A stretch of DNA of 64,000 nt from contig CANMOY010000001.1 in NCBI GenBank assembly GCA_947499595.1, positions 248,001 through 312,000 on the forward strand. The letters are read 5' to 3'. The translations under genes and the position numbers were made by a program. Positions 1-64,000 of the stretch are shown here, in pieces; the stretch's first letter is position 1; each line of letters opens with the position of its first letter. The DNA comes from an uncultured Mesonia sp. GTDB taxonomy: Bacteria > Bacteroidota > Bacteroidia > Flavobacteriales > Flavobacteriaceae. The notes beneath the pieces are model-generated. The model was not told the origin of the DNA and ran no database searches. It saw nothing but the letters and a program-made list of their open reading frames with translations.

Positions 1-79
1 TTTATTTTTATATCTCTAGAACATTTATGAGTTTAATTTTTAATTTTTTGATAAATTCACGCCTCAAAAAAAATGCATT

Positions 80-2404
80 GTGAATAAATTTATAGAAGGA
101 CTTAATGAAGCGCAAAGAGCTCCTGTTTTACAAAAAGACGGAGCAATGATTGTTATTGCTGGTGCTGGATCTGGAAAAACTCGTGTACTTACATTTAGAA
201 TAGCACACCTAATGCAACAGGGGGTAGACCCTTTCAATATACTTGCTCTTACTTTTACCAACAAAGCAGCTAGAGAAATGAAGGCGCGAATTGCAAAAAT
301 TGTAGGTGCGAGTGAAGCTAAAAATTTATGGATGGGTACATTTCACTCTATCTTTGCTCGTTTGCTTCGTATTGAAGCCGATAAGTTGGGTTACCCTTCT
401 AATTTTACAATCTATGATTCCGAAGATTCCCAAAGATTAATTAGAACTATTATTAAAGAGAAAAACTTAGACAAAGACATTTATAAGTATAAGCAAGTAT
501 TTTCTAGAATTTCATCTTTTAAAAATAGTTTAATTACTGTTAAAGCATATTATGCCAATCCCGATTTGCAAGAGGCCGATGCTATGGCCAAAAGACCACG
601 ACTTGGTGAAATTTATGATGAGTATGTAAAAAGATGTTTTAAGGCGGGAGCAATGGATTTTGACGACCTTTTGCTTAAAACCAATGAATTGCTAACTCGT
701 TTTCCTCGCGTTTTAGCTAAATATCAAGATAGGTTTAGATATATATTAGTAGATGAGTACCAAGATACCAATCATTCACAATATTTAATTGTTAGGGCAT
801 TGAGTGATAAATTTCAAAATATTTGCGTTGTGGGAGATGACGCTCAAAGTATATATGCCTTTCGTGGAGCCAATATCAACAACATTTTAAATTTTCAAAA
901 AGATTATGAAGACGTTAAAACTTATCGTTTAGAACAGAATTACCGCTCCACTAAGAATATTGTCAACGCGGCCAACTCGGTGATAGACAAAAATAAGGTA
1001 AAGCTAGAAAAAGTGGTGTGGACTGATAATGATGATGGTCCTAAAATTCAAGTCAACCGACTTCTAAACGACGGGGAAGAAGGTCGATTTGTTGCTAGCT
1101 CCATATTTGAAAATAGAATGAATAACCACCTGAGTAATGGCGATTTTGCCGTACTTTATAGAACCAACGCACAAAGTAGAGCTATAGAAGATGCGTTAAG
1201 AAAGCGTGATATTCCTTATCGCATCTATGGAGGAACTTCATTTTATCAAAGAAAAGAAATCAAGGACGTTTTGGCTTATTTAAGGGTTATAGTGAACCCG
1301 AATGACGAAGAGGCCTTAAAAAGAATTATCAATTATCCCGCTAGGGGTATTGGGGCGACTACCCTAGATCGTTTAATTCTAGCGGCAAACTCATATGATA
1401 AACCTATATTTCAAATCATTGAACATTTACACGAGCTCAATACCGGAATCAACTCCCGCACAAGAGGTAAATTAACCCAATTTGCTACGATGATAAAGAG
1501 TTTTCAGGTTACAGCAAAAAATTCTGACGCATTTGTGCTTACCGAAATGGTAGCTAAAAAAACAGGATTGGTTCAAGAACTAAAAAAAGATGGGACTCCA
1601 GAGGGAGTTGCGCGGATTGAAAACGTAGAAGAATTGCTTAATGGACTAAAAGATTTTGTCGAAGAGCAAAAAGAACTTGCTGATGCTACTGGTAATATTT
1701 CTGAATTTCTTGAAGATGTCGCTTTAGCCACCGACCTAGATAATGCAACAGATGATGATAATAAAGTAGCCCTAATGACCATCCACTTGGCAAAGGGCTT
1801 GGAGTTTCCATATGTTTACATTGTAGGTTTAGAAGAGGATCTATTCCCTTCAGGGATGAGTATGAATACGCGATCAGAGCTTGAAGAAGAACGCAGGTTA
1901 TTTTATGTTGCCTTAACAAGAGCAGAACAAAAAGCTTATCTAACTTACACACTGTCCCGATATCGTTGGGGAAAACTTATAGATGCCGAACCTAGCCGTT
2001 TTATAGAAGAAATCGACGAGCAATATAAAGAATACCTTATGCCACCCGATGAGCTTAGAGGTAATTCATTTGTGAATCCAGATTTATTTGGTGAGGTCGA
2101 TAAAAGTAAATTAAGGCAAAATAAACCAACTCCAGGAGTACCTCCTCCGGCTCATAAGCCAAGTGAAGAGCAACTACGCAAATTAAGAAAAATAAGACCT
2201 CAAAACAGCCAGAATACCGCAAGAATAGATAAAGAAGTTTTACAGTTAGAAGTGGGTGCAGTTGTCGAACACTTACGTTTTGGGCGAGGCAAGGTAGTAG
2301 GATTAGAAGGAGTTGGTCAAGATAAAAAAGCAGAGATAAATTTTGAAAATGGAGGACTCAAAAAATTATTACTTCGCTTTGCCAAGCTTAAGATTTTAGA
2401 TTAG
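80..2404 (+). CDS. uvrD: ATP-dependent DNA helicase, UvrD/PcrA family
   Basis: Superfamily 1A 3'-5' DNA helicase of 774 aa, expected to act in nucleotide-excision and mismatch repair and in clearing proteins from DNA. Visible motifs, in order: Walker A AGAGSGKT (residues 27-34), motif II DEYQDTN (about 225), motif III GDDAQSIYAFRGA (about 252) and motif VI EEERRLFYVALTRAEQ (about 600). A C-terminal Tudor-like segment with FGRGKVVGLEG is typical of PcrA/UvrD. I use the GTG at 80: the frame is closed by a TAA at 41-43, no ATG lies between, and MNKFIEGLNEAQ matches the family N-terminus. The length is normal. The first upstream gene is outside the window, so operon membership is unknown. Confidence 0.95.
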   Translation: MNKFIEGLNEAQRAPVLQKDGAMIVIAGAGSGKTRVLTFRIAHLMQQGVDPFNILALTFTNKAAREMKARIAKIVGASEAKNLWMGTFHSIFARLLRIEADKLGYPSNFTIYDSEDSQRLIRTIIKEKNLDKDIYKYKQVFSRISSFKNSLITVKAYYANPDLQEADAMAKRPRLGEIYDEYVKRCFKAGAMDFDDLLLKTNELLTRFPRVLAKYQDRFRYILVDEYQDTNHSQYLIVRALSDKFQNICVVGDDAQSIYAFRGANINNILNFQKDYEDVKTYRLEQNYRSTKNIVNAANSVIDKNKVKLEKVVWTDNDDGPKIQVNRLLNDGEEGRFVASSIFENRMNNHLSNGDFAVLYRTNAQSRAIEDALRKRDIPYRIYGGTSFYQRKEIKDVLAYLRVIVNPNDEEALKRIINYPARGIGATTLDRLILAANSYDKPIFQIIEHLHELNTGINSRTRGKLTQFATMIKSFQVTAKNSDAFVLTEMVAKKTGLVQELKKDGTPEGVARIENVEELLNGLKDFVEEQKELADATGNISEFLEDVALATDLDNATDDDNKVALMTIHLAKGLEFPYVYIVGLEEDLFPSGMSMNTRSELEEERRLFYVALTRAEQKAYLTYTLSRYRWGKLIDAEPSRFIEEIDEQYKEYLMPPDELRGNSFVNPDLFGEVDKSKLRQNKPTPGVPPPAHKPSEEQLRKLRKIRPQNSQNTARIDKEVLQLEVGAVVEHLRFGRGKVVGLEGVGQDKKAEINFENGGLKKLLLRFAKLKILD

Positions 2405-2501
2405 GCGTTAACTACTATCAAAAATAAAATAGCCTGTCTATAAATTCATAAAAATATATTATGACAAAATAGACTAAAAATCTTACTTTAATTATAACTT
2501 T

Positions 2502-2525
2502 AAAGGCGGTGATTTTTCGCCTTTT
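2502..2525 (+). terminator. Probable intrinsic terminator after uvrD
   Basis: AAAGGCG (2502-2508) pairs with CGCCTTT (2518-2524) across a 9-nt loop, followed by TGTTGTT. It lies about 100 nt downstream of the helicase stop codon and before the tetR promoter. The U-tract is short, so the call is moderate. Confidence 0.5.
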
Positions 2526-2596
2526 GTTGTTAAAATTAAACTTATGTTATGAAAATGTAAAATTTAGTAGATTTTCTTATCGATAACATAATTTTA

Positions 2597-2617
2597 ATAG
2601 TATTACTACTATCTTTG
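2597..2617 (+). promoter_or_regulatory. Promoter -7 box with overlapping inverted repeat, tetR-export operon
   Basis: TATCTTTG at 2610-2617 matches the Bacteroidota -7 consensus TAnnTTTG and sits 17 nt before the tetR ATG. The inverted repeat ATAGTA-N4-TACTAT (2597-2612) overlaps its 5' end, the usual place for an autorepressing TetR operator. A second palindrome, TTATCGATAA, lies at 2577-2586. No clear -33 TTG is seen at the expected spacing. Operator function is inferred. Confidence 0.5.
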
Positions 2618-2634
2618 CAAGTAAAGATAACGCT

Positions 2635-3321
2635 ATGAAAAAACTGGTTAATCAATTACATTTTGTTATACCACCAGTTATTTACCTTAAAAATCCGTTA
2701 GAGACCGCTCTAGGACGTAAAATTATTAAGCATTCTATTGAGTTGATGCAAGACGATGGTTTAGACGGTTTTACATTTAAGAAACTTGCCAATCAAATAG
2801 GATCTAATGAAAGTTCTATTTACCGTTATTTTGAAAACAAACACAAGCTTTTATTGTATTTAATATCTTATTATTGGCGCTGGATCGAATACAATCTTGT
2901 CTTAGAAACCCAAAGTCTAACCCAGCCCACCGCAATTCTTTTTAAAACGATAGAGATTCTTACAGATTTACCACAGGATTTACCACATCACGAAATCATA
3001 TCTATTAAAAAATTACACGCCATAGTGGTAGAAGAATATGCCAGAGCATTTCAAGTTCACGATGTTGATTATGAAAATAAAGCAGGAAATTTTAGAGTAT
3101 ATAAGCAATTAGTAGAACGCATAAGTACCATTATTCAGGCGGCTTTACCTGAATATTCGTTTAAAAAATCTTTAGCTCATCAACTTGTGCAAGGTACACT
3201 AAAACAACAATTTTTACGAAACCACTTCCCTAATTCAATTGAAGGTGAAGACAAAAATGGGGTACAAGAATTTTTTATGGATTTATTTAATGATAAAGTA
3301 ATGCTCTATGGAAAAAAATAG
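2635..3321 (+). CDS. TetR/AcrR-family transcriptional regulator
   Basis: 228-aa regulator. The N-terminal third carries a TetR helix-turn-helix: LGRKIIKHSIELMQDDG, then TFKKLANQIGSNESSIYRYF (about residues 28-68), including the family hallmark SSIYRYFxNKxxLL. The C-terminal ligand-binding part resembles no specific ligand class I can name. The gene is first in an operon; its 3' end overlaps the next gene by 14 nt. It probably represses itself and the downstream tripartite exporter in response to an exported compound; a dyad overlaps its own promoter. The ligand is unknown. Confidence 0.88.
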   Translation: MKKLVNQLHFVIPPVIYLKNPLETALGRKIIKHSIELMQDDGLDGFTFKKLANQIGSNESSIYRYFENKHKLLLYLISYYWRWIEYNLVLETQSLTQPTAILFKTIEILTDLPQDLPHHEIISIKKLHAIVVEEYARAFQVHDVDYENKAGNFRVYKQLVERISTIIQAALPEYSFKKSLAHQLVQGTLKQQFLRNHFPNSIEGEDKNGVQEFFMDLFNDKVMLYGKK

Positions 3322-4909
3322 AATTCCAGCTTTAAGGAAAATAGCTGATTTGTTAGCCCTAGAAAGAAAAGATATTTTTCAAATATTATACTATGCTATT
3401 TTCGCTGGGATTATCAGTCTAAGTTTACCGCTAGGTATTCAAGCTATTATCAACCTATTGCAAGGTGCCCAAATTAGTAGTTCTTGGATTATATTAGTAA
3501 CCATTGTAACCTTGGGGGTTGGTTTTGCAGGAGGGTTACAAATATTACAATTGGATATTATAGAAAATATACAGCAAAAATTGTTTGTACGTACCTCTTT
3601 TGACTTGATTTACAGAATTCCTAAAATAAGGGTAAGAGAACTTATTGATAAATATCCTCCAGAATTAGCCAACCGTTTTTTTGATGTAATAAATTTACAG
3701 AAAGGACTACAAAAGCTGCTTTTAGATGTACCTGCCGCAGTTTTACAAATATTGTTAGGATTATTACTATTAAGTTTATACCATCCATTTTTTATTGTGT
3801 TTGGATTTCTACTGGTCATTTTGTTTTATATTTTGCTGCGTTTTACCTTTGATAAAGCATTAGTTTCTAGTCTGCAAGAATCAAAAAGTAAGTATAAGGT
3901 AGCTTATTGGGTGCAACAAGTAGCCAAAAACTATATCAGTTTAAAAATTGCCTCTAATAATATAGAATTAAATAAAAACAATCAATTAGTTGAATCTTAT
4001 TTGGAGCATCGGCAAAATCATTTTTCTATTTTAAAAAGCCAGTTTAAAATAATGGTTGTTTTTAAAGTTACCGTAACTGCTGGTTTGCTAATTATAGGTG
4101 GATTACTGGTACTTAACCAGCAGATGAATATCGGACAGTTTGTGGCAGCAGAAATCATTATTCTATTATTGATTAATTCTGTAGAAAAACTAGTATTGGG
4201 TCTTGAAACAATTTATGATGTTTCTACAGCCATTGAAAAATTAGAAGAAATAGGTGAAAAAAAGTTAGATTTTAACACCGATACTTTAAGCCAAGAGATT
4301 AGCCTTTTTCCATTGCATATTTTTAGGCTGCAAAGCAGTAAATTGAGCGTAGCTGATTTAGTCATAAATCGTGGCGACCAAATTAATGTGGTAGGGAACG
4401 ATTTAAAAACCCGAGATCTTTTCTATTACCTTACTGGAGTTAAAAAGTCGAAAGATGGTAAAATATATTTTGACGGACGTGAAATCTATACAGTATCATT
4501 AAAAAATTACCGCAATTATCTTGGCTTAGTTTTACGCGACGACCAAATTTTTGAAGGTACCTTATGGGAAAATCTAACCTTAAACAGGAAAGACATTAAA
4601 GAAAAAGATGTTTTTTCAATACTTTCATATTTCAATTTAATTGATGAAATACAGACTTTACCATTTGGCTTGCAGCAGTATATTGTACCCAATGGTGATG
4701 TGATAACTTTTAAATTGGAACAGCTTATTTTTCTTCTAAGAGCACTACTTAAAAAGCCCAAGATGCTTTTTGTTGAGCACGCTTTTGCAAATCCTGATTC
4801 GTATTTAGAAAAATTAATTACTTATACTCGAGAAAATGAAATTACTTTAGTCATATCAAGTAACCAAAAACTTTCGAGCCAATTGAAAATTGTTGATATT
4901 AAAGAATAG
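3308..4909 (+). CDS. ABC-exporter-like membrane protein with degenerate ATPase domain
   Basis: 533 aa: a type-I exporter membrane domain (about residues 20-300, five to six hydrophobic segments) joined to an NBD-like domain (about 330-533). The NBD keeps the fold landmarks but has lost the catalytic set. The Walker A position reads GNDLKTRDL (363-371; no Gly-Gly-Lys-Ser/Thr). The Q-loop region LRDDQIFEGTLWENL is retained. Where LSGGQ is expected the sequence is ITFKLEQ. Walker B is KMLFVEH, with the Asp replaced by Val, and the H-loop region is VISSNQK without His. It begins inside tetR (14-nt overlap) and is followed after 5 nt by an HlyD-type adaptor. It could be a pseudo-ATPase scaffold, or it could need a functional partner encoded elsewhere. 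Confidence 0.85.
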   Translation: MEKNRIPALRKIADLLALERKDIFQILYYAIFAGIISLSLPLGIQAIINLLQGAQISSSWIILVTIVTLGVGFAGGLQILQLDIIENIQQKLFVRTSFDLIYRIPKIRVRELIDKYPPELANRFFDVINLQKGLQKLLLDVPAAVLQILLGLLLLSLYHPFFIVFGFLLVILFYILLRFTFDKALVSSLQESKSKYKVAYWVQQVAKNYISLKIASNNIELNKNNQLVESYLEHRQNHFSILKSQFKIMVVFKVTVTAGLLIIGGLLVLNQQMNIGQFVAAEIIILLLINSVEKLVLGLETIYDVSTAIEKLEEIGEKKLDFNTDTLSQEISLFPLHIFRLQSSKLSVADLVINRGDQINVVGNDLKTRDLFYYLTGVKKSKDGKIYFDGREIYTVSLKNYRNYLGLVLRDDQIFEGTLWENLTLNRKDIKEKDVFSILSYFNLIDEIQTLPFGLQQYIVPNGDVITFKLEQLIFLLRALLKKPKMLFVEHAFANPDSYLEKLITYTRENEITLVISSNQKLSSQLKIVDIKE

Positions 4910-4914
4910 AAGCT

Positions 4915-6255
4915 ATGCGCAATTTTAATGACGATGCCTTTAATGCCAAAAAAGAATTGGCCAGTTTTAGTGCCTACCAGCTCTTATTTAAGAATAAACA
5001 TAGCGGCTACCTTACCAAAATTTTACTTTTTAGTTTTTTAGTGCTTTTTGTATTTATGTTTTTACCTTGGACACAGACCATTTCAGGTAGCGGCTATGTT
5101 ACTACTTTAGAGCCAAATCAGCGTCCGCAGACTATACAATCTGTTATACCGGGTAGTATTGAAAAATGGTATGTAAGAGAGGGAGATTTTGTAAAGGTAG
5201 GCGACACCATTTTAAAAATTAACGAAATTAAAGAAGCTTATTTTGACACCCTGCTCTTAAAGCGAACAAGTGAGCAAATTGACGCTAAATCTGGTGCGGT
5301 TAATGCGTATCAAGATAAAATCACCGCTTTAAACAATCAATTGAGAGCTTTACGGCAAGAAAGAAGACTAAAGACCGAACAAAACGAAAATAAAATTAAA
5401 CAAATTCAACTTAAGTACAAAAGCGATAGTATTGCTTTAGAGGCAGCTAAAATTGATTTAGCTATTGCAAAAAAACAATACGAACGAAATGAAGAACTCG
5501 AAAAAGAAGGACTTAAGTCTTTACAAGACGTAGAGGAAAAGCTTTCTAAGTTTCAAAAAAACCAAGCCTATGTAATTGAACTTGAAAATAAATTACTTAC
5601 TTATAGTAACGAATTATTAAATGCACAGATTGAAGCCAACAGAATTCAAGCTGAATTCGACGATAAAATTAGTAAGGTGCAAAGCAATATATCCAGCACA
5701 TCAAGCACACAGTTTGAAGCTAAAGCACAGGTTAGTAAATTAGAAAATACCCTAAGCAATTACCAAGTGCGTCAAAATCTCTATTATGTAACTTCTCCAA
5801 TAGCTGGATTTATTAATAAGACTATAAAAACTGGTAGAGGAGAGGCTTTAAAGGCAGGTGAAAAAATTGTAAATATTATGCCTCATAATCCGAATTTAGC
5901 TGTAGAAACTTATATAGAACCCCTAGATTTACCATTGGTTAGGTTAGGAAGTGAGGTGAGAATACAATTTGATGGATGGCCAACAATTATTTTTAGCGGA
6001 TGGCCGAATGCTTCTTATGGTACTTTTGGAGCAACGGTGGTTGCAATAGATAATAATATTAGTCCAAATGGTAAATACCGCTTGTTATTAGCACCAAAAG
6101 AATATGAATCTTGGCCAGATGCGCTACGTGTAGGTTCTGGAGCTCGAACCCTTGCTTTATTAAAAAATGTGCCGGTGTGGTACGAAATCTGGCGAAATTT
6201 AAATGGTTTTCCACCAGATTACTACGTTTCTGATAATAAATCCGTAAAGAAATAA
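4915..6255 (+). CDS. HlyD-family periplasmic adaptor (membrane fusion protein)
   Basis: 446-aa adaptor linking the inner-membrane transporter with the outer-membrane channel. A short cytoplasmic N-terminus precedes one membrane segment (about residues 36-56). A biotinyl-lipoyl-like half motif follows (GSIEKWYVREGDFVKVGDTILKI), then a long Lys/Glu/Gln-rich coiled-coil hairpin (about 115-280). The second lipoyl half is YYVTSPIAGFINKT, followed by a beta-barrel domain with GSEVRIQFDGWP. The length fits type-1-secretion adaptors. It stands between the ABC-like gene (5-nt gap) and the TolC-like gene (stop and start codons abut), so the three proteins should form one export complex. Confidence 0.9.
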   Translation: MRNFNDDAFNAKKELASFSAYQLLFKNKHSGYLTKILLFSFLVLFVFMFLPWTQTISGSGYVTTLEPNQRPQTIQSVIPGSIEKWYVREGDFVKVGDTILKINEIKEAYFDTLLLKRTSEQIDAKSGAVNAYQDKITALNNQLRALRQERRLKTEQNENKIKQIQLKYKSDSIALEAAKIDLAIAKKQYERNEELEKEGLKSLQDVEEKLSKFQKNQAYVIELENKLLTYSNELLNAQIEANRIQAEFDDKISKVQSNISSTSSTQFEAKAQVSKLENTLSNYQVRQNLYYVTSPIAGFINKTIKTGRGEALKAGEKIVNIMPHNPNLAVETYIEPLDLPLVRLGSEVRIQFDGWPTIIFSGWPNASYGTFGATVVAIDNNISPNGKYRLLLAPKEYESWPDALRVGSGARTLALLKNVPVWYEIWRNLNGFPPDYYVSDNKSVKK

Positions 6256-7644
6256 ATGAAAGCAATCAACTTTATTTGTTTTGTGTTATTATTAGTCTTT
6301 ACCCCAATTAGGGTAACAGGTCAAGAAGAAATTTTTGGTATAGACGAGTATTTAGCACTTATAAAAAAACATCATCCGGTTATAAAACAGGCAAATCTTA
6401 AATTGTCTCAAGCCGAAGAAAAACTATTAAAGGCGAGAGGCTTGTTCGATCCAAAACTTGGTGGTAAGGTAAAACAGAAAGATTTTAAGGGTACAGAGTA
6501 TTATGATTTGTGGCAAGGTGAAATCAAAATACCAACTTGGTTTGGTGTTGAGCTTCAAACGCAATATAATTTAACCGAAGGTAATTATGTAAATCGCCAA
6601 AACATAACCCCAGAAGAAGGCTTATGGGCGGTAGGTGTTAGCCTTCCTTTAGCCAAAGACTTGTTGTATGATGATCGTAGAAATGCACTAAAACAGGCAA
6701 AAATTTTTCAAGATTCAGAAAGAATACAGCGTGATATCAAAACCAATGAAATTTTAACTAAAGCCTTGAAGGCTTATTCTTATTGGATACTTTATTATGA
6801 AAATAAACAGGTTTATAAAACTTTTTTAGAAAATGCCATCACTAGAAATCAAGGAGTGGTTAAAAAGGCTTTAGCGGGAGATATCCCTACAATAGATACC
6901 CTTGAAACTCATTTATTTGTAAAAAAACAAGAATTGGCTTTTAACGAAGCCAAACTGCAGGAACAAAAAGCTAAATTAGTAGTATCTAATTTTTTATGGG
7001 TAGAAAATGTACCCTTAGCTATAACAGAAGAATTAGTTCCAGATTCTAATATAAAGATGGCTCAACTTGTACCCAACCTTATCGGTTTAAATAACTTTCA
7101 AGTAAACCAACATCCTCAGGTTCAATTGCTAGAGAATGACCTTACTGCACAAGACTATAACTTGCGCTTAAAACGTAATAATTTATTACCCGATTTACGC
7201 ATCAAATATAATTTTTTAACCGAGCAATGGAGCGACCAACCTATTTTTAATGAAAATGATTACACTTTTGGTGTAGCTTTTAGATTTCCTTTATTTTTAA
7301 GAAAAGAGCGGGCAGATGTACGCATAGCAAAATATGAGATCGAAAAATTAAGCTATGAAAAATCGGCACTTGCTTATCGTTTAGAAAATGATATTAAGGC
7401 GCAACGAGTGTTAATCAATACGCAGATCAAACAGCTAGAAATTCTACAAGAAATAGTAGATGGTAGTGAAAAATTAGTAAAAGCAGAGCAACGTTTGTTT
7501 GCCCTAGGAGAAAGCTCTATATTTTTAATCAATAGCCGAGACAATAAATTTATAGAGAATAGAATTAAACTGAATAAAGTTAAAAATAAATTAAATTTAG
7601 CTTACGCGGAATTGATTAGCCTTTTACAACCAAAAATTGATTAG
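6256..7644 (+). CDS. TolC-family outer-membrane efflux channel
   Basis: 462 aa with a signal peptide (MKAINFICFVLLLVFTPIRVTGQ, cleavage near residue 22) and the alpha-helical, Gln/Lys/Leu-rich composition of outer-membrane efflux proteins. Repeated segments of the type AxxxLxxAExxLxxARGLFDPxL occur near the start, and a second helical repeat occurs from about residue 280. Its ATG directly abuts the stop of the adaptor gene (TAAATG), so the two are translationally coupled. It completes the TetR-ABC-HlyD-TolC set. No substrate protein gene with Gly-Asp repeats is adjacent, which argues against a large RTX-type cargo nearby. Confidence 0.9.
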   Translation: MKAINFICFVLLLVFTPIRVTGQEEIFGIDEYLALIKKHHPVIKQANLKLSQAEEKLLKARGLFDPKLGGKVKQKDFKGTEYYDLWQGEIKIPTWFGVELQTQYNLTEGNYVNRQNITPEEGLWAVGVSLPLAKDLLYDDRRNALKQAKIFQDSERIQRDIKTNEILTKALKAYSYWILYYENKQVYKTFLENAITRNQGVVKKALAGDIPTIDTLETHLFVKKQELAFNEAKLQEQKAKLVVSNFLWVENVPLAITEELVPDSNIKMAQLVPNLIGLNNFQVNQHPQVQLLENDLTAQDYNLRLKRNNLLPDLRIKYNFLTEQWSDQPIFNENDYTFGVAFRFPLFLRKERADVRIAKYEIEKLSYEKSALAYRLENDIKAQRVLINTQIKQLEILQEIVDGSEKLVKAEQRLFALGESSIFLINSRDNKFIENRIKLNKVKNKLNLAYAELISLLQPKID

Positions 7645-7688
7645 CTTTAAGGTATCTTTAAAATAGCAAATTTTTAAAATTCAAAATT

Positions 7689-8306
7689 ATGGCAGAATTG
7701 ATAAAAATCTACGAAGAAAATCCATCTCCTAAGGCTATTAAACAAGCAGTTGATATTTTAAGGAATGGAGGTTTGATTATTTATCCCACAGATACCGTTT
7801 ACGGTTTAGGTTGTGATATTACCAATACGGCAGCTTTAGAAAAAATAGCACGCATAAAAGGAGTAAAATTAGAGAAGTCGAACTTTTCTTTTATTGTTGA
7901 AGATCTAAGTAATCTTTCGGAGTATGCAACGCTAAACAATCAAAATTTTAAACTTTTAAAAAGGAATTTACCAGGACCTTATACTTTTATTTTACCTGGA
8001 TCTAGTAAACTACCCGCAGTCTTTAAAAAGAAAAAAACGGTTGGTATTCGTGTGCCTAATAACGCTATAGCTAAAGCTATTGTAAATGAATTGGGTAATC
8101 CTATTGTCTCTACTTCTATTAAGGATGAAGATGAAGTGTTGGAGTATACTACAGACCCATCTCTTATACTTGAAAAATGGGAAAAATTAGTAGATGCTGT
8201 GATAGATGGGGGTTATGGAGATAATCAAGCGAGTACTGTTATTGATTTAACCGGTGAACAGCCAGAGGTTATTCGAGAAGGAAAAGGTAGCTTAGAAATT
8301 TTTTAG
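7689..8306 (+). CDS. Sua5/YciO/YrdC-family protein (threonylcarbamoyl-AMP synthase-like)
   Basis: 205 aa, a single YrdC-fold domain. The N-terminal PTDTVYGLGCD and the nucleotide-pocket segment KRNLPGPYTFIL are visible. Overall length and the C-terminal STVIDLTGEQPEVIREGKG place it nearer the YciO branch than full-length Sua5. Sua5/TsaC makes threonylcarbamoyl-AMP for tRNA t6A37, and TsaD, which uses it, is encoded at 56404-57426. The YciO branch is less active in E. coli, so the role here may be t6A synthesis or something related. It lies 44 nt after tolC and ends in a strong terminator. Confidence 0.85.
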   Translation: MAELIKIYEENPSPKAIKQAVDILRNGGLIIYPTDTVYGLGCDITNTAALEKIARIKGVKLEKSNFSFIVEDLSNLSEYATLNNQNFKLLKRNLPGPYTFILPGSSKLPAVFKKKKTVGIRVPNNAIAKAIVNELGNPIVSTSIKDEDEVLEYTTDPSLILEKWEKLVDAVIDGGYGDNQASTVIDLTGEQPEVIREGKGSLEIF

Positions 8307-8322
8307 ACAAAATATAAAAAAT

Positions 8323-8351
8323 AAAAGGCAACTCATCTTGAGTTGCCTTTT
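8323..8351. terminator. Bidirectional terminator between the YciO-like gene and acs
   Basis: Perfect 13-bp stem AAAAGGCAACTCA / TGAGTTGCCTTTT with a 3-nt loop (TCT). U-tracts appear in both orientations, and it sits between two convergent genes. Confidence 0.9.
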
Positions 8352-8354
8352 ATT

Positions 8355-10256
8355 CTATAATGCGGCTTTTTTAATTTCAGCTACAATTTCAGGATTTACC
8401 AAAGTTGAGATATCACCCATATTTTCTGTTTCTTTAGAAGCTATTTTACGCAAAATTCTTCGCATAATTTTTCCGCTTCTTGTTTTGGGTAACTCCGGTA
8501 CAAATTGAATTTTATCAGGCTTGGCTATCGCTCCCACATTTTTTACAATTTCATCTATAATTTCCTGTTTAAGCGCTTCACTCTTCTCTATTCCATCATA
8601 TAATATAACAAAAGCATATAATGCATTACCTTTAATATCGTGAGGAAAGCCAACAATAGCACTTTCAGAAACAGCTTCGTGTTCTCCAATAGCATTTTCT
8701 ATAGGTGCCGTTCCCAAATTATGCCCAGAAACGATAACCACATCATCTACACGACCAGTGATTCTATAGTTCCCTGTCGCATCGCGATAAGCGCCATCTC
8801 CAGTAAAGTAAAAATTGGGGTAGGTGCTAAAGTAGGTTTCTTTAAATCTTTGATGATCATTCCAAATAGTACGCGCCATTGCAGGCCAAGCCGATTTGAT
8901 GACTAGGCGTCCTTCTGCTTTTTGGCCGTTAAATTCAATTTCCTTTCCTTGTTCATCCATTAGCGCGGGTTCAACTCCTGGTAAGGGTAAGGTAGCAAAG
9001 GCAGGTCTTGTTGCTGTTACACCCGCTAATGGGGCTATCATTATACTTCCTGTTTCTGTTTGCCACCAAGTATCTACAATAGGGCATTTTGTTTTTCCTA
9101 TATTATCATTAAACCAATGCCAAGCTTCTTCATTAATGGGTTCTCCAACACTTCCTAAAACTTTTAAAGAACTTAAATTATGTTCTTCAACGTGTTGTAA
9201 CGGCTGTTTTGCTAGTGCTCGAATTGCCGTGGGAGCGGTATAAAAATGGGTAATTTTAAATTTCTCTATAATTTCCCAAAACCGATTATAATCAGGGTAA
9301 CTGGGTACCCCTTCAAACATAAGACTTGTAGCTCCAGACGAAAGCGGGCCATAAATAATATAAGAATGTCCCGTAATCCAACCTATATCGGCGGTACACC
9401 AATAGATCGCGTCAGCATCGGTTTGAAAAACATTTTGAAAGGTGTAACTGGTTCCAATCATGTAACCTGCTGTTGTATGTACCATTCCTTTTGGTCTTCC
9501 GGTAGAACCCGAGGTATACAAAATAAATAAAGGATCTTCAGCATTTACGGGAGTGGCTTCGCAATCTAAGCCAACTTGTTGCATCTCATCAAACCAGAAA
9601 GTATCGCGATTGGGATGCATTTGGGTAGGGTTGATGGTTCTGCGATATACAATTACATTTTCAATGCTAGGTGTATCTTTTAAAGCCTCATCACAGATTT
9701 CCTTTAACGGAATTGATTTTGTGCCACGAAAGTATTCATTGGCCGTAATTAATAATCTACAGGAGCTATCGTTAATTCGGCTAGCTAAGGCCTTACTTGA
9801 AAACCCTGCAAAAACGATAGAGTGAATAGCTCCTATGCGTGCACAGGCGAGCATAGCTATAGCCAATTCAGGTATCATTGGCATATATATGCAAACACGA
9901 TCTCCTTTTTGTATTCCTTTGCGTTTTAAAACGTTAGCGAATTGCTTTACTTTAACTAGCAATTGCTTGTAGGTTATAATTCTAGATTCCTCATTAGGAT
10001 CATTCGGCTCCCAGATAATTGCATTTTTATTGGGTTGAGATTTAGCATATCTGTCCAAACAGTTCTCGGTTATATTTAGTTCGCCATCTTCAAACCATTT
10101 AATATTTGGTTCTTCAAAATCTGCTTTTAAAACTTTTGAATAGGGCTTTCTCCATATGAAGTCTTTTGCAATAGCATCCCAAAACGATGCGGGGTCTTGA
10201 ATACTTGCTTTGTAAGCTTTTTTATAAGCGGCGAAAGATTTAATTTGATGATTCAT
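8355..10256 (-). CDS. acs: Acetyl-CoA synthetase (acetate--CoA ligase)
   Basis: 633-aa AMP-forming ligase converting acetate, ATP and CoA to acetyl-CoA. Adenylation motifs are intact: A3 YTSGSTGRPKGMVHTTAG, A5 WWQTETGS, A7 YFTGDGAYRD, A8 GRVDDVVIVSGHNLGT and A10 PKTRSGKIMRRI. The A10 lysine is the residue regulated by acetylation in this family. The N-terminal ACAS_N region is present and the length is near normal (about 630-660). It follows the tryptophan dioxygenase gene by 15 nt on the same strand, suggesting co-transcription, and ends at a bidirectional terminator. Confidence 0.96.
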   Translation of the reverse strand: MNHQIKSFAAYKKAYKASIQDPASFWDAIAKDFIWRKPYSKVLKADFEEPNIKWFEDGELNITENCLDRYAKSQPNKNAIIWEPNDPNEESRIITYKQLLVKVKQFANVLKRKGIQKGDRVCIYMPMIPELAIAMLACARIGAIHSIVFAGFSSKALASRINDSSCRLLITANEYFRGTKSIPLKEICDEALKDTPSIENVIVYRRTINPTQMHPNRDTFWFDEMQQVGLDCEATPVNAEDPLFILYTSGSTGRPKGMVHTTAGYMIGTSYTFQNVFQTDADAIYWCTADIGWITGHSYIIYGPLSSGATSLMFEGVPSYPDYNRFWEIIEKFKITHFYTAPTAIRALAKQPLQHVEEHNLSSLKVLGSVGEPINEEAWHWFNDNIGKTKCPIVDTWWQTETGSIMIAPLAGVTATRPAFATLPLPGVEPALMDEQGKEIEFNGQKAEGRLVIKSAWPAMARTIWNDHQRFKETYFSTYPNFYFTGDGAYRDATGNYRITGRVDDVVIVSGHNLGTAPIENAIGEHEAVSESAIVGFPHDIKGNALYAFVILYDGIEKSEALKQEIIDEIVKNVGAIAKPDKIQFVPELPKTRSGKIMRRILRKIASKETENMGDISTLVNPEIVAEIKKAAL

Positions 10257-10271
10257 ACCAAAGAATTATAT

Positions 10272-11192
10272 TTAAAATTTAGGAAAGTCTTTATAATTTA
10301 AAATTTCTTGATCTTTCCAAACAGAAGGGAAAAATTTCCGCTGTTGGTATTTAGGATGAAGGTATTTCATCCATTCAGATCCTCCTGTAGCAGCCTTACC
10401 TTCTCCTTTTTTATTTAAATAATGTTGAGCAGTGTTAAGGTGTACTATAGGCCAAAGCACATTATAGGCATTATCAAATTCTCTAACAGCTTCGAGTAAA
10501 GAATCATTTATAACACCATATTTATCAAGACGTTCAGCCAAGGTGTTTCCTTTTACGCTATCGGCTAAAGTAATAAAATCGGCTAAATATTTTTCTTCAA
10601 ACTGTCTTAAAGTTAAAGATTTTTTACCCGTTTTACGGTTGTGTCCGGCATCTTTCCAGTAAATGTGTTCAAAATAATCTTGTGTGGTAGGATTACTAGG
10701 TAAACGTTCACGCCCCTTAGCGTTTATAAGATTGATTAGGGGGGTACAATAAATTTCTAATATTCTAAATTGAGCACTTTGAAACCCACTTGCCGGTGTT
10801 AAGGTTGCTCTAAAAACATTATAATCGTCATAATCCATTCCAAAGCGCATTACATCAAAAGAAGTCATTAACATTCCCGTATACCGATTTAATCGCTCTA
10901 GTTTTTCTTTGAAAATTTCTTGTTCGGGTAAATCACCATGAACCAGTTGTTTAATTTCATGAATCATTAGTTTTAAAACCAATTCGGTAATTTGATGATA
11001 CATGATAAAGATCTCTTCATCTTTAAAATCTGTTCTTGGCTTCTGTAGGGTTAAAAGGGTGTCTACTTGAATATAGTCCCAATAATTTATAGGTTTGGCT
11101 TGTAGCAATCCATTCAAATAATTCTCAGGATTTTCTCCCAAATTATTATATTTTTCTTCAATTTGCTGAATCACTTTATCTTGGGTACTCAT
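10272..11192 (-). CDS. Tryptophan 2,3-dioxygenase family protein
   Basis: 306 aa of the haem-dependent TDO family, which opens tryptophan to N-formylkynurenine. Recognisable blocks: MYHQITELVLKLMIHEI (the catalytic-pocket His of the HQxxEL motif), TPASGFQSAQFRILE, and near the C-terminus WPIVHLNTAQHYL (candidate proximal haem His) followed by ATGGSEWMKYL. The sequence is somewhat divergent from proteobacterial KynA and belongs to the Bacteroidota branch. No other kynurenine gene adjoins; the next gene is acs, 15 nt downstream. Family assignment is firm; substrate is by homology. Confidence 0.88.
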   Translation of the reverse strand: MSTQDKVIQQIEEKYNNLGENPENYLNGLLQAKPINYWDYIQVDTLLTLQKPRTDFKDEEIFIMYHQITELVLKLMIHEIKQLVHGDLPEQEIFKEKLERLNRYTGMLMTSFDVMRFGMDYDDYNVFRATLTPASGFQSAQFRILEIYCTPLINLINAKGRERLPSNPTTQDYFEHIYWKDAGHNRKTGKKSLTLRQFEEKYLADFITLADSVKGNTLAERLDKYGVINDSLLEAVREFDNAYNVLWPIVHLNTAQHYLNKKGEGKAATGGSEWMKYLHPKYQQRKFFPSVWKDQEILNYKDFPKF

Positions 11193-11326
11193 AAGGTTTT
11201 TATTAGTGGTTATAAGGTAAAAATAATTTTAAATTACTAGAACTTATCGAGTAATAAAAATTCTTCATTAATTTAATTCTGAAATGTAAGGCTTTCTTGT
11301 TATTTTTACCAAGAAATTTGAAAATT

Positions 11327-12307
11327 ATGGCAGAAGAAAATAAAATGGAAAGAATAAAATGCTTAATTATTGGTTCTGGACCCGCGGGTTACACGGCTGC
11401 GATTTATGCCGCAAGAGCCGATATGCAACCAGTTGTGTACACAGGTATGGAGCCTGGAGGCCAGTTGACTACAACTACAGAAGTAGATAATTTTCCAGGT
11501 TATCCCGAAGGGATCGATGGTCCAACTATGATGGTGCAATTGCAACAGCAGGCAGAACGTTTTGGTACCGAAGTAAGAATAGGTATGATTACCGAAGTGA
11601 AATTAAGCCAAGAAGTTGGAGGTGTTCACAAAGCTTGTGTAGACAACAAAACCTGGATAGAGGCACAAACAATTATTATTTCTACCGGTGCAACGGCAAA
11701 ATATTTAGGTTTACCTAGTGAACAGCGTCTACGTGGAGGTGGTGTTTCTGCATGTGCGGTTTGCGATGGTTTCTTTTATAAAAACCAAGATGTGGCTATT
11801 GTAGGTGGTGGTGATACAGCAGCAGAAGAAGCTACTTACCTAGCTAATATATGCAATAAAGTAACCATGCTGGTAAGAAAAGACGAAATGCGTGCCTCTA
11901 AAGCTATGCAACACCGTGTTACTTCTACAAAAAATATAGATTTGCGTTATAATACAGAAGTAGATGAGGTTTTAGGAGACCAAGTAGTTGAAGGTTTGCG
12001 TATGGTTAATAATCAAACTGGAGAAAAAGAAGAAATAAAAATAACAGGTCTATTTATTGCTATTGGTCATAAGCCTAATACCGATATTTTTAAAGATCAG
12101 TTAGAGATGGATGACGCGGGTTATTTAATCACAAAGGGAAAAACTACAAAAACCAATATACCTGGCGTTTTTGCTAGTGGTGATGTTCAAGATAAAGACT
12201 ATAGACAAGCCATTACAGCAGCAGGAACAGGTTGTATGGCAGCTCTAGATGCCGAGCGTTACTTGGCCACAGTGGCAACACCAGAAGAAGAGGTTTCGGC
12301 TTCTTAG
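11327..12307 (+). CDS. trxB: Thioredoxin-disulfide reductase
   Basis: 326-aa flavoenzyme passing electrons from NADPH through FAD and a Cys pair to thioredoxin. It shows the N-terminal FAD motif GSGPAGYTAAIYAARA, active-site CAVCDGFF, the NADPH-binding GGGDTAAEEATYLA and the C-terminal FAD block GVFASGDVQDKDYRQAITAAGTGCMAA. The reading frame is open from 11297, but ATG at 11327 (MAEENKMERIKCLIIGSG) gives a normal length; ATG at 11345 is a second possibility. It is divergent from the TDO gene and closed by a strong terminator. Confidence 0.94.
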   Translation: MAEENKMERIKCLIIGSGPAGYTAAIYAARADMQPVVYTGMEPGGQLTTTTEVDNFPGYPEGIDGPTMMVQLQQQAERFGTEVRIGMITEVKLSQEVGGVHKACVDNKTWIEAQTIIISTGATAKYLGLPSEQRLRGGGVSACAVCDGFFYKNQDVAIVGGGDTAAEEATYLANICNKVTMLVRKDEMRASKAMQHRVTSTKNIDLRYNTEVDEVLGDQVVEGLRMVNNQTGEKEEIKITGLFIAIGHKPNTDIFKDQLEMDDAGYLITKGKTTKTNIPGVFASGDVQDKDYRQAITAAGTGCMAALDAERYLATVATPEEEVSAS

Positions 12308-12330
12308 GTTGAAGTTTGAATAATTTTTAA

Positions 12331-12366
12331 AAAAAATCCGTAAAATTAACTTTACGGATTTTTTTA
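12331..12366. terminator. Bidirectional terminator between trxB and the DUF4268 gene
   Basis: A 14-bp stem (AAAAAATCCGTAAA at 12331-12344 with TTTACGGATTTTTT at 12351-12364) and a 6-nt loop. It separates convergent genes, and the stop codon of the minus-strand gene touches its edge. Confidence 0.88.
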
Positions 12367-12795
12367 TGCCTTTATAAATTCATAGTATTCAATAAAAAAA
12401 TGTTCTAAAGCCAACATATTTTTATTGAAAAAAGGAATTACAATTTCCCAAGAATTTTTGTTATGAATACTAACTTTCTCTTCTAGTGGAATATAGATAT
12501 AACCGATATATTTACCTGGCATCACCTCGTAATTTACATCAAAAATAAAATCAGGGCTAACCTCATCTAGTAACAGTTGCTTTAAACTTATTAACTTATC
12601 CCAATAGATTTTTTGCTTGTTAGAATCTATTGCATCTATCTGAATTCCGAGATTTGCCCTTTTAGTATCAAAATTAAACTTTAGATCAATCGCTTTAATT
12701 TTTGTATTATATAGCATCCATTTTTTCGGACTTTGTTTTCCAAATTGGGTCCAAAATTCTTCTCTTATTTTTTTTGATTCCGACTTGCTAAACAT
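12364..12795 (-). CDS. DUF4268-like small protein
   Basis: 143 aa, soluble, no signal peptide. The opening MFSKSESKKIREEFWTQFGK and the block WMLYNTKIKAIDLKFNFD match what I remember of the Bacteroidota DUF4268 family; its function is unknown. It is the last gene of a three-gene minus-strand set (methyltransferase, ZIP transporter, this gene) and starts 3 nt after the ZIP stop, so it is probably translated from the same message. No catalytic motif is visible. Confidence 0.75.
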   Translation of the reverse strand: MFSKSESKKIREEFWTQFGKQSPKKWMLYNTKIKAIDLKFNFDTKRANLGIQIDAIDSNKQKIYWDKLISLKQLLLDEVSPDFIFDVNYEVMPGKYIGYIYIPLEEKVSIHNKNSWEIVIPFFNKNMLALEHFFIEYYEFIKA

Positions 12796-12798
12796 TGA

Positions 12799-13464
12799 TT
12801 ATAAAAAATAAGCTGTAACAACCCCAACCAAGATAGCTAAAACCTTAGATAGATTGAATTGGTGGTTTTTAGATGATTCAAATAAAATGGTAGTAGAAAC
12901 GTGCAATAAAATACCAATAACAACTGCCTCAATATATATATTAAACTTCGCTAATCCTGTAAAATATTGCTGGGTTAAGCTTCCTAATGGTGTCATTAAA
13001 GCAAATAAAATTAGAAACAAAAAAACTTTTATGCGAGAAAGCGAAGAGTAAAGTAAAAAAGAGCTAATTATTATTGCAATTGGAATTTTATGAATTACTA
13101 CACCCCATAATAAGTGATTATGTCCGTGTAAAGGATAGCCTTCTAAAAAAGAATGTAAACATAAGCTAATAAAGAGCAAAATAGGGAATTTAGTCTCATT
13201 TTTATCAATATGAATATGCCCGTGTTCGGCTCCCTTAGACAAAAATTCTAAAAACAATTGCAATAAAATACCCAACATTGTACATACACCTACTAATTTG
13301 TTATAGTCTTGGTAAACATGTGGTATAAACTCAAATACAGTAATCGCCAACAAAAAAGCACCACTAAAAGATAATAGTAATTTTATTGCATTGGCATTGT
13401 ATTTTATAAGCCTAGCTATTAATACACCTATTAAAACAGCTAGAATAGGTAAGAAACTACTCAT
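12799..13464 (-). CDS. ZIP-family metal transporter
   Basis: 221-aa membrane protein with about seven or eight hydrophobic helices. ZIP signatures are present: HSFLEGYPL in one helix and HKIP in the next (the HxxxE and Hxxx metal-site helices), with a His-rich loop HGHIHID before them. ZIP proteins move Zn2+ or other divalent metals into the cytoplasm. The start overlaps the stop of the upstream methyltransferase by 8 nt. It is shorter than GufA/ZupT but complete. Metal specificity cannot be read from sequence. Confidence 0.85.
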   Translation of the reverse strand: MSSFLPILAVLIGVLIARLIKYNANAIKLLLSFSGAFLLAITVFEFIPHVYQDYNKLVGVCTMLGILLQLFLEFLSKGAEHGHIHIDKNETKFPILLFISLCLHSFLEGYPLHGHNHLLWGVVIHKIPIAIIISSFLLYSSLSRIKVFLFLILFALMTPLGSLTQQYFTGLAKFNIYIEAVVIGILLHVSTTILFESSKNHQFNLSKVLAILVGVVTAYFL

Positions 13465-14200
13465 CTGCGAGATTTACAATTAATATCATTCTTGGTGATT
13501 CGGTTACGTCAAAAGCATTTAATTGATAATCGCCAAAAACATCGACCAGATTAAGCCCTAGTTGATTGAAAAAATGTTTAAAATCAACTAACTCAAATGC
13601 TCTTACTCGTTCGGTAAAATGGAAGTATTGCCCCTCAGACTCAAAGCTAATATCTTTATATATAAATTTAGAATCTATTCTTCGTCTGATATGAAAATTA
13701 ATCTCTTCAACCCGTTTAGTTTCTTCTTTAATCAGATTTCTTTGAACATGATTTTTATTCACAAAATCGATAACGGCACAAGCCTTTGGTTTAAGTTGCT
13801 CTTTAAAAGCCTTTAAAACCATTTCATTATCTTCATCATCTTCAAAATACCCAAAGCTCGTAAACAGGTTAAAAATGGCATCAAATTTGGCAGGCAGCGC
13901 CAAGCGCATATCTTGTCTTTTAAAATGCAAAGATTTATTGGCATATTGCTCAGCAAATGCTATATTATTGGAAGAAAGGTCTATAGCTGTTACCTCAAAC
14001 CCTATTTTGTTTAAAAAATTGGCGTGTCTTCCTCTACCACAAGCCACATCTAAAATATGTTTACCACGTTTTAAACCTAGGTATTCAACTAGATTATTCA
14101 TAAAAAAAGCAGCCTCTTTTTCATCTCTATGTTTATAGAGTTTATGGTAGTGAGGGGTATCAAACCAATGTGCGTACCATTTTTTATCGTCAATTCTCAT
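13457..14200 (-). CDS. Class I SAM-dependent methyltransferase
   Basis: 247 aa with the SAM-binding motif I ILDVACGRGRHANFL, the acidic motif II TAIDLS and a motif IV region FDAIFNLFTSFGYF. The substrate is unknown; the family is a generic small-molecule methyltransferase. I start at ATG 14200 (MRIDDKKWYAHWFD). The frame stays open to 14272, but that would run into the divergent gene's promoter and start codon. It is first of the methyltransferase-ZIP-DUF4268 operon and divergent from the rRNA methyltransferase, with only 43 nt between the two starts. Confidence 0.85.
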   Translation of the reverse strand: MRIDDKKWYAHWFDTPHYHKLYKHRDEKEAAFFMNNLVEYLGLKRGKHILDVACGRGRHANFLNKIGFEVTAIDLSSNNIAFAEQYANKSLHFKRQDMRLALPAKFDAIFNLFTSFGYFEDDEDNEMVLKAFKEQLKPKACAVIDFVNKNHVQRNLIKEETKRVEEINFHIRRRIDSKFIYKDISFESEGQYFHFTERVRAFELVDFKHFFNQLGLNLVDVFGDYQLNAFDVTESPRMILIVNLADE

Positions 14201-14217
14201 AGCCCACAAAAATAATG

Positions 14218-14225
14218 TATTTTTG
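14218..14225 (+). promoter_or_regulatory. -7 promoter element of the RlmL-like gene
   Basis: TATTTTTG matches TAnnTTTG exactly and lies 18 nt before the ATG at 14244. No TTG is found at the usual -33 distance, so it is a partial match. Confidence 0.5.
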
Positions 14226-14243
14226 CCGTAAGAGAATTTATAT

Positions 14244-15404
14244 ATGCAAAATAATTTTGAAATGGTGGCCAAAACCCTTTACGGATTAGAGGAGATTTTG
14301 GAAACTGAGTTAAAGAACTTAGGCGCGATTAACGTTAAAAAGGGTGTTCGAAATGTTAGGTTCGAAGGAGATAAAGGTTTTATGTATAAGGCAAATTTAA
14401 GCCTGAGAACTGCAATTAAAATTTTAAAACCCATTAAACAATTTAAAATATTTAATGAAGACGATTTATATAAAAAAATATACGCTATAAAGTGGGAGAA
14501 TTTTCTAGATAATAATGGAACATTGGCAGTTGACGCAACTGTGCACTCTAGCCGATTCACCCATAGTAAGTTTATAGCGCTTAAAACTAAAGACGCCATT
14601 GTTGATCGGTTTAGAGATCAGAGCTCAAAAAGACCCAATATTGATTTAGATTATCCAGATTTAAGAATAAACATTCATATTGAAGAAAGTCTTTGTACAG
14701 TTTCACTAGATAGTTCTGGGCAATCGCTTCACAAGCGTGGATATAAAACGGCAACTAATATTGCACCAATAAATGAAGTACTGGCTGCCGGTATGCTTTT
14801 ACTGAGCGGGTGGGACGGTCAATCACATTTCTTAGACCCAATGTGTGGTAGCGGTACATTATTAATAGAAGCTGCAATGATTGCGTGTAACATTCCACCA
14901 AACTTAAATAAAAAAGAATTCGGTTTTGAACGTTGGAAAGATTGGGATGTTGATTTATTTGAAAAGATAGAAGAGTCGGTTTTAAATAAAATACGTGGTT
15001 TTGAGTATGCTATTATTGGGTACGATAAAGCCCCTTCTGCGGTGCGAAAGGCACAAGATAACGTTAAAAATGCAAACTTAGAAGAGTTCATAAAAATTGA
15101 ACAATTAGACTTTTTTAACAGCGAAAAACCAGTAGATGGCCATTTACATATGGTATTTAATCCCCCTTACGGGGAAAGGTTGTCGATTGATATACCTAGG
15201 TTTTACTCTAGCTTAGGAGATACTTTAAAACAAAATTATCAAGATACTCAAGCTTGGTTTATTGTATCTGATTTTGAAGCGATAAAAAATGTAGGCCTAC
15301 GACCTTCTCGAAAAATAAAGCTTTACAATGCTAAGTTAGAAGCCAAGCTATTGAAATATGAGATTTATTCAGGCACAAAAAAAGTGCATAAAATCAAAAA
15401 ATAA
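14244..15404 (+). CDS. THUMP-domain rRNA N2-guanine methyltransferase (RlmL N-terminal/YpsC type)
   Basis: 386 aa. An N-terminal ferredoxin-like/THUMP region (MVAKTLYGLEEILETELKNLGA at the start; RFTHSKFIALKTKDAIVDRF around residue 100) precedes a methyltransferase domain. That domain has motif I DPMCGSGTLLIEAAMIA and the N2-guanine signature FNPPYGERL. It matches single-domain relatives of RlmL, which methylates 23S rRNA G2445, so ribosome modification is likely. It lacks the second (RlmK) half found in E. coli RlmL. It is transcribed from a short divergent promoter region. Confidence 0.9.
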   Translation: MQNNFEMVAKTLYGLEEILETELKNLGAINVKKGVRNVRFEGDKGFMYKANLSLRTAIKILKPIKQFKIFNEDDLYKKIYAIKWENFLDNNGTLAVDATVHSSRFTHSKFIALKTKDAIVDRFRDQSSKRPNIDLDYPDLRINIHIEESLCTVSLDSSGQSLHKRGYKTATNIAPINEVLAAGMLLLSGWDGQSHFLDPMCGSGTLLIEAAMIACNIPPNLNKKEFGFERWKDWDVDLFEKIEESVLNKIRGFEYAIIGYDKAPSAVRKAQDNVKNANLEEFIKIEQLDFFNSEKPVDGHLHMVFNPPYGERLSIDIPRFYSSLGDTLKQNYQDTQAWFIVSDFEAIKNVGLRPSRKIKLYNAKLEAKLLKYEIYSGTKKVHKIKK

Positions 15405-15430
15405 GAGCGATTTAGAAGTTTATAAAGCGT

Positions 15431-16738
15431 CTATTTCTGAACAGCCGCTTTATAAACTTTTAAACATCTCTCTCGAGCCTCTTTATGCTCTACTATAGGA
15501 GAAATATAGCTTTCTGTTTCCAGTTCAGGTATCCATTTCTTAATGTAATTTTTATCCTTATCAAATTTTTCTAATTGGCTATGCGGATTAAAAATTCTAA
15601 AATATGGCGCAGCATCAACACCACAGCCCGCAACCCATTGCCAATTACCTACGTTTGAAGCCATCTCGTAATCAAGTAGTTTTTCAGCAAAATAAGCTTC
15701 ACCCCACCGCCAATCGATTAACAGGTGTTTACATAAAAAACTACCTACCACCATTCGTACTCTATTATGCATTAATCCTGTTTGATTCAATTGACGCATT
15801 CCTGCATCAACAATAGGGTATCCGGTTTTACCTTCTTTCCATTTTTTAAACTCTTCTTCATTATTTCGCCAAGCGATATTATCGTATTTTTTCTTAAACG
15901 CATTGGTTGCTGTCTCAGGAAAATGATACAAAATCTGCATAAAAAACTCTCTCCAAATCAATTCTTTTAGAAAGAAATCATCTTTAGCTTGCAGCGCCTT
16001 CTTTATTATTTTTCTTAACCCGACACTTCCAAAGCGTAAATGCGGACTTAGGTTTGAGGTAGCCCTCTTTGCCGGTAAATCTCTATTTTCTGAGTATTCA
16101 TTTAGGGTAGTAGGGGTAACATCATATTCAGGAAAAGAAATTGAAGATTTTTCAAAACCAATATCCGAAAGGCTTAAATTAGGTAGCCGAGAGTTCTTAT
16201 AATAATTACTGGTGAATGAGCTGGTATAAAAAGGTTCTGCCATAGCTTCCTTAAAAGCAGAACGCCATTTTTTCATATAAGGGGTGTATACCAGATAGGG
16301 TTCGCCATTGTCTTTTACTATTTCTTCTTTTTCAAAAATTACTTGATCTTTATGTGTAATAAATTCTATTTTATGATCTTGGAGTAATTCTGCTATTTTT
16401 TTATCTCGCGAAATTGCATAAAGCTCATAATCCCGATTGGTAAATACTTGTTTTACATCATACTCTTTTACTATTTGCTTAAAAATGGTAACCGGTTCTC
16501 CATAAAATATTGCAATTGAACTTCCGTATTCATCCTGTAAAACAGACCGCATCGTTTGTAATCTTTCATAAATAAAAGTGACTCTGGGGTCTTGTTTAGG
16601 TAATTCACTTAAAATTTGCGAATCGAAAATAAAAATTGGCAAAACAGGGTAATCAGACTTTAATGCTTCTAACAAACCTTTGTTATCATCAAGTCTTAGA
16701 TCCCGTCTAAACCAAAAAAGATTTAATTCTTTTGACAT
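15431..16738 (-). CDS. phrB: Deoxyribodipyrimidine photolyase / cryptochrome family
   Basis: 435 aa. The N-terminal photolyase domain has LFWFRRDLRLDDN; the C-terminal FAD domain has ELIWREFFMQILYHFP, GYPIVDAGMRQLNQTG, HNRVRMVVGSFLCKHLLIDWRWGE and NVGNWQWVAGCGVDAAPYFRIFNP. The Trp-rich FAD pocket is intact, so light-driven repair of CPD lesions is likely, though a cryptochrome role cannot be excluded. I start at ATG 16738 (MSKELNLFWFRRD); the longer frame to 16798 overlaps the preceding SDR gene. It is the third gene of an SRPBCC-SDR-photolyase operon, 2 nt after the SDR stop. Confidence 0.93.
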   Translation of the reverse strand: MSKELNLFWFRRDLRLDDNKGLLEALKSDYPVLPIFIFDSQILSELPKQDPRVTFIYERLQTMRSVLQDEYGSSIAIFYGEPVTIFKQIVKEYDVKQVFTNRDYELYAISRDKKIAELLQDHKIEFITHKDQVIFEKEEIVKDNGEPYLVYTPYMKKWRSAFKEAMAEPFYTSSFTSNYYKNSRLPNLSLSDIGFEKSSISFPEYDVTPTTLNEYSENRDLPAKRATSNLSPHLRFGSVGLRKIIKKALQAKDDFFLKELIWREFFMQILYHFPETATNAFKKKYDNIAWRNNEEEFKKWKEGKTGYPIVDAGMRQLNQTGLMHNRVRMVVGSFLCKHLLIDWRWGEAYFAEKLLDYEMASNVGNWQWVAGCGVDAAPYFRIFNPHSQLEKFDKDKNYIKKWIPELETESYISPIVEHKEARERCLKVYKAAVQK

Positions 16739-16740
16739 AT

Positions 16741-17436
16741 TTAAAGTTTTACCGAAGACAGACCACCATCTACCTTCATAATTTGGCCAGTAATCCAACT
16801 GCTATCTTCACTTAGTAGAAATTTAACCATCGCCGCAATATCACTAGGCTTACCGATACGCTTCAGAGGATGTCGCTCGTTCATACTTTCTAACTTCTTT
16901 TCGTTGTTTAGCATTTTATCGGCTAGACCTGTATGGGTTAAAGATGGCGCAATAGCATTGACGCGAAGGGTAGGGGCATTTTCGGCAGCCAAAGCACGCG
17001 TAAAGCCTTCAATAGCTCCTTTTGATGCTGCTACGCTGGTATGAAATGGCATTCCCAATTGTACCGCTACTGTGCTAAAATATACAATACTAGGATGATG
17101 TCCTTTTTTTAGCTTAGGCAAAAGTTCTTTTGTAATGCGAATTAACGAAAGAAAATTCTTTTGTAAATCTTCTTCAAAATCATCGGTTTTAAGTCGGTTA
17201 AAGGGTTTTAGGTTTATAGTTCCTGGGCAATATACAAGTCCATCTAGATTAACAGGTAAATCAAGTGTGTTGATGTCATCCTGAAAGGCATCAAACTCTA
17301 AATGTTTTGCTTTAGTTTCTGATAATTCACCTTCGCTACGTGAGGCGACGAGGACGTTATGCGTATCGTGTAGCAATTTTACAGTTTCAAATCCTATACC
17401 TTTGCTACCGCCAATAAATAAAATTGTTTTTTCCAT
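16741..17436 (-). CDS. SDR-family protein lacking the catalytic tyrosine
   Basis: 231-aa Rossmann protein with the short-chain dehydrogenase cofactor motif GGSKGIG (residues 9-15). The Ser position (S121 in YFSTVAV) and the catalytic Lys (K139) align with the family. The Tyr of YxxxK is Val135 (VAASK), with the usual 14-residue spacing from Ser. C-terminal DGGLSSV is typical of SDRs. Known SDR chemistry needs that Tyr, so this protein may be a cofactor-binding non-enzyme or use altered chemistry. It lies 5 nt after the SRPBCC gene and 2 nt before the photolyase gene. Confidence 0.85.
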   Translation of the reverse strand: MEKTILFIGGSKGIGFETVKLLHDTHNVLVASRSEGELSETKAKHLEFDAFQDDINTLDLPVNLDGLVYCPGTINLKPFNRLKTDDFEEDLQKNFLSLIRITKELLPKLKKGHHPSIVYFSTVAVQLGMPFHTSVAASKGAIEGFTRALAAENAPTLRVNAIAPSLTHTGLADKMLNNEKKLESMNERHPLKRIGKPSDIAAMVKFLLSEDSSWITGQIMKVDGGLSSVKL

Positions 17437-17441
17437 AATAA

Positions 17442-17903
17442 TTAAAATTTACCAAATAGTTTTTCCAACTGTTGGGTTCTGTAGCTAAAAATCTCCTCTA
17501 ATTTTGGCTGAACCAATATCGGATGAGCCATTTGTCCAAGAATTCCTAAGGGTAATTTGTAATGCACAATATCTTCCATTTCTACACCTCCAGGAATTTC
17601 GTTTATAAAATGCTTGTGGTGCCATAGTGAATATGGCCCAAACCTTTGTTCATCGACAAAATATTTACCTTTTTCAGCATGAGTAATTTCTGTTACCCAT
17701 TTGGTTTTAATGCCAGCTATAGGCGTTACGATATACTCAATGATTTGTCCGGCATACATGGGTCGATCTGCCCCTGATTGAATATGGAACCCCATATAGT
17801 CTGGAGTGATAATTTTAAGATTCTTAGGATCTGATAAAAAATCCCAAGCTTGTTCTACCGAAATAGGAAAACGCTGTTTACTTTGTAAAGTATAAATTTT
17901 CAT
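17442..17903 (-). CDS. SRPBCC-family protein
   Basis: 153 aa with the START-like helix-grip pattern. MKIYTLQSKQRFPISVEQAWDFLSDPKNL at the N-terminus is characteristic, and the length equals one domain. Such proteins bind lipids or other hydrophobic ligands; the ligand is unknown. It heads the operon with the SDR and photolyase genes. The start ATG is only 4 nt after a good -7 element, so the mRNA may be nearly leaderless. Its association with photolyase suggests light-linked expression, but that is inference. Confidence 0.85.
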   Translation of the reverse strand: MKIYTLQSKQRFPISVEQAWDFLSDPKNLKIITPDYMGFHIQSGADRPMYAGQIIEYIVTPIAGIKTKWVTEITHAEKGKYFVDEQRFGPYSLWHHKHFINEIPGGVEMEDIVHYKLPLGILGQMAHPILVQPKLEEIFSYRTQQLEKLFGKF

Positions 17904-17907
17904 AATT

Positions 17908-17954
17908 CAAAAGTACAATTTTTATTGTTTAACAAAACAGTTTAATAGTTAAAC
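17908..17954 (-). promoter_or_regulatory. Promoter and tandem palindromes upstream of the SRPBCC-SDR-phr operon
   Basis: On the minus strand TTG (17935-17933), a 17-nt spacer and TACTTTTG (17915-17908) form a full Bacteroidota promoter. A near-perfect palindrome TTGTTTAACAA (17925-17935) covers the -33 element, and a second inverted repeat GTTTAA-TAG-TTAAAC (17940-17954) lies directly upstream. This arrangement suits a dimeric repressor or MerR-type regulator. Confidence 0.6.
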
Positions 17955-17975
17955 AAAAGTTATTTTATTAAGCAA

Positions 17976-18004
17976 TTGTTTTTCTTGAATATTGTCTATT
18001 TTTG
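17976..18004 (+). promoter_or_regulatory. Promoter of the small lipoprotein gene
   Basis: TTG (17976-17978), an 18-nt spacer and TATTTTTG (17997-18004) match the phylum consensus. The ATG follows after 10 nt. Confidence 0.65.
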
Positions 18005-18014
18005 ATAAAAAAAC

Positions 18015-18542
18015 ATGCGTTTACTGTACTTATTTTTATTTAGTGGTTTATTCATTGGCTGTAAGACCTCACAAATATCATCAAAACAATCTAGTGCAAT
18101 TAAGTCTATTTATTGGCGATCTGGGTGTATGGCAGAAAGTGCTTGTGAAGCCGAAATAATGGGTAATAAAAAAATGATTCTTATAAAAGATGAGGTAAGT
18201 AACCAAATTTATCCTCAATTTGTAGCCGATAGTAGTAAGCAAATCATAAAACTTACTAGCCGAATTAATGCCGATAAGATGCATCTTGACCAACATTATT
18301 TTGAGGATATATATATCGAGCTTCCTAATAAGTATTATCCCATTAAGGCCACCAATATTGAACTACTTCAGTACAAGGTTTTGTTACACAAATCCTGTTA
18401 CTGTAGAGGAGAAGCTGGCTATTATGCTATACGAAATGGTGAACTAAAAATCAATCAGAAAAATTTAATTCTTTCTTTTGTTGTTCCAGAAGCCAATATT
18501 CGTTTGAATAATATCCAAATTGAACTTAATGCTAATCATTAA
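18015..18542 (+). CDS. Small predicted lipoprotein, unknown function
   Basis: 175 aa with a lipoprotein signal (MRLLYLFLFSGLFIGC, lipid Cys at 16). The mature part has four more Cys: C38 and C43 in SGCMAESACEA, and two in LHKSCYCRGEAGYY, which could form disulfides in the periplasm or on the outer membrane. I do not recognise the family. It has its own promoter, is divergent from the photolyase operon, and its last 11 nt overlap the 3' end of the convergent peptidase gene. No enzymatic motif is seen. Confidence 0.75.
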   Translation: MRLLYLFLFSGLFIGCKTSQISSKQSSAIKSIYWRSGCMAESACEAEIMGNKKMILIKDEVSNQIYPQFVADSSKQIIKLTSRINADKMHLDQHYFEDIYIELPNKYYPIKATNIELLQYKVLLHKSCYCRGEAGYYAIRNGELKINQKNLILSFVVPEANIRLNNIQIELNANH

Positions 18543-19566
18543 ACGGCTGGATCAAATAAGGTCTGTTTTCACGATTGACTAAAGACCACGCGGTATGAAA
18601 TATTAATTTTGTGCGTAAGGCAAGAAGTTCATAGTTTATTTTGTCTGGCGTATCGCTAATGCGATGATAATCTTCGTGAGTCCCGTTAAAGTAAAAGATT
18701 ACAGGTATATTATTTTTAGCAAAATTGTAGTGGTCACTCCTATAATAAAACCGATTGGGATCATTGTCATCATTAAAGGTATAATCTAGGTCTATTTGTG
18801 TAAATTTTTCATTGGCTTCTTCAGAAATATCATGCAAGTCTTGACTCAATTTATCGCTACCAATTAAATAAAGGTAATTAGGATTATCTTTGTGTGTTTC
18901 ATCAATTCTTCCTATCATATCAATATTTAAATTGGCAATGGTATTACTTAATGGGAAAACAGGATTTTCAACATAATAACGAGAACCTAATAATCCCTTT
19001 TCTTCTCCAGTAACATGTAAAAATAAAATAGAACGTTTGGGACCGTGTCCTTGCTCTTGAGCTAATTTAAATGCTTTGGCGATTTCTAATATGGCTACCG
19101 TACCAGAACCGTCATCATCTGCACCGTTAAAAACATTGCCATTTTCATCTATGCCTTCGTGATCTAAATGTGCCGAAATAACTAATACTTCTTCTGGTTT
19201 TTCGCTTCCGCGGATAAATGCCAATACATTTTCAGAATCTTTAAATTTATAGTCGAAAAATGAAGTAGGGATAAATTGAAAATATTCTTCATTTCCCCAA
19301 GCAGATGGAATATTTAATTCTTGATATACCTTTTTTAAATACTGAACCGCCTTTTTTTGACCTGGTTCTCCGGTTTCTCTACCTTCAAACTCATCTGAAG
19401 CATATACATATAAATGCTTTTTAAGGTTATCTTCATCTATAGTATTTGCGTACTTCTCTTCTGAAGATATTTCTGATGCTGTATCATGATTTTTTATTTT
19501 ACAAGATTGTAAACAAAAAACAAAAAAAATAAAAAGTAAGAGTGGTTGCTTAACGAGTTGAGCCAT
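18532..19566 (-). CDS. M28-family metallopeptidase, lipoprotein
   Basis: 344 aa with a lipobox ending at C22 (FVFCLQSC), so it is probably anchored to an envelope membrane. M28 zinc ligands and catalytic residues appear in order: SAHLDHEG (His and catalytic Asp), NGADDDGSG (bridging Asp), TGEEKGLLGS (Glu pair), NIDMIGR (Asp) and EDYHRISDTPD (His). This is the aminopeptidase set found in many Bacteroidota secreted peptidases. Length is typical for a catalytic domain without PA insertion. The convergent lipoprotein gene overlaps its stop region. Confidence 0.92.
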   Translation of the reverse strand: MAQLVKQPLLLFIFFVFCLQSCKIKNHDTASEISSEEKYANTIDEDNLKKHLYVYASDEFEGRETGEPGQKKAVQYLKKVYQELNIPSAWGNEEYFQFIPTSFFDYKFKDSENVLAFIRGSEKPEEVLVISAHLDHEGIDENGNVFNGADDDGSGTVAILEIAKAFKLAQEQGHGPKRSILFLHVTGEEKGLLGSRYYVENPVFPLSNTIANLNIDMIGRIDETHKDNPNYLYLIGSDKLSQDLHDISEEANEKFTQIDLDYTFNDDNDPNRFYYRSDHYNFAKNNIPVIFYFNGTHEDYHRISDTPDKINYELLALRTKLIFHTAWSLVNRENRPYLIQPFND

Positions 19567-19642
19567 ATCGATTTATTGTTTAAAAGCAACGAATTTACAA
19601 TTAAAGGAGCTAAAAAAAAACTCTTTTTTCTTGAATATATTT

Positions 19643-19671
19643 TTGAGAAACCAAAAAAGCGTTTATATTTG
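19643..19671 (+). promoter_or_regulatory. Promoter of tRNA-Ser
   Basis: TTG (19643-19645), an 18-nt spacer and TATATTTG (19664-19671) fit the consensus. Transcription should begin about 30 nt before the tRNA. Confidence 0.65.
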
Positions 19672-19707
19672 CAACCGCAATCGGGTGTTAAGCTCGGTAG
19701 ACGCTCA

Positions 19708-19792
19708 GGAGAAATGGCAGAGTGGTCGAATGCACCGGTCTTGAAAACCGGCGAGGGTCACACCTCCGGGGGTTCGAATCCCTCTTTCTCCG
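19708..19792 (+). tRNA. tRNA-Ser (anticodon UGA)
   Basis: An 85-nt class II tRNA. The acceptor stem GGAGAAA (19708-19714) pairs with TTTCTCC (19785-19791). The anticodon stem CCGGT/ACCGG encloses the loop CTTGAAA with anticodon TGA. A long variable arm (CGAGG...CCTCC) and the T-loop GGTTCGAATCC are present. The discriminator is G. The CCA end is not encoded (CAA follows), so it must be added enzymatically. Confidence 0.97.
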
Positions 19793-19798
19793 CAAAAG

Positions 19799-19828
19799 AA
19801 AACCCACAGTTTTTACTGTGGGTTTTTT
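19799..19828 (+). terminator. Terminator after tRNA-Ser
   Basis: A 12-bp stem AAAACCCACAGT / ACTGTGGGTTTT with a TTTT loop and further Ts. The symmetric T-tract means it may also stop the convergent asnA transcript. Confidence 0.9.
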
Positions 19829-19878
19829 GTTTCTTGCCTTTTTAATTTCATTTTAAAAGGCTCCCTATATTCTTAAGA

Positions 19879-20880
19879 TCATAATAAAAAAATATTTTGA
19901 GCTTGCAGTTCTGTTCTTACTTTAGGAGACCAAATGCTGCTTTGAACTTCGCCTATATGCTTTTTATTTAGTAGAAACATGGCTACACGAGACTGCCCTA
20001 TACCGCCGCCCATACTAGGCATCAATAAATCGTTAAGTAACAATTGATGAAAATAATAATCTTTCTTATATAATTGATCTCGTTTTTCCAATTGCTGCAA
20101 TAAGGTTTTTGAATCAACCCGAATACCCATTGAAGATAATTCAAACGCTTGTTGTAATACGGGGTTCCATACCAAAATGTCGCCGTTTAAACCATTGTAT
20201 TTAGCACAAGTGGGGGTAGACCAATCATCGTAATCTGCCGCTCTGCCATCGTGCGCCTCGCCATTGCTTAACGAACCACCAATACCAATTAAAAATATAG
20301 CACCATACTCTTTTGCTACTTTATCTTCTCTTTTTTTGGCTGGCAGGTGTGGGTAGCGTTGTAGTAAGTCTTCGGCGTGAATAAACGTTATTTCTTGAGG
20401 TAGTTTAGTTTTTATTTTAAAACGATCTTCAACTTTTTTTTCGGCTTTAAGCAGGGCTTTATAAATCTTTTTTACGGTTTTTTTGAGGGTTTTTAAGTTG
20501 CGATCTTCTTCTTCAATTACTTTTTCCCAATCCCATTGATCAACGTAAATAGAGTGAATTGGACTATAATCTTCATCGGGTCGAATTGCACGCATGTCTG
20601 TGATTATACCCGTGTTTGGTTTAAAAGCTAGTTCTTTTAACCTGTGCCTTTTCCATTTTGCTAATGAATTTACCACAACAGCCTTTTCATCGTTTAGTGC
20701 TTTAATAGGAAATTGAACACATCTTTCAATCCCGTTGAGGTCATCGTTTATTCCAGTATTTTCAATAACAGCCAATGGCGCCGATACGGGTGTTAGCTTT
20801 AACTTTTTTTCCAATTGCTTCTTGAAGGTTTTTTTTAGGAAATGCAATTGTGTTTCTGTTTTTAGAATGTCTGTTTTCAT
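19879..20880 (-). CDS. asnA: Aspartate--ammonia ligase
   Basis: 333 aa, close to the 330 aa of E. coli AsnA. It makes asparagine from aspartate, ammonia and ATP in a class II aminoacyl-tRNA-synthetase-like fold. Recognised blocks: FLKKTFKKQLEKKLKLTPVSAP at the start, NDDLNGIERCVQFPIK, QFPIKALNDEKAVVVNSLAKWKR, DMRAIRPDED, the Asp-binding YVDQWDWEKVI and the C-terminal class II motif MGGGIGQSRVAMFLL. About 175 nt of leader separates its probable promoter from the ATG. That leader holds an Asn-rich reading frame and a terminator, described separately, which should tie its expression to Asn-tRNA charging. Confidence 0.96.
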   Translation of the reverse strand: MKTDILKTETQLHFLKKTFKKQLEKKLKLTPVSAPLAVIENTGINDDLNGIERCVQFPIKALNDEKAVVVNSLAKWKRHRLKELAFKPNTGIITDMRAIRPDEDYSPIHSIYVDQWDWEKVIEEEDRNLKTLKKTVKKIYKALLKAEKKVEDRFKIKTKLPQEITFIHAEDLLQRYPHLPAKKREDKVAKEYGAIFLIGIGGSLSNGEAHDGRAADYDDWSTPTCAKYNGLNGDILVWNPVLQQAFELSSMGIRVDSKTLLQQLEKRDQLYKKDYYFHQLLLNDLLMPSMGGGIGQSRVAMFLLNKKHIGEVQSSIWSPKVRTELQAQNIFLL

Positions 20881-20910
20881 AATTTATTAGATTTAGATTA
20901 GTTTATAAAC

Positions 20911-20938
20911 AAAAAAAGCCTGCTAAAAGTAGCAGGCT
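20911..20938 (-). terminator. Attenuator terminator in the asnA leader
   Basis: On the minus strand AGCCTGCT (20938-20931), a 6-nt loop ACTTTT and AGCAGGCT (20924-20917) form an 8-bp GC-rich stem followed by a seven-T tract (20917-20911). It lies 30 nt before the asnA ATG, downstream of the leader frame, where it must stop transcription before asnA unless it is disrupted. Confidence 0.88.
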
Positions 20939-20973
20939 AGATGATTAAATAATAATACACAATACCGCTACCC
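20927..20973 (-). promoter_or_regulatory. Candidate antiterminator pairing in the asnA leader
   Basis: GGGUAGCGG (20973-20965), which spans the leader stop codon, can pair over nine consecutive positions with CCUGCUACUU (20935-20927). There are six Watson-Crick pairs and three G-U pairs. This would remove five of eight bases from the terminator's 5' arm. A ribosome ending at the stop codon would cover the upstream strand and let the terminator form; one stalled on the Asn codons would not. Confidence 0.7.
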
Positions 20974-21018
20974 AAAGGCAGTTAAATTAGTATTGTTATT
21001 ATTATTTAAAAAGTACAT
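20968..21018 (-). CDS. Asn-rich leader peptide of asnA
   Basis: A 16-codon frame ATG...TAG encoding MYFLNNNNNTNLTAFG. Six of 16 residues are Asn, five of them consecutive at codons 5-9 (AAT AAT AAT AAC AAT, positions 21006-20992). The stop codon is 30 nt before the terminator hairpin and inside the predicted antiterminator strand. Length, codon bias, order and spacing are those of amino-acid-biosynthesis leader peptides such as those of his, leu and thr operons. It is too short to be a functional protein. The upstream context (CTTAAAG before the ATG) is A-rich without a strong ribosome site, as is normal here. Confidence 0.85.
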   Translation of the reverse strand: MYFLNNNNNTNLTAFG

Positions 21019-21059
21019 CTTTAAGTAGTATTTTAGTTATAGTTGGTTGTAATAATAAT

Positions 21060-21067
21060 CAAATATA
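21060..21067 (-). promoter_or_regulatory. -7 promoter element for the asnA leader transcript
   Basis: TATATTTG on the minus strand matches TAnnTTTG. A start a few bases downstream gives about 35 nt before the leader ATG. No clear -33 TTG is seen. Confidence 0.5.
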
Positions 21068-21141
21068 GAAATTATTTTTAAAAAATTATAAGATTTGATA
21101 TTTTTTTTACCATTAAATATTAAAAAAACATATAAGCAGCC

Positions 21142-23127
21142 CTAAACTAATGCTTTATTAAAACGCTCAATATTCTTGGGATTCCCGTTTATGAAGACTA
21201 AATCATGCTGTAAAATTCTCTCTTCTGGTCCAATATTGTCTATCATAATTTCCTTGCGTTTTATGGCCAGTATATTGACACCAAAGTTTTCGCGTAAATT
21301 TAGTTGGGATAAGGGTTTTTGAATTAACTTTCCGCTGTCTCGAATAACGCGCACACAAGTTATATTAAATTCTGGATGTGCCGGTTTTGGTTTATATGTG
21401 CGTGGCAATTCTTTTTTATTTTGTAATAATTCGTAATTATCGGCACGAATGTATTCAACAAAGTGATGGATATCTTCTTCGGGAATCAAGAAGTTATGCA
21501 TTACCCGAGAGAAAATTTCAACAGAGGTCTCAAACTCTTCAGGTATAACTTCATCTGCCCCTAATGTAATTAATTGGTTGGTCTGTTTTACATATCGGGT
21601 TCTTACAATTAATTGTACAGATTTAGATAAACTTCGTATGGTGCCAATTATAGCTTTGGTCGCTTTATCATCAGAGATGGCAACCACGATTGTCCTTGCT
21701 TGAACCACATTGACTTTTTCTAATATATGAGAATGACTTGCATCTCCATAAATAATAGGAATATTATTCTTTTTTTCTCGTTTTACCGTTTCGGCATTAT
21801 ACTCAATTACAACAAAAGGAATATTACTATGATAAGCCGCTTTTGCTAGATTAGAACCATTAATACCATAGCCAATAATGACCAAATGATTTTTTAATCC
21901 TTTATCATCAGTTTCTAATTCCTCTTCATGCTGTTGCGGATTTTTTTGTAGAGCGCGAACTAGTTTGTTGCCTAGAACTGAATCCGTAAAACGGCTTGCA
22001 TACAGAATCACAAAGGGTGAAATCATCATAGACACTATTGAAATAGCTAGGAAATACTGGTTTGTAGTGGTTGAGAGTAAATTATTTTCTATGCCCACCT
22101 TAGAAAGTATAAATGCAAATTCCCCAACTTGAAAAAGTGCAAATCCAGTTAAAATAGCAGTTCGCATTTGATACCCTAATAACCTAATACACAAGGCAAT
22201 TAAAGAAGATTTTATAAGCAACAAGGCTAATACAACCAATATAATTATTAAGAAATTCTCAAGAAAAAAATTAATATCGAGCAGCATACCAATTGAGATA
22301 AAGAAAAAACTCGTAAACAGCTCTTTAAACGGTAATATAATATTGGTAGCTTGGTGACTAAATTCCGATTCAGATATAATAAGTCCCGCTAGAAAAGCAC
22401 CCAAAGCTAGCGATAATCCAGTCTCAGAGGTAAGGAAAGCTACTGCAAAACAAATGGTTATGGTGGTAAGTAAAAATAGTTCTTTGCTTCTTGTTTTAGC
22501 CACGGCATATAACAGTTTGGGAACCACATATTTTGCGCTTATTATGGTTATAATAACCACGACAGCTGTCTTAAGCAACAATAGCAATATACTTTGGGTA
22601 ACATTGTCTGATTGACCGGCAATGATAGGTGTAAACAGCATCATGGGTACTACAATGATATCCTGAAATATCAAAATAGCCAGCGTGTTTTTACCGTAAT
22701 TGGTGTTTATTTCATTTCGATCTTGGAGTACGCTCAATACAATTGCTGTGCTGGAAAGCGAGAATAAAAATCCAACAAAAATTGATTCCTCCCAAGAAAA
22801 CCCCAAAAAATAATAAAAACTTCCTGCAATTAGAATACTCAGTAAAACCTGAAGCCCCCCACCTATAAAGACTGTTTTTTTTATTGAGGCCAATTGTTTT
22901 ATCGAAAGCTCCATTCCAATGACAAAAAGAAGCATAATAATGCCAATTTCAGAAATTATTTCTATTTGTTCGTCGGCGGTAACCAGGCTGAGTACACTGG
23001 GTCCAATTATGATTCCAGTAAACAAAAAACCGATAATCGAAGGGATTTTAAGGCGTTGTAGTAGAAAAACAATAATTACCGAAAACCCCAGTAAAATTAA
23101 AATGTCTTGTAAAATAGGGATATGCAT
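21142..23127 (-). CDS. CPA2-family monovalent cation:proton antiporter with TrkA domains
   Basis: 661 aa. The first 380 residues are about 12 membrane helices of the Na+/H+ exchanger type, with GFLFTGIIIGP and LALGAFLAGLIISESEFS, the KefB/RosB-like signatures. A RCK/TrkA-N domain follows, beginning NHLVIIGYGINGSNLA (Rossmann GxGxxG, about residue 410) and DKATKAIIGTIR. A TrkA-C domain ends the protein (about 570-655). Likely K+ or Na+ export coupled to protons and gated by nucleotide binding. It follows the Ca2+-ATPase gene by 96 nt, a gap occupied by a nested inverted repeat. Confidence 0.9.
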   Translation of the reverse strand: MHIPILQDILILLGFSVIIVFLLQRLKIPSIIGFLFTGIIIGPSVLSLVTADEQIEIISEIGIIMLLFVIGMELSIKQLASIKKTVFIGGGLQVLLSILIAGSFYYFLGFSWEESIFVGFLFSLSSTAIVLSVLQDRNEINTNYGKNTLAILIFQDIIVVPMMLFTPIIAGQSDNVTQSILLLLLKTAVVVIITIISAKYVVPKLLYAVAKTRSKELFLLTTITICFAVAFLTSETGLSLALGAFLAGLIISESEFSHQATNIILPFKELFTSFFFISIGMLLDINFFLENFLIIILVVLALLLIKSSLIALCIRLLGYQMRTAILTGFALFQVGEFAFILSKVGIENNLLSTTTNQYFLAISIVSMMISPFVILYASRFTDSVLGNKLVRALQKNPQQHEEELETDDKGLKNHLVIIGYGINGSNLAKAAYHSNIPFVVIEYNAETVKREKKNNIPIIYGDASHSHILEKVNVVQARTIVVAISDDKATKAIIGTIRSLSKSVQLIVRTRYVKQTNQLITLGADEVIPEEFETSVEIFSRVMHNFLIPEEDIHHFVEYIRADNYELLQNKKELPRTYKPKPAHPEFNITCVRVIRDSGKLIQKPLSQLNLRENFGVNILAIKRKEIMIDNIGPEERILQHDLVFINGNPKNIERFNKALV

Positions 23128-23131
23128 AAAG

Positions 23132-23205
23132 TTCTGTAATAGCTAATAAAATTGTAGACGCAAAAAACTATTTTTTGCGCATAATTAGCGTTAAAATTTA
23201 CAGAA
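23132..23205. repeat. Nested triple inverted repeat between the P-ATPase and antiporter genes
   Basis: Three pairs of arms nest around one centre. The outer arms are TTCTGTAA (23132-23139) and TTACAGAA (23198-23205). The middle arms are GCTAAT (23142-23147) and ATTAGC (23184-23189). The inner arms are CGCAAAAAA (23159-23167) and TTTTTTGCG (23171-23179). It fills most of the 96-nt gap. The inner hairpin could terminate or slow transcription, and the whole could be an RNA stem. Confidence 0.6.
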
Positions 23206-23223
23206 TTTTTAATTATAAAACGC

Positions 23224-25872
23224 CTATTTATCCTTTTTAATTCGATAAATAAATTTGACTATTTCATTTGCAAGCAATGGAATTAATCCCAATGTTAAAA
23301 CAATGCCCCAATCGTTTAAGCTCAAAGAACTCAACTTAAAAGCTTCGCGTAAGAATGGAATTTCAAGTAAAACCAACTGTAAAGCAACTCCTAAAACAAT
23401 AGCCGTACTCAGGACTTTGTTTGAAAAGAGCCCCAGGCTCAAGATTGACCTTCGATAATGTCTAAAAGCCAAAGCATAAAATAGCTGTGCAGTTATGATA
23501 CTCATAAATGCCATACTGCGGGCATAATCTATAATGGTTTGAGGAATGTTTGAATCAAAAGGAGAATAGCCTTTTATCGAGTAAGCATAAGTATAGGCCG
23601 AAAGTGTTACCAAAGCGATTAGGCAACCACCTGCCAATACTCTAAGTCCTTGCTTATGCGCAAAAAAGCTTTCTTTAGGAGGTCTAGGTTTATGTTGCAT
23701 TACCGAAGGGTCATCTGGATCCATTCCTAAGGCTATTGCTGGGAGTGAGTCAGTTAATAAGTTGATCCAAAGCAATTGAGTAGCTATTAAAGGAACAGGC
23801 ATTCCTAGTAAAATACTTACCAACATAGCTATAACCTCTCCTAAGTTACTAGTAAGTAAAAATAAAACCGATTTTTTGATATTGCTGTAAATATTTCTTC
23901 CTTGCTCTACAGCACTTACTATAGTAGCAAAATTATCATCGGTTAGAATAATATCCGATGCGTTTTTTGCGACATCTGTTCCCGTTATTCCCATGGCTAC
24001 GCCAATGTTGGCGTGGCTTAATGAAGGGGCATCATTTACGCCATCTCCCGTCATAGAGACTATGTGCCCAGTTTCTTGAAGCCGTTTGACAATATTAACT
24101 TTATGTTGTGGAGAAACTCTGGCAAACACGCGCATAGAATTTATTTTTTCTTGCTGTTCTTTTGAGCTTAAAGAATCCCATTCGCGACCTGTTATGGCTT
24201 GATCATCAGATTGAAGAACACCCAAGTCTTTTGCTATAGCAATAGCTGTTTGTTTGTGATCTCCAGTAATCATAAAAGTTGCTATACCTGCTTGATGGGC
24301 TTTGGCTATTGCTTTTTTGGCTTCTTTTCTAGGTGGATCAATCATACCCACAAAGCCAACAAAAATGAGTTCTTTTTCCCAATTCTCTTTCTCTGTTTTT
24401 TTAGGGTAAGGCTTATATGCTGCTGCTAAAGTTCGTAAGGCTTTTGCAGACATTTGTTCGCTTGATTTTAAGATTTCTTGTTTCTCCGTCTCCGTTAGCT
24501 CTTTCACCTCTGTACCAATTTGTATATGCGAACAAGAGGGTAATATTTGATCAATCGCTCCCTTTACCAATAATTCGGTATTTGCTTGATTGGTGACGAT
24601 TACCGACATCATTTTGCGATCGGAATCAAATGGATATTCATCTATTCGTTGGTAATTTAAATTAATTTGTTCACGATTGATGTTTAATTGATCTGCAAAG
24701 TCGAGTAGGGCAATCTCGGTGGGGTCTCCGGTTTGCTGATGCTTAGTTAAAGTTGCATCATTACACAATTGCATTATTTTACTTAACTGAAGTAAATCAG
24801 CTTTTGCTGAAGTATTTATCCTAGATACAAAACCAGAATTAAAAGTGTAAGCTTGCATTACCTTCATTTGATTCATGGTTAAAGTACCGGTTTTATCACT
24901 GCAAATAATATTAACAGAGCCTAAAGTCTCCACCGCCGGTAAGCGCTTTATAATGGCGTTCTTTTTAGACATTTTGGTTACTCCAATAGATAAAACAATG
25001 GCAACAATGGCTGCTAAACCTTCTGGAATAGAAGCAACAGCCAAAGAAACCGCAGTCAAAAAAAGATCTGCTAAAGGTCTACCTTGCCAAAAACCAATTA
25101 TAAAAAATAAAAAACATACGCCTAAGGCAATTTTACCCAAGGTTTTTCCTAAGTCTGATAAACGAATTTCCAAAGGAGTTTTTGTTTCTGTAGTATTAAT
25201 ATTCTCGGCAATTTTACCTACTTCTGTTTTTCTTCCAGTAGCTACAACAACACCTAATCCACGCCCATAGTTAATTAATGTTGACATGAAAACCATGTTT
25301 TTTTGTTCACCTAAAACAACGTGATTATCAGAAAGAACAGTTTTAGCATTTTTATAAACAGGAACAGATTCCCCCGTAAGGGCTGCTTCTTCAACTTGTA
25401 AATTTACACTAGATATTAACCGTATATCGGCAGGTATGATTTGTCCTGTTTCTAACACCACGATATCACCAGGTACCAAAGTGGCCGTATCTACAACTTG
25501 TCTAATGCCCTCACGTATAACGGTAGCTTTTAAAGCTGCTAATTTTTGTAGTGCTTGTATAGCTTTCCCCGCTTTTACCTCTTGATAAACCCCTAAACCT
25601 GCATTGATTAAAATAACCCCTGAAATGATTATAGCATCAATATATTCGCCCATATATGCGGTAATAGCTATGGCTACTAATAGAACATATATTAATGCAT
25701 CCTGTAATTGTGCTATAAAAAGACTCAACAAACTTTTTGATTTGTAAGAGCGCCATTTATTATAGCCGTGAGTTTTTATTCTCGATTCGACCTCTGCTTT
25801 ACTTAAGCCTTGCTTTTTATCTACCTTAAATTTTTCTAAAACAGCGTTTATTTCTTCTTGATAAAACAACAT
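23224..25872 (-). CDS. P-type ATPase, calcium-transporting (type IIA) family
   Basis: 882-aa cation pump. The N-terminal cation-ATPase domain (FKVDKKQGLSKAEVESRIKTHG) is followed by the actuator motif LTGES, membrane helix 4 with ASIPEGLAA, the phosphorylation site CSDKTGTLT, nucleotide-domain motifs FDSDRKMMSV and KGA, and the hinge MTGDGVNDAPSL. Helix 6 reads NLLTDSLPAIALGMDP, close to SERCA. PEGL in helix 4 with N and D in helix 6 supports Ca2+ rather than heavy metals. No N-terminal metal-binding domain. It lies upstream of the antiporter gene on the same strand. Confidence 0.93.
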   Translation of the reverse strand: MLFYQEEINAVLEKFKVDKKQGLSKAEVESRIKTHGYNKWRSYKSKSLLSLFIAQLQDALIYVLLVAIAITAYMGEYIDAIIISGVILINAGLGVYQEVKAGKAIQALQKLAALKATVIREGIRQVVDTATLVPGDIVVLETGQIIPADIRLISSVNLQVEEAALTGESVPVYKNAKTVLSDNHVVLGEQKNMVFMSTLINYGRGLGVVVATGRKTEVGKIAENINTTETKTPLEIRLSDLGKTLGKIALGVCFLFFIIGFWQGRPLADLFLTAVSLAVASIPEGLAAIVAIVLSIGVTKMSKKNAIIKRLPAVETLGSVNIICSDKTGTLTMNQMKVMQAYTFNSGFVSRINTSAKADLLQLSKIMQLCNDATLTKHQQTGDPTEIALLDFADQLNINREQINLNYQRIDEYPFDSDRKMMSVIVTNQANTELLVKGAIDQILPSCSHIQIGTEVKELTETEKQEILKSSEQMSAKALRTLAAAYKPYPKKTEKENWEKELIFVGFVGMIDPPRKEAKKAIAKAHQAGIATFMITGDHKQTAIAIAKDLGVLQSDDQAITGREWDSLSSKEQQEKINSMRVFARVSPQHKVNIVKRLQETGHIVSMTGDGVNDAPSLSHANIGVAMGITGTDVAKNASDIILTDDNFATIVSAVEQGRNIYSNIKKSVLFLLTSNLGEVIAMLVSILLGMPVPLIATQLLWINLLTDSLPAIALGMDPDDPSVMQHKPRPPKESFFAHKQGLRVLAGGCLIALVTLSAYTYAYSIKGYSPFDSNIPQTIIDYARSMAFMSIITAQLFYALAFRHYRRSILSLGLFSNKVLSTAIVLGVALQLVLLEIPFLREAFKLSSLSLNDWGIVLTLGLIPLLANEIVKFIYRIKKDK

Positions 25873-25921
25873 AAATTCTACTGAGATTTAAAAGCAAATT
25901 TAATAGCTTAAGTTTACTATT

Positions 25922-26431
25922 TTACTGATATAAATCAATGCTGGCCAAAATAATTTCTTTTGTTTCTGGCTTCAATTGTAAGAATTTATCATCTAATAAA
26001 ACATCTTGATGGTATAAATTTAGATGGGTTTTTATATTACATTTTAAGGCTTTGAGGCTTTGCAAAAAAGAACGCATGGCCATATCACCACGTGGTTCTT
26101 TTGGAGTAAAAGTTATGGGGAGTACTTTTTTTTGGTAAAACTCACCCGATGCCGTACACCATTCTAATATATTTTTGAGTGCTGCAGGTATATTATGAAG
26201 ATATTCAGGAGTACATATGATAACCAACTGTGCCTGGTCTATATTTTCTTTTAGTTGTTGAATTTGCTTTTGCGGATTTTCTAGGCGTTTTAAACTAAAT
26301 AGTGGAATATTATTAATCTGGTTTTCAATAATGAAGGTTGCTGGGTTTTCTACAGCGGTTCCTATAGCACGCAATAACTTATGGTTGGTCCCTGCCTCTT
26401 GAGTTGACCCAGATATTCCTAAAATACGCAT
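25922..26431 (-). CDS. NADPH-dependent FMN reductase family protein
   Basis: 169-aa flavodoxin-like protein. The N-terminal phosphate loop MRILGISGSTQEAGTNHKLL and the middle segment LVIICTPEYLHNIPAALKNILEWCTAS are characteristic of the ArsH/SsuE/ChrR group, which reduces FMN, quinones or metals with NADPH. I choose ATG 26431 (MRILGIS) over the TTG two codons upstream. It is divergent from the ChaN-like gene, with only 49 nt between starts. The physiological substrate is unknown. Confidence 0.87.
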   Translation of the reverse strand: MRILGISGSTQEAGTNHKLLRAIGTAVENPATFIIENQINNIPLFSLKRLENPQKQIQQLKENIDQAQLVIICTPEYLHNIPAALKNILEWCTASGEFYQKKVLPITFTPKEPRGDMAMRSFLQSLKALKCNIKTHLNLYHQDVLLDDKFLQLKPETKEIILASIDLYQ

Positions 26432-26480
26432 GAGCAATAAAGTTTTTTCTGAATTGCTTAAATTAGCAAAAAATAAATAT

Positions 26481-27350
26481 ATGAGCGTATCTAAACAAAT
26501 TAAAAATTCTTTTTTATTGCTGATTTTATTTTCAACTTTTGCCTTACAAGGTCAAAAGCTAACTGCTTTTAAAATTTATAATGAAAAGGGTAAAAAAGTT
26601 TCTTTTAAAAGAATGGTAAAAGACCTATCAAAGCAGGAGATTGTTTTGTTTGGAGAACTGCACAATAACCCTATCGCTCATTGGATACAATTGGAGTTGA
26701 TCAAAGAGCTTGATAAGAAAAGAGATTTAACCTTAGGTGCCGAAATGCTCGAAACCGATAATCAGTCCCAATTAAATCAATATTTAGCTCAAGAAATTGA
26801 CCAAAGTGGTTTAGATAGCCTCGCCCGATTGTGGAATAATTATCATACCGATTATAAACCTCTAGTTGATTTTGCTAAAGAAAACAAAATAACATTTGTA
26901 GCAACAAATGTACCCAGGCGTTATGCCAGAATGGTTTACCGCAATGGTTTTGAGGTGTTGGATTCTTTACCCAATAAAGAAAAACAATTTATAGCACCTT
27001 TACCCATTTCCTATGATCCCGAACTTCCTGGGTATAAGAAAATGATGAAAATGATGCGTGGTCACAGTAATCCTAACTTTCCAAAAGCTCAGGCGATTAA
27101 AGATGCTACTATGGCTCATTTTATTTTAAAAAATTATAAGCACCCTAATTTATTTATACATTTCAACGGTGCTTATCATAGTGACTATTATGAAGGTATT
27201 TTTTGGTACTTAATCAACCAAAATAATGCCTTAAAGATTAAAACTATAAGCACTGTGATGCAAGAGGATGTAAATAAACTGGAGCAAGAATACAAAAAGA
27301 AAGCCTCTTATGTTTTGGTGGTGGATGAGGATATGACTGCAACATATTAA
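26481..27350 (+). CDS. ChaN-family haem-binding/Tiki-like exported protein
   Basis: 289 aa with a signal peptide (SVSKQIKNSFLLLILFSTFALQGQ). Conserved blocks of the ChaN/Tiki domain are visible: FGELHNNPIAHWIQLELIKEL, LTLGAEMLETDNQ, TFVATNVPRRYARMVYRNG, IKDATMAHFIL and FIHFNGAYHSDYYEGI. ChaN-like proteins are envelope proteins linked to haem or iron; the fold is related to Tiki proteases. The frame is open from an earlier ATG at 26430, but only the ATG at 26481 gives a clean signal peptide and leaves promoter space for the divergent gene. Confidence 0.85.
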   Translation: MSVSKQIKNSFLLLILFSTFALQGQKLTAFKIYNEKGKKVSFKRMVKDLSKQEIVLFGELHNNPIAHWIQLELIKELDKKRDLTLGAEMLETDNQSQLNQYLAQEIDQSGLDSLARLWNNYHTDYKPLVDFAKENKITFVATNVPRRYARMVYRNGFEVLDSLPNKEKQFIAPLPISYDPELPGYKKMMKMMRGHSNPNFPKAQAIKDATMAHFILKNYKHPNLFIHFNGAYHSDYYEGIFWYLINQNNALKIKTISTVMQEDVNKLEQEYKKKASYVLVVDEDMTATY

Positions 27351-27356
27351 GTTAAA

Positions 27357-27386
27357 CTCTCTAGATTTAAAAATAAACCTAGAGAG
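27357..27386. terminator. Possible terminator between convergent chaN-like and acnA genes
   Basis: CTCTCTAG (27357-27364) and CTAGAGAG (27379-27386) form an 8-bp stem with a 14-nt A-rich loop in the 45-nt convergent gap. There is no good U-tract on either side. Confidence 0.4.
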
Positions 27387-27395
27387 CAACACGAT

Positions 27396-30170
27396 TTATT
27401 CGGATAAAAATTCTCGCAGTACATATTGTAAGATTCCACCGTGTTTTAAATACTCAATTTCAATTTTAGAGTCCAATCGAAGTTCAACTTCAAATTGCGT
27501 GTTCTTGCTTTTTTCATCTATAGCAGTTACAGACAGAATTTTTCCTGGAGTTAATCCGCTTTCTATACCTGTAATGGTATATTTTTCTTTTCCGGTTAAT
27601 CCTAAATTTTCTGCATTTTCACCGCTTTTAAATTTTAAAGGCAATACACCCATACCAACTAGATTTGAACGATGTATTCTCTCAAAAGAACTAGCTATTA
27701 CCGCCTTAACACCTAATAAGTTGGTGCCCTTTGCAGCCCAATCACGAGAAGAGCCAGAACCGTACTGTGTACCAGCTAACACAATTAATGGTGTTTTGCT
27801 GGCTTTGTATTTCATAGCCGCCTTATAAATACTCATTTCTTCGTTATCGGGAAAATAATTTGTGTATCCACCTTTGCGTTGAGCAATCTCATTATTCATG
27901 CGCACATTCGCAAAAGTACCACGCATCATCACTTCGTGATTACCTCGACGGGAACCGTATGAGTTAAACATTTTTCTTTCTATACCTTTTTTAAGTAAAT
28001 ATTCACCCGCTTCACTTCGTTCAGAAAAAAGCCCAGCAGGAGAAATATGATCGGTAGTAACTGAATCACCAACTTTAACTAGAACTTGGGCATTTTTTAT
28101 ATTAGACAAAGGTTTTGCTTTTTCACTTATATTTTTAAAGAAAGGAATTTCTTTGATATAAGTAGAATCTTCTCGCCATTCATAATCTAAACCTAAAGGT
28201 GCTTTAAGTTGTTTCCACTGCTCCTCACCGTCAAAAATAACTGCATACTCTTGCTTATAGTCTTCTCGGGTAGTAGCCGATTTAATCGCATCTTGAATTT
28301 CTTCCTTATCTGGCCATATATCCTTTAAGTAAACTGGATTTCCGTTTGCATCTCGGGTTAAAACATCTTCCAATAAGTTGATATCAACGCGCCCAGCAAT
28401 TGCATAAGCCACAACAAGCATAGGTGAGGCTAAAAAATTCATTTCTACCTTGTTGTGTATTCTAGCTTCAAAATTCCTATTTCCACTTAAAACTGAAGCT
28501 ACTAATAAATCGTTTTCATCTATAGCTTTTTCAATATGGGAGGGTAGGGGACCTGAGTTTCCTATACAGGTAGTGCAGCCATAACCAACAACATGAAAAC
28601 GCAAGGCTTCTAAGTCCTCTAAAAGTCCGGCTCGCTTTAAATAATTAGTAACAACCTTTGAGCCGGGGGCTAGAGAGGTTTTTACCCAAGGTTTTACATC
28701 TATACCTTTTTCTATGGCTTTTCTAGCCATTAAACCTGCACCCAGCATAACAGAGGGGTTAGAAGTATTGGTACAAGATGTGATAGCCGCAATTACAATA
28801 GATCCGTCACTTAAAGTATATTGTTCATAATCTTGTTTGATTTTTACCGCATGTAATTTTTCATCCTTTTTAATCTTAATGTCGGGGTTTGCAGGATCTT
28901 TTTTTATTTTTTTACTGAATTGAGTTCCAGAACCGCCTTCGGCATACCAAGTTTCTCTCTTCTCTAAATCTAGGTAGTCGCGCCCGTGGGCATCGGCCAG
29001 TATCTCACTAAATTTATTTTTTAACTCACTAACGGGTATTTTTTGTTGAGGTAATTTTGGGCCCGCAACACTAGGCTCTAATTGAGAGAGATCTACTTCA
29101 ATTACATCACTATAGTTGCTTTGTTCTATTCCTTCTCTCCAAAATCCATTTTCTTTGCAATACGTTTCTACCAAATCAATCTGTTCTTTACTTCTATTGG
29201 TAGCTGTCATATATTCAAGCGTACGTTGATCTATCGGGAAGTAGGTCACTGTACAACCAAATTCTGGTGACATATTGGCTATAGTTGCTCGGTCTGGAAC
29301 CGTAAGATGATCAAGGCCTGAACCAAATACTTCAACAAAATCGCCTACAACCCCGTAATTCCGTAAAGTTTCAGTTATTTTTAAAACCATATCGGTAGAA
29401 GTTACTCCTTTTGGTTTTTGCCCTATAAGTTTTAAACCAATAACCTTAGGACTCGAAAAATAAATGGGTTGCCCTAGTAATGCTGCTTCGGCATCTATAC
29501 CGCCAACACCCCAGCCCAAAACGCCTATTCCGTTAACCATTGGTGTATGTGAATCTGTACCTACTAGCGTATCTGGAAATGCCCAACCATCACGTTCAAC
29601 AATTCCTTTAGCCAAATATTCTAAATTCACTTGATGACAAATACCCATTCCTGGGGGTACTACGGTAAAATTATCAAACGCATTTTGCGCCCATTTTAAT
29701 AACTCATAACGTTCTTTGTTTCGTTTATACTCGTAGGCAACATTCTTTTTATAAGCATAGTCGGTTCCAAAAAAATCAACTTGAACAGAATGATCGATAA
29801 CTAAATCTACAGGGACTTTAGGATTTATTTTTGAGCCGTCTTTTCCTTTACGGATTGCCTCAGAACGTATAGCGGCAATGTCAACAACGGCAGGTACTCC
29901 AGTAAAGTCCTGCATGAGGACTCGAGCAGGCTTAAAGGGAATAGGGTTTTTACTCCCCGAAGGATTCCAATTGATTAAATCAAGTATGTGCTTTTCATCC
30001 ACCAGAAAATCATCGTAATTACGCAATGCATTTTCCAATAAAATCCTAATTGAAAAGGGTAGCTTTTTAATTTGCTCGTATTCTTTTTCAAGTTCTTTTA
30101 AGCTGATGTAATTAAGCTCTTTACTGTTGATTTTCAACTTGTTTGTTATAGATCTAATTTTCTCTTTCAT
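27396..30170 (-). CDS. acnA: Aconitate hydratase
   Basis: 924-aa TCA-cycle enzyme interconverting citrate and isocitrate through a [4Fe-4S] cluster. Cluster Cys are in SCTNTSNPSVM and GYGCTTCIGNSGPLP. Other AcnA/IRP landmarks: LVGTDSHTPMVNGIGVLGWGVGG, PEFGCTVTYFPID and the swivel-domain sequence QYGSGSSRDWAAKGTNLLGVKAVIASSFERIHRSNLVGMG. The AcnA/IRP1 type is clear and the length is normal. It lies 33 nt after the surface fusion protein gene on the same strand, so it may be partly co-transcribed, though no functional link is apparent. Confidence 0.97.
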   Translation of the reverse strand: MKEKIRSITNKLKINSKELNYISLKELEKEYEQIKKLPFSIRILLENALRNYDDFLVDEKHILDLINWNPSGSKNPIPFKPARVLMQDFTGVPAVVDIAAIRSEAIRKGKDGSKINPKVPVDLVIDHSVQVDFFGTDYAYKKNVAYEYKRNKERYELLKWAQNAFDNFTVVPPGMGICHQVNLEYLAKGIVERDGWAFPDTLVGTDSHTPMVNGIGVLGWGVGGIDAEAALLGQPIYFSSPKVIGLKLIGQKPKGVTSTDMVLKITETLRNYGVVGDFVEVFGSGLDHLTVPDRATIANMSPEFGCTVTYFPIDQRTLEYMTATNRSKEQIDLVETYCKENGFWREGIEQSNYSDVIEVDLSQLEPSVAGPKLPQQKIPVSELKNKFSEILADAHGRDYLDLEKRETWYAEGGSGTQFSKKIKKDPANPDIKIKKDEKLHAVKIKQDYEQYTLSDGSIVIAAITSCTNTSNPSVMLGAGLMARKAIEKGIDVKPWVKTSLAPGSKVVTNYLKRAGLLEDLEALRFHVVGYGCTTCIGNSGPLPSHIEKAIDENDLLVASVLSGNRNFEARIHNKVEMNFLASPMLVVAYAIAGRVDINLLEDVLTRDANGNPVYLKDIWPDKEEIQDAIKSATTREDYKQEYAVIFDGEEQWKQLKAPLGLDYEWREDSTYIKEIPFFKNISEKAKPLSNIKNAQVLVKVGDSVTTDHISPAGLFSERSEAGEYLLKKGIERKMFNSYGSRRGNHEVMMRGTFANVRMNNEIAQRKGGYTNYFPDNEEMSIYKAAMKYKASKTPLIVLAGTQYGSGSSRDWAAKGTNLLGVKAVIASSFERIHRSNLVGMGVLPLKFKSGENAENLGLTGKEKYTITGIESGLTPGKILSVTAIDEKSKNTQFEVELRLDSKIEIEYLKHGGILQYVLREFLSE

Positions 30171-30203
30171 GGTTCTGGTTTTAACGGTTAATATGTCAAA
30201 TGC

Positions 30204-33200
30204 TTAAAATCTAAAGCCTAGGCTAAATAAAAATCGGTTATCTTCGTCGCTCATATAGTAACCCAAATTCGCGGTTAAGGCATTAAAGCCGTTAATAAAG
30301 ATAGAGCCTCCATAGCTGGTATGCCACTTATTTGAAGAATCGTTTTCTAGCCACACACGACCATAGTCAAAGCCAGCTGAAACACCTACACGTAAGGGAA
30401 CAAAATTGGTTTTAAATTTAGTTAATCCCACTCTCAAATCGGTAGTTTGATAAAAGCCTGTTTTTCCAGTAAACCGTTGATTACGAAATCCTCTTAAACT
30501 TGTATCTCCGCCTACGGTAGCCGCATGGTAAAAATTATAATTGTTTCCTAAGATAAAATTGGCTTCGGCTTTGGTTGCTAGAGTTGCCGCACCACTTTCA
30601 TGAATAGGATAAACAAATGATAATAAGGGATTAAGATAAGCAAATTTATTGTCAAAATCTCCATTTACAGAAGATTTATAACCGGCTGTCAATCCTAATT
30701 CCATACCTCTTCTTGGGTAGCCAATAAGACTTCCTTTATTATTATAGTTTATTGCCAACTCACCACCAGCATATATTTGGTTTTCAAAAATTGGATTATT
30801 TTTATTAAAATTATCACCGGTAAATCGATTGTCGTTAAAACTAACTTCATTAGCCTCGATAATGGCTTTTATACTTGCTCTTAGTGCATTTCCTTTGGTA
30901 TAAATAAGTGATGGGGCTAAATGCCATTGCTTCATATTAACACGATTATAATCTAAGGTCACATCATCTACATCATAAGCACTTGAATTACCCATGCCAA
31001 AATAATTGGTCGCAAAGTTATTTCCTGTAATTCTGGCATCTATACCTAAATTCCAATTGTAAAATAAATGAGCAAATTCGGCGTCATAATTGAACTCAAG
31101 ACCTTGAGTTGCACCATAATAATCAACACTTAGTGTATGCTGGCTGCTAAAAGGATTGCGTAACAAGTCATAGCGCGTATACACATTGGTTATTCCTGCC
31201 CTAAAACCAGCATCTCGATTATAGCCTAAACGCGGAAGAACAACATTTGAATCATATATCTTCTTTTTAGGATCATAGTTATTTATAGCATATGAATTGG
31301 TTAGCCTTTTTCTACCTACATTTTTAAAGTTATTTTCTTTGGATTTGTAATCGTAAATTTTAGTACGCTTTTTATTCTCAAAATCATAGGTATCCTTTTC
31401 TTCTCCGCCAAAAATTTTCAACTTTATTAAATTATCTCCATTTCCTGAAATATGAATATGATCATCGCCATCAAGTGTATAGAGCCAAATTTCCTTAGTT
31501 TCTTTTTTGTTATAAGTAGTATTGAGAATTTCTACCCCTTCATCTAAAATTTGAATTTGAGTTTCACCCTTTGGTAATCGTTTAATAAATACCTTATTGT
31601 CTTCGTGGGTGGCGATAATAACTTTGTGTTTTTTAAAATAGGTATAATACTCTTTTGCAATGTCTAAAAGATTATCGCGACGTTGTTTTAAGGTAGATTT
31701 TATTTGCTCAATACTTTCATCTTGAACATCGGGAAGTAAATCCGCGAAAGCTTTATCAATCACCGAATCACTTAAGTTTTTTTGAATATATTCTACTTGA
31801 TTTCCCCAGTCTTTCCAAGTTGCACGATTTATAAAAGCTTGGTCTAAATGATATCCGGCATGATTCAACCATTTTAGATTTTTTGGTTCTGGTGTGTAGC
31901 TTTGCATAACGCGTAAATTAGGTATTCCTAATTTTAATAGAGCAATGATCGGTCCGTCATATTTGGGAAAAGCTTGATCTCTATCTCTAGGTATAGCTTT
32001 GTATAAATCAATACTATCGTTGGACTCAAATTTCGCCCATCGCCATTGGTCTGAATGCCTATCCCAGTCACCTATCAGCATATCAAAAAGTCGAGCCCTT
32101 ATATAGGTGTTTTCATCAATCCTAGCGTTTTTATTATCTCTTAATTCGAGAAGCATATCTTTTGTACTGATAATATCATCGGCTTGACCAAAAGTTTTAA
32201 AATTCTTATTTTCATCTCCTACGTGCTCTTCAAACATATATAACTTGTCACCATAGCTAGCGTTAAACCTACCAAGTCTTTTTTGTTTAGGCACATATAC
32301 TATTTTCGGATTGGCATGATAAATATCTATTGCATCTAATAAGTGTCCTACGGCAAATGGAGCATAGGGGTGAGCCGTAGTGTAGTAGTCTTGCACAATT
32401 TCTTCTGCTATAGTATTTTTCATGTAATCTTTAACATAGTGATCGGGAATGGATGACTGAATAAAGCGCACCGCACTTTTTCTAAGTTCTCTAATGTTAT
32501 ACTCATTTTCATTATCATCAATTAACCTTAAAGTTCTTGATTGATTTCCACCACCAGCTCTTAAAGCACGAACATTATGAGGTAAATTTTCTAAGTTTAA
32601 CACAGGAGCTTCGATTTCTCGACCATAAATAGAACGATAATGTTCTCCCCAAGCCCATACATAAAAGTCAGATTTGTTAATTTCTTCTTGAGAGTAAATA
32701 GAAGCTTTATAGGTTTCTCCGAATTTTGAAATGGGGTGGTAATTTACCTCCTTAAGTGTTTTGCGCTTACTGGGAATAAGGTGAGAAAATACCAATTGAG
32801 AACTTCCGCTTCTCATTTCATAAATTGCAACTTTAGTGTCGCCATTGGCATAGGCAATTAGTTTGGCAAAACCAGGCTTTGAACTGCCAAAATGCCCATC
32901 ATTAGTATCAGGTCTAGTTTTTTTACCAGATTTAAGCGCTCCCGCTATTACTTGTGGTATACCATCATCGCTTAAATATTGTAAATTGGTATGGTTACCC
33001 GATACAAATATTACATCTTCAAATTGACTAGCAAGCGTTTCTAAACGTCCTACCAATTCTTGCATAGGTTTACTATAATAATGCTGTTTAGAAAAGCCCC
33101 CCATTCTTCCTAAGAACCCTTTGCGTTGAGCACTCAAAACCGGGTGATGTATAGCTACAATAACAGTTTTGTTTTGTTCATCTTTTAGCTCATCTTTAAA

Positions 33201-33782
33201 CTGAGCAAAAAATTGCTCTCGCGTTTTAATTTCACATTTATTATTTATGTAAATATGATCATCCCAATTTTCAAGATACCATTGTGAGTCGACCATTACC
33301 AATTCTACTTGATCACTCAAGCTTTCGCGCTCTATAGGACAACCATCATTGGGCCAAAACTCAGCCTTACTGTTATCTTGTAGGAAAGACTCTAAATCGT
33401 CTATATTTTCGTGCCCATGTCGGTTCCATTCGTTTTTACCAGGGGTATAAATTATTTTACCTTCAAAACTTATTAAAGGTCTCATTAAATGATTCATTAA
33501 AAAGTCTTTCTCTTTTTCACGTTTGTTCTCTTTCGGAGAAAATCCATTTTCACGAGTAATATTACCTAAAGCCACAAAAACCGGGTTTGTTGCATTTTTT
33601 GCGTCTTGGGTTATAGCTTTTAAAACAGGAAGAGAATAAGTAGGATCTACATTTCCAGTATTTGCGGTAAAGTAAAGGGTATTTGCAACCTCATTATTTT
33701 CTTGAGCAAAGCTTGAGAAATGGATTGCTAGTAATAAACAAAAAATAGTCGAAGCCCCGTGAAGCTTATTTAGCATTTTCAT
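30204..33782 (-). CDS. Exported fusion: phosphoesterase-like, kinase-like and outer-membrane beta-barrel domains
   Basis: 1192 aa with a signal peptide (cleavage near residue 26, SSFAQ). Residues 35-330 resemble a calcineurin-type phosphoesterase (AIHHPVLS, SGNHTN), but the metal sites look eroded: ALGN at 71-74 where GD is expected, GKNEW at 115-119 where GNHD is expected. Residues 375-640 show a HipA/Fam20-like atypical kinase pattern: Gly loop AGGGNQSRTLRL (409-420), YNIRELRK (428-435), IGDWDRHSDQW (570-580) and PRDRDQAF (598-605). The last 370 residues form a BamA/surface-antigen-like barrel ending in SLGFRF, with FRNQRFTG like the Omp85 loop-6 region. It probably displays the middle domains at the outer membrane. 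The kinase reading is mine and unproven. Confidence 0.78.
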   Translation of the reverse strand: MKMLNKLHGASTIFCLLLAIHFSSFAQENNEVANTLYFTANTGNVDPTYSLPVLKAITQDAKNATNPVFVALGNITRENGFSPKENKREKEKDFLMNHLMRPLISFEGKIIYTPGKNEWNRHGHENIDDLESFLQDNSKAEFWPNDGCPIERESLSDQVELVMVDSQWYLENWDDHIYINNKCEIKTREQFFAQFKDELKDEQNKTVIVAIHHPVLSAQRKGFLGRMGGFSKQHYYSKPMQELVGRLETLASQFEDVIFVSGNHTNLQYLSDDGIPQVIAGALKSGKKTRPDTNDGHFGSSKPGFAKLIAYANGDTKVAIYEMRSGSSQLVFSHLIPSKRKTLKEVNYHPISKFGETYKASIYSQEEINKSDFYVWAWGEHYRSIYGREIEAPVLNLENLPHNVRALRAGGGNQSRTLRLIDDNENEYNIRELRKSAVRFIQSSIPDHYVKDYMKNTIAEEIVQDYYTTAHPYAPFAVGHLLDAIDIYHANPKIVYVPKQKRLGRFNASYGDKLYMFEEHVGDENKNFKTFGQADDIISTKDMLLELRDNKNARIDENTYIRARLFDMLIGDWDRHSDQWRWAKFESNDSIDLYKAIPRDRDQAFPKYDGPIIALLKLGIPNLRVMQSYTPEPKNLKWLNHAGYHLDQAFINRATWKDWGNQVEYIQKNLSDSVIDKAFADLLPDVQDESIEQIKSTLKQRRDNLLDIAKEYYTYFKKHKVIIATHEDNKVFIKRLPKGETQIQILDEGVEILNTTYNKKETKEIWLYTLDGDDHIHISGNGDNLIKLKIFGGEEKDTYDFENKKRTKIYDYKSKENNFKNVGRKRLTNSYAINNYDPKKKIYDSNVVLPRLGYNRDAGFRAGITNVYTRYDLLRNPFSSQHTLSVDYYGATQGLEFNYDAEFAHLFYNWNLGIDARITGNNFATNYFGMGNSSAYDVDDVTLDYNRVNMKQWHLAPSLIYTKGNALRASIKAIIEANEVSFNDNRFTGDNFNKNNPIFENQIYAGGELAINYNNKGSLIGYPRRGMELGLTAGYKSSVNGDFDNKFAYLNPLLSFVYPIHESGAATLATKAEANFILGNNYNFYHAATVGGDTSLRGFRNQRFTGKTGFYQTTDLRVGLTKFKTNFVPLRVGVSAGFDYGRVWLENDSSNKWHTSYGGSIFINGFNALTANLGYYMSDEDNRFLFSLGFRF

Positions 33783-33963
33783 GAATTTTTAATTTGGTTG
33801 TATGCTCGTAAAAATCTTAAATTTTAATGAACCAATAATTTTATTTAACCATTTATAACATTTTTTGTTAATAGTGTTAAAAGATTTTACCATTGACTCG
33901 CTTGTTTACTAACTTTAACTAAATTTAAACAACTCGGCCTCGACAAATATTCCAGGGCTAAAC

Positions 33964-33971
33964 TAAATTTG
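33964..33971 (+). promoter_or_regulatory. -7 promoter element for tamB
   Basis: TAAATTTG matches TAnnTTTG and lies 17 nt before the TTG start at 33989. This spacing equals that seen at tetR and the RlmL-like gene and supports the TTG start. Confidence 0.45.
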
Positions 33972-33988
33972 CGCGAAAACTCTAAGAA

Positions 33989-36900
33989 TTGACTCAACAA
34001 GCAACTAAAGAAAAATCTAAGCCAAATAAAAAAGAAAACACTGCTATGTATAAGCGTGTACTGAGGTTTATTGCCAAATTCTTTTTGGTGATTTTCATAT
34101 TATTTGTGCTTTTGCTTTTATTTATACGTTCACCTTGGGGTCAAAGTATTATTGTTAATCGCGTAATTGATTACGTGAGTGGTAAAACGGAAACGGTTGT
34201 TCAACTTGATAAACTCTTTATAACTTGGCAAGGAAATATTAATCTAGAAGGACTTTATTTAGAAGATAAAAAGGGAGATACCTTGCTTTACACCCGGCAA
34301 CTAGAAGCAGATATTCCATTGTATCCTATTTTATCCAACAATAATCTAAACATTAACTCTCTAGAGTGGGATGGGGCCGTAGCCAATATAAAAAGAAAAG
34401 ACACCTTGGCGGGGTTTAACTTTCAGTTTCTAATTGAGGCTTTCGCGGATTCAAATCAAACACAAAAAAATACGCAGACAGAAAATCAAAATCAACCACT
34501 TAAGATTAATTTAGGCGACTTTTATTTTTCAGATTTTAATTTTACTTATCAGGATGCAGTTTTGGGAAGTGATTTAAAAGTTAAATTTAATGCCTTAGAT
34601 ATATCCATGCAGCAATTTGATCTTGAGAAACAAGATTATTTTATTGACAAATTGCACTTTCAAAAGGCTTTGATTAATTATGTGCAGAGTGAGCCACAAT
34701 TTATGGTTCAAGATTCTACCCAAAGCCTCTTGCCGCATTTTAAAATGAATGAGATTCGGTTGAAAGAAGTAAGGTTTAATTATTTAGATAAACCGAATCA
34801 GCTTAAAGCGGATGTCAATCTCTCTGATTTTTTATTGAGCAAGGGTAATTTGGATCTAAACCAACAAAAGATTAAAATTGACGAGATCGGATTGGTTGAC
34901 TCAAAAGTAGACATTGATTCAGATATGCTGAATAATCCACAAAAAGAATCAAAGGGAGTTGATAACATTACCGATGCAAGTATATGGCCAGACTGGGAGG
35001 TGAATTTAGCAAATATTGATTTTAAAAATAATCAAATAAGTTATCACGAAGCCAGTAAGCCAAGGCAAGAAAATGTGTTTAATCCACAAGCGATGACTTT
35101 TAAAGGTCTTTTTGTGAAAGCCAAAAATTTAAACCTAGAGAGAACCAAATCTGTTGGTTTGCAATTAGAAAGACTTGCATTTAAAGAATCTAGCGGTTTT
35201 AGAGTAAAAGAAGCTTCTTTTGTTGCCCAAATCACTGATGAAAAATTAAAAGTAAACCAAATAAAACTGGGAACTAACACGTCTAATTTAAGGGCGAATA
35301 TTCAAATTGACTATACTAATTTAGATGATTTTATAAGCGATTATACCCAAGCAGATTTTAGAGTTGATGTAAGCCAACTAGAAACTCAATGGGTAGAAGC
35401 TTATTATTTTGCTCCAGAATTAAAACAAAACCAAGTTTTTTCTCAATTGGGTGAAAATCCGCTTCAAGCGAAATTAAAAGCCAATGGAAATTTAAATACT
35501 TTAAATGTAGAACAAGTAAAAGTGAATTGGGGAGAGCACTTTAGCAGCAGTTTAGAAGGTGTTTTTTCTAATATAAATAATATTGATCAGTTAGAATTTG
35601 ATTTACCTATTTTTGAAATTACCACTCGTAAATCAGCGATTGAGCAATTCATAAAACCAGAAGATTTAGGTTTTAAATTACCAGATGAAATTGAACTCCA
35701 AAGTTCTGTAACTGGTAGTACAAGCGCGGGAGAATTAGATGCGTTTTTAGACACGAGCTTAGGATCGATGCAAGTTGAAGGAGAATTCAATCTTGATAAG
35801 GTTTATGGTTTTGAAGGAGAAATAAAAACAAACTCAATTCAACTTGCCCAATTATTAGATAATGAAGACTTTGGTAATTTGAGTTTTACAGCACAAATAA
35901 AGGCGCAAGGCGAACAATTGAACAACCTTGATGCTGTACTAAAAACCAATTTTACTGAGTTAAGTTATGCCAATTATGATTTTTCGGCTTTAAGTTTAGC
36001 GGCCAATATTAAGAAAGGTAGAGGCAGTATTTTTGCAGTTTTTGAAGATGATAATCTGAATTTTGAAGCCCAAACTCAACTGGTTTTAGATTCGATTAAA
36101 AGTCAAGTGAATTTTAATTTACATCTAGAGGGAGCCAATTTATATGCCCTTGGGTTAACCGATCGTGATATACGTACAAAATTTGATTTAAGCGGATATT
36201 TTAAAGGCAATATGCAAAAATATCAATCTGGTTTAAACTTAGATAACACCGTTGCAGTTTATGATAACAGACCCTATTATTTAGACGATTTAGCTGCTTA
36301 TCTTGCCGTTGACCAAGACAATACTTTATTGAGTGTTGCTAGCAATTTTTTGCAAATTAATTTAGATGCAAACGATAGCCCAAGTATTATAGATGCTGCC
36401 CTTCGCCAACACATCAACCAATACCGTGGAGATTCTTTACAAGTTAGTAAAAATAAAACACCCGTAAAGATTAATTTAAAAGGTAGCTTTAAACCCACTT
36501 CCATTTTCAAAGACATTATTTTTGATGGTATTAAACAAATGGATAGTTTGCGTTTTTCGCTTGCTTTTAACGAAGAGAAAAACACCTTAAAAGGCAACTT
36601 CAATTTGCCTTATCTTAATTACAGCAATAATAAGTTAAGTGATTTTAAACTAGCTCTTAAAGGAAATGGAAAAACAGCCGATTTAGAGGTGGGGTTTCGA
36701 GCCATTGAGGCAGGACCATTTCAAATAGGTAAAACGAGGCTTTTAGGCAATTACAAAGATGAGAAGCTGTACTTTGGTTTTCAAGCATTTCAAGAAGACA
36801 ATTTAACCTATAACATTCAATCGGTATTATTCCAAAAAGACGGTTATCAACATTTTAAAATTCTTCCTGAAGATTTAAAATTAGACGGCAAAAATTGGCA

Positions 36901-39085
36901 GGTGCCAGCAGAAAATAAGGTAGTTTTTAATGACCAAGAAATTAATGTGCAGCAAATGCGTTTTAAGCATCAAGAGCAGGTATTTAAATTTTACACCGAA
37001 CGTCTCGAAAATGATTTTGCGTTAGCCCTCGATTGGAAGAGCTTTAAAATTGAGAATTTATTTCATTATTTAAACCCTAAAAATTCGGTTGCTACCGGAT
37101 TACTTGATGGTGAGGTGAAATTTATCAATCCCTTAAAAGAAAATGCGTTTACCGCCGATTTACAGATTGCTAATTTGCATATTCTTGAAAATGAAATAGG
37201 CGTTTTAAAGATCGATGCCCAAGCGAATGATTATAAAACCTACGATTTACTGGCCGAATTAAAAGGTGATAAAATAGAGGCGCAATTAAAAGGTGACTAC
37301 ACCATTAAAGAAAATACCACCCAGTATGAGTTTGATTTGAATCTTGCACGATTAAATCTTCAACTGGTGCAAAAATTTGCAGACAGCAGTATTAAAGAGG
37401 CTTCGGGAGAAGTTTCGGCTCAAATCAAACTCGCCCAAGAGGAAAACCAACTAGCTTATAAAGGAAACATTAACTTCCTAAACGCACAAGTGGTACCTCG
37501 CGCTTTAAACACTCCTTATAAACTTGGAAAAGAAAAAATAGGCATTACTAAAGAACAGATTGATTTTAATGCATTTACAATTAAGGATGAACGAGAAAAT
37601 CAATTTGTAGTAAACGGACAAATTTTGACAAAATCTCTACTTAATCCTGAGTTTGACTTGAGTGTGAAAGCACGAGATTTCTTAGCATTAAATGCCAAAG
37701 AAGAAGATAATGATTCGTTTTTTGGTAAAGCAATTTTTGATCTAAACGCACAGGTAAAGGGAGACTTGAATTTTCCTAAAATACAAGCCGATTTAAGTGT
37801 GAAAGAAGGTACAGATATTACTTATATTTATCCTAATGTAGCGGCCAATCGTATCACGCAAGATGGGGTAGTGGTCTTTGTAAATAAAGAAAACCCCGAT
37901 AATATATTAACCCAAAACGCAAAAGCCGAAAAAAACACCCTTAATACAGGCATAGAACTCAAAAGTAAATTACGTGTCGAACCCGGAGCTTCTTTTAAAG
38001 TCATTTTAGACGAGCGAACCAATGACAATTTAGAAGTCGTAGGTCAAGGTGAATTGCTTTTCAATATTTTTAAAAACGGTAGAACTACACTAACAGGAAG
38101 GTATGATATTAGCGATGGGCATTATGAAATGAACCTTTATAACCTAGTAAAACGCAGGTTTGATTTAGCCGATAATAGCAGCATTTCATGGGTGGGAGAT
38201 CCTACAGACGCGCAATTAGATGTTACAGCCATTTATGATGTAAAAACATCCGCTTCAGCGCTAATGGCCAGTCAAACTTCCAATGCCTCCTTAGAAGTTC
38301 AAAATCAGTTTAAACAACGCATTCCCTTTCAAGTCTATTTAAATGTAGAAGGAGAATTACTTAAACCTAAGCTTAATTTTAGATTAGGAATTCCTGAAGA
38401 CCAACGCGGGGCCTTTGGCGGAGCGCTTTACGGAAGAATAAACCAACTCAATCAACAAGAAGACGCACTTAACAAACAAATATTTTCTTTATTGGTCTTA
38501 AATAGATTTTACCCTAGCTCGGGAAGTGATGGTAGTTCAGGAGGGCCAGCAACCGTGGCAAGAGATAATATTAACGATGCTTTATCAGATCAATTAAATG
38601 TATTTTCAGATAAGTTGGTAGGCGATACAGGAATCGATTTAGACTTCGGTTTAAACTCCTATACCGACTACCAAGGCTCGACCTCAGAAAGTCGAACCGA
38701 TTTAAATATCTCGGCTAGCAAAAAGCTATTTAATGACCGTTTGATCGTACAAGCCGGCAGTCAAGTTGGTGTACAAGGAGATGCTAGACCAGGTGAAGAA
38801 AACCCGGTTATTGGAAATGTAAGTATTGAATATTTATTAGCACCTTCAGGAAGGTGGCGCTTGCGCGGATTTAGAAAAAGCGAATATGAAAACGTAATAG
38901 ACGGTCAAGTTTTTGTAAGCGGTATCGCTTTAATTTTTAATCGAGAGTTTAATCAATTTAAAGAATTGTTTAAAAAAGAGCTTGACAAAGAAAAAACATC
39001 GACGCCCGCTCCCGAAGAAGAAAATAAACAAAAATCAAGTAAGCTCAAGGCTACAGAAACAACAAAAGAAGACCAAAATGACTAA
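33989..39085 (+). CDS. tamB: TamB-family translocation/assembly module protein
   Basis: 1698 aa. A single membrane anchor (about residues 28-48) is followed by the long beta-rich repeats of AsmA/TamB proteins and a C-terminal TamB domain (DUF490) containing EGELLKPKLNFRLGIPED and LIVQAGSQVGVQ. TamB-like proteins bridge the periplasm and carry phospholipid, or assist outer-membrane assembly, with TamA. The start is uncertain: TTG 33989 adds a Lys-rich 19-residue tail, and ATG 34046 (MYKRVLRFIAKFFLV) is the alternative. The next gene, a lipoprotein TamA (TamL), overlaps by 8 nt, so both are translationally coupled. Confidence 0.9.
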   Translation: MTQQATKEKSKPNKKENTAMYKRVLRFIAKFFLVIFILFVLLLLFIRSPWGQSIIVNRVIDYVSGKTETVVQLDKLFITWQGNINLEGLYLEDKKGDTLLYTRQLEADIPLYPILSNNNLNINSLEWDGAVANIKRKDTLAGFNFQFLIEAFADSNQTQKNTQTENQNQPLKINLGDFYFSDFNFTYQDAVLGSDLKVKFNALDISMQQFDLEKQDYFIDKLHFQKALINYVQSEPQFMVQDSTQSLLPHFKMNEIRLKEVRFNYLDKPNQLKADVNLSDFLLSKGNLDLNQQKIKIDEIGLVDSKVDIDSDMLNNPQKESKGVDNITDASIWPDWEVNLANIDFKNNQISYHEASKPRQENVFNPQAMTFKGLFVKAKNLNLERTKSVGLQLERLAFKESSGFRVKEASFVAQITDEKLKVNQIKLGTNTSNLRANIQIDYTNLDDFISDYTQADFRVDVSQLETQWVEAYYFAPELKQNQVFSQLGENPLQAKLKANGNLNTLNVEQVKVNWGEHFSSSLEGVFSNINNIDQLEFDLPIFEITTRKSAIEQFIKPEDLGFKLPDEIELQSSVTGSTSAGELDAFLDTSLGSMQVEGEFNLDKVYGFEGEIKTNSIQLAQLLDNEDFGNLSFTAQIKAQGEQLNNLDAVLKTNFTELSYANYDFSALSLAANIKKGRGSIFAVFEDDNLNFEAQTQLVLDSIKSQVNFNLHLEGANLYALGLTDRDIRTKFDLSGYFKGNMQKYQSGLNLDNTVAVYDNRPYYLDDLAAYLAVDQDNTLLSVASNFLQINLDANDSPSIIDAALRQHINQYRGDSLQVSKNKTPVKINLKGSFKPTSIFKDIIFDGIKQMDSLRFSLAFNEEKNTLKGNFNLPYLNYSNNKLSDFKLALKGNGKTADLEVGFRAIEAGPFQIGKTRLLGNYKDEKLYFGFQAFQEDNLTYNIQSVLFQKDGYQHFKILPEDLKLDGKNWQVPAENKVVFNDQEINVQQMRFKHQEQVFKFYTERLENDFALALDWKSFKIENLFHYLNPKNSVATGLLDGEVKFINPLKENAFTADLQIANLHILENEIGVLKIDAQANDYKTYDLLAELKGDKIEAQLKGDYTIKENTTQYEFDLNLARLNLQLVQKFADSSIKEASGEVSAQIKLAQEENQLAYKGNINFLNAQVVPRALNTPYKLGKEKIGITKEQIDFNAFTIKDERENQFVVNGQILTKSLLNPEFDLSVKARDFLALNAKEEDNDSFFGKAIFDLNAQVKGDLNFPKIQADLSVKEGTDITYIYPNVAANRITQDGVVVFVNKENPDNILTQNAKAEKNTLNTGIELKSKLRVEPGASFKVILDERTNDNLEVVGQGELLFNIFKNGRTTLTGRYDISDGHYEMNLYNLVKRRFDLADNSSISWVGDPTDAQLDVTAIYDVKTSASALMASQTSNASLEVQNQFKQRIPFQVYLNVEGELLKPKLNFRLGIPEDQRGAFGGALYGRINQLNQQEDALNKQIFSLLVLNRFYPSSGSDGSSGGPATVARDNINDALSDQLNVFSDKLVGDTGIDLDFGLNSYTDYQGSTSESRTDLNISASKKLFNDRLIVQAGSQVGVQGDARPGEENPVIGNVSIEYLLAPSGRWRLRGFRKSEYENVIDGQVFVSGIALIFNREFNQFKELFKKELDKEKTSTPAPEEENKQKSSKLKATETTKEDQND

Positions 39086-41360
39086 AATAAAATTTTCATG
39101 CTTAGCGTTTTTAGGGTGGATGTGTTTAGCATTGATTTTACAGGCATGTTCGGTCAAAAAATTCATTCCCCAAGGTAAAACGCTTTACACTGGAGCAGAT
39201 ATTAAACTTAATGATACGCTCTATGCTTCTTTTAAACAAGATGAAAATCTTAAAAACGCTTTGAATGCGGTGCTTTATCCAGAACCAAACTCCAAATTTT
39301 TAGGGGGGTACCCTAATCTGTTTTTTTATTATAAAGGACAAAAAGAAAATCCGGGATTTATTTATAAATTTTTAGCCAAGAAAAGGGGAGAAGAACCAGT
39401 TTATTTTGAAGATGAAAACGTTAATCAAACAGTTGAACTCATAAAAAACAGACTTGAAAACCACGGATATTATTATTACACGGTAAATTCTAAAGTTGAT
39501 CAAGATACTACGGCAAAAACCACATCGGTAAATTATCAAATTGCGGCAAAACGCCCATATACCATAGCAGATTATTTGGTAGAAGAAGACTCTATACATC
39601 CGGCGCAATTATACAAAGACATTAAGAGTAGCTTGCAAAATTCTTTAATCAAGAAGGGAATGCGATTTAATTTGCAACAATTCAAAGCAGAACGCGAGCG
39701 CATTGATAAATTTTTAAAAGAAAAAGGCTATTATAATTTTAATAGTGATTTTTTGATATTTGAAGCCGATACCAATCGTTATGATAAACAAAGGTTCGAC
39801 TTGTTTTTATCTTTAAAAAACAATATACCTAGAAGATCAAAACACCCCTATGTTTTAGATAGTGTTTTGGTTTTTCCTAATGAAAGCATCGAAAAAGAAA
39901 AAAGAAAGCTATTGCCCGAAGTTTTTAATAACATTCATTATTATCAAGACACCCTCTTCTTTAAACCTAAACGCCTAGCTCCTTTTATACAAATCAAACC
40001 AGGAGAAACGTATAGCCCAGATAAATCTAAAAGCACCAGCAGACGTTTGGCTTCGACGGGAGTGTATAAATTTGTAAATATTGTTTATAAAGAAAAAGAC
40101 ACTGTTTTAAACGAAAATAATCAATATGAATTGGTTGCCGAAATCAGGTTATCTCCCTATAAAAAAAGGGCAATTCGAGCCAACCTGCAAACCGTTACTA
40201 AATCGAATTCTTTTGCAGGCCCTGGTATAGGCTTAGATTACATCAATAAAAACTGGTTAAAAGGCGGAGAGGTTCTAAAAACGGGTTCAACTTTTTCTTA
40301 TGAAAGACAATTTGGGGGGCAGCAAAAAGGTTTACAGAGTTTACAATTGGGCTTAGAAAGCCAAGTTAGCTTTCCACGTTTGTTATTCCCTTTTGATATC
40401 AACCATAGGTTTAAATATAGTACCCCAAAAACCAATATAAGAGTAGGTTATGATTATTTAAATAGAAGCAATCTTTATAGTTTAAACTCTATTTCCGCTT
40501 CATTCGGGTATTCTTGGCAAGCAAATAAATACGTAACTCACAGCTTGAACTTACTGAAATTAGATTACGTTAGATTAGGAAAAACTACTTCTGAATTTGA
40601 AGCCATTCTCGATGAAAATCCATTTTTAAGAGAAAGTTTTGAGCAACAGTTTATCTTAGGTCTAACGTATTCTTTTACCTATAATGAATTACTTAGCGAA
40701 AATAAAAACAGTGGCATTTACTTTAATCTTAATTTTGATACCGCTGGTAATAGTTTGGGTATTTTTGGTAAACAAGAAAAAGGAGAGGAGGTAAAGAAGT
40801 TCCTGGGGCTAGCCTATGCACAATACGCCAAAACCGATATTGATGTAAGTTATCATCTAAATTTAAATAAAAATCAATTTTTAGTAGGGCGGGTTTTTGC
40901 CGGTTTAGGTATTCCATACGGTAATTCGAATACTTTACCTTTTGTAAAACAATTTTTTTCTGGTGGTCCGTACAGCGTACGTGCATTTAATATTCGTTCG
41001 CTGGGTCCTGGAACTTATGAAAGTAACGATGAAGGAGGATTTTTTGACCAGTCGGGAGATATACGCTTAGAAGCCAATCTAGAATACAGATTTCCTTTGT
41101 TTAACTATGTAAATGGTGCTATTTTTGTCGACGCTGGTAATGTGTGGCTTATGAATGAAAATGAAAAATTACCCGGTGGTAAATTTACCAACGATTTTAT
41201 AAATGAATTTGGAGTAGGCTCTGGAGTAGGGGTACGAGTAGATATACAAGGATTTGTATTAAGATTTGATCTCGCAGCGCCTTTAAAGAAACCGGCCCAA
41301 AACTGGAAATTTAACTATTCCAAACCCGTATTTAACTTTGCTATTGGTTATCCTTTTTAA
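39078..41360 (+). CDS. tamL: TamL: lipoprotein BamA/TamA-family outer-membrane protein
   Basis: 760 aa with a lipobox at C24 (MCLALILQAC), three POTRA-like segments (about residues 25-370) and an Omp85 beta-barrel. The barrel has the lid-loop motif FSGGPYSVRAFNIRSLGPG and the final strands FNFAIGYPF. The lipid anchor distinguishes Bacteroidota TamL from proteobacterial TamA. I use ATG 39078 (MTKIKFSCLAFLG); the longer TTG-started frame from 38982 is inside tamB and lacks a signal. Coupling with tamB confirms the partnership, with TamB spanning the periplasm to this barrel. Confidence 0.92.
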   Translation: MTKIKFSCLAFLGWMCLALILQACSVKKFIPQGKTLYTGADIKLNDTLYASFKQDENLKNALNAVLYPEPNSKFLGGYPNLFFYYKGQKENPGFIYKFLAKKRGEEPVYFEDENVNQTVELIKNRLENHGYYYYTVNSKVDQDTTAKTTSVNYQIAAKRPYTIADYLVEEDSIHPAQLYKDIKSSLQNSLIKKGMRFNLQQFKAERERIDKFLKEKGYYNFNSDFLIFEADTNRYDKQRFDLFLSLKNNIPRRSKHPYVLDSVLVFPNESIEKEKRKLLPEVFNNIHYYQDTLFFKPKRLAPFIQIKPGETYSPDKSKSTSRRLASTGVYKFVNIVYKEKDTVLNENNQYELVAEIRLSPYKKRAIRANLQTVTKSNSFAGPGIGLDYINKNWLKGGEVLKTGSTFSYERQFGGQQKGLQSLQLGLESQVSFPRLLFPFDINHRFKYSTPKTNIRVGYDYLNRSNLYSLNSISASFGYSWQANKYVTHSLNLLKLDYVRLGKTTSEFEAILDENPFLRESFEQQFILGLTYSFTYNELLSENKNSGIYFNLNFDTAGNSLGIFGKQEKGEEVKKFLGLAYAQYAKTDIDVSYHLNLNKNQFLVGRVFAGLGIPYGNSNTLPFVKQFFSGGPYSVRAFNIRSLGPGTYESNDEGGFFDQSGDIRLEANLEYRFPLFNYVNGAIFVDAGNVWLMNENEKLPGGKFTNDFINEFGVGSGVGVRVDIQGFVLRFDLAAPLKKPAQNWKFNYSKPVFNFAIGYPF

Positions 41361-41362
41361 TT

Positions 41363-42235
41363 ATGAAAAAAAAATACTTACTTTCTCTTGTTTTTGTATT
41401 ACTTTCTGGAGTTATATTGGCTCAAAACAAGTATGCATTTAATAGCATAGATAGTTTACAAGAACCTGTAAAAATAACTACTTGGGATTTAGCTAAATAT
41501 GATGCTTCTCTCGCTTGGGGCGGATTCAAAAACGTTTTTGCGAGTCCCTTTAAATGGAATCAGGACGATTGGGCTACTGCTGCAGCGATTGGAATAGGCA
41601 CCGCAGGTTTACATATTTTAGACGATGACGCCAAACGATATTTCAAAGACCAAGAAAAAGATATTCCTTCTATTGTCCGCGATTTTGGTTGGTATTTTGG
41701 TAGTCCGCAGAATAATTATGGTGTAAATGGAGGTATATACCTAGTAGGCTTATTCACCAAAAATGAGAAAATAAGAAGAACAGGAATCTTAATGATTACT
41801 TCGGCCAGTGCAGCTGGATTGGTGCAAACGGTAGCAAAAAAGGTAACCGGTAGAGCCAGACCGTCAGATGGGGGTAAATTTACTTTTAAACCTTTTAAAC
41901 CAGGAGGCGGCTATCACTCTTTCCCTTCAGGACATACTATTTTATCTTTTACTACCTTTTATTCCTTATCAAAGCAATTTGATAATCCCTGGATTAAAGG
42001 CGGACTCATAACAGCCGGTATGATTTCTCCCGTTTCACGACTCTGGGCGGGTGCACACTGGCTTACCGATGTAGCGCTTAGTGTCGCTCTTACTGTTGTG
42101 GTTGTAGATAGCGTAGACAATTACTTGGATAAGCAAATGAAAAGTGACACTGAATTAAAGCAAGCCAAAAGAAATCGTATTTCGTGGCGCTTGCAAATGG
42201 GGCCCAGCTCAATTGGTTTAAGGGGTACATTTTAG
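41363..42235 (+). CDS. PAP2-superfamily phosphatase, exported
   Basis: 290 aa with a signal peptide (MKKKYLLSLVFVLLSGVILAQ). All three PAP2 motifs are present: KKVTGRARPSDG, FPSGHTILSF and SRLWAGAHWLTDVA, with catalytic and phosphate-binding Arg, His and Asp. Members dephosphorylate undecaprenyl-PP, phosphatidate or lipid A. Here the domain follows an N-terminal region of about 120 residues, a layout seen in outer-membrane-associated PAP2 proteins. It starts 2 nt after tamL, so the tamB-tamL-pap2 set is one operon, hinting at a lipid-handling role in the envelope. Confidence 0.9.
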   Translation: MKKKYLLSLVFVLLSGVILAQNKYAFNSIDSLQEPVKITTWDLAKYDASLAWGGFKNVFASPFKWNQDDWATAAAIGIGTAGLHILDDDAKRYFKDQEKDIPSIVRDFGWYFGSPQNNYGVNGGIYLVGLFTKNEKIRRTGILMITSASAAGLVQTVAKKVTGRARPSDGGKFTFKPFKPGGGYHSFPSGHTILSFTTFYSLSKQFDNPWIKGGLITAGMISPVSRLWAGAHWLTDVALSVALTVVVVDSVDNYLDKQMKSDTELKQAKRNRISWRLQMGPSSIGLRGTF

Positions 42236-42534
42236 ATGCTTTTTTCACTATTAATTCTCTGTAATTGGTACAAGCCCCCATTTCGGTATCGTTGAAAATA
42301 TCCGCTTAAAGCTTTTGAGTTAAATTCAATAGCCCTTCTAAAACTATTTGTTTCTCTAATTAATTCAATGTAGACACTTTTGGTTAGTATCCTAATTTCT
42401 GCTTTTTTACTACTAATTTTCTTCAGTAAAATGACAAAACCTTAATATTATATCTTTGTTTTAAATAAATTGATTAAATTTTACCTTTCTATTAACAAAC
42501 AACAGTAAAATTTTACTCACTAAAACTAAATTAT
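42236..42534. other. Intergenic region before yifB with promoter and palindrome
   Basis: About 300 nt without a gene. A -7-like TATCTTTG lies at 42451-42458, 76 nt before the yifB ATG. A perfect 14-nt palindrome AGTAAAATTTTACT is at 42504-42517, between that box and the start codon. No hairpin terminator for the upstream operon is evident. Confidence 0.5.
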
Positions 42535-44073
42535 ATGTTGGTTAAGGTATTTGGCAGCGCTGTTTTTGGCGTTGAGGCCACCACGGTGGTGGTAGAGGTA
42601 AATGTGGTAAGTGGTATTGGTTATCACCTAGTAGGTTTACCCGATAACGCAATCCGCGAAAGCAGTTTTAGAATTGCCGCCGCTTTACAGAATAACGCTT
42701 ATAAGCTTCCTGGTAAAAAAATTACCATAAATATGGCTCCAGCCGATTTGAGAAAGGAGGGTAGTGCTTATGACTTAACTTTGGCCTTGGGTATATTAGC
42801 CGCCAGTGAACAAATCAAAGCCGATGCAATTGACGAATATTTAATCATGGGAGAACTTTCTTTAGATGGAAGTTTACAGCCCATTAAAGGTGCGCTACCC
42901 ATTGCAATAAAGGCAAAGGAAGAAGGTTTTAAGGGTTTTATTTTGCCTAAACAAAATGCAGCTGAAGCAGCTATTGTAGATGGGTTAGAAGTGTACGGTG
43001 TTGAAAATATTACGCAGGTAATTGAATATTTTGATCAAGCCATTCCTTTAGAGCAGACTATTGTAGATACCAAAAAGCAGTTTTATGAGAGTTTAGAGCA
43101 TCCTGAATTTGATTTTGCTGATGTTAAAGGTCAAGAATCTATAAAGCGTTGTATGGAAATTGCTGCTGCTGGCGGACATAATATTATTTTAATTGGTCCG
43201 CCAGGTTCTGGAAAAACCATGTTAGCCAAACGATTACCTAGTATACTTCCGCCTATGACTTTACATGAGGCTTTAGAAACTACTAAAATTCATTCGGTAG
43301 TAGGTAAAACCAAAAACAGTAGCGGATTAATGGCTCAACGCCCGTTTAGAAGTCCGCATCATACCATTTCAGATGTAGCCCTTGTTGGAGGCGGAAGTTA
43401 TCCGCAGCCTGGAGAGATTTCACTTTCTCATAACGGGGTATTGTTTTTAGATGAATTACCGGAATTTAAACGCACGGTGCTTGAAGTAATGAGACAACCT
43501 TTAGAAGACCGTGAAGTTACCATTTCAAGAGCTCGGTTTACGGTAACTTATCCCTCTAGTTTTATGCTAGTGGCTAGTATGAATCCGAGCCCTGGTGGGT
43601 ATTTCAATGATCCCGATGCTCCTGTAGCTACTTCACCGGCCGAGATGAGTCGGTATTTGAGTAAAATTAGCGGTCCTTTATTAGATCGCATAGACATACA
43701 TATAGAGGTGACGCCTGTTCCTTTTGAAAAACTCAGCGATGAACGACGTGGAGAGCCCAGTACTGCAATACGGAAACGGGTGACCGCTGCGCGTGAAATA
43801 CAGACTCAACGTTTTGAAGAAATTCCTAACATTCACTACAATGCTCAGATGGGCGTAAAGCAAATTAGAGCATTTTGTAAGTTAAAACCAGATAGTAAGG
43901 AATTGCTAAAAACCGCTATGGAAAGGTTAAACTTATCAGCCAGAGCTTATGATCGTATATTAAAAGTTTCACGCACGATTGCCGATTTAGAGCAAAGTGA
44001 AGCCATTCAAAGTCACCATATAAGCGAAGCTATACAATACCGTAGTCTCGATCGTGATGGCTGGTTGGGATAA
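42535..44073 (+). CDS. YifB/ComM-family Mg-chelatase-like AAA+ ATPase
   Basis: 512 aa. The N-terminal ChlI-like domain (FGVEATTVVVEVNVVSGIGYHLVGLPDNAIRES) is followed by an AAA+ module with Walker A GPPGSGKTMLAKRLPSILPPM, Walker B VLFLDELPEF, FRSPHHTISDVALVGGG, and a C-terminal Mg_chelatase_C region NLSARAYDRILKVSRTIADL. ComM is a helicase that speeds branch migration during natural transformation; YifB homologues are widespread also in non-competent bacteria. Length is standard and all motifs are intact. Confidence 0.94.
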   Translation: MLVKVFGSAVFGVEATTVVVEVNVVSGIGYHLVGLPDNAIRESSFRIAAALQNNAYKLPGKKITINMAPADLRKEGSAYDLTLALGILAASEQIKADAIDEYLIMGELSLDGSLQPIKGALPIAIKAKEEGFKGFILPKQNAAEAAIVDGLEVYGVENITQVIEYFDQAIPLEQTIVDTKKQFYESLEHPEFDFADVKGQESIKRCMEIAAAGGHNIILIGPPGSGKTMLAKRLPSILPPMTLHEALETTKIHSVVGKTKNSSGLMAQRPFRSPHHTISDVALVGGGSYPQPGEISLSHNGVLFLDELPEFKRTVLEVMRQPLEDREVTISRARFTVTYPSSFMLVASMNPSPGGYFNDPDAPVATSPAEMSRYLSKISGPLLDRIDIHIEVTPVPFEKLSDERRGEPSTAIRKRVTAAREIQTQRFEEIPNIHYNAQMGVKQIRAFCKLKPDSKELLKTAMERLNLSARAYDRILKVSRTIADLEQSEAIQSHHISEAIQYRSLDRDGWLG

Positions 44074-44173
44074 AAAGATAAGATTAACATATTTTTACAC
44101 TAAAATTGAATACTCCTTAATTATTTAAAAGCGATTTAATTAATATATTTAGACGCCATTTTAATCGTGTACT

Positions 44174-45328
44174 ATGAGAAATTTAATAATAGTTCTATGT
44201 TTACTGTGCTTTGTAGGTTGTAAACAAAAAGAATCTGAATTAACTACTTCTAAGGCTAAAGCCGAATCGATAGAAGACAGTAGTTTGGTAGATGAAATTA
44301 GTGAGAATTTATTACCTGATGAAGTAGTGATTTTAAATGAAAAACAGGCTAATGAACTTTTAAAAATGCCACTAAAATGTGTAGATCAAGAATACCCGAA
44401 TAAATTAAGTCAAACCTTAGGAAGTGAAAGTGATCTTAAAACTCCAAAAGCCTTACATCCTAGTTTTTACGGTTGTTTTGATTGGCATTCCTCGGTACAC
44501 GGGCATTGGAGTATGGTTAGTTTACTTAAGCAATATCCACAAATTAAAAATTCATCGACCGCTCGAGCTTGGTTAAAGACCAATTTAACCAAACAAAATA
44601 TAAAAGAAGAAGTAGCTTATTTTAATAAACCCATTAATAAGACTTATGAACGAACCTACGGTTGGGCTTGGCTATTAAAATTAAGCGAAGAATTATATAC
44701 TTGGGAAGATTCTATCGCTCCTGTTTTACATCAAAATTTAGAGCCATTAACTCAAAAAATCGTACAGAATTATAAGGATTACTTACCCAATTTAAGTTAT
44801 CCTATTCGAGTTGGAGAACATCAAAACACGGCTTTTGGTTTAAGTTTGGCCTACGATTATGCCCTAACCTTGAAAGATGAAGCGCTTCAAAAATTAATTG
44901 AAACTAAAGCTAAGGCCTTTTATTTAAATGATAATACATGTCCGTTAGCCTACGAGCCAAGTGGACACGATTTTTTTTCTCCGTGCTTAATGGAAGTCAA
45001 CCTTATGCAAAAGGTTCTCGAAAAGGAAACTTTTAAGCTGTGGCTGAAAGAATTTATGCCAGAGTTATTAGATAAATCATTTAGTTTAGAACCAGTGAGC
45101 GTAACCGATCGAACCGATGGGAAATTGGTTCATTTAGACGGACTAAATTTTAGCAGGGCTAGTGTTCTCTTTGAATTGGCAAATGCCTACGAAGAATTTG
45201 AGTACCTAAAACCAATTGCAGAAAAGCATTTATCTGCTTCTTTCGATAATATAGCAGGAGACTCTTATGAGGGCGGACATTGGCTGGCGACCTTTGCTTT
45301 ATATGCCATTAATCAAAGAGAGCAATAG
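44174..45328 (+). CDS. DUF2891-family lipoprotein
   Basis: 384 aa with a lipobox at C16 (CLLCFVGC). The mature part matches the DUF2891 family by HPSFYGCFDWHSSVHGHWSMVSLL, YPIRVGEHQNTAFGLSLAYDYA and EPSGHDFFSPCLMEVNLM. The regular helices suggest an alpha/alpha-barrel like glycoside-processing enzymes, but the activity is unknown. It stands alone, with 100 nt before and over 600 nt of non-coding DNA after. Confidence 0.85.
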   Translation: MRNLIIVLCLLCFVGCKQKESELTTSKAKAESIEDSSLVDEISENLLPDEVVILNEKQANELLKMPLKCVDQEYPNKLSQTLGSESDLKTPKALHPSFYGCFDWHSSVHGHWSMVSLLKQYPQIKNSSTARAWLKTNLTKQNIKEEVAYFNKPINKTYERTYGWAWLLKLSEELYTWEDSIAPVLHQNLEPLTQKIVQNYKDYLPNLSYPIRVGEHQNTAFGLSLAYDYALTLKDEALQKLIETKAKAFYLNDNTCPLAYEPSGHDFFSPCLMEVNLMQKVLEKETFKLWLKEFMPELLDKSFSLEPVSVTDRTDGKLVHLDGLNFSRASVLFELANAYEEFEYLKPIAEKHLSASFDNIAGDSYEGGHWLATFALYAINQREQ

Positions 45329-45954
45329 ATAGTATAAATACGCTACTATGGCGGTCTTAAAAAAATTAATCAGAGTAGGGTGGTCTGTTTTAGTTTATAA
45401 TTATTACTAGCAATTTAGTTACTTGATTTTTAAAGGAAACTCACTTATTTAAACAATCTTTTGAACGATTTTTAGTTAAATGATACTTATATAGGTTTCC
45501 AAAAATTATATTTTAAAATATAATTTATCTTCAATGGTTTTTATTTTTTCACTTCTCAATTTAACCTTTTTAGAAAAATTTTTAAAATAAAGAGAATTTA
45601 AATATCAGGTTATAACCATGTCTTTTCTTTTATCGCTAAAAATTTTGTCAAAAATTAGCGCTTATTGAACTTTTTATTCTCTGAGTTTAATTTTTTACCG
45701 TATTTAAACAAATACTTCAATTAATATATCTAATACTCTCAAATACAGAATATTAGGTATAGTATATAGATTTTATCTATATCGTTTTTTTGATTATAAT
45801 TTAGTTCAGATAATTAATAAATAGTATATCTTATTAGCTATCAAATTTTCGATAAGTGCTTATCCAGGTTGTACAAAATGGAGAACAATTTTATTTATAC
45901 CTTTAAAAAAAAAATTCAAAATCCAGGTTAACTTGATAAACCTAATTTAAAACT
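45329..45954. other. AT-rich non-coding gap with palindromes
   Basis: 626 nt with no reading frame I can support and no recognisable RNA. It is the longest gene-free stretch in the window. It holds a perfect 24-nt AT palindrome (45503-45526, centre TTTTAAAA), the palindrome GGTTATAACC (45608-45617) and two copies of ATCCAGGTT near its right end. The strong AT bias makes chance palindromes likely. Confidence 0.4.
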
Positions 45955-47340
45955 TTAAAAAAATAACTTTTTAATTTTTTGTAGCCATTTTTCTTTTTCG
46001 AAATAAGGAGGATAACGAAAAGGCGGGTCCCAATAATTTTTACGAATAACTTTTGACTGTAAATGACTAAAACATTCAAAACTATGTTTGCCGTGATAAT
46101 GACCTAAACCACTATCTCCTACACCCCCAAAGGGTAAGCGGTCGTTAACAAAATGAATCAACACATCGTTTATCACTAAACCGCCCGATAAAAAACTTTC
46201 TCCGATTAACCGAATGTTATCCTTGTTTCGAGAAAAAATGTAACTAGCTAGAGGATTTTTATTCTTTTGAATCACCTTTTTAAGAGAAGCTATTTCTTCA
46301 AAACCTAAAATAGGAAGAATAGGCCCAAAGATTTCTTTATTCAAAATAGGGTGATTATTTGGCGGTTCGTCTACCAATGTTGGCGCAATAAACCGATAGG
46401 TTTTATCATGCTTTCCGCCATAAAGCACTTTTAAGTCTACTAAATAATTTGTAAGCCGGTTAAAATGTTTGTCATTTATAATGTGTGCATAATCACTTGA
46501 TAGTGGATTTAAATCTGGATAAAACTGATTAAGGTGTTTGGTAATCGCTTCAATAAGTTTACCTTTCACTTTTTGCTGTACCAAAATATAATCGGGGGCT
46601 ATACACGTTTGGCCAGCGTTAATAAACTTCCCCCAAACGATACGCTTGGCGCTTAATTCTATATTTGCCGTCTCATCTACGATACACGGATTTTTCCCTC
46701 CTAACTCTAAAACCGTAGGAATAAGACTTTTGGATGCCCTTTGTTGTATAATTTTCCCTACAGAAGTACTTCCAGTAAAAAAAATAAAATCCCACTTAAA
46801 TTGTAAAAGCTCTTGGGCTACCTCTTGGCCACCAAGCACTACTTGAACTTGTGAATTCTTAAACACTTTGGTTACAATTAACGCTAATATTTTTGAAGTA
46901 TGTGTACTATGCTCAGAAGGTTTTAATATTACCCTGTTTCCTGCAGCAATTGCTCCAATAAGCGGATTCATAGCCAATTGGAAAGGGTAATTCCAAGGAG
47001 AGATAATTAATACTTGCCCATAGGCTTTAGGAACAAGCTGAGCACGAGAAGGAAAATTCAACCAACTTGATTTTACCTTCTTAGGTTTCGCCCAATTTTC
47101 AAGATTTTTTATAAAAAGGTTTAGTTCTTTATAAACCACTAAAACTTCGGTAATCATCGTCTCAAAGTATGGTTTATGAAAATCTTTTTTAAGCGCAGTT
47201 ATAATACTAGATTCCTTCTTCTGAATCTCCTTTTTTAAATTTTTTAAAAGCTTTACGCGTTCCTTTACGGAAATTGATTCGTTTCTAGCAATAAGATCGG
47301 ATTGACATTTAAATACTGCTTCTAAATCCTGCTGGTTCAT
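45955..47340 (-). CDS. Aldehyde dehydrogenase family protein (class 3-like)
   Basis: 461 aa, the short class 3/fatty-aldehyde type. Conserved blocks: NPLIGAIAAGNRVILKPSEH, FFTGSTSVGKIIQQRA, catalytic Glu in LELGGKNP, catalytic Cys in GKFINAGQTCIAPDY and KEIFGPILPI, then NDRLPFGGVGDSGLGHYHG. A basic, aromatic C-terminus (KWLQKIKKLFF) could bind membrane, as in fatty-aldehyde dehydrogenases. Likely NAD(P)-dependent oxidation of medium or long aldehydes. It stands 65 nt after the pseudouridine synthase gene on the same strand. Confidence 0.93.
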   Translation of the reverse strand: MNQQDLEAVFKCQSDLIARNESISVKERVKLLKNLKKEIQKKESSIITALKKDFHKPYFETMITEVLVVYKELNLFIKNLENWAKPKKVKSSWLNFPSRAQLVPKAYGQVLIISPWNYPFQLAMNPLIGAIAAGNRVILKPSEHSTHTSKILALIVTKVFKNSQVQVVLGGQEVAQELLQFKWDFIFFTGSTSVGKIIQQRASKSLIPTVLELGGKNPCIVDETANIELSAKRIVWGKFINAGQTCIAPDYILVQQKVKGKLIEAITKHLNQFYPDLNPLSSDYAHIINDKHFNRLTNYLVDLKVLYGGKHDKTYRFIAPTLVDEPPNNHPILNKEIFGPILPILGFEEIASLKKVIQKNKNPLASYIFSRNKDNIRLIGESFLSGGLVINDVLIHFVNDRLPFGGVGDSGLGHYHGKHSFECFSHLQSKVIRKNYWDPPFRYPPYFEKEKWLQKIKKLFF

Positions 47341-47405
47341 AAATGTTATTTTGATTTGTTTTAAAATAACAAATTAAAAAGTAGCAGCTATATTTTTCTA
47401 GCAAT

Positions 47406-48107
47406 TTAACTTAAATGCCGAACGGCGTCCCACAGTGGATCTTCGGGTAGTGGGGCGTCAAAACTAATTCTCTCTTTTTTGACAGGGTGCATAATACTTA
47501 GCGTTTTAGCGTGTAAATGAATGCTGGCATCTTTATTACTTCGATTGAAGCCATATTTTAAATCTCCTTTTATCGGGCAACCCATAGCTGAAAGCTGGCT
47601 CCTTATTTGGTGATGCCTACCGGTTTCCAAATCGATTTCCAATAAATTATAGTGATTTAATTTCTGTAAAAGCCGGTACCTTAATATTGCCTTTTTGCTA
47701 TTGGGTACTTCATTTTTGTGCGCATAAGATTTATTTTGTTTAGGGTTTCTAAGCATATAATGCACCAATTTGCCTGCTGTATTAAGTTCGCCTGGTTTTA
47801 CGATAGCCCAATAAGTTTTTTTATTTTCTTTTTCGGCAAATTGTTTATTAAGCCGTGGTAAAGCTTTGGAGGTTTTGGCAAACAGTACCACTCCAGAAGT
47901 GGGCCGATCTAAACGATGCACCACACCTAAATAAACGTTTCCGGGTTTGTTGTATTTTTTTTTGAGGTAAGTTTTTACAATTTCGCTTAGCGGAATATCT
48001 TGGGTTTTATCGCCTTGTACTAAATCGCCTGCTTTTTTATTAATCACAATAAGGTGATTGTCCTCATAAATAACCTCAAGGTTATCTATTGTCGAATGAT
48101 TTTTCAT
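47406..48107 (-). CDS. RluA-family pseudouridine synthase
   Basis: 233 aa, catalytic domain only, with no S4 RNA-binding domain. The RluA signature GVVHRLDRPTSGVVLFAKTSKA contains the catalytic Asp (HRLDxxTSG). Further family blocks are LVHYMLRNPKQN, LLEIDLETGRHHQIRSQLSAMGCPIKGDLKYG and ISLHA-like IHLHAKTL. Probably modifies rRNA or tRNA uridine; the target cannot be told. It overlaps the SdpI-like gene by 4 nt, forming a panB-sdpI-rluA run. Confidence 0.92.
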   Translation of the reverse strand: MKNHSTIDNLEVIYEDNHLIVINKKAGDLVQGDKTQDIPLSEIVKTYLKKKYNKPGNVYLGVVHRLDRPTSGVVLFAKTSKALPRLNKQFAEKENKKTYWAIVKPGELNTAGKLVHYMLRNPKQNKSYAHKNEVPNSKKAILRYRLLQKLNHYNLLEIDLETGRHHQIRSQLSAMGCPIKGDLKYGFNRSNKDASIHLHAKTLSIMHPVKKERISFDAPLPEDPLWDAVRHLS

Positions 48108-48454
48108 GGCTTTTGCTTTTTAAACTTTTTTTTCAAAGCGTTTTCAACATGGATAATCAAATAAAGAATAGCTGCCAATAAAGCGAATAGGCTCAAAGCT
48201 GTGGCTAAAACCTGTTGTTGTCTTAGCCAAAAATGCCCTAAAATACCAATTATCAATAAAAATAAACCTATTTCTATGCTCCGTTGTGCCGCACTTTTCT
48301 GAGCAAAATCCCAAGCTTCTTGGCTTTTCATAGATCGATTTGTTCTATAGCCGTAAAGCATATTTATTTCTTTAGGTGGCTTATATTTAAGCAGTAAGCC
48401 AACCACCAAGAATATTATGCCTAGCAGCGCATCTAGACTTAAAAATATACTCAT
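48104..48454 (-). CDS. SdpI-family small membrane protein
   Basis: 116 aa with three hydrophobic helices. The segment KPPKEINMLYGYRTNRSMKSQEAWDFAQK between helices 1 and 2 is the SdpI C-terminal domain hallmark (GYRTxRSxxxxxxW). In Bacillus, SdpI gives immunity to the SDP toxin, but most family members have no known toxin partner and none is seen here. It sits 2 nt after panB and overlaps the pseudouridine synthase gene. Confidence 0.85.
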   Translation of the reverse strand: MSIFLSLDALLGIIFLVVGLLLKYKPPKEINMLYGYRTNRSMKSQEAWDFAQKSAAQRSIEIGLFLLIIGILGHFWLRQQQVLATALSLFALLAAILYLIIHVENALKKKFKKQKP

Positions 48455-48456
48455 TT

Positions 48457-49275
48457 TTAATATTGTTCCTCTGCGTTGGGAAAGTCACCAGATTTTACAT
48501 CATCGTTGTATTGCTTGAAAGCCTGTGTCATTTCGGAGTATAAATCGAGATAGCGTCTTAAAAACCTAGGATTAAACTCGTGGGTCATTCCAATCATGTC
48601 ATGAACTACTAAAACTTGACCATCAACTCCCGCACCGGCGCCAATACCAATCACGGGTATTGAAATGCTTTCGGCTACTTCTTTTGCCAATTGAGCGGGT
48701 ACTTTTTCTAAAACGACAGCAAAGCAACCTAGTTTTTCAAGCATTTTTGCATCGCTCTTTAGTTTTTCTGCTTCTGCTTCTTCTTTGGCTCGTACCGTGT
48801 AGGTGCCAAATTTATAGATAGACTGGGGCGTAAGACCCAGGTGTCCCATAACCGGAATACCAGCATTCAAAATTCGTTTAATTGAGTCTTTAACTTCTTT
48901 ACCACCTTCTAATTTTACCGCGTGTCCGCCACTTTCTTTCATAATACGAATAGCCGATCGCAAAGCTTCTTTAGGGTCGCTTTGGTAGCTACCAAAGGGA
49001 AGATCTACCACAACTAGAGACCTATCTATACCGCGAATTACAGATGACGCATGGTAGATCATTTGGTCAAGCGTTATGGGAAGAGTTGTTTCGTGCCCAG
49101 CCATTACATTTGAAGCAGAGTCGCCAACTAAAATAACATCTATTCCTGCGCCATCTACTATTTTTGCCATGGTATAATCGTAGGCGGTTAACATCGATAT
49201 TTTTTCTTTACGTTGTTTCATATCGACCAACGATTTTACCGTTACTCGTTTGTATTGTTTTTTGGCAGTTGACAT
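48457..49275 (-). CDS. panB: 3-methyl-2-oxobutanoate hydroxymethyltransferase
   Basis: 272 aa, first committed enzyme of pantothenate synthesis (ketopantoate from alpha-ketoisovalerate and methylene-tetrahydrofolate). The conserved TIM-barrel blocks are all present: [64 protein letters not shown] and [23 protein letters not shown]. Length equals the family norm. It is first in the run with the SdpI-like and pseudouridine synthase genes and is divergent from the GlmU-like gene. Other pan genes are not in the window. Confidence 0.96.
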
Positions 49276-49421
49276 AAATTAGGTTTAAAATTCTGTGTAA
49301 AAATAAGCAATTAGTTTCCCATGTCCAATAATTGCCTCCCTAAAGAAATAGAGCTTTTATTTTCTAGAATAAATCAATAAAGAGCATTTTTTCTTATTTT
49401 CGTTTTTTAAACACCTGGGTT

Positions 49422-50594
49422 ATGAACTACATATTATTTGATGGCGCTTTTAGAGATCAGCTTTTACCTTTTACTTTTACCAAGCCCGTAGCCGATTTGC
49501 GCATTGGCATTTTAAGCATACGCGAAAAATGGGAGCGATATTTACAAACTACAACCACGACTATTACGCAAGAATATTTAAGCGATAAATGGCCTATGGT
49601 TGAGCTTGAAGAAAATATATTGATTAATGCTGCCTTTTGTCCTTCGCCCAGTTTAGTAGAGCAGGTAAAACAATTAAAGCCAAATGAAGTTTTGGTTCAC
49701 GAAGAAGAATACATCGCTTTTTGGACCAGAGAAGATGAAGAAGTAATTCTAGAAAATCTTAACCCTGTGCATGTCAAAGAAGAGCCTTTATTTATTGCTC
49801 ATACTTGGGATATATTTAAAAAGAATGCAAAAGCTATTACCGAAGATTTTAATTTGTTAACACAGGGCCGTACCTCAGAAAAGATACCGCACAGTGTTTA
49901 CTGCGAAAATCCAGATTTGGTTTTTGTTGAAGAGGGAGCTCAATTGAACAATGCTAGTTTAAATACTAAAGATGGTCCTATTTACATCGGTAAGAATGCC
50001 GAAATAATGGAGAATTCTGCCATAAGGGGACCTTTTGCTTTATGCGAGAATGCCACTGTTAAAATGGGCAGTAAAATCTATGGGGCCACCACTATCGGTC
50101 CGTATTGTAAAGTAGGAGGGGAGGTAAACAATTCGGTAATGATGGGATATTCTAATAAAGGCCACGATGGCTTTTTAGGTAACTCCGTATTGGGTGAATG
50201 GTGCAATTTGGGGGCAGATACCAACAACTCTAACCTTAAGAACAATTATGCCGAGGTGCGCCTATGGGATTATGAAACCGAGCGTTTTGCAAAAACCGGA
50301 TTGCAGTTTTGCGGTTTAATGATGGGTGACCATTCTAAATGTGCGATAAATACCATGTTTAATACAGGAACAGTTGTTGGGGTAAGCAGTAATATTTTTG
50401 GTGCTGGTTTTCCTAGAAACTTTGTTCCTAGTTTTACTTGGGGAGGCAACCAAGGTACCACTACCTACCAAACCAAAAAATCTTTTGAGGTTTGTGAGAT
50501 TGTTATGAAAAGGCGTAATATAACCTTTACGGAAGAAGATCAAGCTATTCTTGAAGCTGTGTTTGAGCAAACCAAAAAATACAGACGCGACTAA
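49422..50594 (+). CDS. GlmU-like sugar-phosphate nucleotidyltransferase/acetyltransferase, Bacteroidota type
   Basis: 390 aa. The divergent nucleotidyltransferase N-terminus starts MNYILFDGAFRDQLLPFTFTKPVADLRIGILSIREKW. A left-handed beta-helix follows from about residue 180 (isoleucine-patch repeats GPIYIGKNAEIMENSAIRGPFALCENATVKMG). It matches the alternative GlmU family of Bacteroidota, thought to make UDP-GlcNAc from glucosamine-1-phosphate for cell-wall and LPS synthesis. It ends with the usual short basic tail and has its own upstream region, divergent from panB. Confidence 0.88.
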   Translation: MNYILFDGAFRDQLLPFTFTKPVADLRIGILSIREKWERYLQTTTTTITQEYLSDKWPMVELEENILINAAFCPSPSLVEQVKQLKPNEVLVHEEEYIAFWTREDEEVILENLNPVHVKEEPLFIAHTWDIFKKNAKAITEDFNLLTQGRTSEKIPHSVYCENPDLVFVEEGAQLNNASLNTKDGPIYIGKNAEIMENSAIRGPFALCENATVKMGSKIYGATTIGPYCKVGGEVNNSVMMGYSNKGHDGFLGNSVLGEWCNLGADTNNSNLKNNYAEVRLWDYETERFAKTGLQFCGLMMGDHSKCAINTMFNTGTVVGVSSNIFGAGFPRNFVPSFTWGGNQGTTTYQTKKSFEVCEIVMKRRNITFTEEDQAILEAVFEQTKKYRRD

Positions 50595-50669
50595 AGCAAA
50601 TTGATCAAAACTAAAGGGCAATGCTTTTATTTCAAGTTATTTGATTTAAAATGGTTGGAATTTGAAGGC

Positions 50670-51143
50670 TCATACAGTAAACTCAATATCTAGAACATCC
50701 CGCAGTCGATGTAGACTTTCTCTAGCCAATATCCGAAAGGCTAAACCTATAAACAGATAGCGAATGAATAGCATCTGCCCTATAGCAACCAAAATTAATA
50801 TGGGCCAATTATTCTCTGGAACAAGTATAAACTCTACGAAAAATCCGACAATGGGTAAAGCGTAAAAGAAATATAAAGCATATTTAAAAAACGGATGTAT
50901 TTTTACCTTAACCGATCCTTCTCTCTCTTTTAATTTACCTGTTAAAACACAAAATGCCCCCCTGCCTATGCTGGAAGATATAAGTTTAAAATGCGTGCTA
51001 CTTACCTCACCGCGAAATGATTTATCGGTGTATTGAGAATATAACCGCTTAGAATATTCTGTTCGTCGGATTAAGCGGTTTACACTTCGCGCTTTTGTAT
51101 CTATTAAACGGAATTGCCGGTAGATTTCGGGAAAAATTTTCAT
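50670..51143 (-). CDS. Unrecognised small membrane protein
   Basis: 157 aa. A basic N-terminal half (KIFPEIYRQFRLIDTKARSVNRLIRRTEYSKRLY) is followed by two hydrophobic segments (about residues 87-105 and 113-135) and a short tail. I do not recognise the family. ATG 51143 is preferred over the TTG one codon upstream. It stands alone between the GlmU-like and VOC genes. Codon use resembles its neighbours, so I take it as a real gene. Confidence 0.65.
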   Translation of the reverse strand: MKIFPEIYRQFRLIDTKARSVNRLIRRTEYSKRLYSQYTDKSFRGEVSSTHFKLISSSIGRGAFCVLTGKLKEREGSVKVKIHPFFKYALYFFYALPIVGFFVEFILVPENNWPILILVAIGQMLFIRYLFIGLAFRILARESLHRLRDVLDIEFTV

Positions 51144-51268
51144 CAAAGACCTATAAAAATAGCCTATATCTTGTAATAAATCTCACAATTTAAAACCACA
51201 AATAAAATAAAGCGGCTAAGTAAGATACGCGATGACAGTACTATTTAAGATTGTTGTTGGTACATCTA

Positions 51269-51718
51269 TTATTTTGTAGTCTCGCCACCCATTGCTGTAA
51301 ACACGTGATCTACGGGCTCCCATAATTCAATTTTATTACCTTCGGCATCCATAATATGTGCAAATTTGCCATAGTCATAACTGGCAATTTCATCTAAAAC
51401 TTGAACGCCATCGGCTTTAAGCTTTTTTATCAAAGCCTCAATATTTTGAACCCGGTAATTGATCATAAACCCTTTTTTTGAAGGGTCAAAGTATTCACTT
51501 CCTTTTTGAAAAGGACTCCACTGTAAATAATTGATTTCGTCTGGTCTATTTGCATTCCTAAATTCAAAACTAGAACCCCATTGGTTAACCTTTAACCCAA
51601 GGTGTTGAGCATACCATTCTTTGGTTTTCTCTGGGTTATCTGAGAAGAAAAAAATACCCCCTATACCGGTTACCTTAGGTTCAAGTTCACTTGAATCTGA
51701 TTTTTTATTTTGGTTCAT
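51269..51718 (-). CDS. VOC-family (glyoxalase/bleomycin-resistance fold) protein
   Basis: 149 aa, one VOC module pair. GIGGIFFFSDNPEKTKEWYAQHLGLKV opens the first beta-alpha-beta unit and NIEALIKKLKADGVQVLDE with HIMDAEGNKIELWEPV closes the second. The Glu of IELWEP is the usual metal-ligand position. Small cytoplasmic enzymes or binding proteins of diverse chemistry; substrate unknown. Its probable -7 element is TATATTTG at 51740-51733 on the minus strand, 14 nt before the ATG. Confidence 0.87.
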   Translation of the reverse strand: MNQNKKSDSSELEPKVTGIGGIFFFSDNPEKTKEWYAQHLGLKVNQWGSSFEFRNANRPDEINYLQWSPFQKGSEYFDPSKKGFMINYRVQNIEALIKKLKADGVQVLDEIASYDYGKFAHIMDAEGNKIELWEPVDHVFTAMGGETTK

Positions 51719-51732
51719 TTTATACTTTTATA

Positions 51733-51740
51733 CAAATATA
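51733..51740 (-). promoter_or_regulatory. -7 promoter element of the VOC gene
   Basis: TATATTTG on the minus strand matches TAnnTTTG, 14 nt upstream of the ATG. No TTG is seen at -33. Confidence 0.45.
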
Positions 51741-51906
51741 CTTTTTTTAACTGCTATAAATAACCTAAAAGTTTACTTTCTCAAATGGTTTAGCTGCTCA
51801 TAAATACTCAAAAGTATCCGTTAAGAAGAAAAAAAATATGCCTAAGCATTCTTTAAAAAAAGGGAGATTTTGAAGGTATAGAATAAACTGCTGAGATTAG
51901 GATAAT

Positions 51907-52014
51907 AAGCACAGCAGTTTGTGATTACAAACACAGCAGTTTGTCTTTACAAGCACAGCAGTTTGTGATTACGAACACAGCAGCTTGTCTTCACAAGCAC
52001 AGCAGCTTTTGTAG
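51907..52014. repeat. 22-bp tandem repeat, five copies
   Basis: Units start at 51907, 51929, 51951, 51973 and 51995; the last is partial. The core is AAGCACAGCAGTTTGT followed by alternating GATTAC or CTTTAC endings, so the true period may be 44 bp. Junctions form small inverted repeats around the loop ACAGCA (ACAAAC...GTTTGT), with AAGC...GCTT in the last unit. The units have no spacers, and 22 is not a multiple of 3. Confidence 0.9.
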
Positions 52015-52150
52015 AATTTCATTTTACTTGGTTACGGACCGCCTTTTTATTTGATTTTAAAATATAATTTGATTTAAATATGTCTAATGAATTTTTATAT
52101 CAGTTGGTAAGTCAATTAATTAAAAACTAAGTAGGTTAATAAAATTTAAA

Positions 52151-52245
52151 AGTAATCGCGTTAGGGATTGCAGTGAAAATACTTTTTGGCGCCAAGCCTA
52201 AAAGATTGTAACGTAAAGCCCGACCCGCAGGGGAACGCCCAAAAA
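52151..52245 (+). ncRNA. Candidate structured RNA or dispersed flavobacterial element (Flavo-1-like)
   Basis: This segment is markedly more GC-rich than its surroundings. It shows GCGTTAGGGATTG at the left, and AAAGCCCGACCC then GGGGAACGCCC at the right, a pattern I remember from many flavobacterial intergenic regions. GCGTT (52158-52162) can pair with AACGC (52234-52238) as a closing stem. Inside, TTTTTGGC...GCCTAAAA forms a hairpin over the palindrome TTGGCGCCAA. It may be the Flavo-1 RNA motif or a related repeat; the match is from memory and the strand is uncertain. Confidence 0.5.
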
Positions 52246-52254
52246 CAATTCTAA

Positions 52255-53442
52255 TTATACCTTCTGAGTTACTAATATGACTTTCTGATTCTCATGGTTG
52301 GTTATACAAAAAATGTATATTTCTCCACCTTCTTTAATGCCATATTTTTTACGGATTTGGGCAACGCTGAGCGGAAAGTTACGTGCACTAATATTGGCCT
52401 TTTTGATATTTAGTTTTTTAAAGGCTTTTTTATTAAAAGCCTCGCGTTGAATTACTTTAAATACTCTTCCTGGAAAATCGATTAAAGATTGACTCGTGTA
52501 AAGATGGGTATGTTGTGCTAACTTTTGTAGTTCTAAACCTTGACTTATGTTGTTAAAAAAACCAGCTTTTAATAGACTAACATTTGGCTCGTATAAATAT
52601 TTTAAAACGGGACCTAGTCTTGCTTTGCTACTGCTTTCTTCGTTTAGATTGGCCTTATAAAATGCGGTGTGGGTTGAAAAGAAATTTACACAATGTACTT
52701 GAGGTACGGTTGGTTTTGCTATGTGTTCTTTTTTAAGTACCCAAAGCAATTCTTTAAGCTCATTGTTTACGGCCACGCAGTGTATATGTTGAACTCCTTT
52801 TAGTTCTTTTAAGCCTAACTTGATATCTAACAATGGGGATGTTTTGAGTAAAACACACTTGGTTTTAGAGAACAACAAATCGAGGTGTTCTAGCACATTG
52901 GGAGTGCATTGTGCTAGGCTAAATACTTTTTGCCCTGCGCGGTCTCGGCGAGCAGGGTCTAAATACAGACAATCCCAAGTGTTTTGCGTTTGGTTTAAAT
53001 AAGTTAAACTATCGGTAGTCAAGCTACTTATATTGGGGGCACTTAGTTTCTGAAAATTGGCTTGCGCTATTTTGGCTAACTCTTCCTGCGTTTCAAAATG
53101 CGTTACCTTTTTAAAATACTGGCTAAAATAAAAGCTGTCGACGCCAAATCCGCCTGTTAAATCGGCTAAGCTTTCACCGCTGACGCATTGAGCTTTGTAG
53201 GCAGAGGTAACCTCTGATGATGTTTGGGCTAAATTTAGTTGAGGAGGAAAATATATACCTGGGGTAGCATACCAGGTAGGTAATTTGACTTTAGCTTTTT
53301 TACGTGCGGCGATTTGCTGTGCTATTTCTTGTATACTTACTTGCTTAAAAGGACTGCCTTTAAGGATTAATTCAGGCAAAGCGTCTTGTTCGTGTTTTTT
53401 TATAAAACGTTGAACCTCTTCCTCAAAAATAGCTGGATTCAT
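52255..53442 (-). CDS. THUMP-like domain class I SAM-dependent methyltransferase
   Basis: 395 aa. SAM motif I is SLADLTGGFGVDSFYFS and motif IV is DCLYLDPARRDRAGQKVF. The C-terminal third (GRVFKVIQREAFNKKAFKKLNIKKANISARNFPLSVAQIRKKYGIKEGG) is the THUMP-like domain of this Bacteroidota family, probably an RNA-modifying enzyme. It is the last gene of the six-gene minus-strand cluster. Its ATG shares one base with the upstream stop codon (TAATG), a sign of translational coupling with the AI-2E-type gene. Confidence 0.88.
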   Translation of the reverse strand: MNPAIFEEEVQRFIKKHEQDALPELILKGSPFKQVSIQEIAQQIAARKKAKVKLPTWYATPGIYFPPQLNLAQTSSEVTSAYKAQCVSGESLADLTGGFGVDSFYFSQYFKKVTHFETQEELAKIAQANFQKLSAPNISSLTTDSLTYLNQTQNTWDCLYLDPARRDRAGQKVFSLAQCTPNVLEHLDLLFSKTKCVLLKTSPLLDIKLGLKELKGVQHIHCVAVNNELKELLWVLKKEHIAKPTVPQVHCVNFFSTHTAFYKANLNEESSSKARLGPVLKYLYEPNVSLLKAGFFNNISQGLELQKLAQHTHLYTSQSLIDFPGRVFKVIQREAFNKKAFKKLNIKKANISARNFPLSVAQIRKKYGIKEGGEIYIFCITNHENQKVILVTQKV

Positions 53443-54530
53443 TATAGGTCTTTGGTTAGTTTTTTCACAATCTTATATTCACTTAAGGTCTCTTTAGCTA
53501 TTACCTTAATTGCTGTGTAAACGGGAATGGCAATTACCATGCCTAAAATGCCAAATAATAATCCTGCGATAAGTATAATTAAAAAAATCTCTAAGGGGTG
53601 TGATCGCACACTTTTTCCGAATATAAGCGGCTGATTGATAAAGTTGTCTATAAGTTGAGCAATTGCATATCCTGCCATTACAAAACTAAGTTTAGGCAAA
53701 ATTACCGCCGAAAAATCTGCTCCTAAATTACTCGAAATAACAAAAAGTGCCATCAATATACCAGCTACCATAGGGCCTAAATAGGGTACAATGTTTAAGA
53801 ATGCACAAATTAAGGCAATGGCAACGGCGTTATCAACTTCAAAAGTGACCAATAAAACCGTATAAATAATAAACAATACTAAGATTTGTAAGGTTAAACC
53901 GATAAAATACCTTGAGAGCAATATTTTTATTTTTTCAAACATTAACTTAAACCTGGATTCTTCTCCTTTGTTTGAAAACACCAAAATGCTGTTTAATAAC
54001 AACTTACTATCACTTAATAAGAAAAAGGAAATAAAAATGATAGAAAATACCCCTATAATACCATTACCTAAACCACTAAAAATATAATTTACGGAGTTTG
54101 GAATGAATTGAAAATCAAAATTCTTAATGAAATCGGTTTGTTTTAAACCCGTGAGAATATCAATTTCGTCAACTCCAAGATAGGCTTTAATTTGTAGATT
54201 TAAATCGTTTAGATCTGCTTTGAAGGCATTAAAATCAATACGACCAATATTTTCGCTTTGTTGGATGATTATAGGAATAAAAAGACTTACAACTCCTATA
54301 ATAATACTTAAAACCGCACATAGCACCACTACAACGGCTAAGCGGTTTGGAAATTTCAGCTTCTTTTTTAAAAAAAAGACCATGGGTCGGCCTATTAATG
54401 AAATAACAGCAGCGATGGCAATAAAAGCAATTACCGATTGAATTTGGTATAAAAACCAAAGTAGTAGTATTATACCCACCAAAACAGCAACCGCTCTTAA
54501 AATTCCGTAAGTGATTGTTTTTGAATTCAT
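53442..54530 (-). CDS. AI-2E/PerM-family transporter
   Basis: 362-aa membrane protein with about seven or eight helices. Family landmarks: IRRPMVFF-like IGRPMVFFLKKKLKFPNRLAVV, ALICAFLNIVPYLGPMVAGI and the C-terminal IAQLIDNFINQPLIFGKSVRSHPLEIFLIILIAGLLFGILGMVIAIPVYTAIKVI. Members export autoinducer-2 or ions; the cargo here is unknown. It is coupled at both ends, overlapping the SpoU-type gene by 4 nt and the THUMP-like gene by 1 nt. Confidence 0.9.
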   Translation of the reverse strand: MNSKTITYGILRAVAVLVGIILLLWFLYQIQSVIAFIAIAAVISLIGRPMVFFLKKKLKFPNRLAVVVVLCAVLSIIIGVVSLFIPIIIQQSENIGRIDFNAFKADLNDLNLQIKAYLGVDEIDILTGLKQTDFIKNFDFQFIPNSVNYIFSGLGNGIIGVFSIIFISFFLLSDSKLLLNSILVFSNKGEESRFKLMFEKIKILLSRYFIGLTLQILVLFIIYTVLLVTFEVDNAVAIALICAFLNIVPYLGPMVAGILMALFVISSNLGADFSAVILPKLSFVMAGYAIAQLIDNFINQPLIFGKSVRSHPLEIFLIILIAGLLFGILGMVIAIPVYTAIKVIAKETLSEYKIVKKLTKDL

Positions 54531-55042
54531 AGTTGATTCATTTGTTTTGTAAATTCATACAATGTTATACTCAGCGCTTGTGACACATTCATACTAGAGT
54601 TTAAGCCAAACATAGGAATATGCACACAGTTATCACAAAGCCTAATCCACTCCTCAGCAAGACCATAACGCTCAGCTCCAAGGAGAATTAATAGTTTTTG
54701 ACTTGAATTGAGTTTAAAATCTTGTAAAGACTGACTGTCTTTAGTGATTTCTAGTCCTATTATCTTAAAACCTTTGTCTCGGTATTTTTGAATAAGTTCA
54801 GGGTTCAATTCACTAACCTGGTGTTCTAAATGCTGATGGGTAGCCCGTGCGGTTCGCTTAAAACGGTTACTCTTCATTAAATCATCGCATTTTGAGAGTA
54901 AAATCTCTTCAATATTAAAAGCTTCGGCTGCTCTAAAAATACTTCCTAAGTTAGCCGGACTCGTGAGTTGATGAGCCACCAAAACAATTGGAAATTTTTT
55001 GGTTTCAAAACTGGTTTCCTCGTGCGTTAATTGCTGCGGCAT
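54527..55042 (-). CDS. TrmH/SpoU-family RNA 2'-O-methyltransferase
   Basis: 171-aa SPOUT enzyme. The three signature motifs are present: VAHQLTSPANLGSIFRAAEAF (motif 1), LILLGAERYGLAEEW (motif 2) and VHIPMFGLNSSMNVSQALSITLYEF (motif 3). It methylates tRNA or rRNA ribose; the site is not deducible. Length fits members lacking an N-terminal RNA-binding domain. It is 2 nt downstream of the DUF4159 gene in the cluster. Confidence 0.92.
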   Translation of the reverse strand: MPQQLTHEETSFETKKFPIVLVAHQLTSPANLGSIFRAAEAFNIEEILLSKCDDLMKSNRFKRTARATHQHLEHQVSELNPELIQKYRDKGFKIIGLEITKDSQSLQDFKLNSSQKLLILLGAERYGLAEEWIRLCDNCVHIPMFGLNSSMNVSQALSITLYEFTKQMNQL

Positions 55043-55044
55043 AA

Positions 55045-55689
55045 TTAATTTTTAAAAGCATAATGAATAATGTTGGCACCCATCTTTAGTGCTTTTTCGC
55101 GAACCTCTGCTGGATCGCCGTGCACAGCAGGACTTTCCCATCCATCGCCTAAATCAGATTCAAAAGTAAATAGTAAAATTAATCTGTTTTGATGGAATAA
55201 ACCCAAGGCCTGTGGGCGTTTACCATCGTGTTCATGTATTTTGGGCAGCCCTTTAGGAAAATTAAAAGGTTGCTGGAAGAGTTTATGACTGCCGGGTAAT
55301 TCTTGAAGTTCTTTTTCGGGAAATAATCGTTTTAATTGTGGTATCAGGTATTTATACATACCGTAATTGTCATCTATATGTAAAAACCCACCGCCTAAAA
55401 GGTAACGTCTTAAATTTTCGATTCCCTTTTCGCTAAAATAAACATTGCCGTGCCCCGTCATATGTATAAAAGCATAGGAAAAAAGAGCAGGATCTGTTGG
55501 TTTTACTTGCCCAATTTCAGTATCTATTTTGGTTCGTATATTTTGATTGCAAAATTGAACTAGATTAGGTAAAGCCGTTGGATTACCGTACCAGTCACCG
55601 CCACCATCATATTCCAAAACCGCTACTTTCTGTGCGTAGGTAAAGCTACAGCATATAAACCCTAAACAAAGAAATACAAATTTTCTCAT
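55045..55689 (-). CDS. DUF4159-family exported protein
   Basis: 214 aa with a signal peptide (MRKFVFLCLGFICCSFTYAQ). Recognised by YDGGGDWYGNPTALPNLVQFCN, FIHMTGHGNVYFSE, LRRYLLGGGFLHIDDNYG and SHKLFQQPFNFPKGLPKI; the glutamine-amidotransferase-like fold of DUF4159 is expected. The function is unknown. It sits between rsmE and the SpoU-type gene with short gaps (8 and 2 nt), so it is part of the same transcript, though it acts outside the cytoplasm. Confidence 0.87.
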   Translation of the reverse strand: MRKFVFLCLGFICCSFTYAQKVAVLEYDGGGDWYGNPTALPNLVQFCNQNIRTKIDTEIGQVKPTDPALFSYAFIHMTGHGNVYFSEKGIENLRRYLLGGGFLHIDDNYGMYKYLIPQLKRLFPEKELQELPGSHKLFQQPFNFPKGLPKIHEHDGKRPQALGLFHQNRLILLFTFESDLGDGWESPAVHGDPAEVREKALKMGANIIHYAFKN

Positions 55690-55697
55690 AACTTTAA

Positions 55698-56402
55698 TTA
55701 TTCGTGTAAAAGTGCAAAGGTGTGTACACCTACTATACCCGCAGTTTCTGTGCGCAACCTGCTGTTTCCTAAACTCACCGGCTTAAAACCTTGATTGACG
55801 GCTTGTTGCACTTCTGCCGTTGAAAAATCACCTTCGGGACCTATTAGCAGTAGATAATCTTCTTGTAATTTTATAGATTGACTCAACAAGATTTTTTCTT
55901 CGTCATAACAATGCGCTATAAATTGATGGGTGGCTTTAGCCGATTGAATGAATTTACTAAATGGAACAAGCTCGCTTACTTCTGGTAGTTTATAATGTAA
56001 AGATTGCTTCAAAGCACTTACTAAAACTCTTTGGTAACGTTCTAATTTAATTTTTTTGCGCTCGCTATGATCACACAAAATAAAACTAATTCTATCTATT
56101 CCTATTTCGGTAGCTTTTTCTAAAAACCACTCGATGCGGTCATTCATTTTAGTAGGAGCTATGGCTAGGTGCAAATTGTATCTTCTGGGCGGTGCTTGGG
56201 TTACGCTTAAAACTTTGGCTTTTGTTTTTTTACTTGCAATTTCAATCAACTCTGCTTTAAACATATAGCCTTTTCCGTTGGTCACATGAACTAGATCACC
56301 CTCGTTCTTACGTAAAACGCGTACTAAATGCTTATGCTCTTCTTCATTAAAATAGAAATGACTGTCTTGGGGTTGTATGTGATCTAGATAGAATAGTTGC
56401 AT
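55698..56402 (-). CDS. rsmE: 16S rRNA (uracil1498-N3)-methyltransferase
   Basis: 234-aa SPOUT enzyme methylating U1498 of 16S rRNA. N-terminal PUA-like part MQLFYLDHIQPQDSHFYFNEEEHKHLVRVLRKNEGD; C-terminal motifs KMNDRIEWFLEKATEIGIDRI, LLIGPEGDFSTAEV and VSLGNSRLRTETAGI. I use ATG 56402 (MQLFYL), giving the standard length and a 1-nt gap from tsaD; the longer frame runs into tsaD. Confidence 0.95.
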   Translation of the reverse strand: MQLFYLDHIQPQDSHFYFNEEEHKHLVRVLRKNEGDLVHVTNGKGYMFKAELIEIASKKTKAKVLSVTQAPPRRYNLHLAIAPTKMNDRIEWFLEKATEIGIDRISFILCDHSERKKIKLERYQRVLVSALKQSLHYKLPEVSELVPFSKFIQSAKATHQFIAHCYDEEKILLSQSIKLQEDYLLLIGPEGDFSTAEVQQAVNQGFKPVSLGNSRLRTETAGIVGVHTFALLHE

Positions 56403-56403
56403 G

Positions 56404-57426
56404 TTAAATGTGGTAGCGTGCTTTAGCACTTGTTTTTACGTCGGTAAATTGGCCATTTAGAAATTTATAATAACCCACAATGCCAATCATTGCCGCATTA
56501 TCTGTGGTGTATTCAAATTTAGGTATATGGCAAATCCACTTTTTATTTTGCTCCTGCTTTTGAAGCATAGTACGAATAGCCGAGTTAGCCGAGACACCGC
56601 CTCCTATAGCTACCTCTCTTATTTGCGTTTGTTTTACTGCTTTTTCTAGTTTTTTCTGAATTATCTTTACTACCGTAAACTGAAAAGAAGCACATAAATC
56701 ATTCAAATTTTCCTTTATAAAGTCTTGATTTTCCTTTTGCTTTTTTTCTAAAAAGTACATTACCGCAGTTTTTAATCCGCTAAAGCTAAAGTTTAAATCT
56801 TTTACATTAGGTACAGGAAATTCAAAAGCTTTCGGGTTTCCTTTTTGAGCAAGTTGATCAACTATAGGTCCAGCAGGATAATCTAGCCCGAGCATTTTAC
56901 CGCACTTATCATAAGCCTCACCCACGGCATCATCTAAGGTTTCTCCGATTACCTCCATAGAGAAATAATCATCAACTTTTACAATCTGTGTATGCCCACC
57001 ACTTAAAGTGATTCCTAAAAAGGGAAAATTTGGTTTGCGGTGACTTGCATCATCTATAAAATGAGCCAATAAATGCGCTTGCATATGGTTAACCTCAATG
57101 AGAGGAATATCTAATGCCAAAGCCAAAGATTTTGCAAAAGAGGTACCCACCAATAAACTACCCATTAACCCAGGACCGCGAGTAAAAGCTATCGCGCTTA
57201 ACTGTGATTGGTCTATTTTAGCCTTCTTTAAAGCCTGGTCTACCACGGGTACAATATTTTGCTGATGGGCTCTAGAGGCTAATTCAGGAACTACTCCGCC
57301 ATATTCTTCGTGTATTTTTTGGGTAGCCACTACATTGCTTAAAATACGTGAATTTTCTAATACAGCCGCTGCCGTATCATCACAAGAAGATTCAATTGAT
57401 AAAATGTAGGTGTTTTCTAATGACAT
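56404..57426 (-). CDS. tsaD: tRNA N6-adenosine threonylcarbamoyltransferase
   Basis: 340-aa ASKHA-fold enzyme that transfers threonylcarbamoyl to tRNA A37 (t6A). Conserved features: ILSIESSCDDTAAAVLE, metal-binding HMQAHLLAH (HxxxH), GITLSGGHTQIV, GEAYDKCGKMLGLDYPGG-like sequence LDYPAGP, AIGGGVSANSAIR and the C-terminal DNAAMIG. It heads the six-gene minus-strand cluster and is divergent from the second tamB-like gene. The Sua5/YciO-like gene at 7689-8306 could supply its substrate. Confidence 0.96.
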   Translation of the reverse strand: MSLENTYILSIESSCDDTAAAVLENSRILSNVVATQKIHEEYGGVVPELASRAHQQNIVPVVDQALKKAKIDQSQLSAIAFTRGPGLMGSLLVGTSFAKSLALALDIPLIEVNHMQAHLLAHFIDDASHRKPNFPFLGITLSGGHTQIVKVDDYFSMEVIGETLDDAVGEAYDKCGKMLGLDYPAGPIVDQLAQKGNPKAFEFPVPNVKDLNFSFSGLKTAVMYFLEKKQKENQDFIKENLNDLCASFQFTVVKIIQKKLEKAVKQTQIREVAIGGGVSANSAIRTMLQKQEQNKKWICHIPKFEYTTDNAAMIGIVGYYKFLNGQFTDVKTSAKARYHI

Positions 57427-57448
57427 TATTATATATTAGGCATAAAAA

Positions 57449-57481
57449 TTGGTACAATTTAAATAAGGTATCCTATTTTTG
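57449..57481 (+). promoter_or_regulatory. Promoter of the second tamB-like gene
   Basis: TTG (57449-57451), a 22-nt spacer and TATTTTTG (57474-57481) fit the Bacteroidota consensus. The nearest ATG is at 57492, 10 nt on, the same spacing as at the lipoprotein gene 18015. Confidence 0.6.
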
Positions 57482-57602
57482 TAATGCTTTTATGATTACA
57501 AATAAGAGCCTTAAACAAAGCTAGAGAAATCTTTTAAAATATTCTAAAAACTACCGCCTTATAAAACGAAAAATAAAAATATTAGTCAAGATATTACTCG
57601 GC

Positions 57603-60600
57603 TTGCTCTTGTTTTTTTTGTTGTTGGTTATGTTTTTTTCAATAGCCAGCGTACAAACTAAAACGGCGCAGTATTTAACCGATTTTCTTCAGGAGAAATA
57701 CAATGCTAAAATTCAAGTGGCTAAATTACGCCTTTCGTATGACGGTAGAGTGGTATTGAACCAAGTTTTCATTGAAGATCATCACCAGGATACATTGGTA
57801 GTGGCCAAAGAAATAAGCACCTCATTACTCAATATTCAAGGTCTAGTCAGCGGTAACGATTTAGATTTCGAAAATACCCACGCTAGCCAATTAAAATTAT
57901 ACCTCAAGCGGTATAAAAATGAAGAAGAAGATAATTTTAGTGTATTTATTCAAAAGTTTGATAGTGGTAAAAAGACTAGCGAAGATTTTTCTTTAACCAT
58001 CGATGAGATAAACCTTACCGATAGTTATTTTTCTTACACCGATTATAATCTCCAACAGGAACCTGTTATCGCTTTAGAAAAGCTAAATGTTCAAGCCAGT
58101 AATTTACTTATAGATAACAGCGATGTGTATGTTCAAATCGCCAGCTTGCGCGGAACAGAATCAAACGGAATAAAAGTAGATTTTTTACAAACCGATTTTG
58201 CCTACACCCAACAGCAAATGCGTTTAGACAACTTGGTTCTTAACACCGATAAAACTTCAATCGAGGCACCTAGAATTTATTTGAATTATGAGCAAGTTGA
58301 AGATTTATCTGATTTTGAAAATAAGGTAAATATCGATGCTCAATTTGAAAAATCTGTTGTTCATACCCAAGATTTAAATAAGTTATACAACGAATTTAGC
58401 AAAGGTAACGAATTAAAATTCTCCGGAAATGTGTCTGGGGTTTTAAATAATTTACACCTTAATAATTGGAAAATGAGCGGAATGAATCGAACCGATTTAT
58501 CAGGCGATTTAACCCTAAAGAATATATTATCTGGTGATGCAAATAGTATTCGTGTTATGGGTAACTATGACTATTTAAACACCAATTATTATGATGTGGT
58601 AAATTTGTTACCAAATCTTCTAAAAGATAGAATTCCTAAGCGTCTGCAAAAATTAGGGCAGGTAAAACTTGTAGGATATTTAGAAGCTGGTCCGCAGCAA
58701 GTGGTTACCGATGCTACGTTAAATAGCCAGTTGGGAGGCGGGCAGTTTGCCTTACGTATTAATGAACTCGAAAATATAAACAATGCCTCCTACCAAGGAA
58801 ATCTCGTTTTTACCGATTTTAACTTAGGCGCTTTACTTAATAACAAACAATTGGGTAAAGTGAGTATTGAGGTAGATGTAGATGGTAGCGGATTTTCAGC
58901 CAATCAATTAAATTCTAAGGTAAAGGGTAATATTTCTTCTTTTTACTTTAATGGTTACCGTTATAAGAACATTCAACTTTCGGGCACCTTAAAAAACCCG
59001 TATTTTAATGGTAAATTAATCAGTAATGATCCTAATTTAAAATTGAATTTTGAAGGACTTATAGACGCTTCTTCTACCACAAATATTATTGATTTTGATG
59101 CACAAATCGCTTACGCGGATTTAAGTGCGCTTAATTTTGTAAAAGACACGACTGCTATTTTTAGTGGCAATTTAAACCTAGATCTCAAAGGGAAAAATAT
59201 AAATGATGCCGAAGGAGTAGTTCTATTGTCTGATGTGCGTTACCAAAATAATCAGGACAACTATGCTTTTAACCAGCTTCAATTACAAGCAAAAACCAAT
59301 GAAAAAGAGCGAATTATCAAAATTACTTCACCAGATGTAGTCAACGGCGAAGTGCGTGGTAACTTTTTGATTGAAGAAATACCTAAACTTTTTAAAAATG
59401 CCATTGGTAGTATTTATACCAATTATGAACCCGAAAAAGTTACCCCCAATCAAGAGGTATCATTTGAGTTTGACATTTTTAATAAAATAGTAGAAGTGGT
59501 GGTGCCAGGAACACAAATTTCTGCAAACACTTTTATAAGAGGAAATTTAACTTCAGAAGAGTCGGCCTTCAAGCTAAGTTTTAAATCGCCTCAAATCAAT
59601 ATCGAAAACAATAACTTTTACCAAATAGATTTGCAGGTAGATAACGACAACCCACTGTTTAATACTTATTTAAGAGTAGATAGTATTCAAACAGGTTTAT
59701 ACACCGCCAGAGATTTTAATTTAATCAATGTTACCTTAAAAGACACTTTGTTTTTCAAGACCGCTTTCACCGGTGGAAATAGAAATGATGATAAATTTGA
59801 TTTTAGTTTATACCACACTATTAATCAAGAAAATCAATCGGTTGTAGGCTTTAGAAAATCTGATTTCCAGTTTAAAAAGGCAAAATGGCTGTTAAATAAA
59901 GAAAATTTAAAAGATAAAAAATTAATATTTGACCATGACTTTAAAGGCTTCAGTTTAGACACCTTAAGCATTACCCATTTAAATGAAGAGATTCGCATAA
60001 GCGGTGAGCTTACCGATAGCACTTACAAAAATTTTGAATTGAAATTTAAAGATGTCGATTTACAAAAAATTACTCCAGATATCGATAGTCTTCAAATGAG
60101 AGGAACCGTAAACGGAAACTTGAATTTTCTGCAAAAAAAGGGAGTGTACTATCCTAAGAGTAAAATTAAAATAGAGAATGTAGCCTTAAACGATGTAAAT
60201 TATGGAAATCTAATTCTAGACATCTCAGGTAATGAATCGCTTACTGACTACAGTATTTTAGCAGAATTGAAAACCAAAGAAAAAATGTATTTAAAGGCTA
60301 ATGGAGGTATCAATGTTAGTCAGCAAAATGCGTATATTGATCTTCTTGTTGATGTAAACGATTTTGATCTAGAAGCTTTTAGTCCTATAGGCGGAGAGGT
60401 GCTTACCGATTTTCGCGGCACCGCAACAGGAGATGCGCATATTTTTGGCGATTACGCCAATCCAGATATTAACGGTAGCCTAACCTTATCGCAAGCCGGA
60501 CTTAAAATACCTTACCTTAATGTTGACCTCGATTTTCAGCCGCAGGCACAAATAAATCTGCGCAAACAGCAGTTTATATTTAATGACATAGCCCTTACTG

Positions 60601-62009
60601 ATACCAAATACAATACTCAAGGTGTTTTAAATGGAAGTATTAGTCATAAAAACTTTCAAGATTGGGCGTTAAATTTACAACTAAACGCACCCAACCGTTT
60701 GCTGGTTTTAGATACCAAACAAACCGAAGAATCTTTATATTTTGGTACAGGTTTTATTAGTGGTAATGCTAGTATCACCGGACCTGTAGAAGAATTGTAT
60801 ATCGCAGTAAATGCAAAAACAGAGAAAGGCACTATTTTTAAAATACCGCTTAGCGATTCTGAAAGTATTGGTGATCATTCTTTTATTTATTTTTTAACTC
60901 CAGAACAAAAAAAGGCTAAAGAAGAAGGCACTCCCGTTATTATTAAACCCGTAAAAGGCCTTGAAATGGCATTTGAACTAGACGTTACCAAAGATGCCGA
61001 AGTTGAAGTAGTTGTTGATCAAGAGAGTGGCAGTACTTTAAGAGGACGTGGCGCAGGAACTTTGTTGATTGAAATAAATACCAATGGTAAATTTAATATG
61101 TGGGGAGATTTTGTTGCCTACGAAGGGATTTATAATTTTAAATATGCTGGCCTTATTCAAAAAGAATTTGAAGTAGTGCCCGGTGGTAATATCACTTGGG
61201 ACGGTAGCCCCACTCGAGCAAATTTGAATGTAAAGGCACTATACAAAACCAGTGCAAATCCTGCTATTTTACTAGAAAACCCTACCATAAACAGAAGCAT
61301 ACCTGTAGAAGTATATATCAATTTAAACGGTGAACTTACATCGACCGATTTAAGTTTTGAAATTGATTATCCTAACTTGAGTAGTGTGGTGAAATCTGAA
61401 TTAGAATACCGCATCAGCGATAGGCAAAATACAGAGATACAAGCCTTAAGTTTAATTTCGCAAGGTAGTTTTTTCGCTCAAGGCGGATCAGGTCAAAACG
61501 CACCAGGTAATTTACTAATTGAAAGGGCCTCAGGATTATTTGATGATATTTTTACCGATGAAGATGGAAAATTTAAAGTAGGAATAGATTATGTTCAAGG
61601 AGGAAGAACTCCAGATCAAGAAACAGCCGATCGGTTTGGGGTTACACTGTCTACCCAAATTAGCGAACGGGTTTTAATTAACGGTAGAGTAGGAGTGCCT
61701 ATAGGCGGGGTAACTGAATCTGTAGTGGTAGGAGATGTTGAAATTGATTTCTTGCTAAATGAAGACGGAAGTTTGCGCGCTAAGTTATTCAATCGTGAAA
61801 ACGATATTCAATACATTGGGGAAGAATTAGGCTACACTCAAGGGGTAGGTTTATCTTATTCGGTGGATTTTGATACCTTTAAAGAGCTTATAAGAAAGAT
61901 TCTAAACAAAGAATTAGAGCAAACTGAAACCAAAAAGCTTAGAAAGCGAAAAAACAAACAAGAAAACAAGATCGAGCTACCTAGCTATATTGAATTTCCA
62001 GGCCGATAG
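57603..62009 (+). CDS. TamB/AsmA-like translocation and assembly protein (second copy, 5' end unclear)
   Basis: 1468 aa from the first usable start (TTG 57603). N-terminal hydrophobic anchor, then long beta-repeat region typical of AsmA/TamB, and a C-terminal TamB domain (VVVDQESGSTLRGRGAGTLLIEI, FSLISQG-like LSLISQGSFFAQGG). The frame is open upstream to a TAG at 57522, and the codons from 57561 encode a basic lead-in (KRKIKILVKILLGLL) that a membrane anchor needs, but no ATG or GTG lies there. An in-frame ATG at 57492 precedes that TAG. The true start may be non-canonical, or the 5' end may carry a nonsense change. It is not paired with a TamL gene; its neighbour is tsaD. Confidence 0.85.
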   Translation: MLLFFLLLVMFFSIASVQTKTAQYLTDFLQEKYNAKIQVAKLRLSYDGRVVLNQVFIEDHHQDTLVVAKEISTSLLNIQGLVSGNDLDFENTHASQLKLYLKRYKNEEEDNFSVFIQKFDSGKKTSEDFSLTIDEINLTDSYFSYTDYNLQQEPVIALEKLNVQASNLLIDNSDVYVQIASLRGTESNGIKVDFLQTDFAYTQQQMRLDNLVLNTDKTSIEAPRIYLNYEQVEDLSDFENKVNIDAQFEKSVVHTQDLNKLYNEFSKGNELKFSGNVSGVLNNLHLNNWKMSGMNRTDLSGDLTLKNILSGDANSIRVMGNYDYLNTNYYDVVNLLPNLLKDRIPKRLQKLGQVKLVGYLEAGPQQVVTDATLNSQLGGGQFALRINELENINNASYQGNLVFTDFNLGALLNNKQLGKVSIEVDVDGSGFSANQLNSKVKGNISSFYFNGYRYKNIQLSGTLKNPYFNGKLISNDPNLKLNFEGLIDASSTTNIIDFDAQIAYADLSALNFVKDTTAIFSGNLNLDLKGKNINDAEGVVLLSDVRYQNNQDNYAFNQLQLQAKTNEKERIIKITSPDVVNGEVRGNFLIEEIPKLFKNAIGSIYTNYEPEKVTPNQEVSFEFDIFNKIVEVVVPGTQISANTFIRGNLTSEESAFKLSFKSPQINIENNNFYQIDLQVDNDNPLFNTYLRVDSIQTGLYTARDFNLINVTLKDTLFFKTAFTGGNRNDDKFDFSLYHTINQENQSVVGFRKSDFQFKKAKWLLNKENLKDKKLIFDHDFKGFSLDTLSITHLNEEIRISGELTDSTYKNFELKFKDVDLQKITPDIDSLQMRGTVNGNLNFLQKKGVYYPKSKIKIENVALNDVNYGNLILDISGNESLTDYSILAELKTKEKMYLKANGGINVSQQNAYIDLLVDVNDFDLEAFSPIGGEVLTDFRGTATGDAHIFGDYANPDINGSLTLSQAGLKIPYLNVDLDFQPQAQINLRKQQFIFNDIALTDTKYNTQGVLNGSISHKNFQDWALNLQLNAPNRLLVLDTKQTEESLYFGTGFISGNASITGPVEELYIAVNAKTEKGTIFKIPLSDSESIGDHSFIYFLTPEQKKAKEEGTPVIIKPVKGLEMAFELDVTKDAEVEVVVDQESGSTLRGRGAGTLLIEINTNGKFNMWGDFVAYEGIYNFKYAGLIQKEFEVVPGGNITWDGSPTRANLNVKALYKTSANPAILLENPTINRSIPVEVYINLNGELTSTDLSFEIDYPNLSSVVKSELEYRISDRQNTEIQALSLISQGSFFAQGGSGQNAPGNLLIERASGLFDDIFTDEDGKFKVGIDYVQGGRTPDQETADRFGVTLSTQISERVLINGRVGVPIGGVTESVVVGDVEIDFLLNEDGSLRAKLFNRENDIQYIGEELGYTQGVGLSYSVDFDTFKELIRKILNKELEQTETKKLRKRKNKQENKIELPSYIEFPGR

Positions 62010-62036
62010 ATTATATTTAGTAAATTCGTTTTTTAT

Positions 62037-63764
62037 CTAAGTTAGCTTTTTCCATAATTTTAAAATAATTAATCCGCAAATTAAAGCAATCAAAAAACAG
62101 AAGATACTGTAGGTGGGTTTTTGATAAATCAAGTAACCTGTACCAAACAAAATGGCATAAACGCCAACAACGCCACTAAAAAAAGCCAGTATTTTTTGCT
62201 TTAGGAAGTCAAATTTTTTACCAGTTTCAAATACTTTTTCTTCAAATTTTTGTAGGGTATTAGCGTCGGTTGGTCGGGTAAACAAACTTACCAATACCCA
62301 ACAAGTGGTTGTAATAACCACCCCAACAACCAATTGATAATGGCTGGCCAATTCAAACCACGGCGCTTCTAGTTTTGCGTTGATAAAAAATACTACCGCA
62401 ATCAAGAATGAAACAAGCATGGCTGTAATTTCAGAATACGGGTTTATCCTGTACCAAAACCAACGTAAAATAAACAATAGCCCGGTGCCGGCACCTATTT
62501 GTAAAAGCAAATCAAATGCTTCTTTAGCTTCTTCTAAAAACAAACTCAATAAGGCGGCAAAAAGCATCATAATCACAGTCGAAATTCTTCCTAAACGTAC
62601 TTTTTGTTTTTCACTGGCTTTAGGATTTACAAAGCGTGCATAAAAATCATTAACCACATAACTACTTCCCCAATTAAGATGGGTGGAAATAGTACTCATA
62701 AATGCTGCGATTAGAGAAGTAACTACAATGCCTAAAAGTCCAGAAGGTAAAAAACTCAACATTGCAGGATAGGCCAAATCATCTTTAATAAAATGCTTAT
62801 CGAGACTAGGAAAAGCCTCTTGCAAACTAGCAGTACTAGGATAAATTACAATAGAAGCTAAGCCAATGATAATCCAAGGCCAAGGCCTTAATGCATAATG
62901 AGCTATGGTAAAAAATAAGGTAGCTCCTACTGCGTGTTTTTTATTTTTGGCGGCCAGCATACGCTGGGCAATATAACCACCACCGCCTGGTTCTGCTCCA
63001 GGGTACCATACGCTCCACCATTGAACGGCTAAAGGTACCAGTAAAAGCGGCACATAAACTTCTGGATTGGTAAAATCTGGAAAAAAAGGCATTTTTGGTT
63101 GTACCTTCTGGTTGTTAATCAGGGCATCTAAGCCGCCAATTTCAGGTAAATTAATGATGTAAATGCTAGCCCAAATGCTACCGAGCATCGCGATAAAAAA
63201 CTGAATAAAATCTGTAATTAATACTCCCTTTAATCCGCCAAGAAGCGAGTAAACCACTGTGATTATAGAAGACACCAATAGGGTTTGTAAAGCAGAAAAG
63301 CCAAACATTACGTGGCCTATTTTAATGGCGGCTAAACATACGCCAGCCATAATAACTATATTGAAAAATACGCCTAGATAAAGGGCACGAAAACCACGTA
63401 GAAAAGCGGCACTTTTTCCGCTATAGCGTAGTTCGTAAAATTCTAAATCGGTTGTGATATCACTCTTTCGCCATAATTTAGCGTAAAAGAAAACAGTTAG
63501 CATTCCGGTAAGTAAAAAACTCCACCAAACCCAATTACCAAACACCCCATCATTCCTTACAATTCCCGCAACTAGACCTGGTGTGTCTGCTGCAAAAGTG
63601 GTGGCCACCATAGAAACTCCTAAAAGCCACCACGGCATATTTTTACCAGATAAGAAATAACTATCCACGTCCTTTTGACCTTTGAAATAAACTAAAACAC
63701 CAACGCCAAGGCTTATTACAAAAAATCCGATGATCAATAAACAATCTAGACCCGATAGTTGCAT
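62037..63764 (-). CDS. Sodium:solute symporter family transporter
   Basis: 575-aa membrane protein with about 13 helices. SSS-family signatures: AADTPGLVAGIVRNDGVFGNWVWW in helix 2 region, DITTDLEFYELRYSGKSAAFLRGFRALYLG (EFxxxRYG-like) and SLIAAFMSTISTHLNWGSSYVVNDFYARF, where the Ser/Thr-rich segment forms the Na2 site. The substrate may be a sugar, an amino acid or another solute; the sequence does not decide. Its start is 8 nt after the RidA-like stop on the same strand, so the two are probably co-transcribed. Confidence 0.9.
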   Translation of the reverse strand: MQLSGLDCLLIIGFFVISLGVGVLVYFKGQKDVDSYFLSGKNMPWWLLGVSMVATTFAADTPGLVAGIVRNDGVFGNWVWWSFLLTGMLTVFFYAKLWRKSDITTDLEFYELRYSGKSAAFLRGFRALYLGVFFNIVIMAGVCLAAIKIGHVMFGFSALQTLLVSSIITVVYSLLGGLKGVLITDFIQFFIAMLGSIWASIYIINLPEIGGLDALINNQKVQPKMPFFPDFTNPEVYVPLLLVPLAVQWWSVWYPGAEPGGGGYIAQRMLAAKNKKHAVGATLFFTIAHYALRPWPWIIIGLASIVIYPSTASLQEAFPSLDKHFIKDDLAYPAMLSFLPSGLLGIVVTSLIAAFMSTISTHLNWGSSYVVNDFYARFVNPKASEKQKVRLGRISTVIMMLFAALLSLFLEEAKEAFDLLLQIGAGTGLLFILRWFWYRINPYSEITAMLVSFLIAVVFFINAKLEAPWFELASHYQLVVGVVITTTCWVLVSLFTRPTDANTLQKFEEKVFETGKKFDFLKQKILAFFSGVVGVYAILFGTGYLIYQKPTYSIFCFLIALICGLIILKLWKKLT

Positions 63765-63772
63765 AAATGGGA

Positions 63773-64000
63773 TTATTTAATAGCTATAGCGCTAATTTCT
63801 ACATTTACAAATTTGGGTAAATTAGCAACTTCAACTGTTTCACGGGCAGGTGCAGTCGATTCATCAAAATAAGTCGCATACACCTCATTTATTATACTGA
63901 AGTTATGCATATCACTTATAAAAATAGAAGTTTTTACTACGTTTTGTAGTGACATTCCAGCGGCTTTTAAAACAGCCATTAAGTTATTCATTACCCGATG
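63773..64000 (-). CDS. RidA-family protein, partial (5' end outside window)
   Basis: Only the C-terminal 75 residues of a roughly 126-aa RidA protein are in the window. They show NNLMAVLKAAGMSLQNVVKTSIFISDMHNFSIINEVYATYF and PARETVEVANLPKFVNVEISAIA, including the Arg of PARxxVEV that binds the enamine/imine carboxylate. RidA hydrolyses reactive imines from PLP enzymes. The frame continues without interruption to the last base, so the start lies beyond 64000. The SSS transporter follows 8 nt downstream. Confidence 0.9.
   Translation of the reverse strand, partial: HRVMNNLMAVLKAAGMSLQNVVKTSIFISDMHNFSIINEVYATYFDESTAPARETVEVANLPKFVNVEISAIAIK

Follow-up and report, generated by a model that had tools for sequence, protein, structure and literature searches.

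The locus examined here raises the question of how a bacterium might tie the expression of asnA to its supply of asparagine by means of the DNA in front of the gene. In the window, which denotes the whole stretch of 64,000 nucleotides analysed, asnA occupies positions 19879-20880 of the minus strand and encodes aspartate--ammonia ligase (NCBIfam TIGR00669, 411.5 bits against a cut-off of 292.8). The regulated gene makes the very amino acid that would be sensed, and the same applies to asnB in relatives. Since an Asn-rich frame and a terminator precede asnA, the cell should make the enzyme only at low asparagine. A preliminary description had placed a promoter box, a leader frame, an antiterminator strand and a terminator upstream of an asnA starting at 20880, and direct reading of the minus strand confirmed this layout and its coordinates.

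The putative -7 promoter box TATATTTG of the Bacteroidota TAnnTTTG type (21060-21067, minus strand, as are all features below) is followed by the leader peptide frame MYFLNNNNNTNLTAFG (20968-21018), which starts with ATG and comprises 16 codons. As had been described, codons 5-9 form five consecutive Asn control codons (AAT AAT AAT AAC AAT, 20992-21006), to which a further Asn at codon 11 (20988-20986) is added, giving six Asn in total. The antiterminator strand GGGTAGCGG (20965-20973) overlaps the leader stop codon and pairs with the terminator 5' arm at -12.4 kcal/mol, a duplex that was matched in strength by 1 of 100 shuffles. By eye, the nine pairs previously proposed between 20973-20965 and 20935-20927 hold, three of them being G-U, whereas the calculation yields a slightly different duplex of ten pairs interrupted by one bulge. 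The terminator hairpin AGCCTGCTA-CTTT-TAGCAGGCT (20917-20938, -13.9 kcal/mol by folding) runs into seven Ts (20911-20917); its extent over 20938-20911 and its T run stood as described, whereas the stem has 9 bp in the fold and not 8 bp.

Minimum-energy folds disclosed two elements that were absent from the preliminary description. The strand containing the Asn run (20989-21009) is paired with 20945-20966 in a long protecting hairpin, inside which CTGCC (20977-20981) is paired with GGTAG (20972-20968) and masks the antiterminator strand in the absence of a ribosome. The 181-nt leader as a whole folds with a z-score of -5.2 against 200 shuffles. When both strands of the 64-kb window were scanned for 19 amino acids (all except Ala), using ATG frames of 8-40 codons with at least four like residues in eight and a terminator of the scored type within 110 nt, this was the only such unit. 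The single motifs are common, as four AAY codons in a row occur 48 times in this genome, compared with 45 occurrences of the reversed control, and TAnnTTTG was found 100 times in the window with 101.8 expected; among 30 of the 48 AAY loci that were examined, a frame with a terminator was present only at the asnA leader. The weight lies on the combination of parts and on their conservation, neither a single AAY run nor a -7 box being significant by itself.

In our reading, asnA is very probably controlled by a ribosome-mediated transcription attenuator that responds to the charging of tRNA-Asn. The transcript would begin ahead of the leader frame. As long as it is not translated, the Asn-codon strand would pair with 20966-20945, the antiterminator strand would be hidden, and the polymerase would be stopped by the terminator near 20911. 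Under a shortage of Asn-tRNA, the ribosome translating the leader would halt on the Asn run and open the protecting hairpin; GGGTAGCGG could then pair with the 5' arm of the terminator, and asnA would be transcribed. When Asn-tRNA is plentiful, the ribosome would reach the stop codon and cover GGGTAGCGG, and the terminator would form.

The states of this switch were computed by folding the RNA up to the terminator loop after removal of the portion up to the front edge of the ribosome. With footprints of 10, 12 and 14 nt, antiterminator pairing in the window was 0.66-0.67 with the ribosome on any of the six Asn codons and 0.00 once it had reached the last two sense codons, as well as without a ribosome; an alternative definition of the arm gave 0.75 (Asn codon), 0.00 (stop codon) and 0.00 (no ribosome). 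The masking itself contributes to the zero at the stop codon, while the zero without a ribosome is not imposed by it and results from the hairpin between the Asn strand and 20966-20945 together with the inner CTGCC/GGTAG hairpin. A stall at Tyr, Phe or Leu, the codons before the Asn run, would open the window switch too. Pairing at the middle Asn codon exceeded that at the stop codon by more than 0.2 in 31 of 32 leaders (the stop state of leader 2 of L089 was not computable), so the proposal that stalling on Asn favours the antiterminator and arrival at the stop codon the terminator is borne out by the predicted states. Two results count against a uniform model, or fit it poorly. The switch was closed without a ribosome (below 0.2, judged by eye) in only 16 of the 32 leaders, and in four leaders (leader 2 of L042, L086 and L089, and L098) the end of the frame reaches the terminator or falls within it, so that the details must differ there.

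The Asn-rich frame is conserved in relatives, as the preliminary description had suggested examining. In two species of the same genus (L082 and L083 of genomes G005 and G012; AsnA 98% and 94% identical), the leaders read MYFLNNNNNNNLTASG and MYFLNNNNNANLTALR, with the six Asn codons unchanged and differences, by eye, at codons 4, 10, 15 and 16. The TATATTTG box recurs there with the same sequence at the same position (-49 from the leader ATG), and the stretch 20967-20939 and the terminator are identical in all three species. Identity among them amounts to 86-94% for the leader frame, 96-97% for the promoter and untranslated stretch and 91-97% for the first 150 bases of asnA; the leader frame is thus no better conserved than the start of asnA, which counts against the attenuator reading. 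The frame is also found in two further species of the genus with AsnA of 70% identity (L001 in G004 and L085 in G010) and in other genera and families, the named carriers including Mesonia, Hymenobacter, Solirubrum and Vaginella. The predicted Asn leaders therewith extend beyond Flavobacteriaceae.

For a broader view, 114 distinct asnA loci were collected, of which 112 had at least 300 nt of upstream DNA and were kept (L010 and L029, with short upstream DNA, were dropped). Of the 112, 24 have a frame in which four or more of eight codons specify Asn, and at 22 of these a terminator stands behind it. Six dinucleotide-shuffled sets of the same upstream regions contained 0-3 frames and none with a terminator, and for any other amino acid a frame plus terminator was seen at 0-2 of the 112 loci. 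Frames with terminators were likewise missing from 648 tiles of 3' flank (6 frames) and from the opposite strand of the 112 loci (2 frames), and also from 30 upstream regions of asnS, which is accordingly not supported as a second target. On the other side, 90 of the 112 asnA loci, many of them from Prevotellaceae and other Bacteroidales, lack such a leader, which counts against the attenuator reading. A further search in three families detected asnA in 1 of 36, 6 of 46 (one weak match, 1.7e-4) and 1 of 88 genomes; of four newly found loci, L258 and L259 carry tandem leaders, and L260 and L261 carry none. With L258 and L259 added, the AsnA tree has 116 rows, 24 of them with a leader, and the leaders cluster on it (7 changes compared with 22.0 in shuffles, 0 of 500 as low), although close relatives inflate this figure and parts of the tree are uncertain owing to long branches. 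The gene itself is patchy, being present in 9 of 395 genomes of the order and 24 of 395 of the class, as if it had been exchanged between lineages, and yet several isolated copies have the tandem leader.

Two Asn frames in series, each with its own terminator, precede asnA at 11 of the 24 leader-bearing loci (L001, L085, L006, L042, L086, L087, L089, L100, L103, L258 and L259), an example from the genus of the window being MTIKFFHNAANFNSVNFNLTEKRKA followed by MKKSINNNNNNNST, whereas the window has one frame. As the window terminator resembles the second terminator of that same-genus species (AGCCTGCTA in both), the window leader most plausibly corresponds to unit 2, unit 1 having been lost or not acquired in the first place; inspection of 21141-21019 by eye revealed no trace of a first unit. 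At Hymenobacter-type loci (L002, L003, L004, L007, L008, L097 and L098), leader 1 with its terminator was seen by eye to be followed by a G+C-rich hairpin without a T run, which replaces leader 2 at about -120 to -60 before asnA.

Whether the antiterminator strand changes in step with the terminator was evaluated on 32 leaders from 23 loci, including the borderline L099 (3 Asn in eight codons), which stands outside the 22 of 112. The antiterminator strands, whose selection for complementarity biases these tests, fit their own terminator arms better than permuted ones, with a sum of -443.4 kcal/mol against a mean of -312.6 (sd 14.4), a value attained in 0 of 5000 permutations. Taken singly, 24 of the 32 leaders were reached by at most 5 of 100 shuffles; the eight that miss this level, the worst being leader 2 of L086 (32 of 100), count against the rule. 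In 20 leader-1 type sequences (L106 and L099 left out), pairing within the terminator holds for all 160 cells and pairing with the antiterminator strand for 153 of the 160; the 7 unpaired antiterminator cells, compared with none for the terminator, also speak against it. All 17 departures from the consensus terminator arm preserve both pairings, and six of them alter all three strands (L089, L021 twice, L100, L090 and L087), while ten say little because a C/T exchange stands opposite an unchanged G. Two-sided changes were observed at 5 of 7 terminator pairs in 18 sequences and at 7 of 9 consensus terminator pairs in 13 aligned leaders. The comparison of terminator and antiterminator that had been proposed as a check is thus favourable in the permutation, cell and pair-change counts alike.

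TAnnTTTG is a promoter signal in Bacteroidota. As a motif, it occurs within 90 nt upstream of the first leader at 13 of the 24 loci, compared with a mean of 1.5 and a maximum of 6 in 200 mononucleotide shuffles, and at 0 of 24 leader loci between the leader ATG and asnA, which is consistent with a transcription start that would lie ahead of the leader.

The same arrangement is not confined to asnA. The asnB-family set was drawn from 65 of 68 matching genomes and 30 scanned loci, from which 4 of 95 without a clear start and one duplicate were removed; in the resulting 90 distinct loci, an Asn leader with a terminator was found at six (L210, L215, L223, L272, L322 and L323), other amino acids giving 0-1. 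Two of the six belong to species of the window genus without asnA (G002 and G015), and the asnA-bearing G005, G010 and G012 of that genus have no asnB-family match over the cut-off. The likewise asnA-bearing G000 and G004 of the genus show an asnB-family match within a longer frame of about 610 codons, without an Asn leader (L225 and L216), and G000 has no match to the asnB of G002 at E <= 1e-150. That leaders of one kind stand before both asnA and asnB suggests that the regulation tracks the pathway and not the gene. The upstream regions of three other asnB loci of the genus (L213, L217 and L221) are without an Asn frame and contain, by eye, TATATTAG and the hairpin TCAACTC...GAGTTGA, or nearly that hairpin, directly before the gene, which is possibly a different control. 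Two species of the genus, G006 and G008, have neither asnA nor an asnB-family match over the cut-off, and asnS is present in both.

A model of leader 1, R1, was run over 390 genomes and matched 53 of them at E <= 0.01. As a detector of Asn leaders it was abandoned, the matches being mostly weak and the ten loci examined leading to leaders for other amino acids. In other Bacteroidota, two Phe-rich frames with two terminators precede prephenate dehydratase (L240), Thr/Ile-rich frames precede aspartate kinase (L237 and L243), two Ile-rich frames with one terminator seen precede a branched-chain transaminase (L245), and a Lys-rich frame precedes aspartate-semialdehyde dehydrogenase (L233), all of these frames being followed by AAGCCTTCC-like terminators. 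At L232, two Phe/Asn-rich frames precede a gene. The R1 matches at other amino-acid genes suggest a wider class of leaders.

Pro-Pro follows the Asn run in 8 of 14 asnA peptides of leader-2 type, among which the three leaders of the window clade are counted, in the contexts SPPLSPV, RPPPGK, DPPPGG, SPPGPD, SPP-stop, TPPGGD-stop, NPP-stop and NPPPEEGK, compared with 0 of 20 leader-1 type peptides; over these 14 and the six asnB leaders, 13 of 14 occurrences of CCNCC are in codon phase. When the Pro codons were exchanged in the fold, antiterminator availability changed little in six of the eight Pro-Pro leaders, L042 and L086 being different, while in the asnB leader L223 the exchange shifted availability from 0.02 to 0.78, so the Pro codons there act on the RNA fold. 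The asnA leaders without Pro-Pro are closed without a ribosome (0.00-0.36), whereas those with Pro-Pro are mostly open (0.48-0.87), with L042 (0.13) and L086 (0.05) as exceptions; contrary to this rule, the asnB leaders L322 and L323 are open without Pro-Pro (0.57 and 0.47). Pro-Pro is known to arrest ribosomes, from which we infer that it may park the ribosome over the antiterminator strand. It is conceivable, if rather doubtful, that the Asn attenuators form one branch of a phylum-wide Bacteroidota class of leader peptides whose older form has two in series, that the second leader combines an Asn run with a Pro-Pro arrest which parks the ribosome over the antiterminator strand and replaces the protecting hairpin of Pro-less versions such as that of the window, and that the arrangement follows asparagine synthesis, standing before asnA or asnB.

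Several other readings of the window have to be weighed against an Asn-sensing attenuator. The hairpin might simply terminate transcription of the upstream antiporter gene (21142-23127), with the Asn-rich frame arising by chance in an A+T-rich spacer. In accordance with this, the nearest large upstream frame is co-directional at 19 of the 23 leader loci where a crude finder detected one (the window included), and AAY runs are not rare in this genome; however, that frame lies on the other strand at 4 of the 23, the antiterminator strand tracks the terminator arm, and each terminator in tandem loci has its own Asn frame. A chance origin of the frame was rejected by the shuffled sets, by the controls, which are devoid of an Asn-rich frame with a terminator, and by the window scan, leaving this explanation very improbable. 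Somewhat less remote, though still quite unlikely, is a genuine attenuator whose signal is a general slowing of translation or the modification state of tRNA-Asn instead of its charging. The tRNA carries queuosine and t6A, and modification alters the reading of AAT and AAC. That a stall at codons 3-4 would open the switch as well agrees with such a signal, but Asn-rich frames with a terminator occur at 22 loci against 0-2 for any other amino acid, and the genes behind them, asnA and asnB, represent two families of asparagine synthetase.

A last alternative is a T-box, or another RNA to which tRNA or a ligand binds directly, the frame then being a bystander. In its favour stand the highly folded leader and the existence of Asn T-boxes in Firmicutes, but it leaves the conservation of the Asn codons unexplained. 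It can be set aside almost entirely, as the six matches that Rfam gives for 20300-21700 up to E = 5 include no T-box or riboswitch family, and a 2008 survey gives 0 T-boxes in 7 Bacteroidetes/Chlorobi genomes (PMC2494555). The sequence evidence and the modelled folds together thus support an Asn-codon transcription attenuator as the probable control of asnA, as originally proposed.

Peptide-leader attenuators are known for the his, trp, leu, ilv, thr and phe operons. The present unit shares with them a run of cognate codons, a protecting hairpin, an antiterminator at the leader stop codon, an intrinsic terminator and a biosynthetic gene, and differs in the amino acid it would sense, Asn, and in its phylum, Bacteroidota. 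Two further systems offer themselves for comparison, namely the Salmonella mgtCBR leader, whose signals are ATP and proline, and the Asn T-boxes, which exist in Firmicutes. Like the tandem relatives of the window, mgtCBR has two short frames in one long leader that controls transcription (PMC3641672). The tandem relatives, however, carry the same amino acid twice, the mgtCBR signals are not Asn, and the window has one frame. The Asn T-box (PMC2494555) similarly senses tRNA-Asn charging and controls asparagine genes, but it binds tRNA directly and has no leader peptide, and the window locus has no T-box match. Among the Rfam attenuator families, Trp_leader (RF00513) scored 19.9 bits against a gathering threshold of 41 and Thr_leader (RF00506) 16.9 against 55 over 20300-21700.

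Another comparison is offered by Flavobacterium psychrophilum, of the same family Flavobacteriaceae, for which a passage of PMC9723704 describes strong indications that amino-acid operons are attenuated by leader peptides; that passage names no amino acid, and 'asn' is absent from the main text. Leader-peptide-like frames are noted for Bacteroides in PMC7366714, and the authors of PMC2965389 were aware of no example beyond Proteobacteria and Actinobacteria until their own from Firmicutes. In the full-text literature searched, neither asnA nor asnB was found with an Asn leader; the amino-acid attenuator survey of Lopatovskaya, Seliverstov and Lyubetsky (2010), which may mention Bacteroidetes or Asn, lay outside that body. 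With the present unit, asparagine would join the amino acids sensed by leader-peptide attenuation, and well-defined, covarying examples become available in Bacteroidota. Bacteroidota start translation largely without Shine-Dalgarno sites. Since the proposed switch would need a leading ribosome close to RNA polymerase, transcription-translation coupling in this phylum becomes directly testable with one reporter. Compared with the known systems, the mechanism is classical, and the case is new in its amino acid and comes from a phylum for which the literature covered hardly documents this mechanism, while the tandem arrangement and the Pro-Pro motif, carried by relatives and not by the window, are the more novel part.
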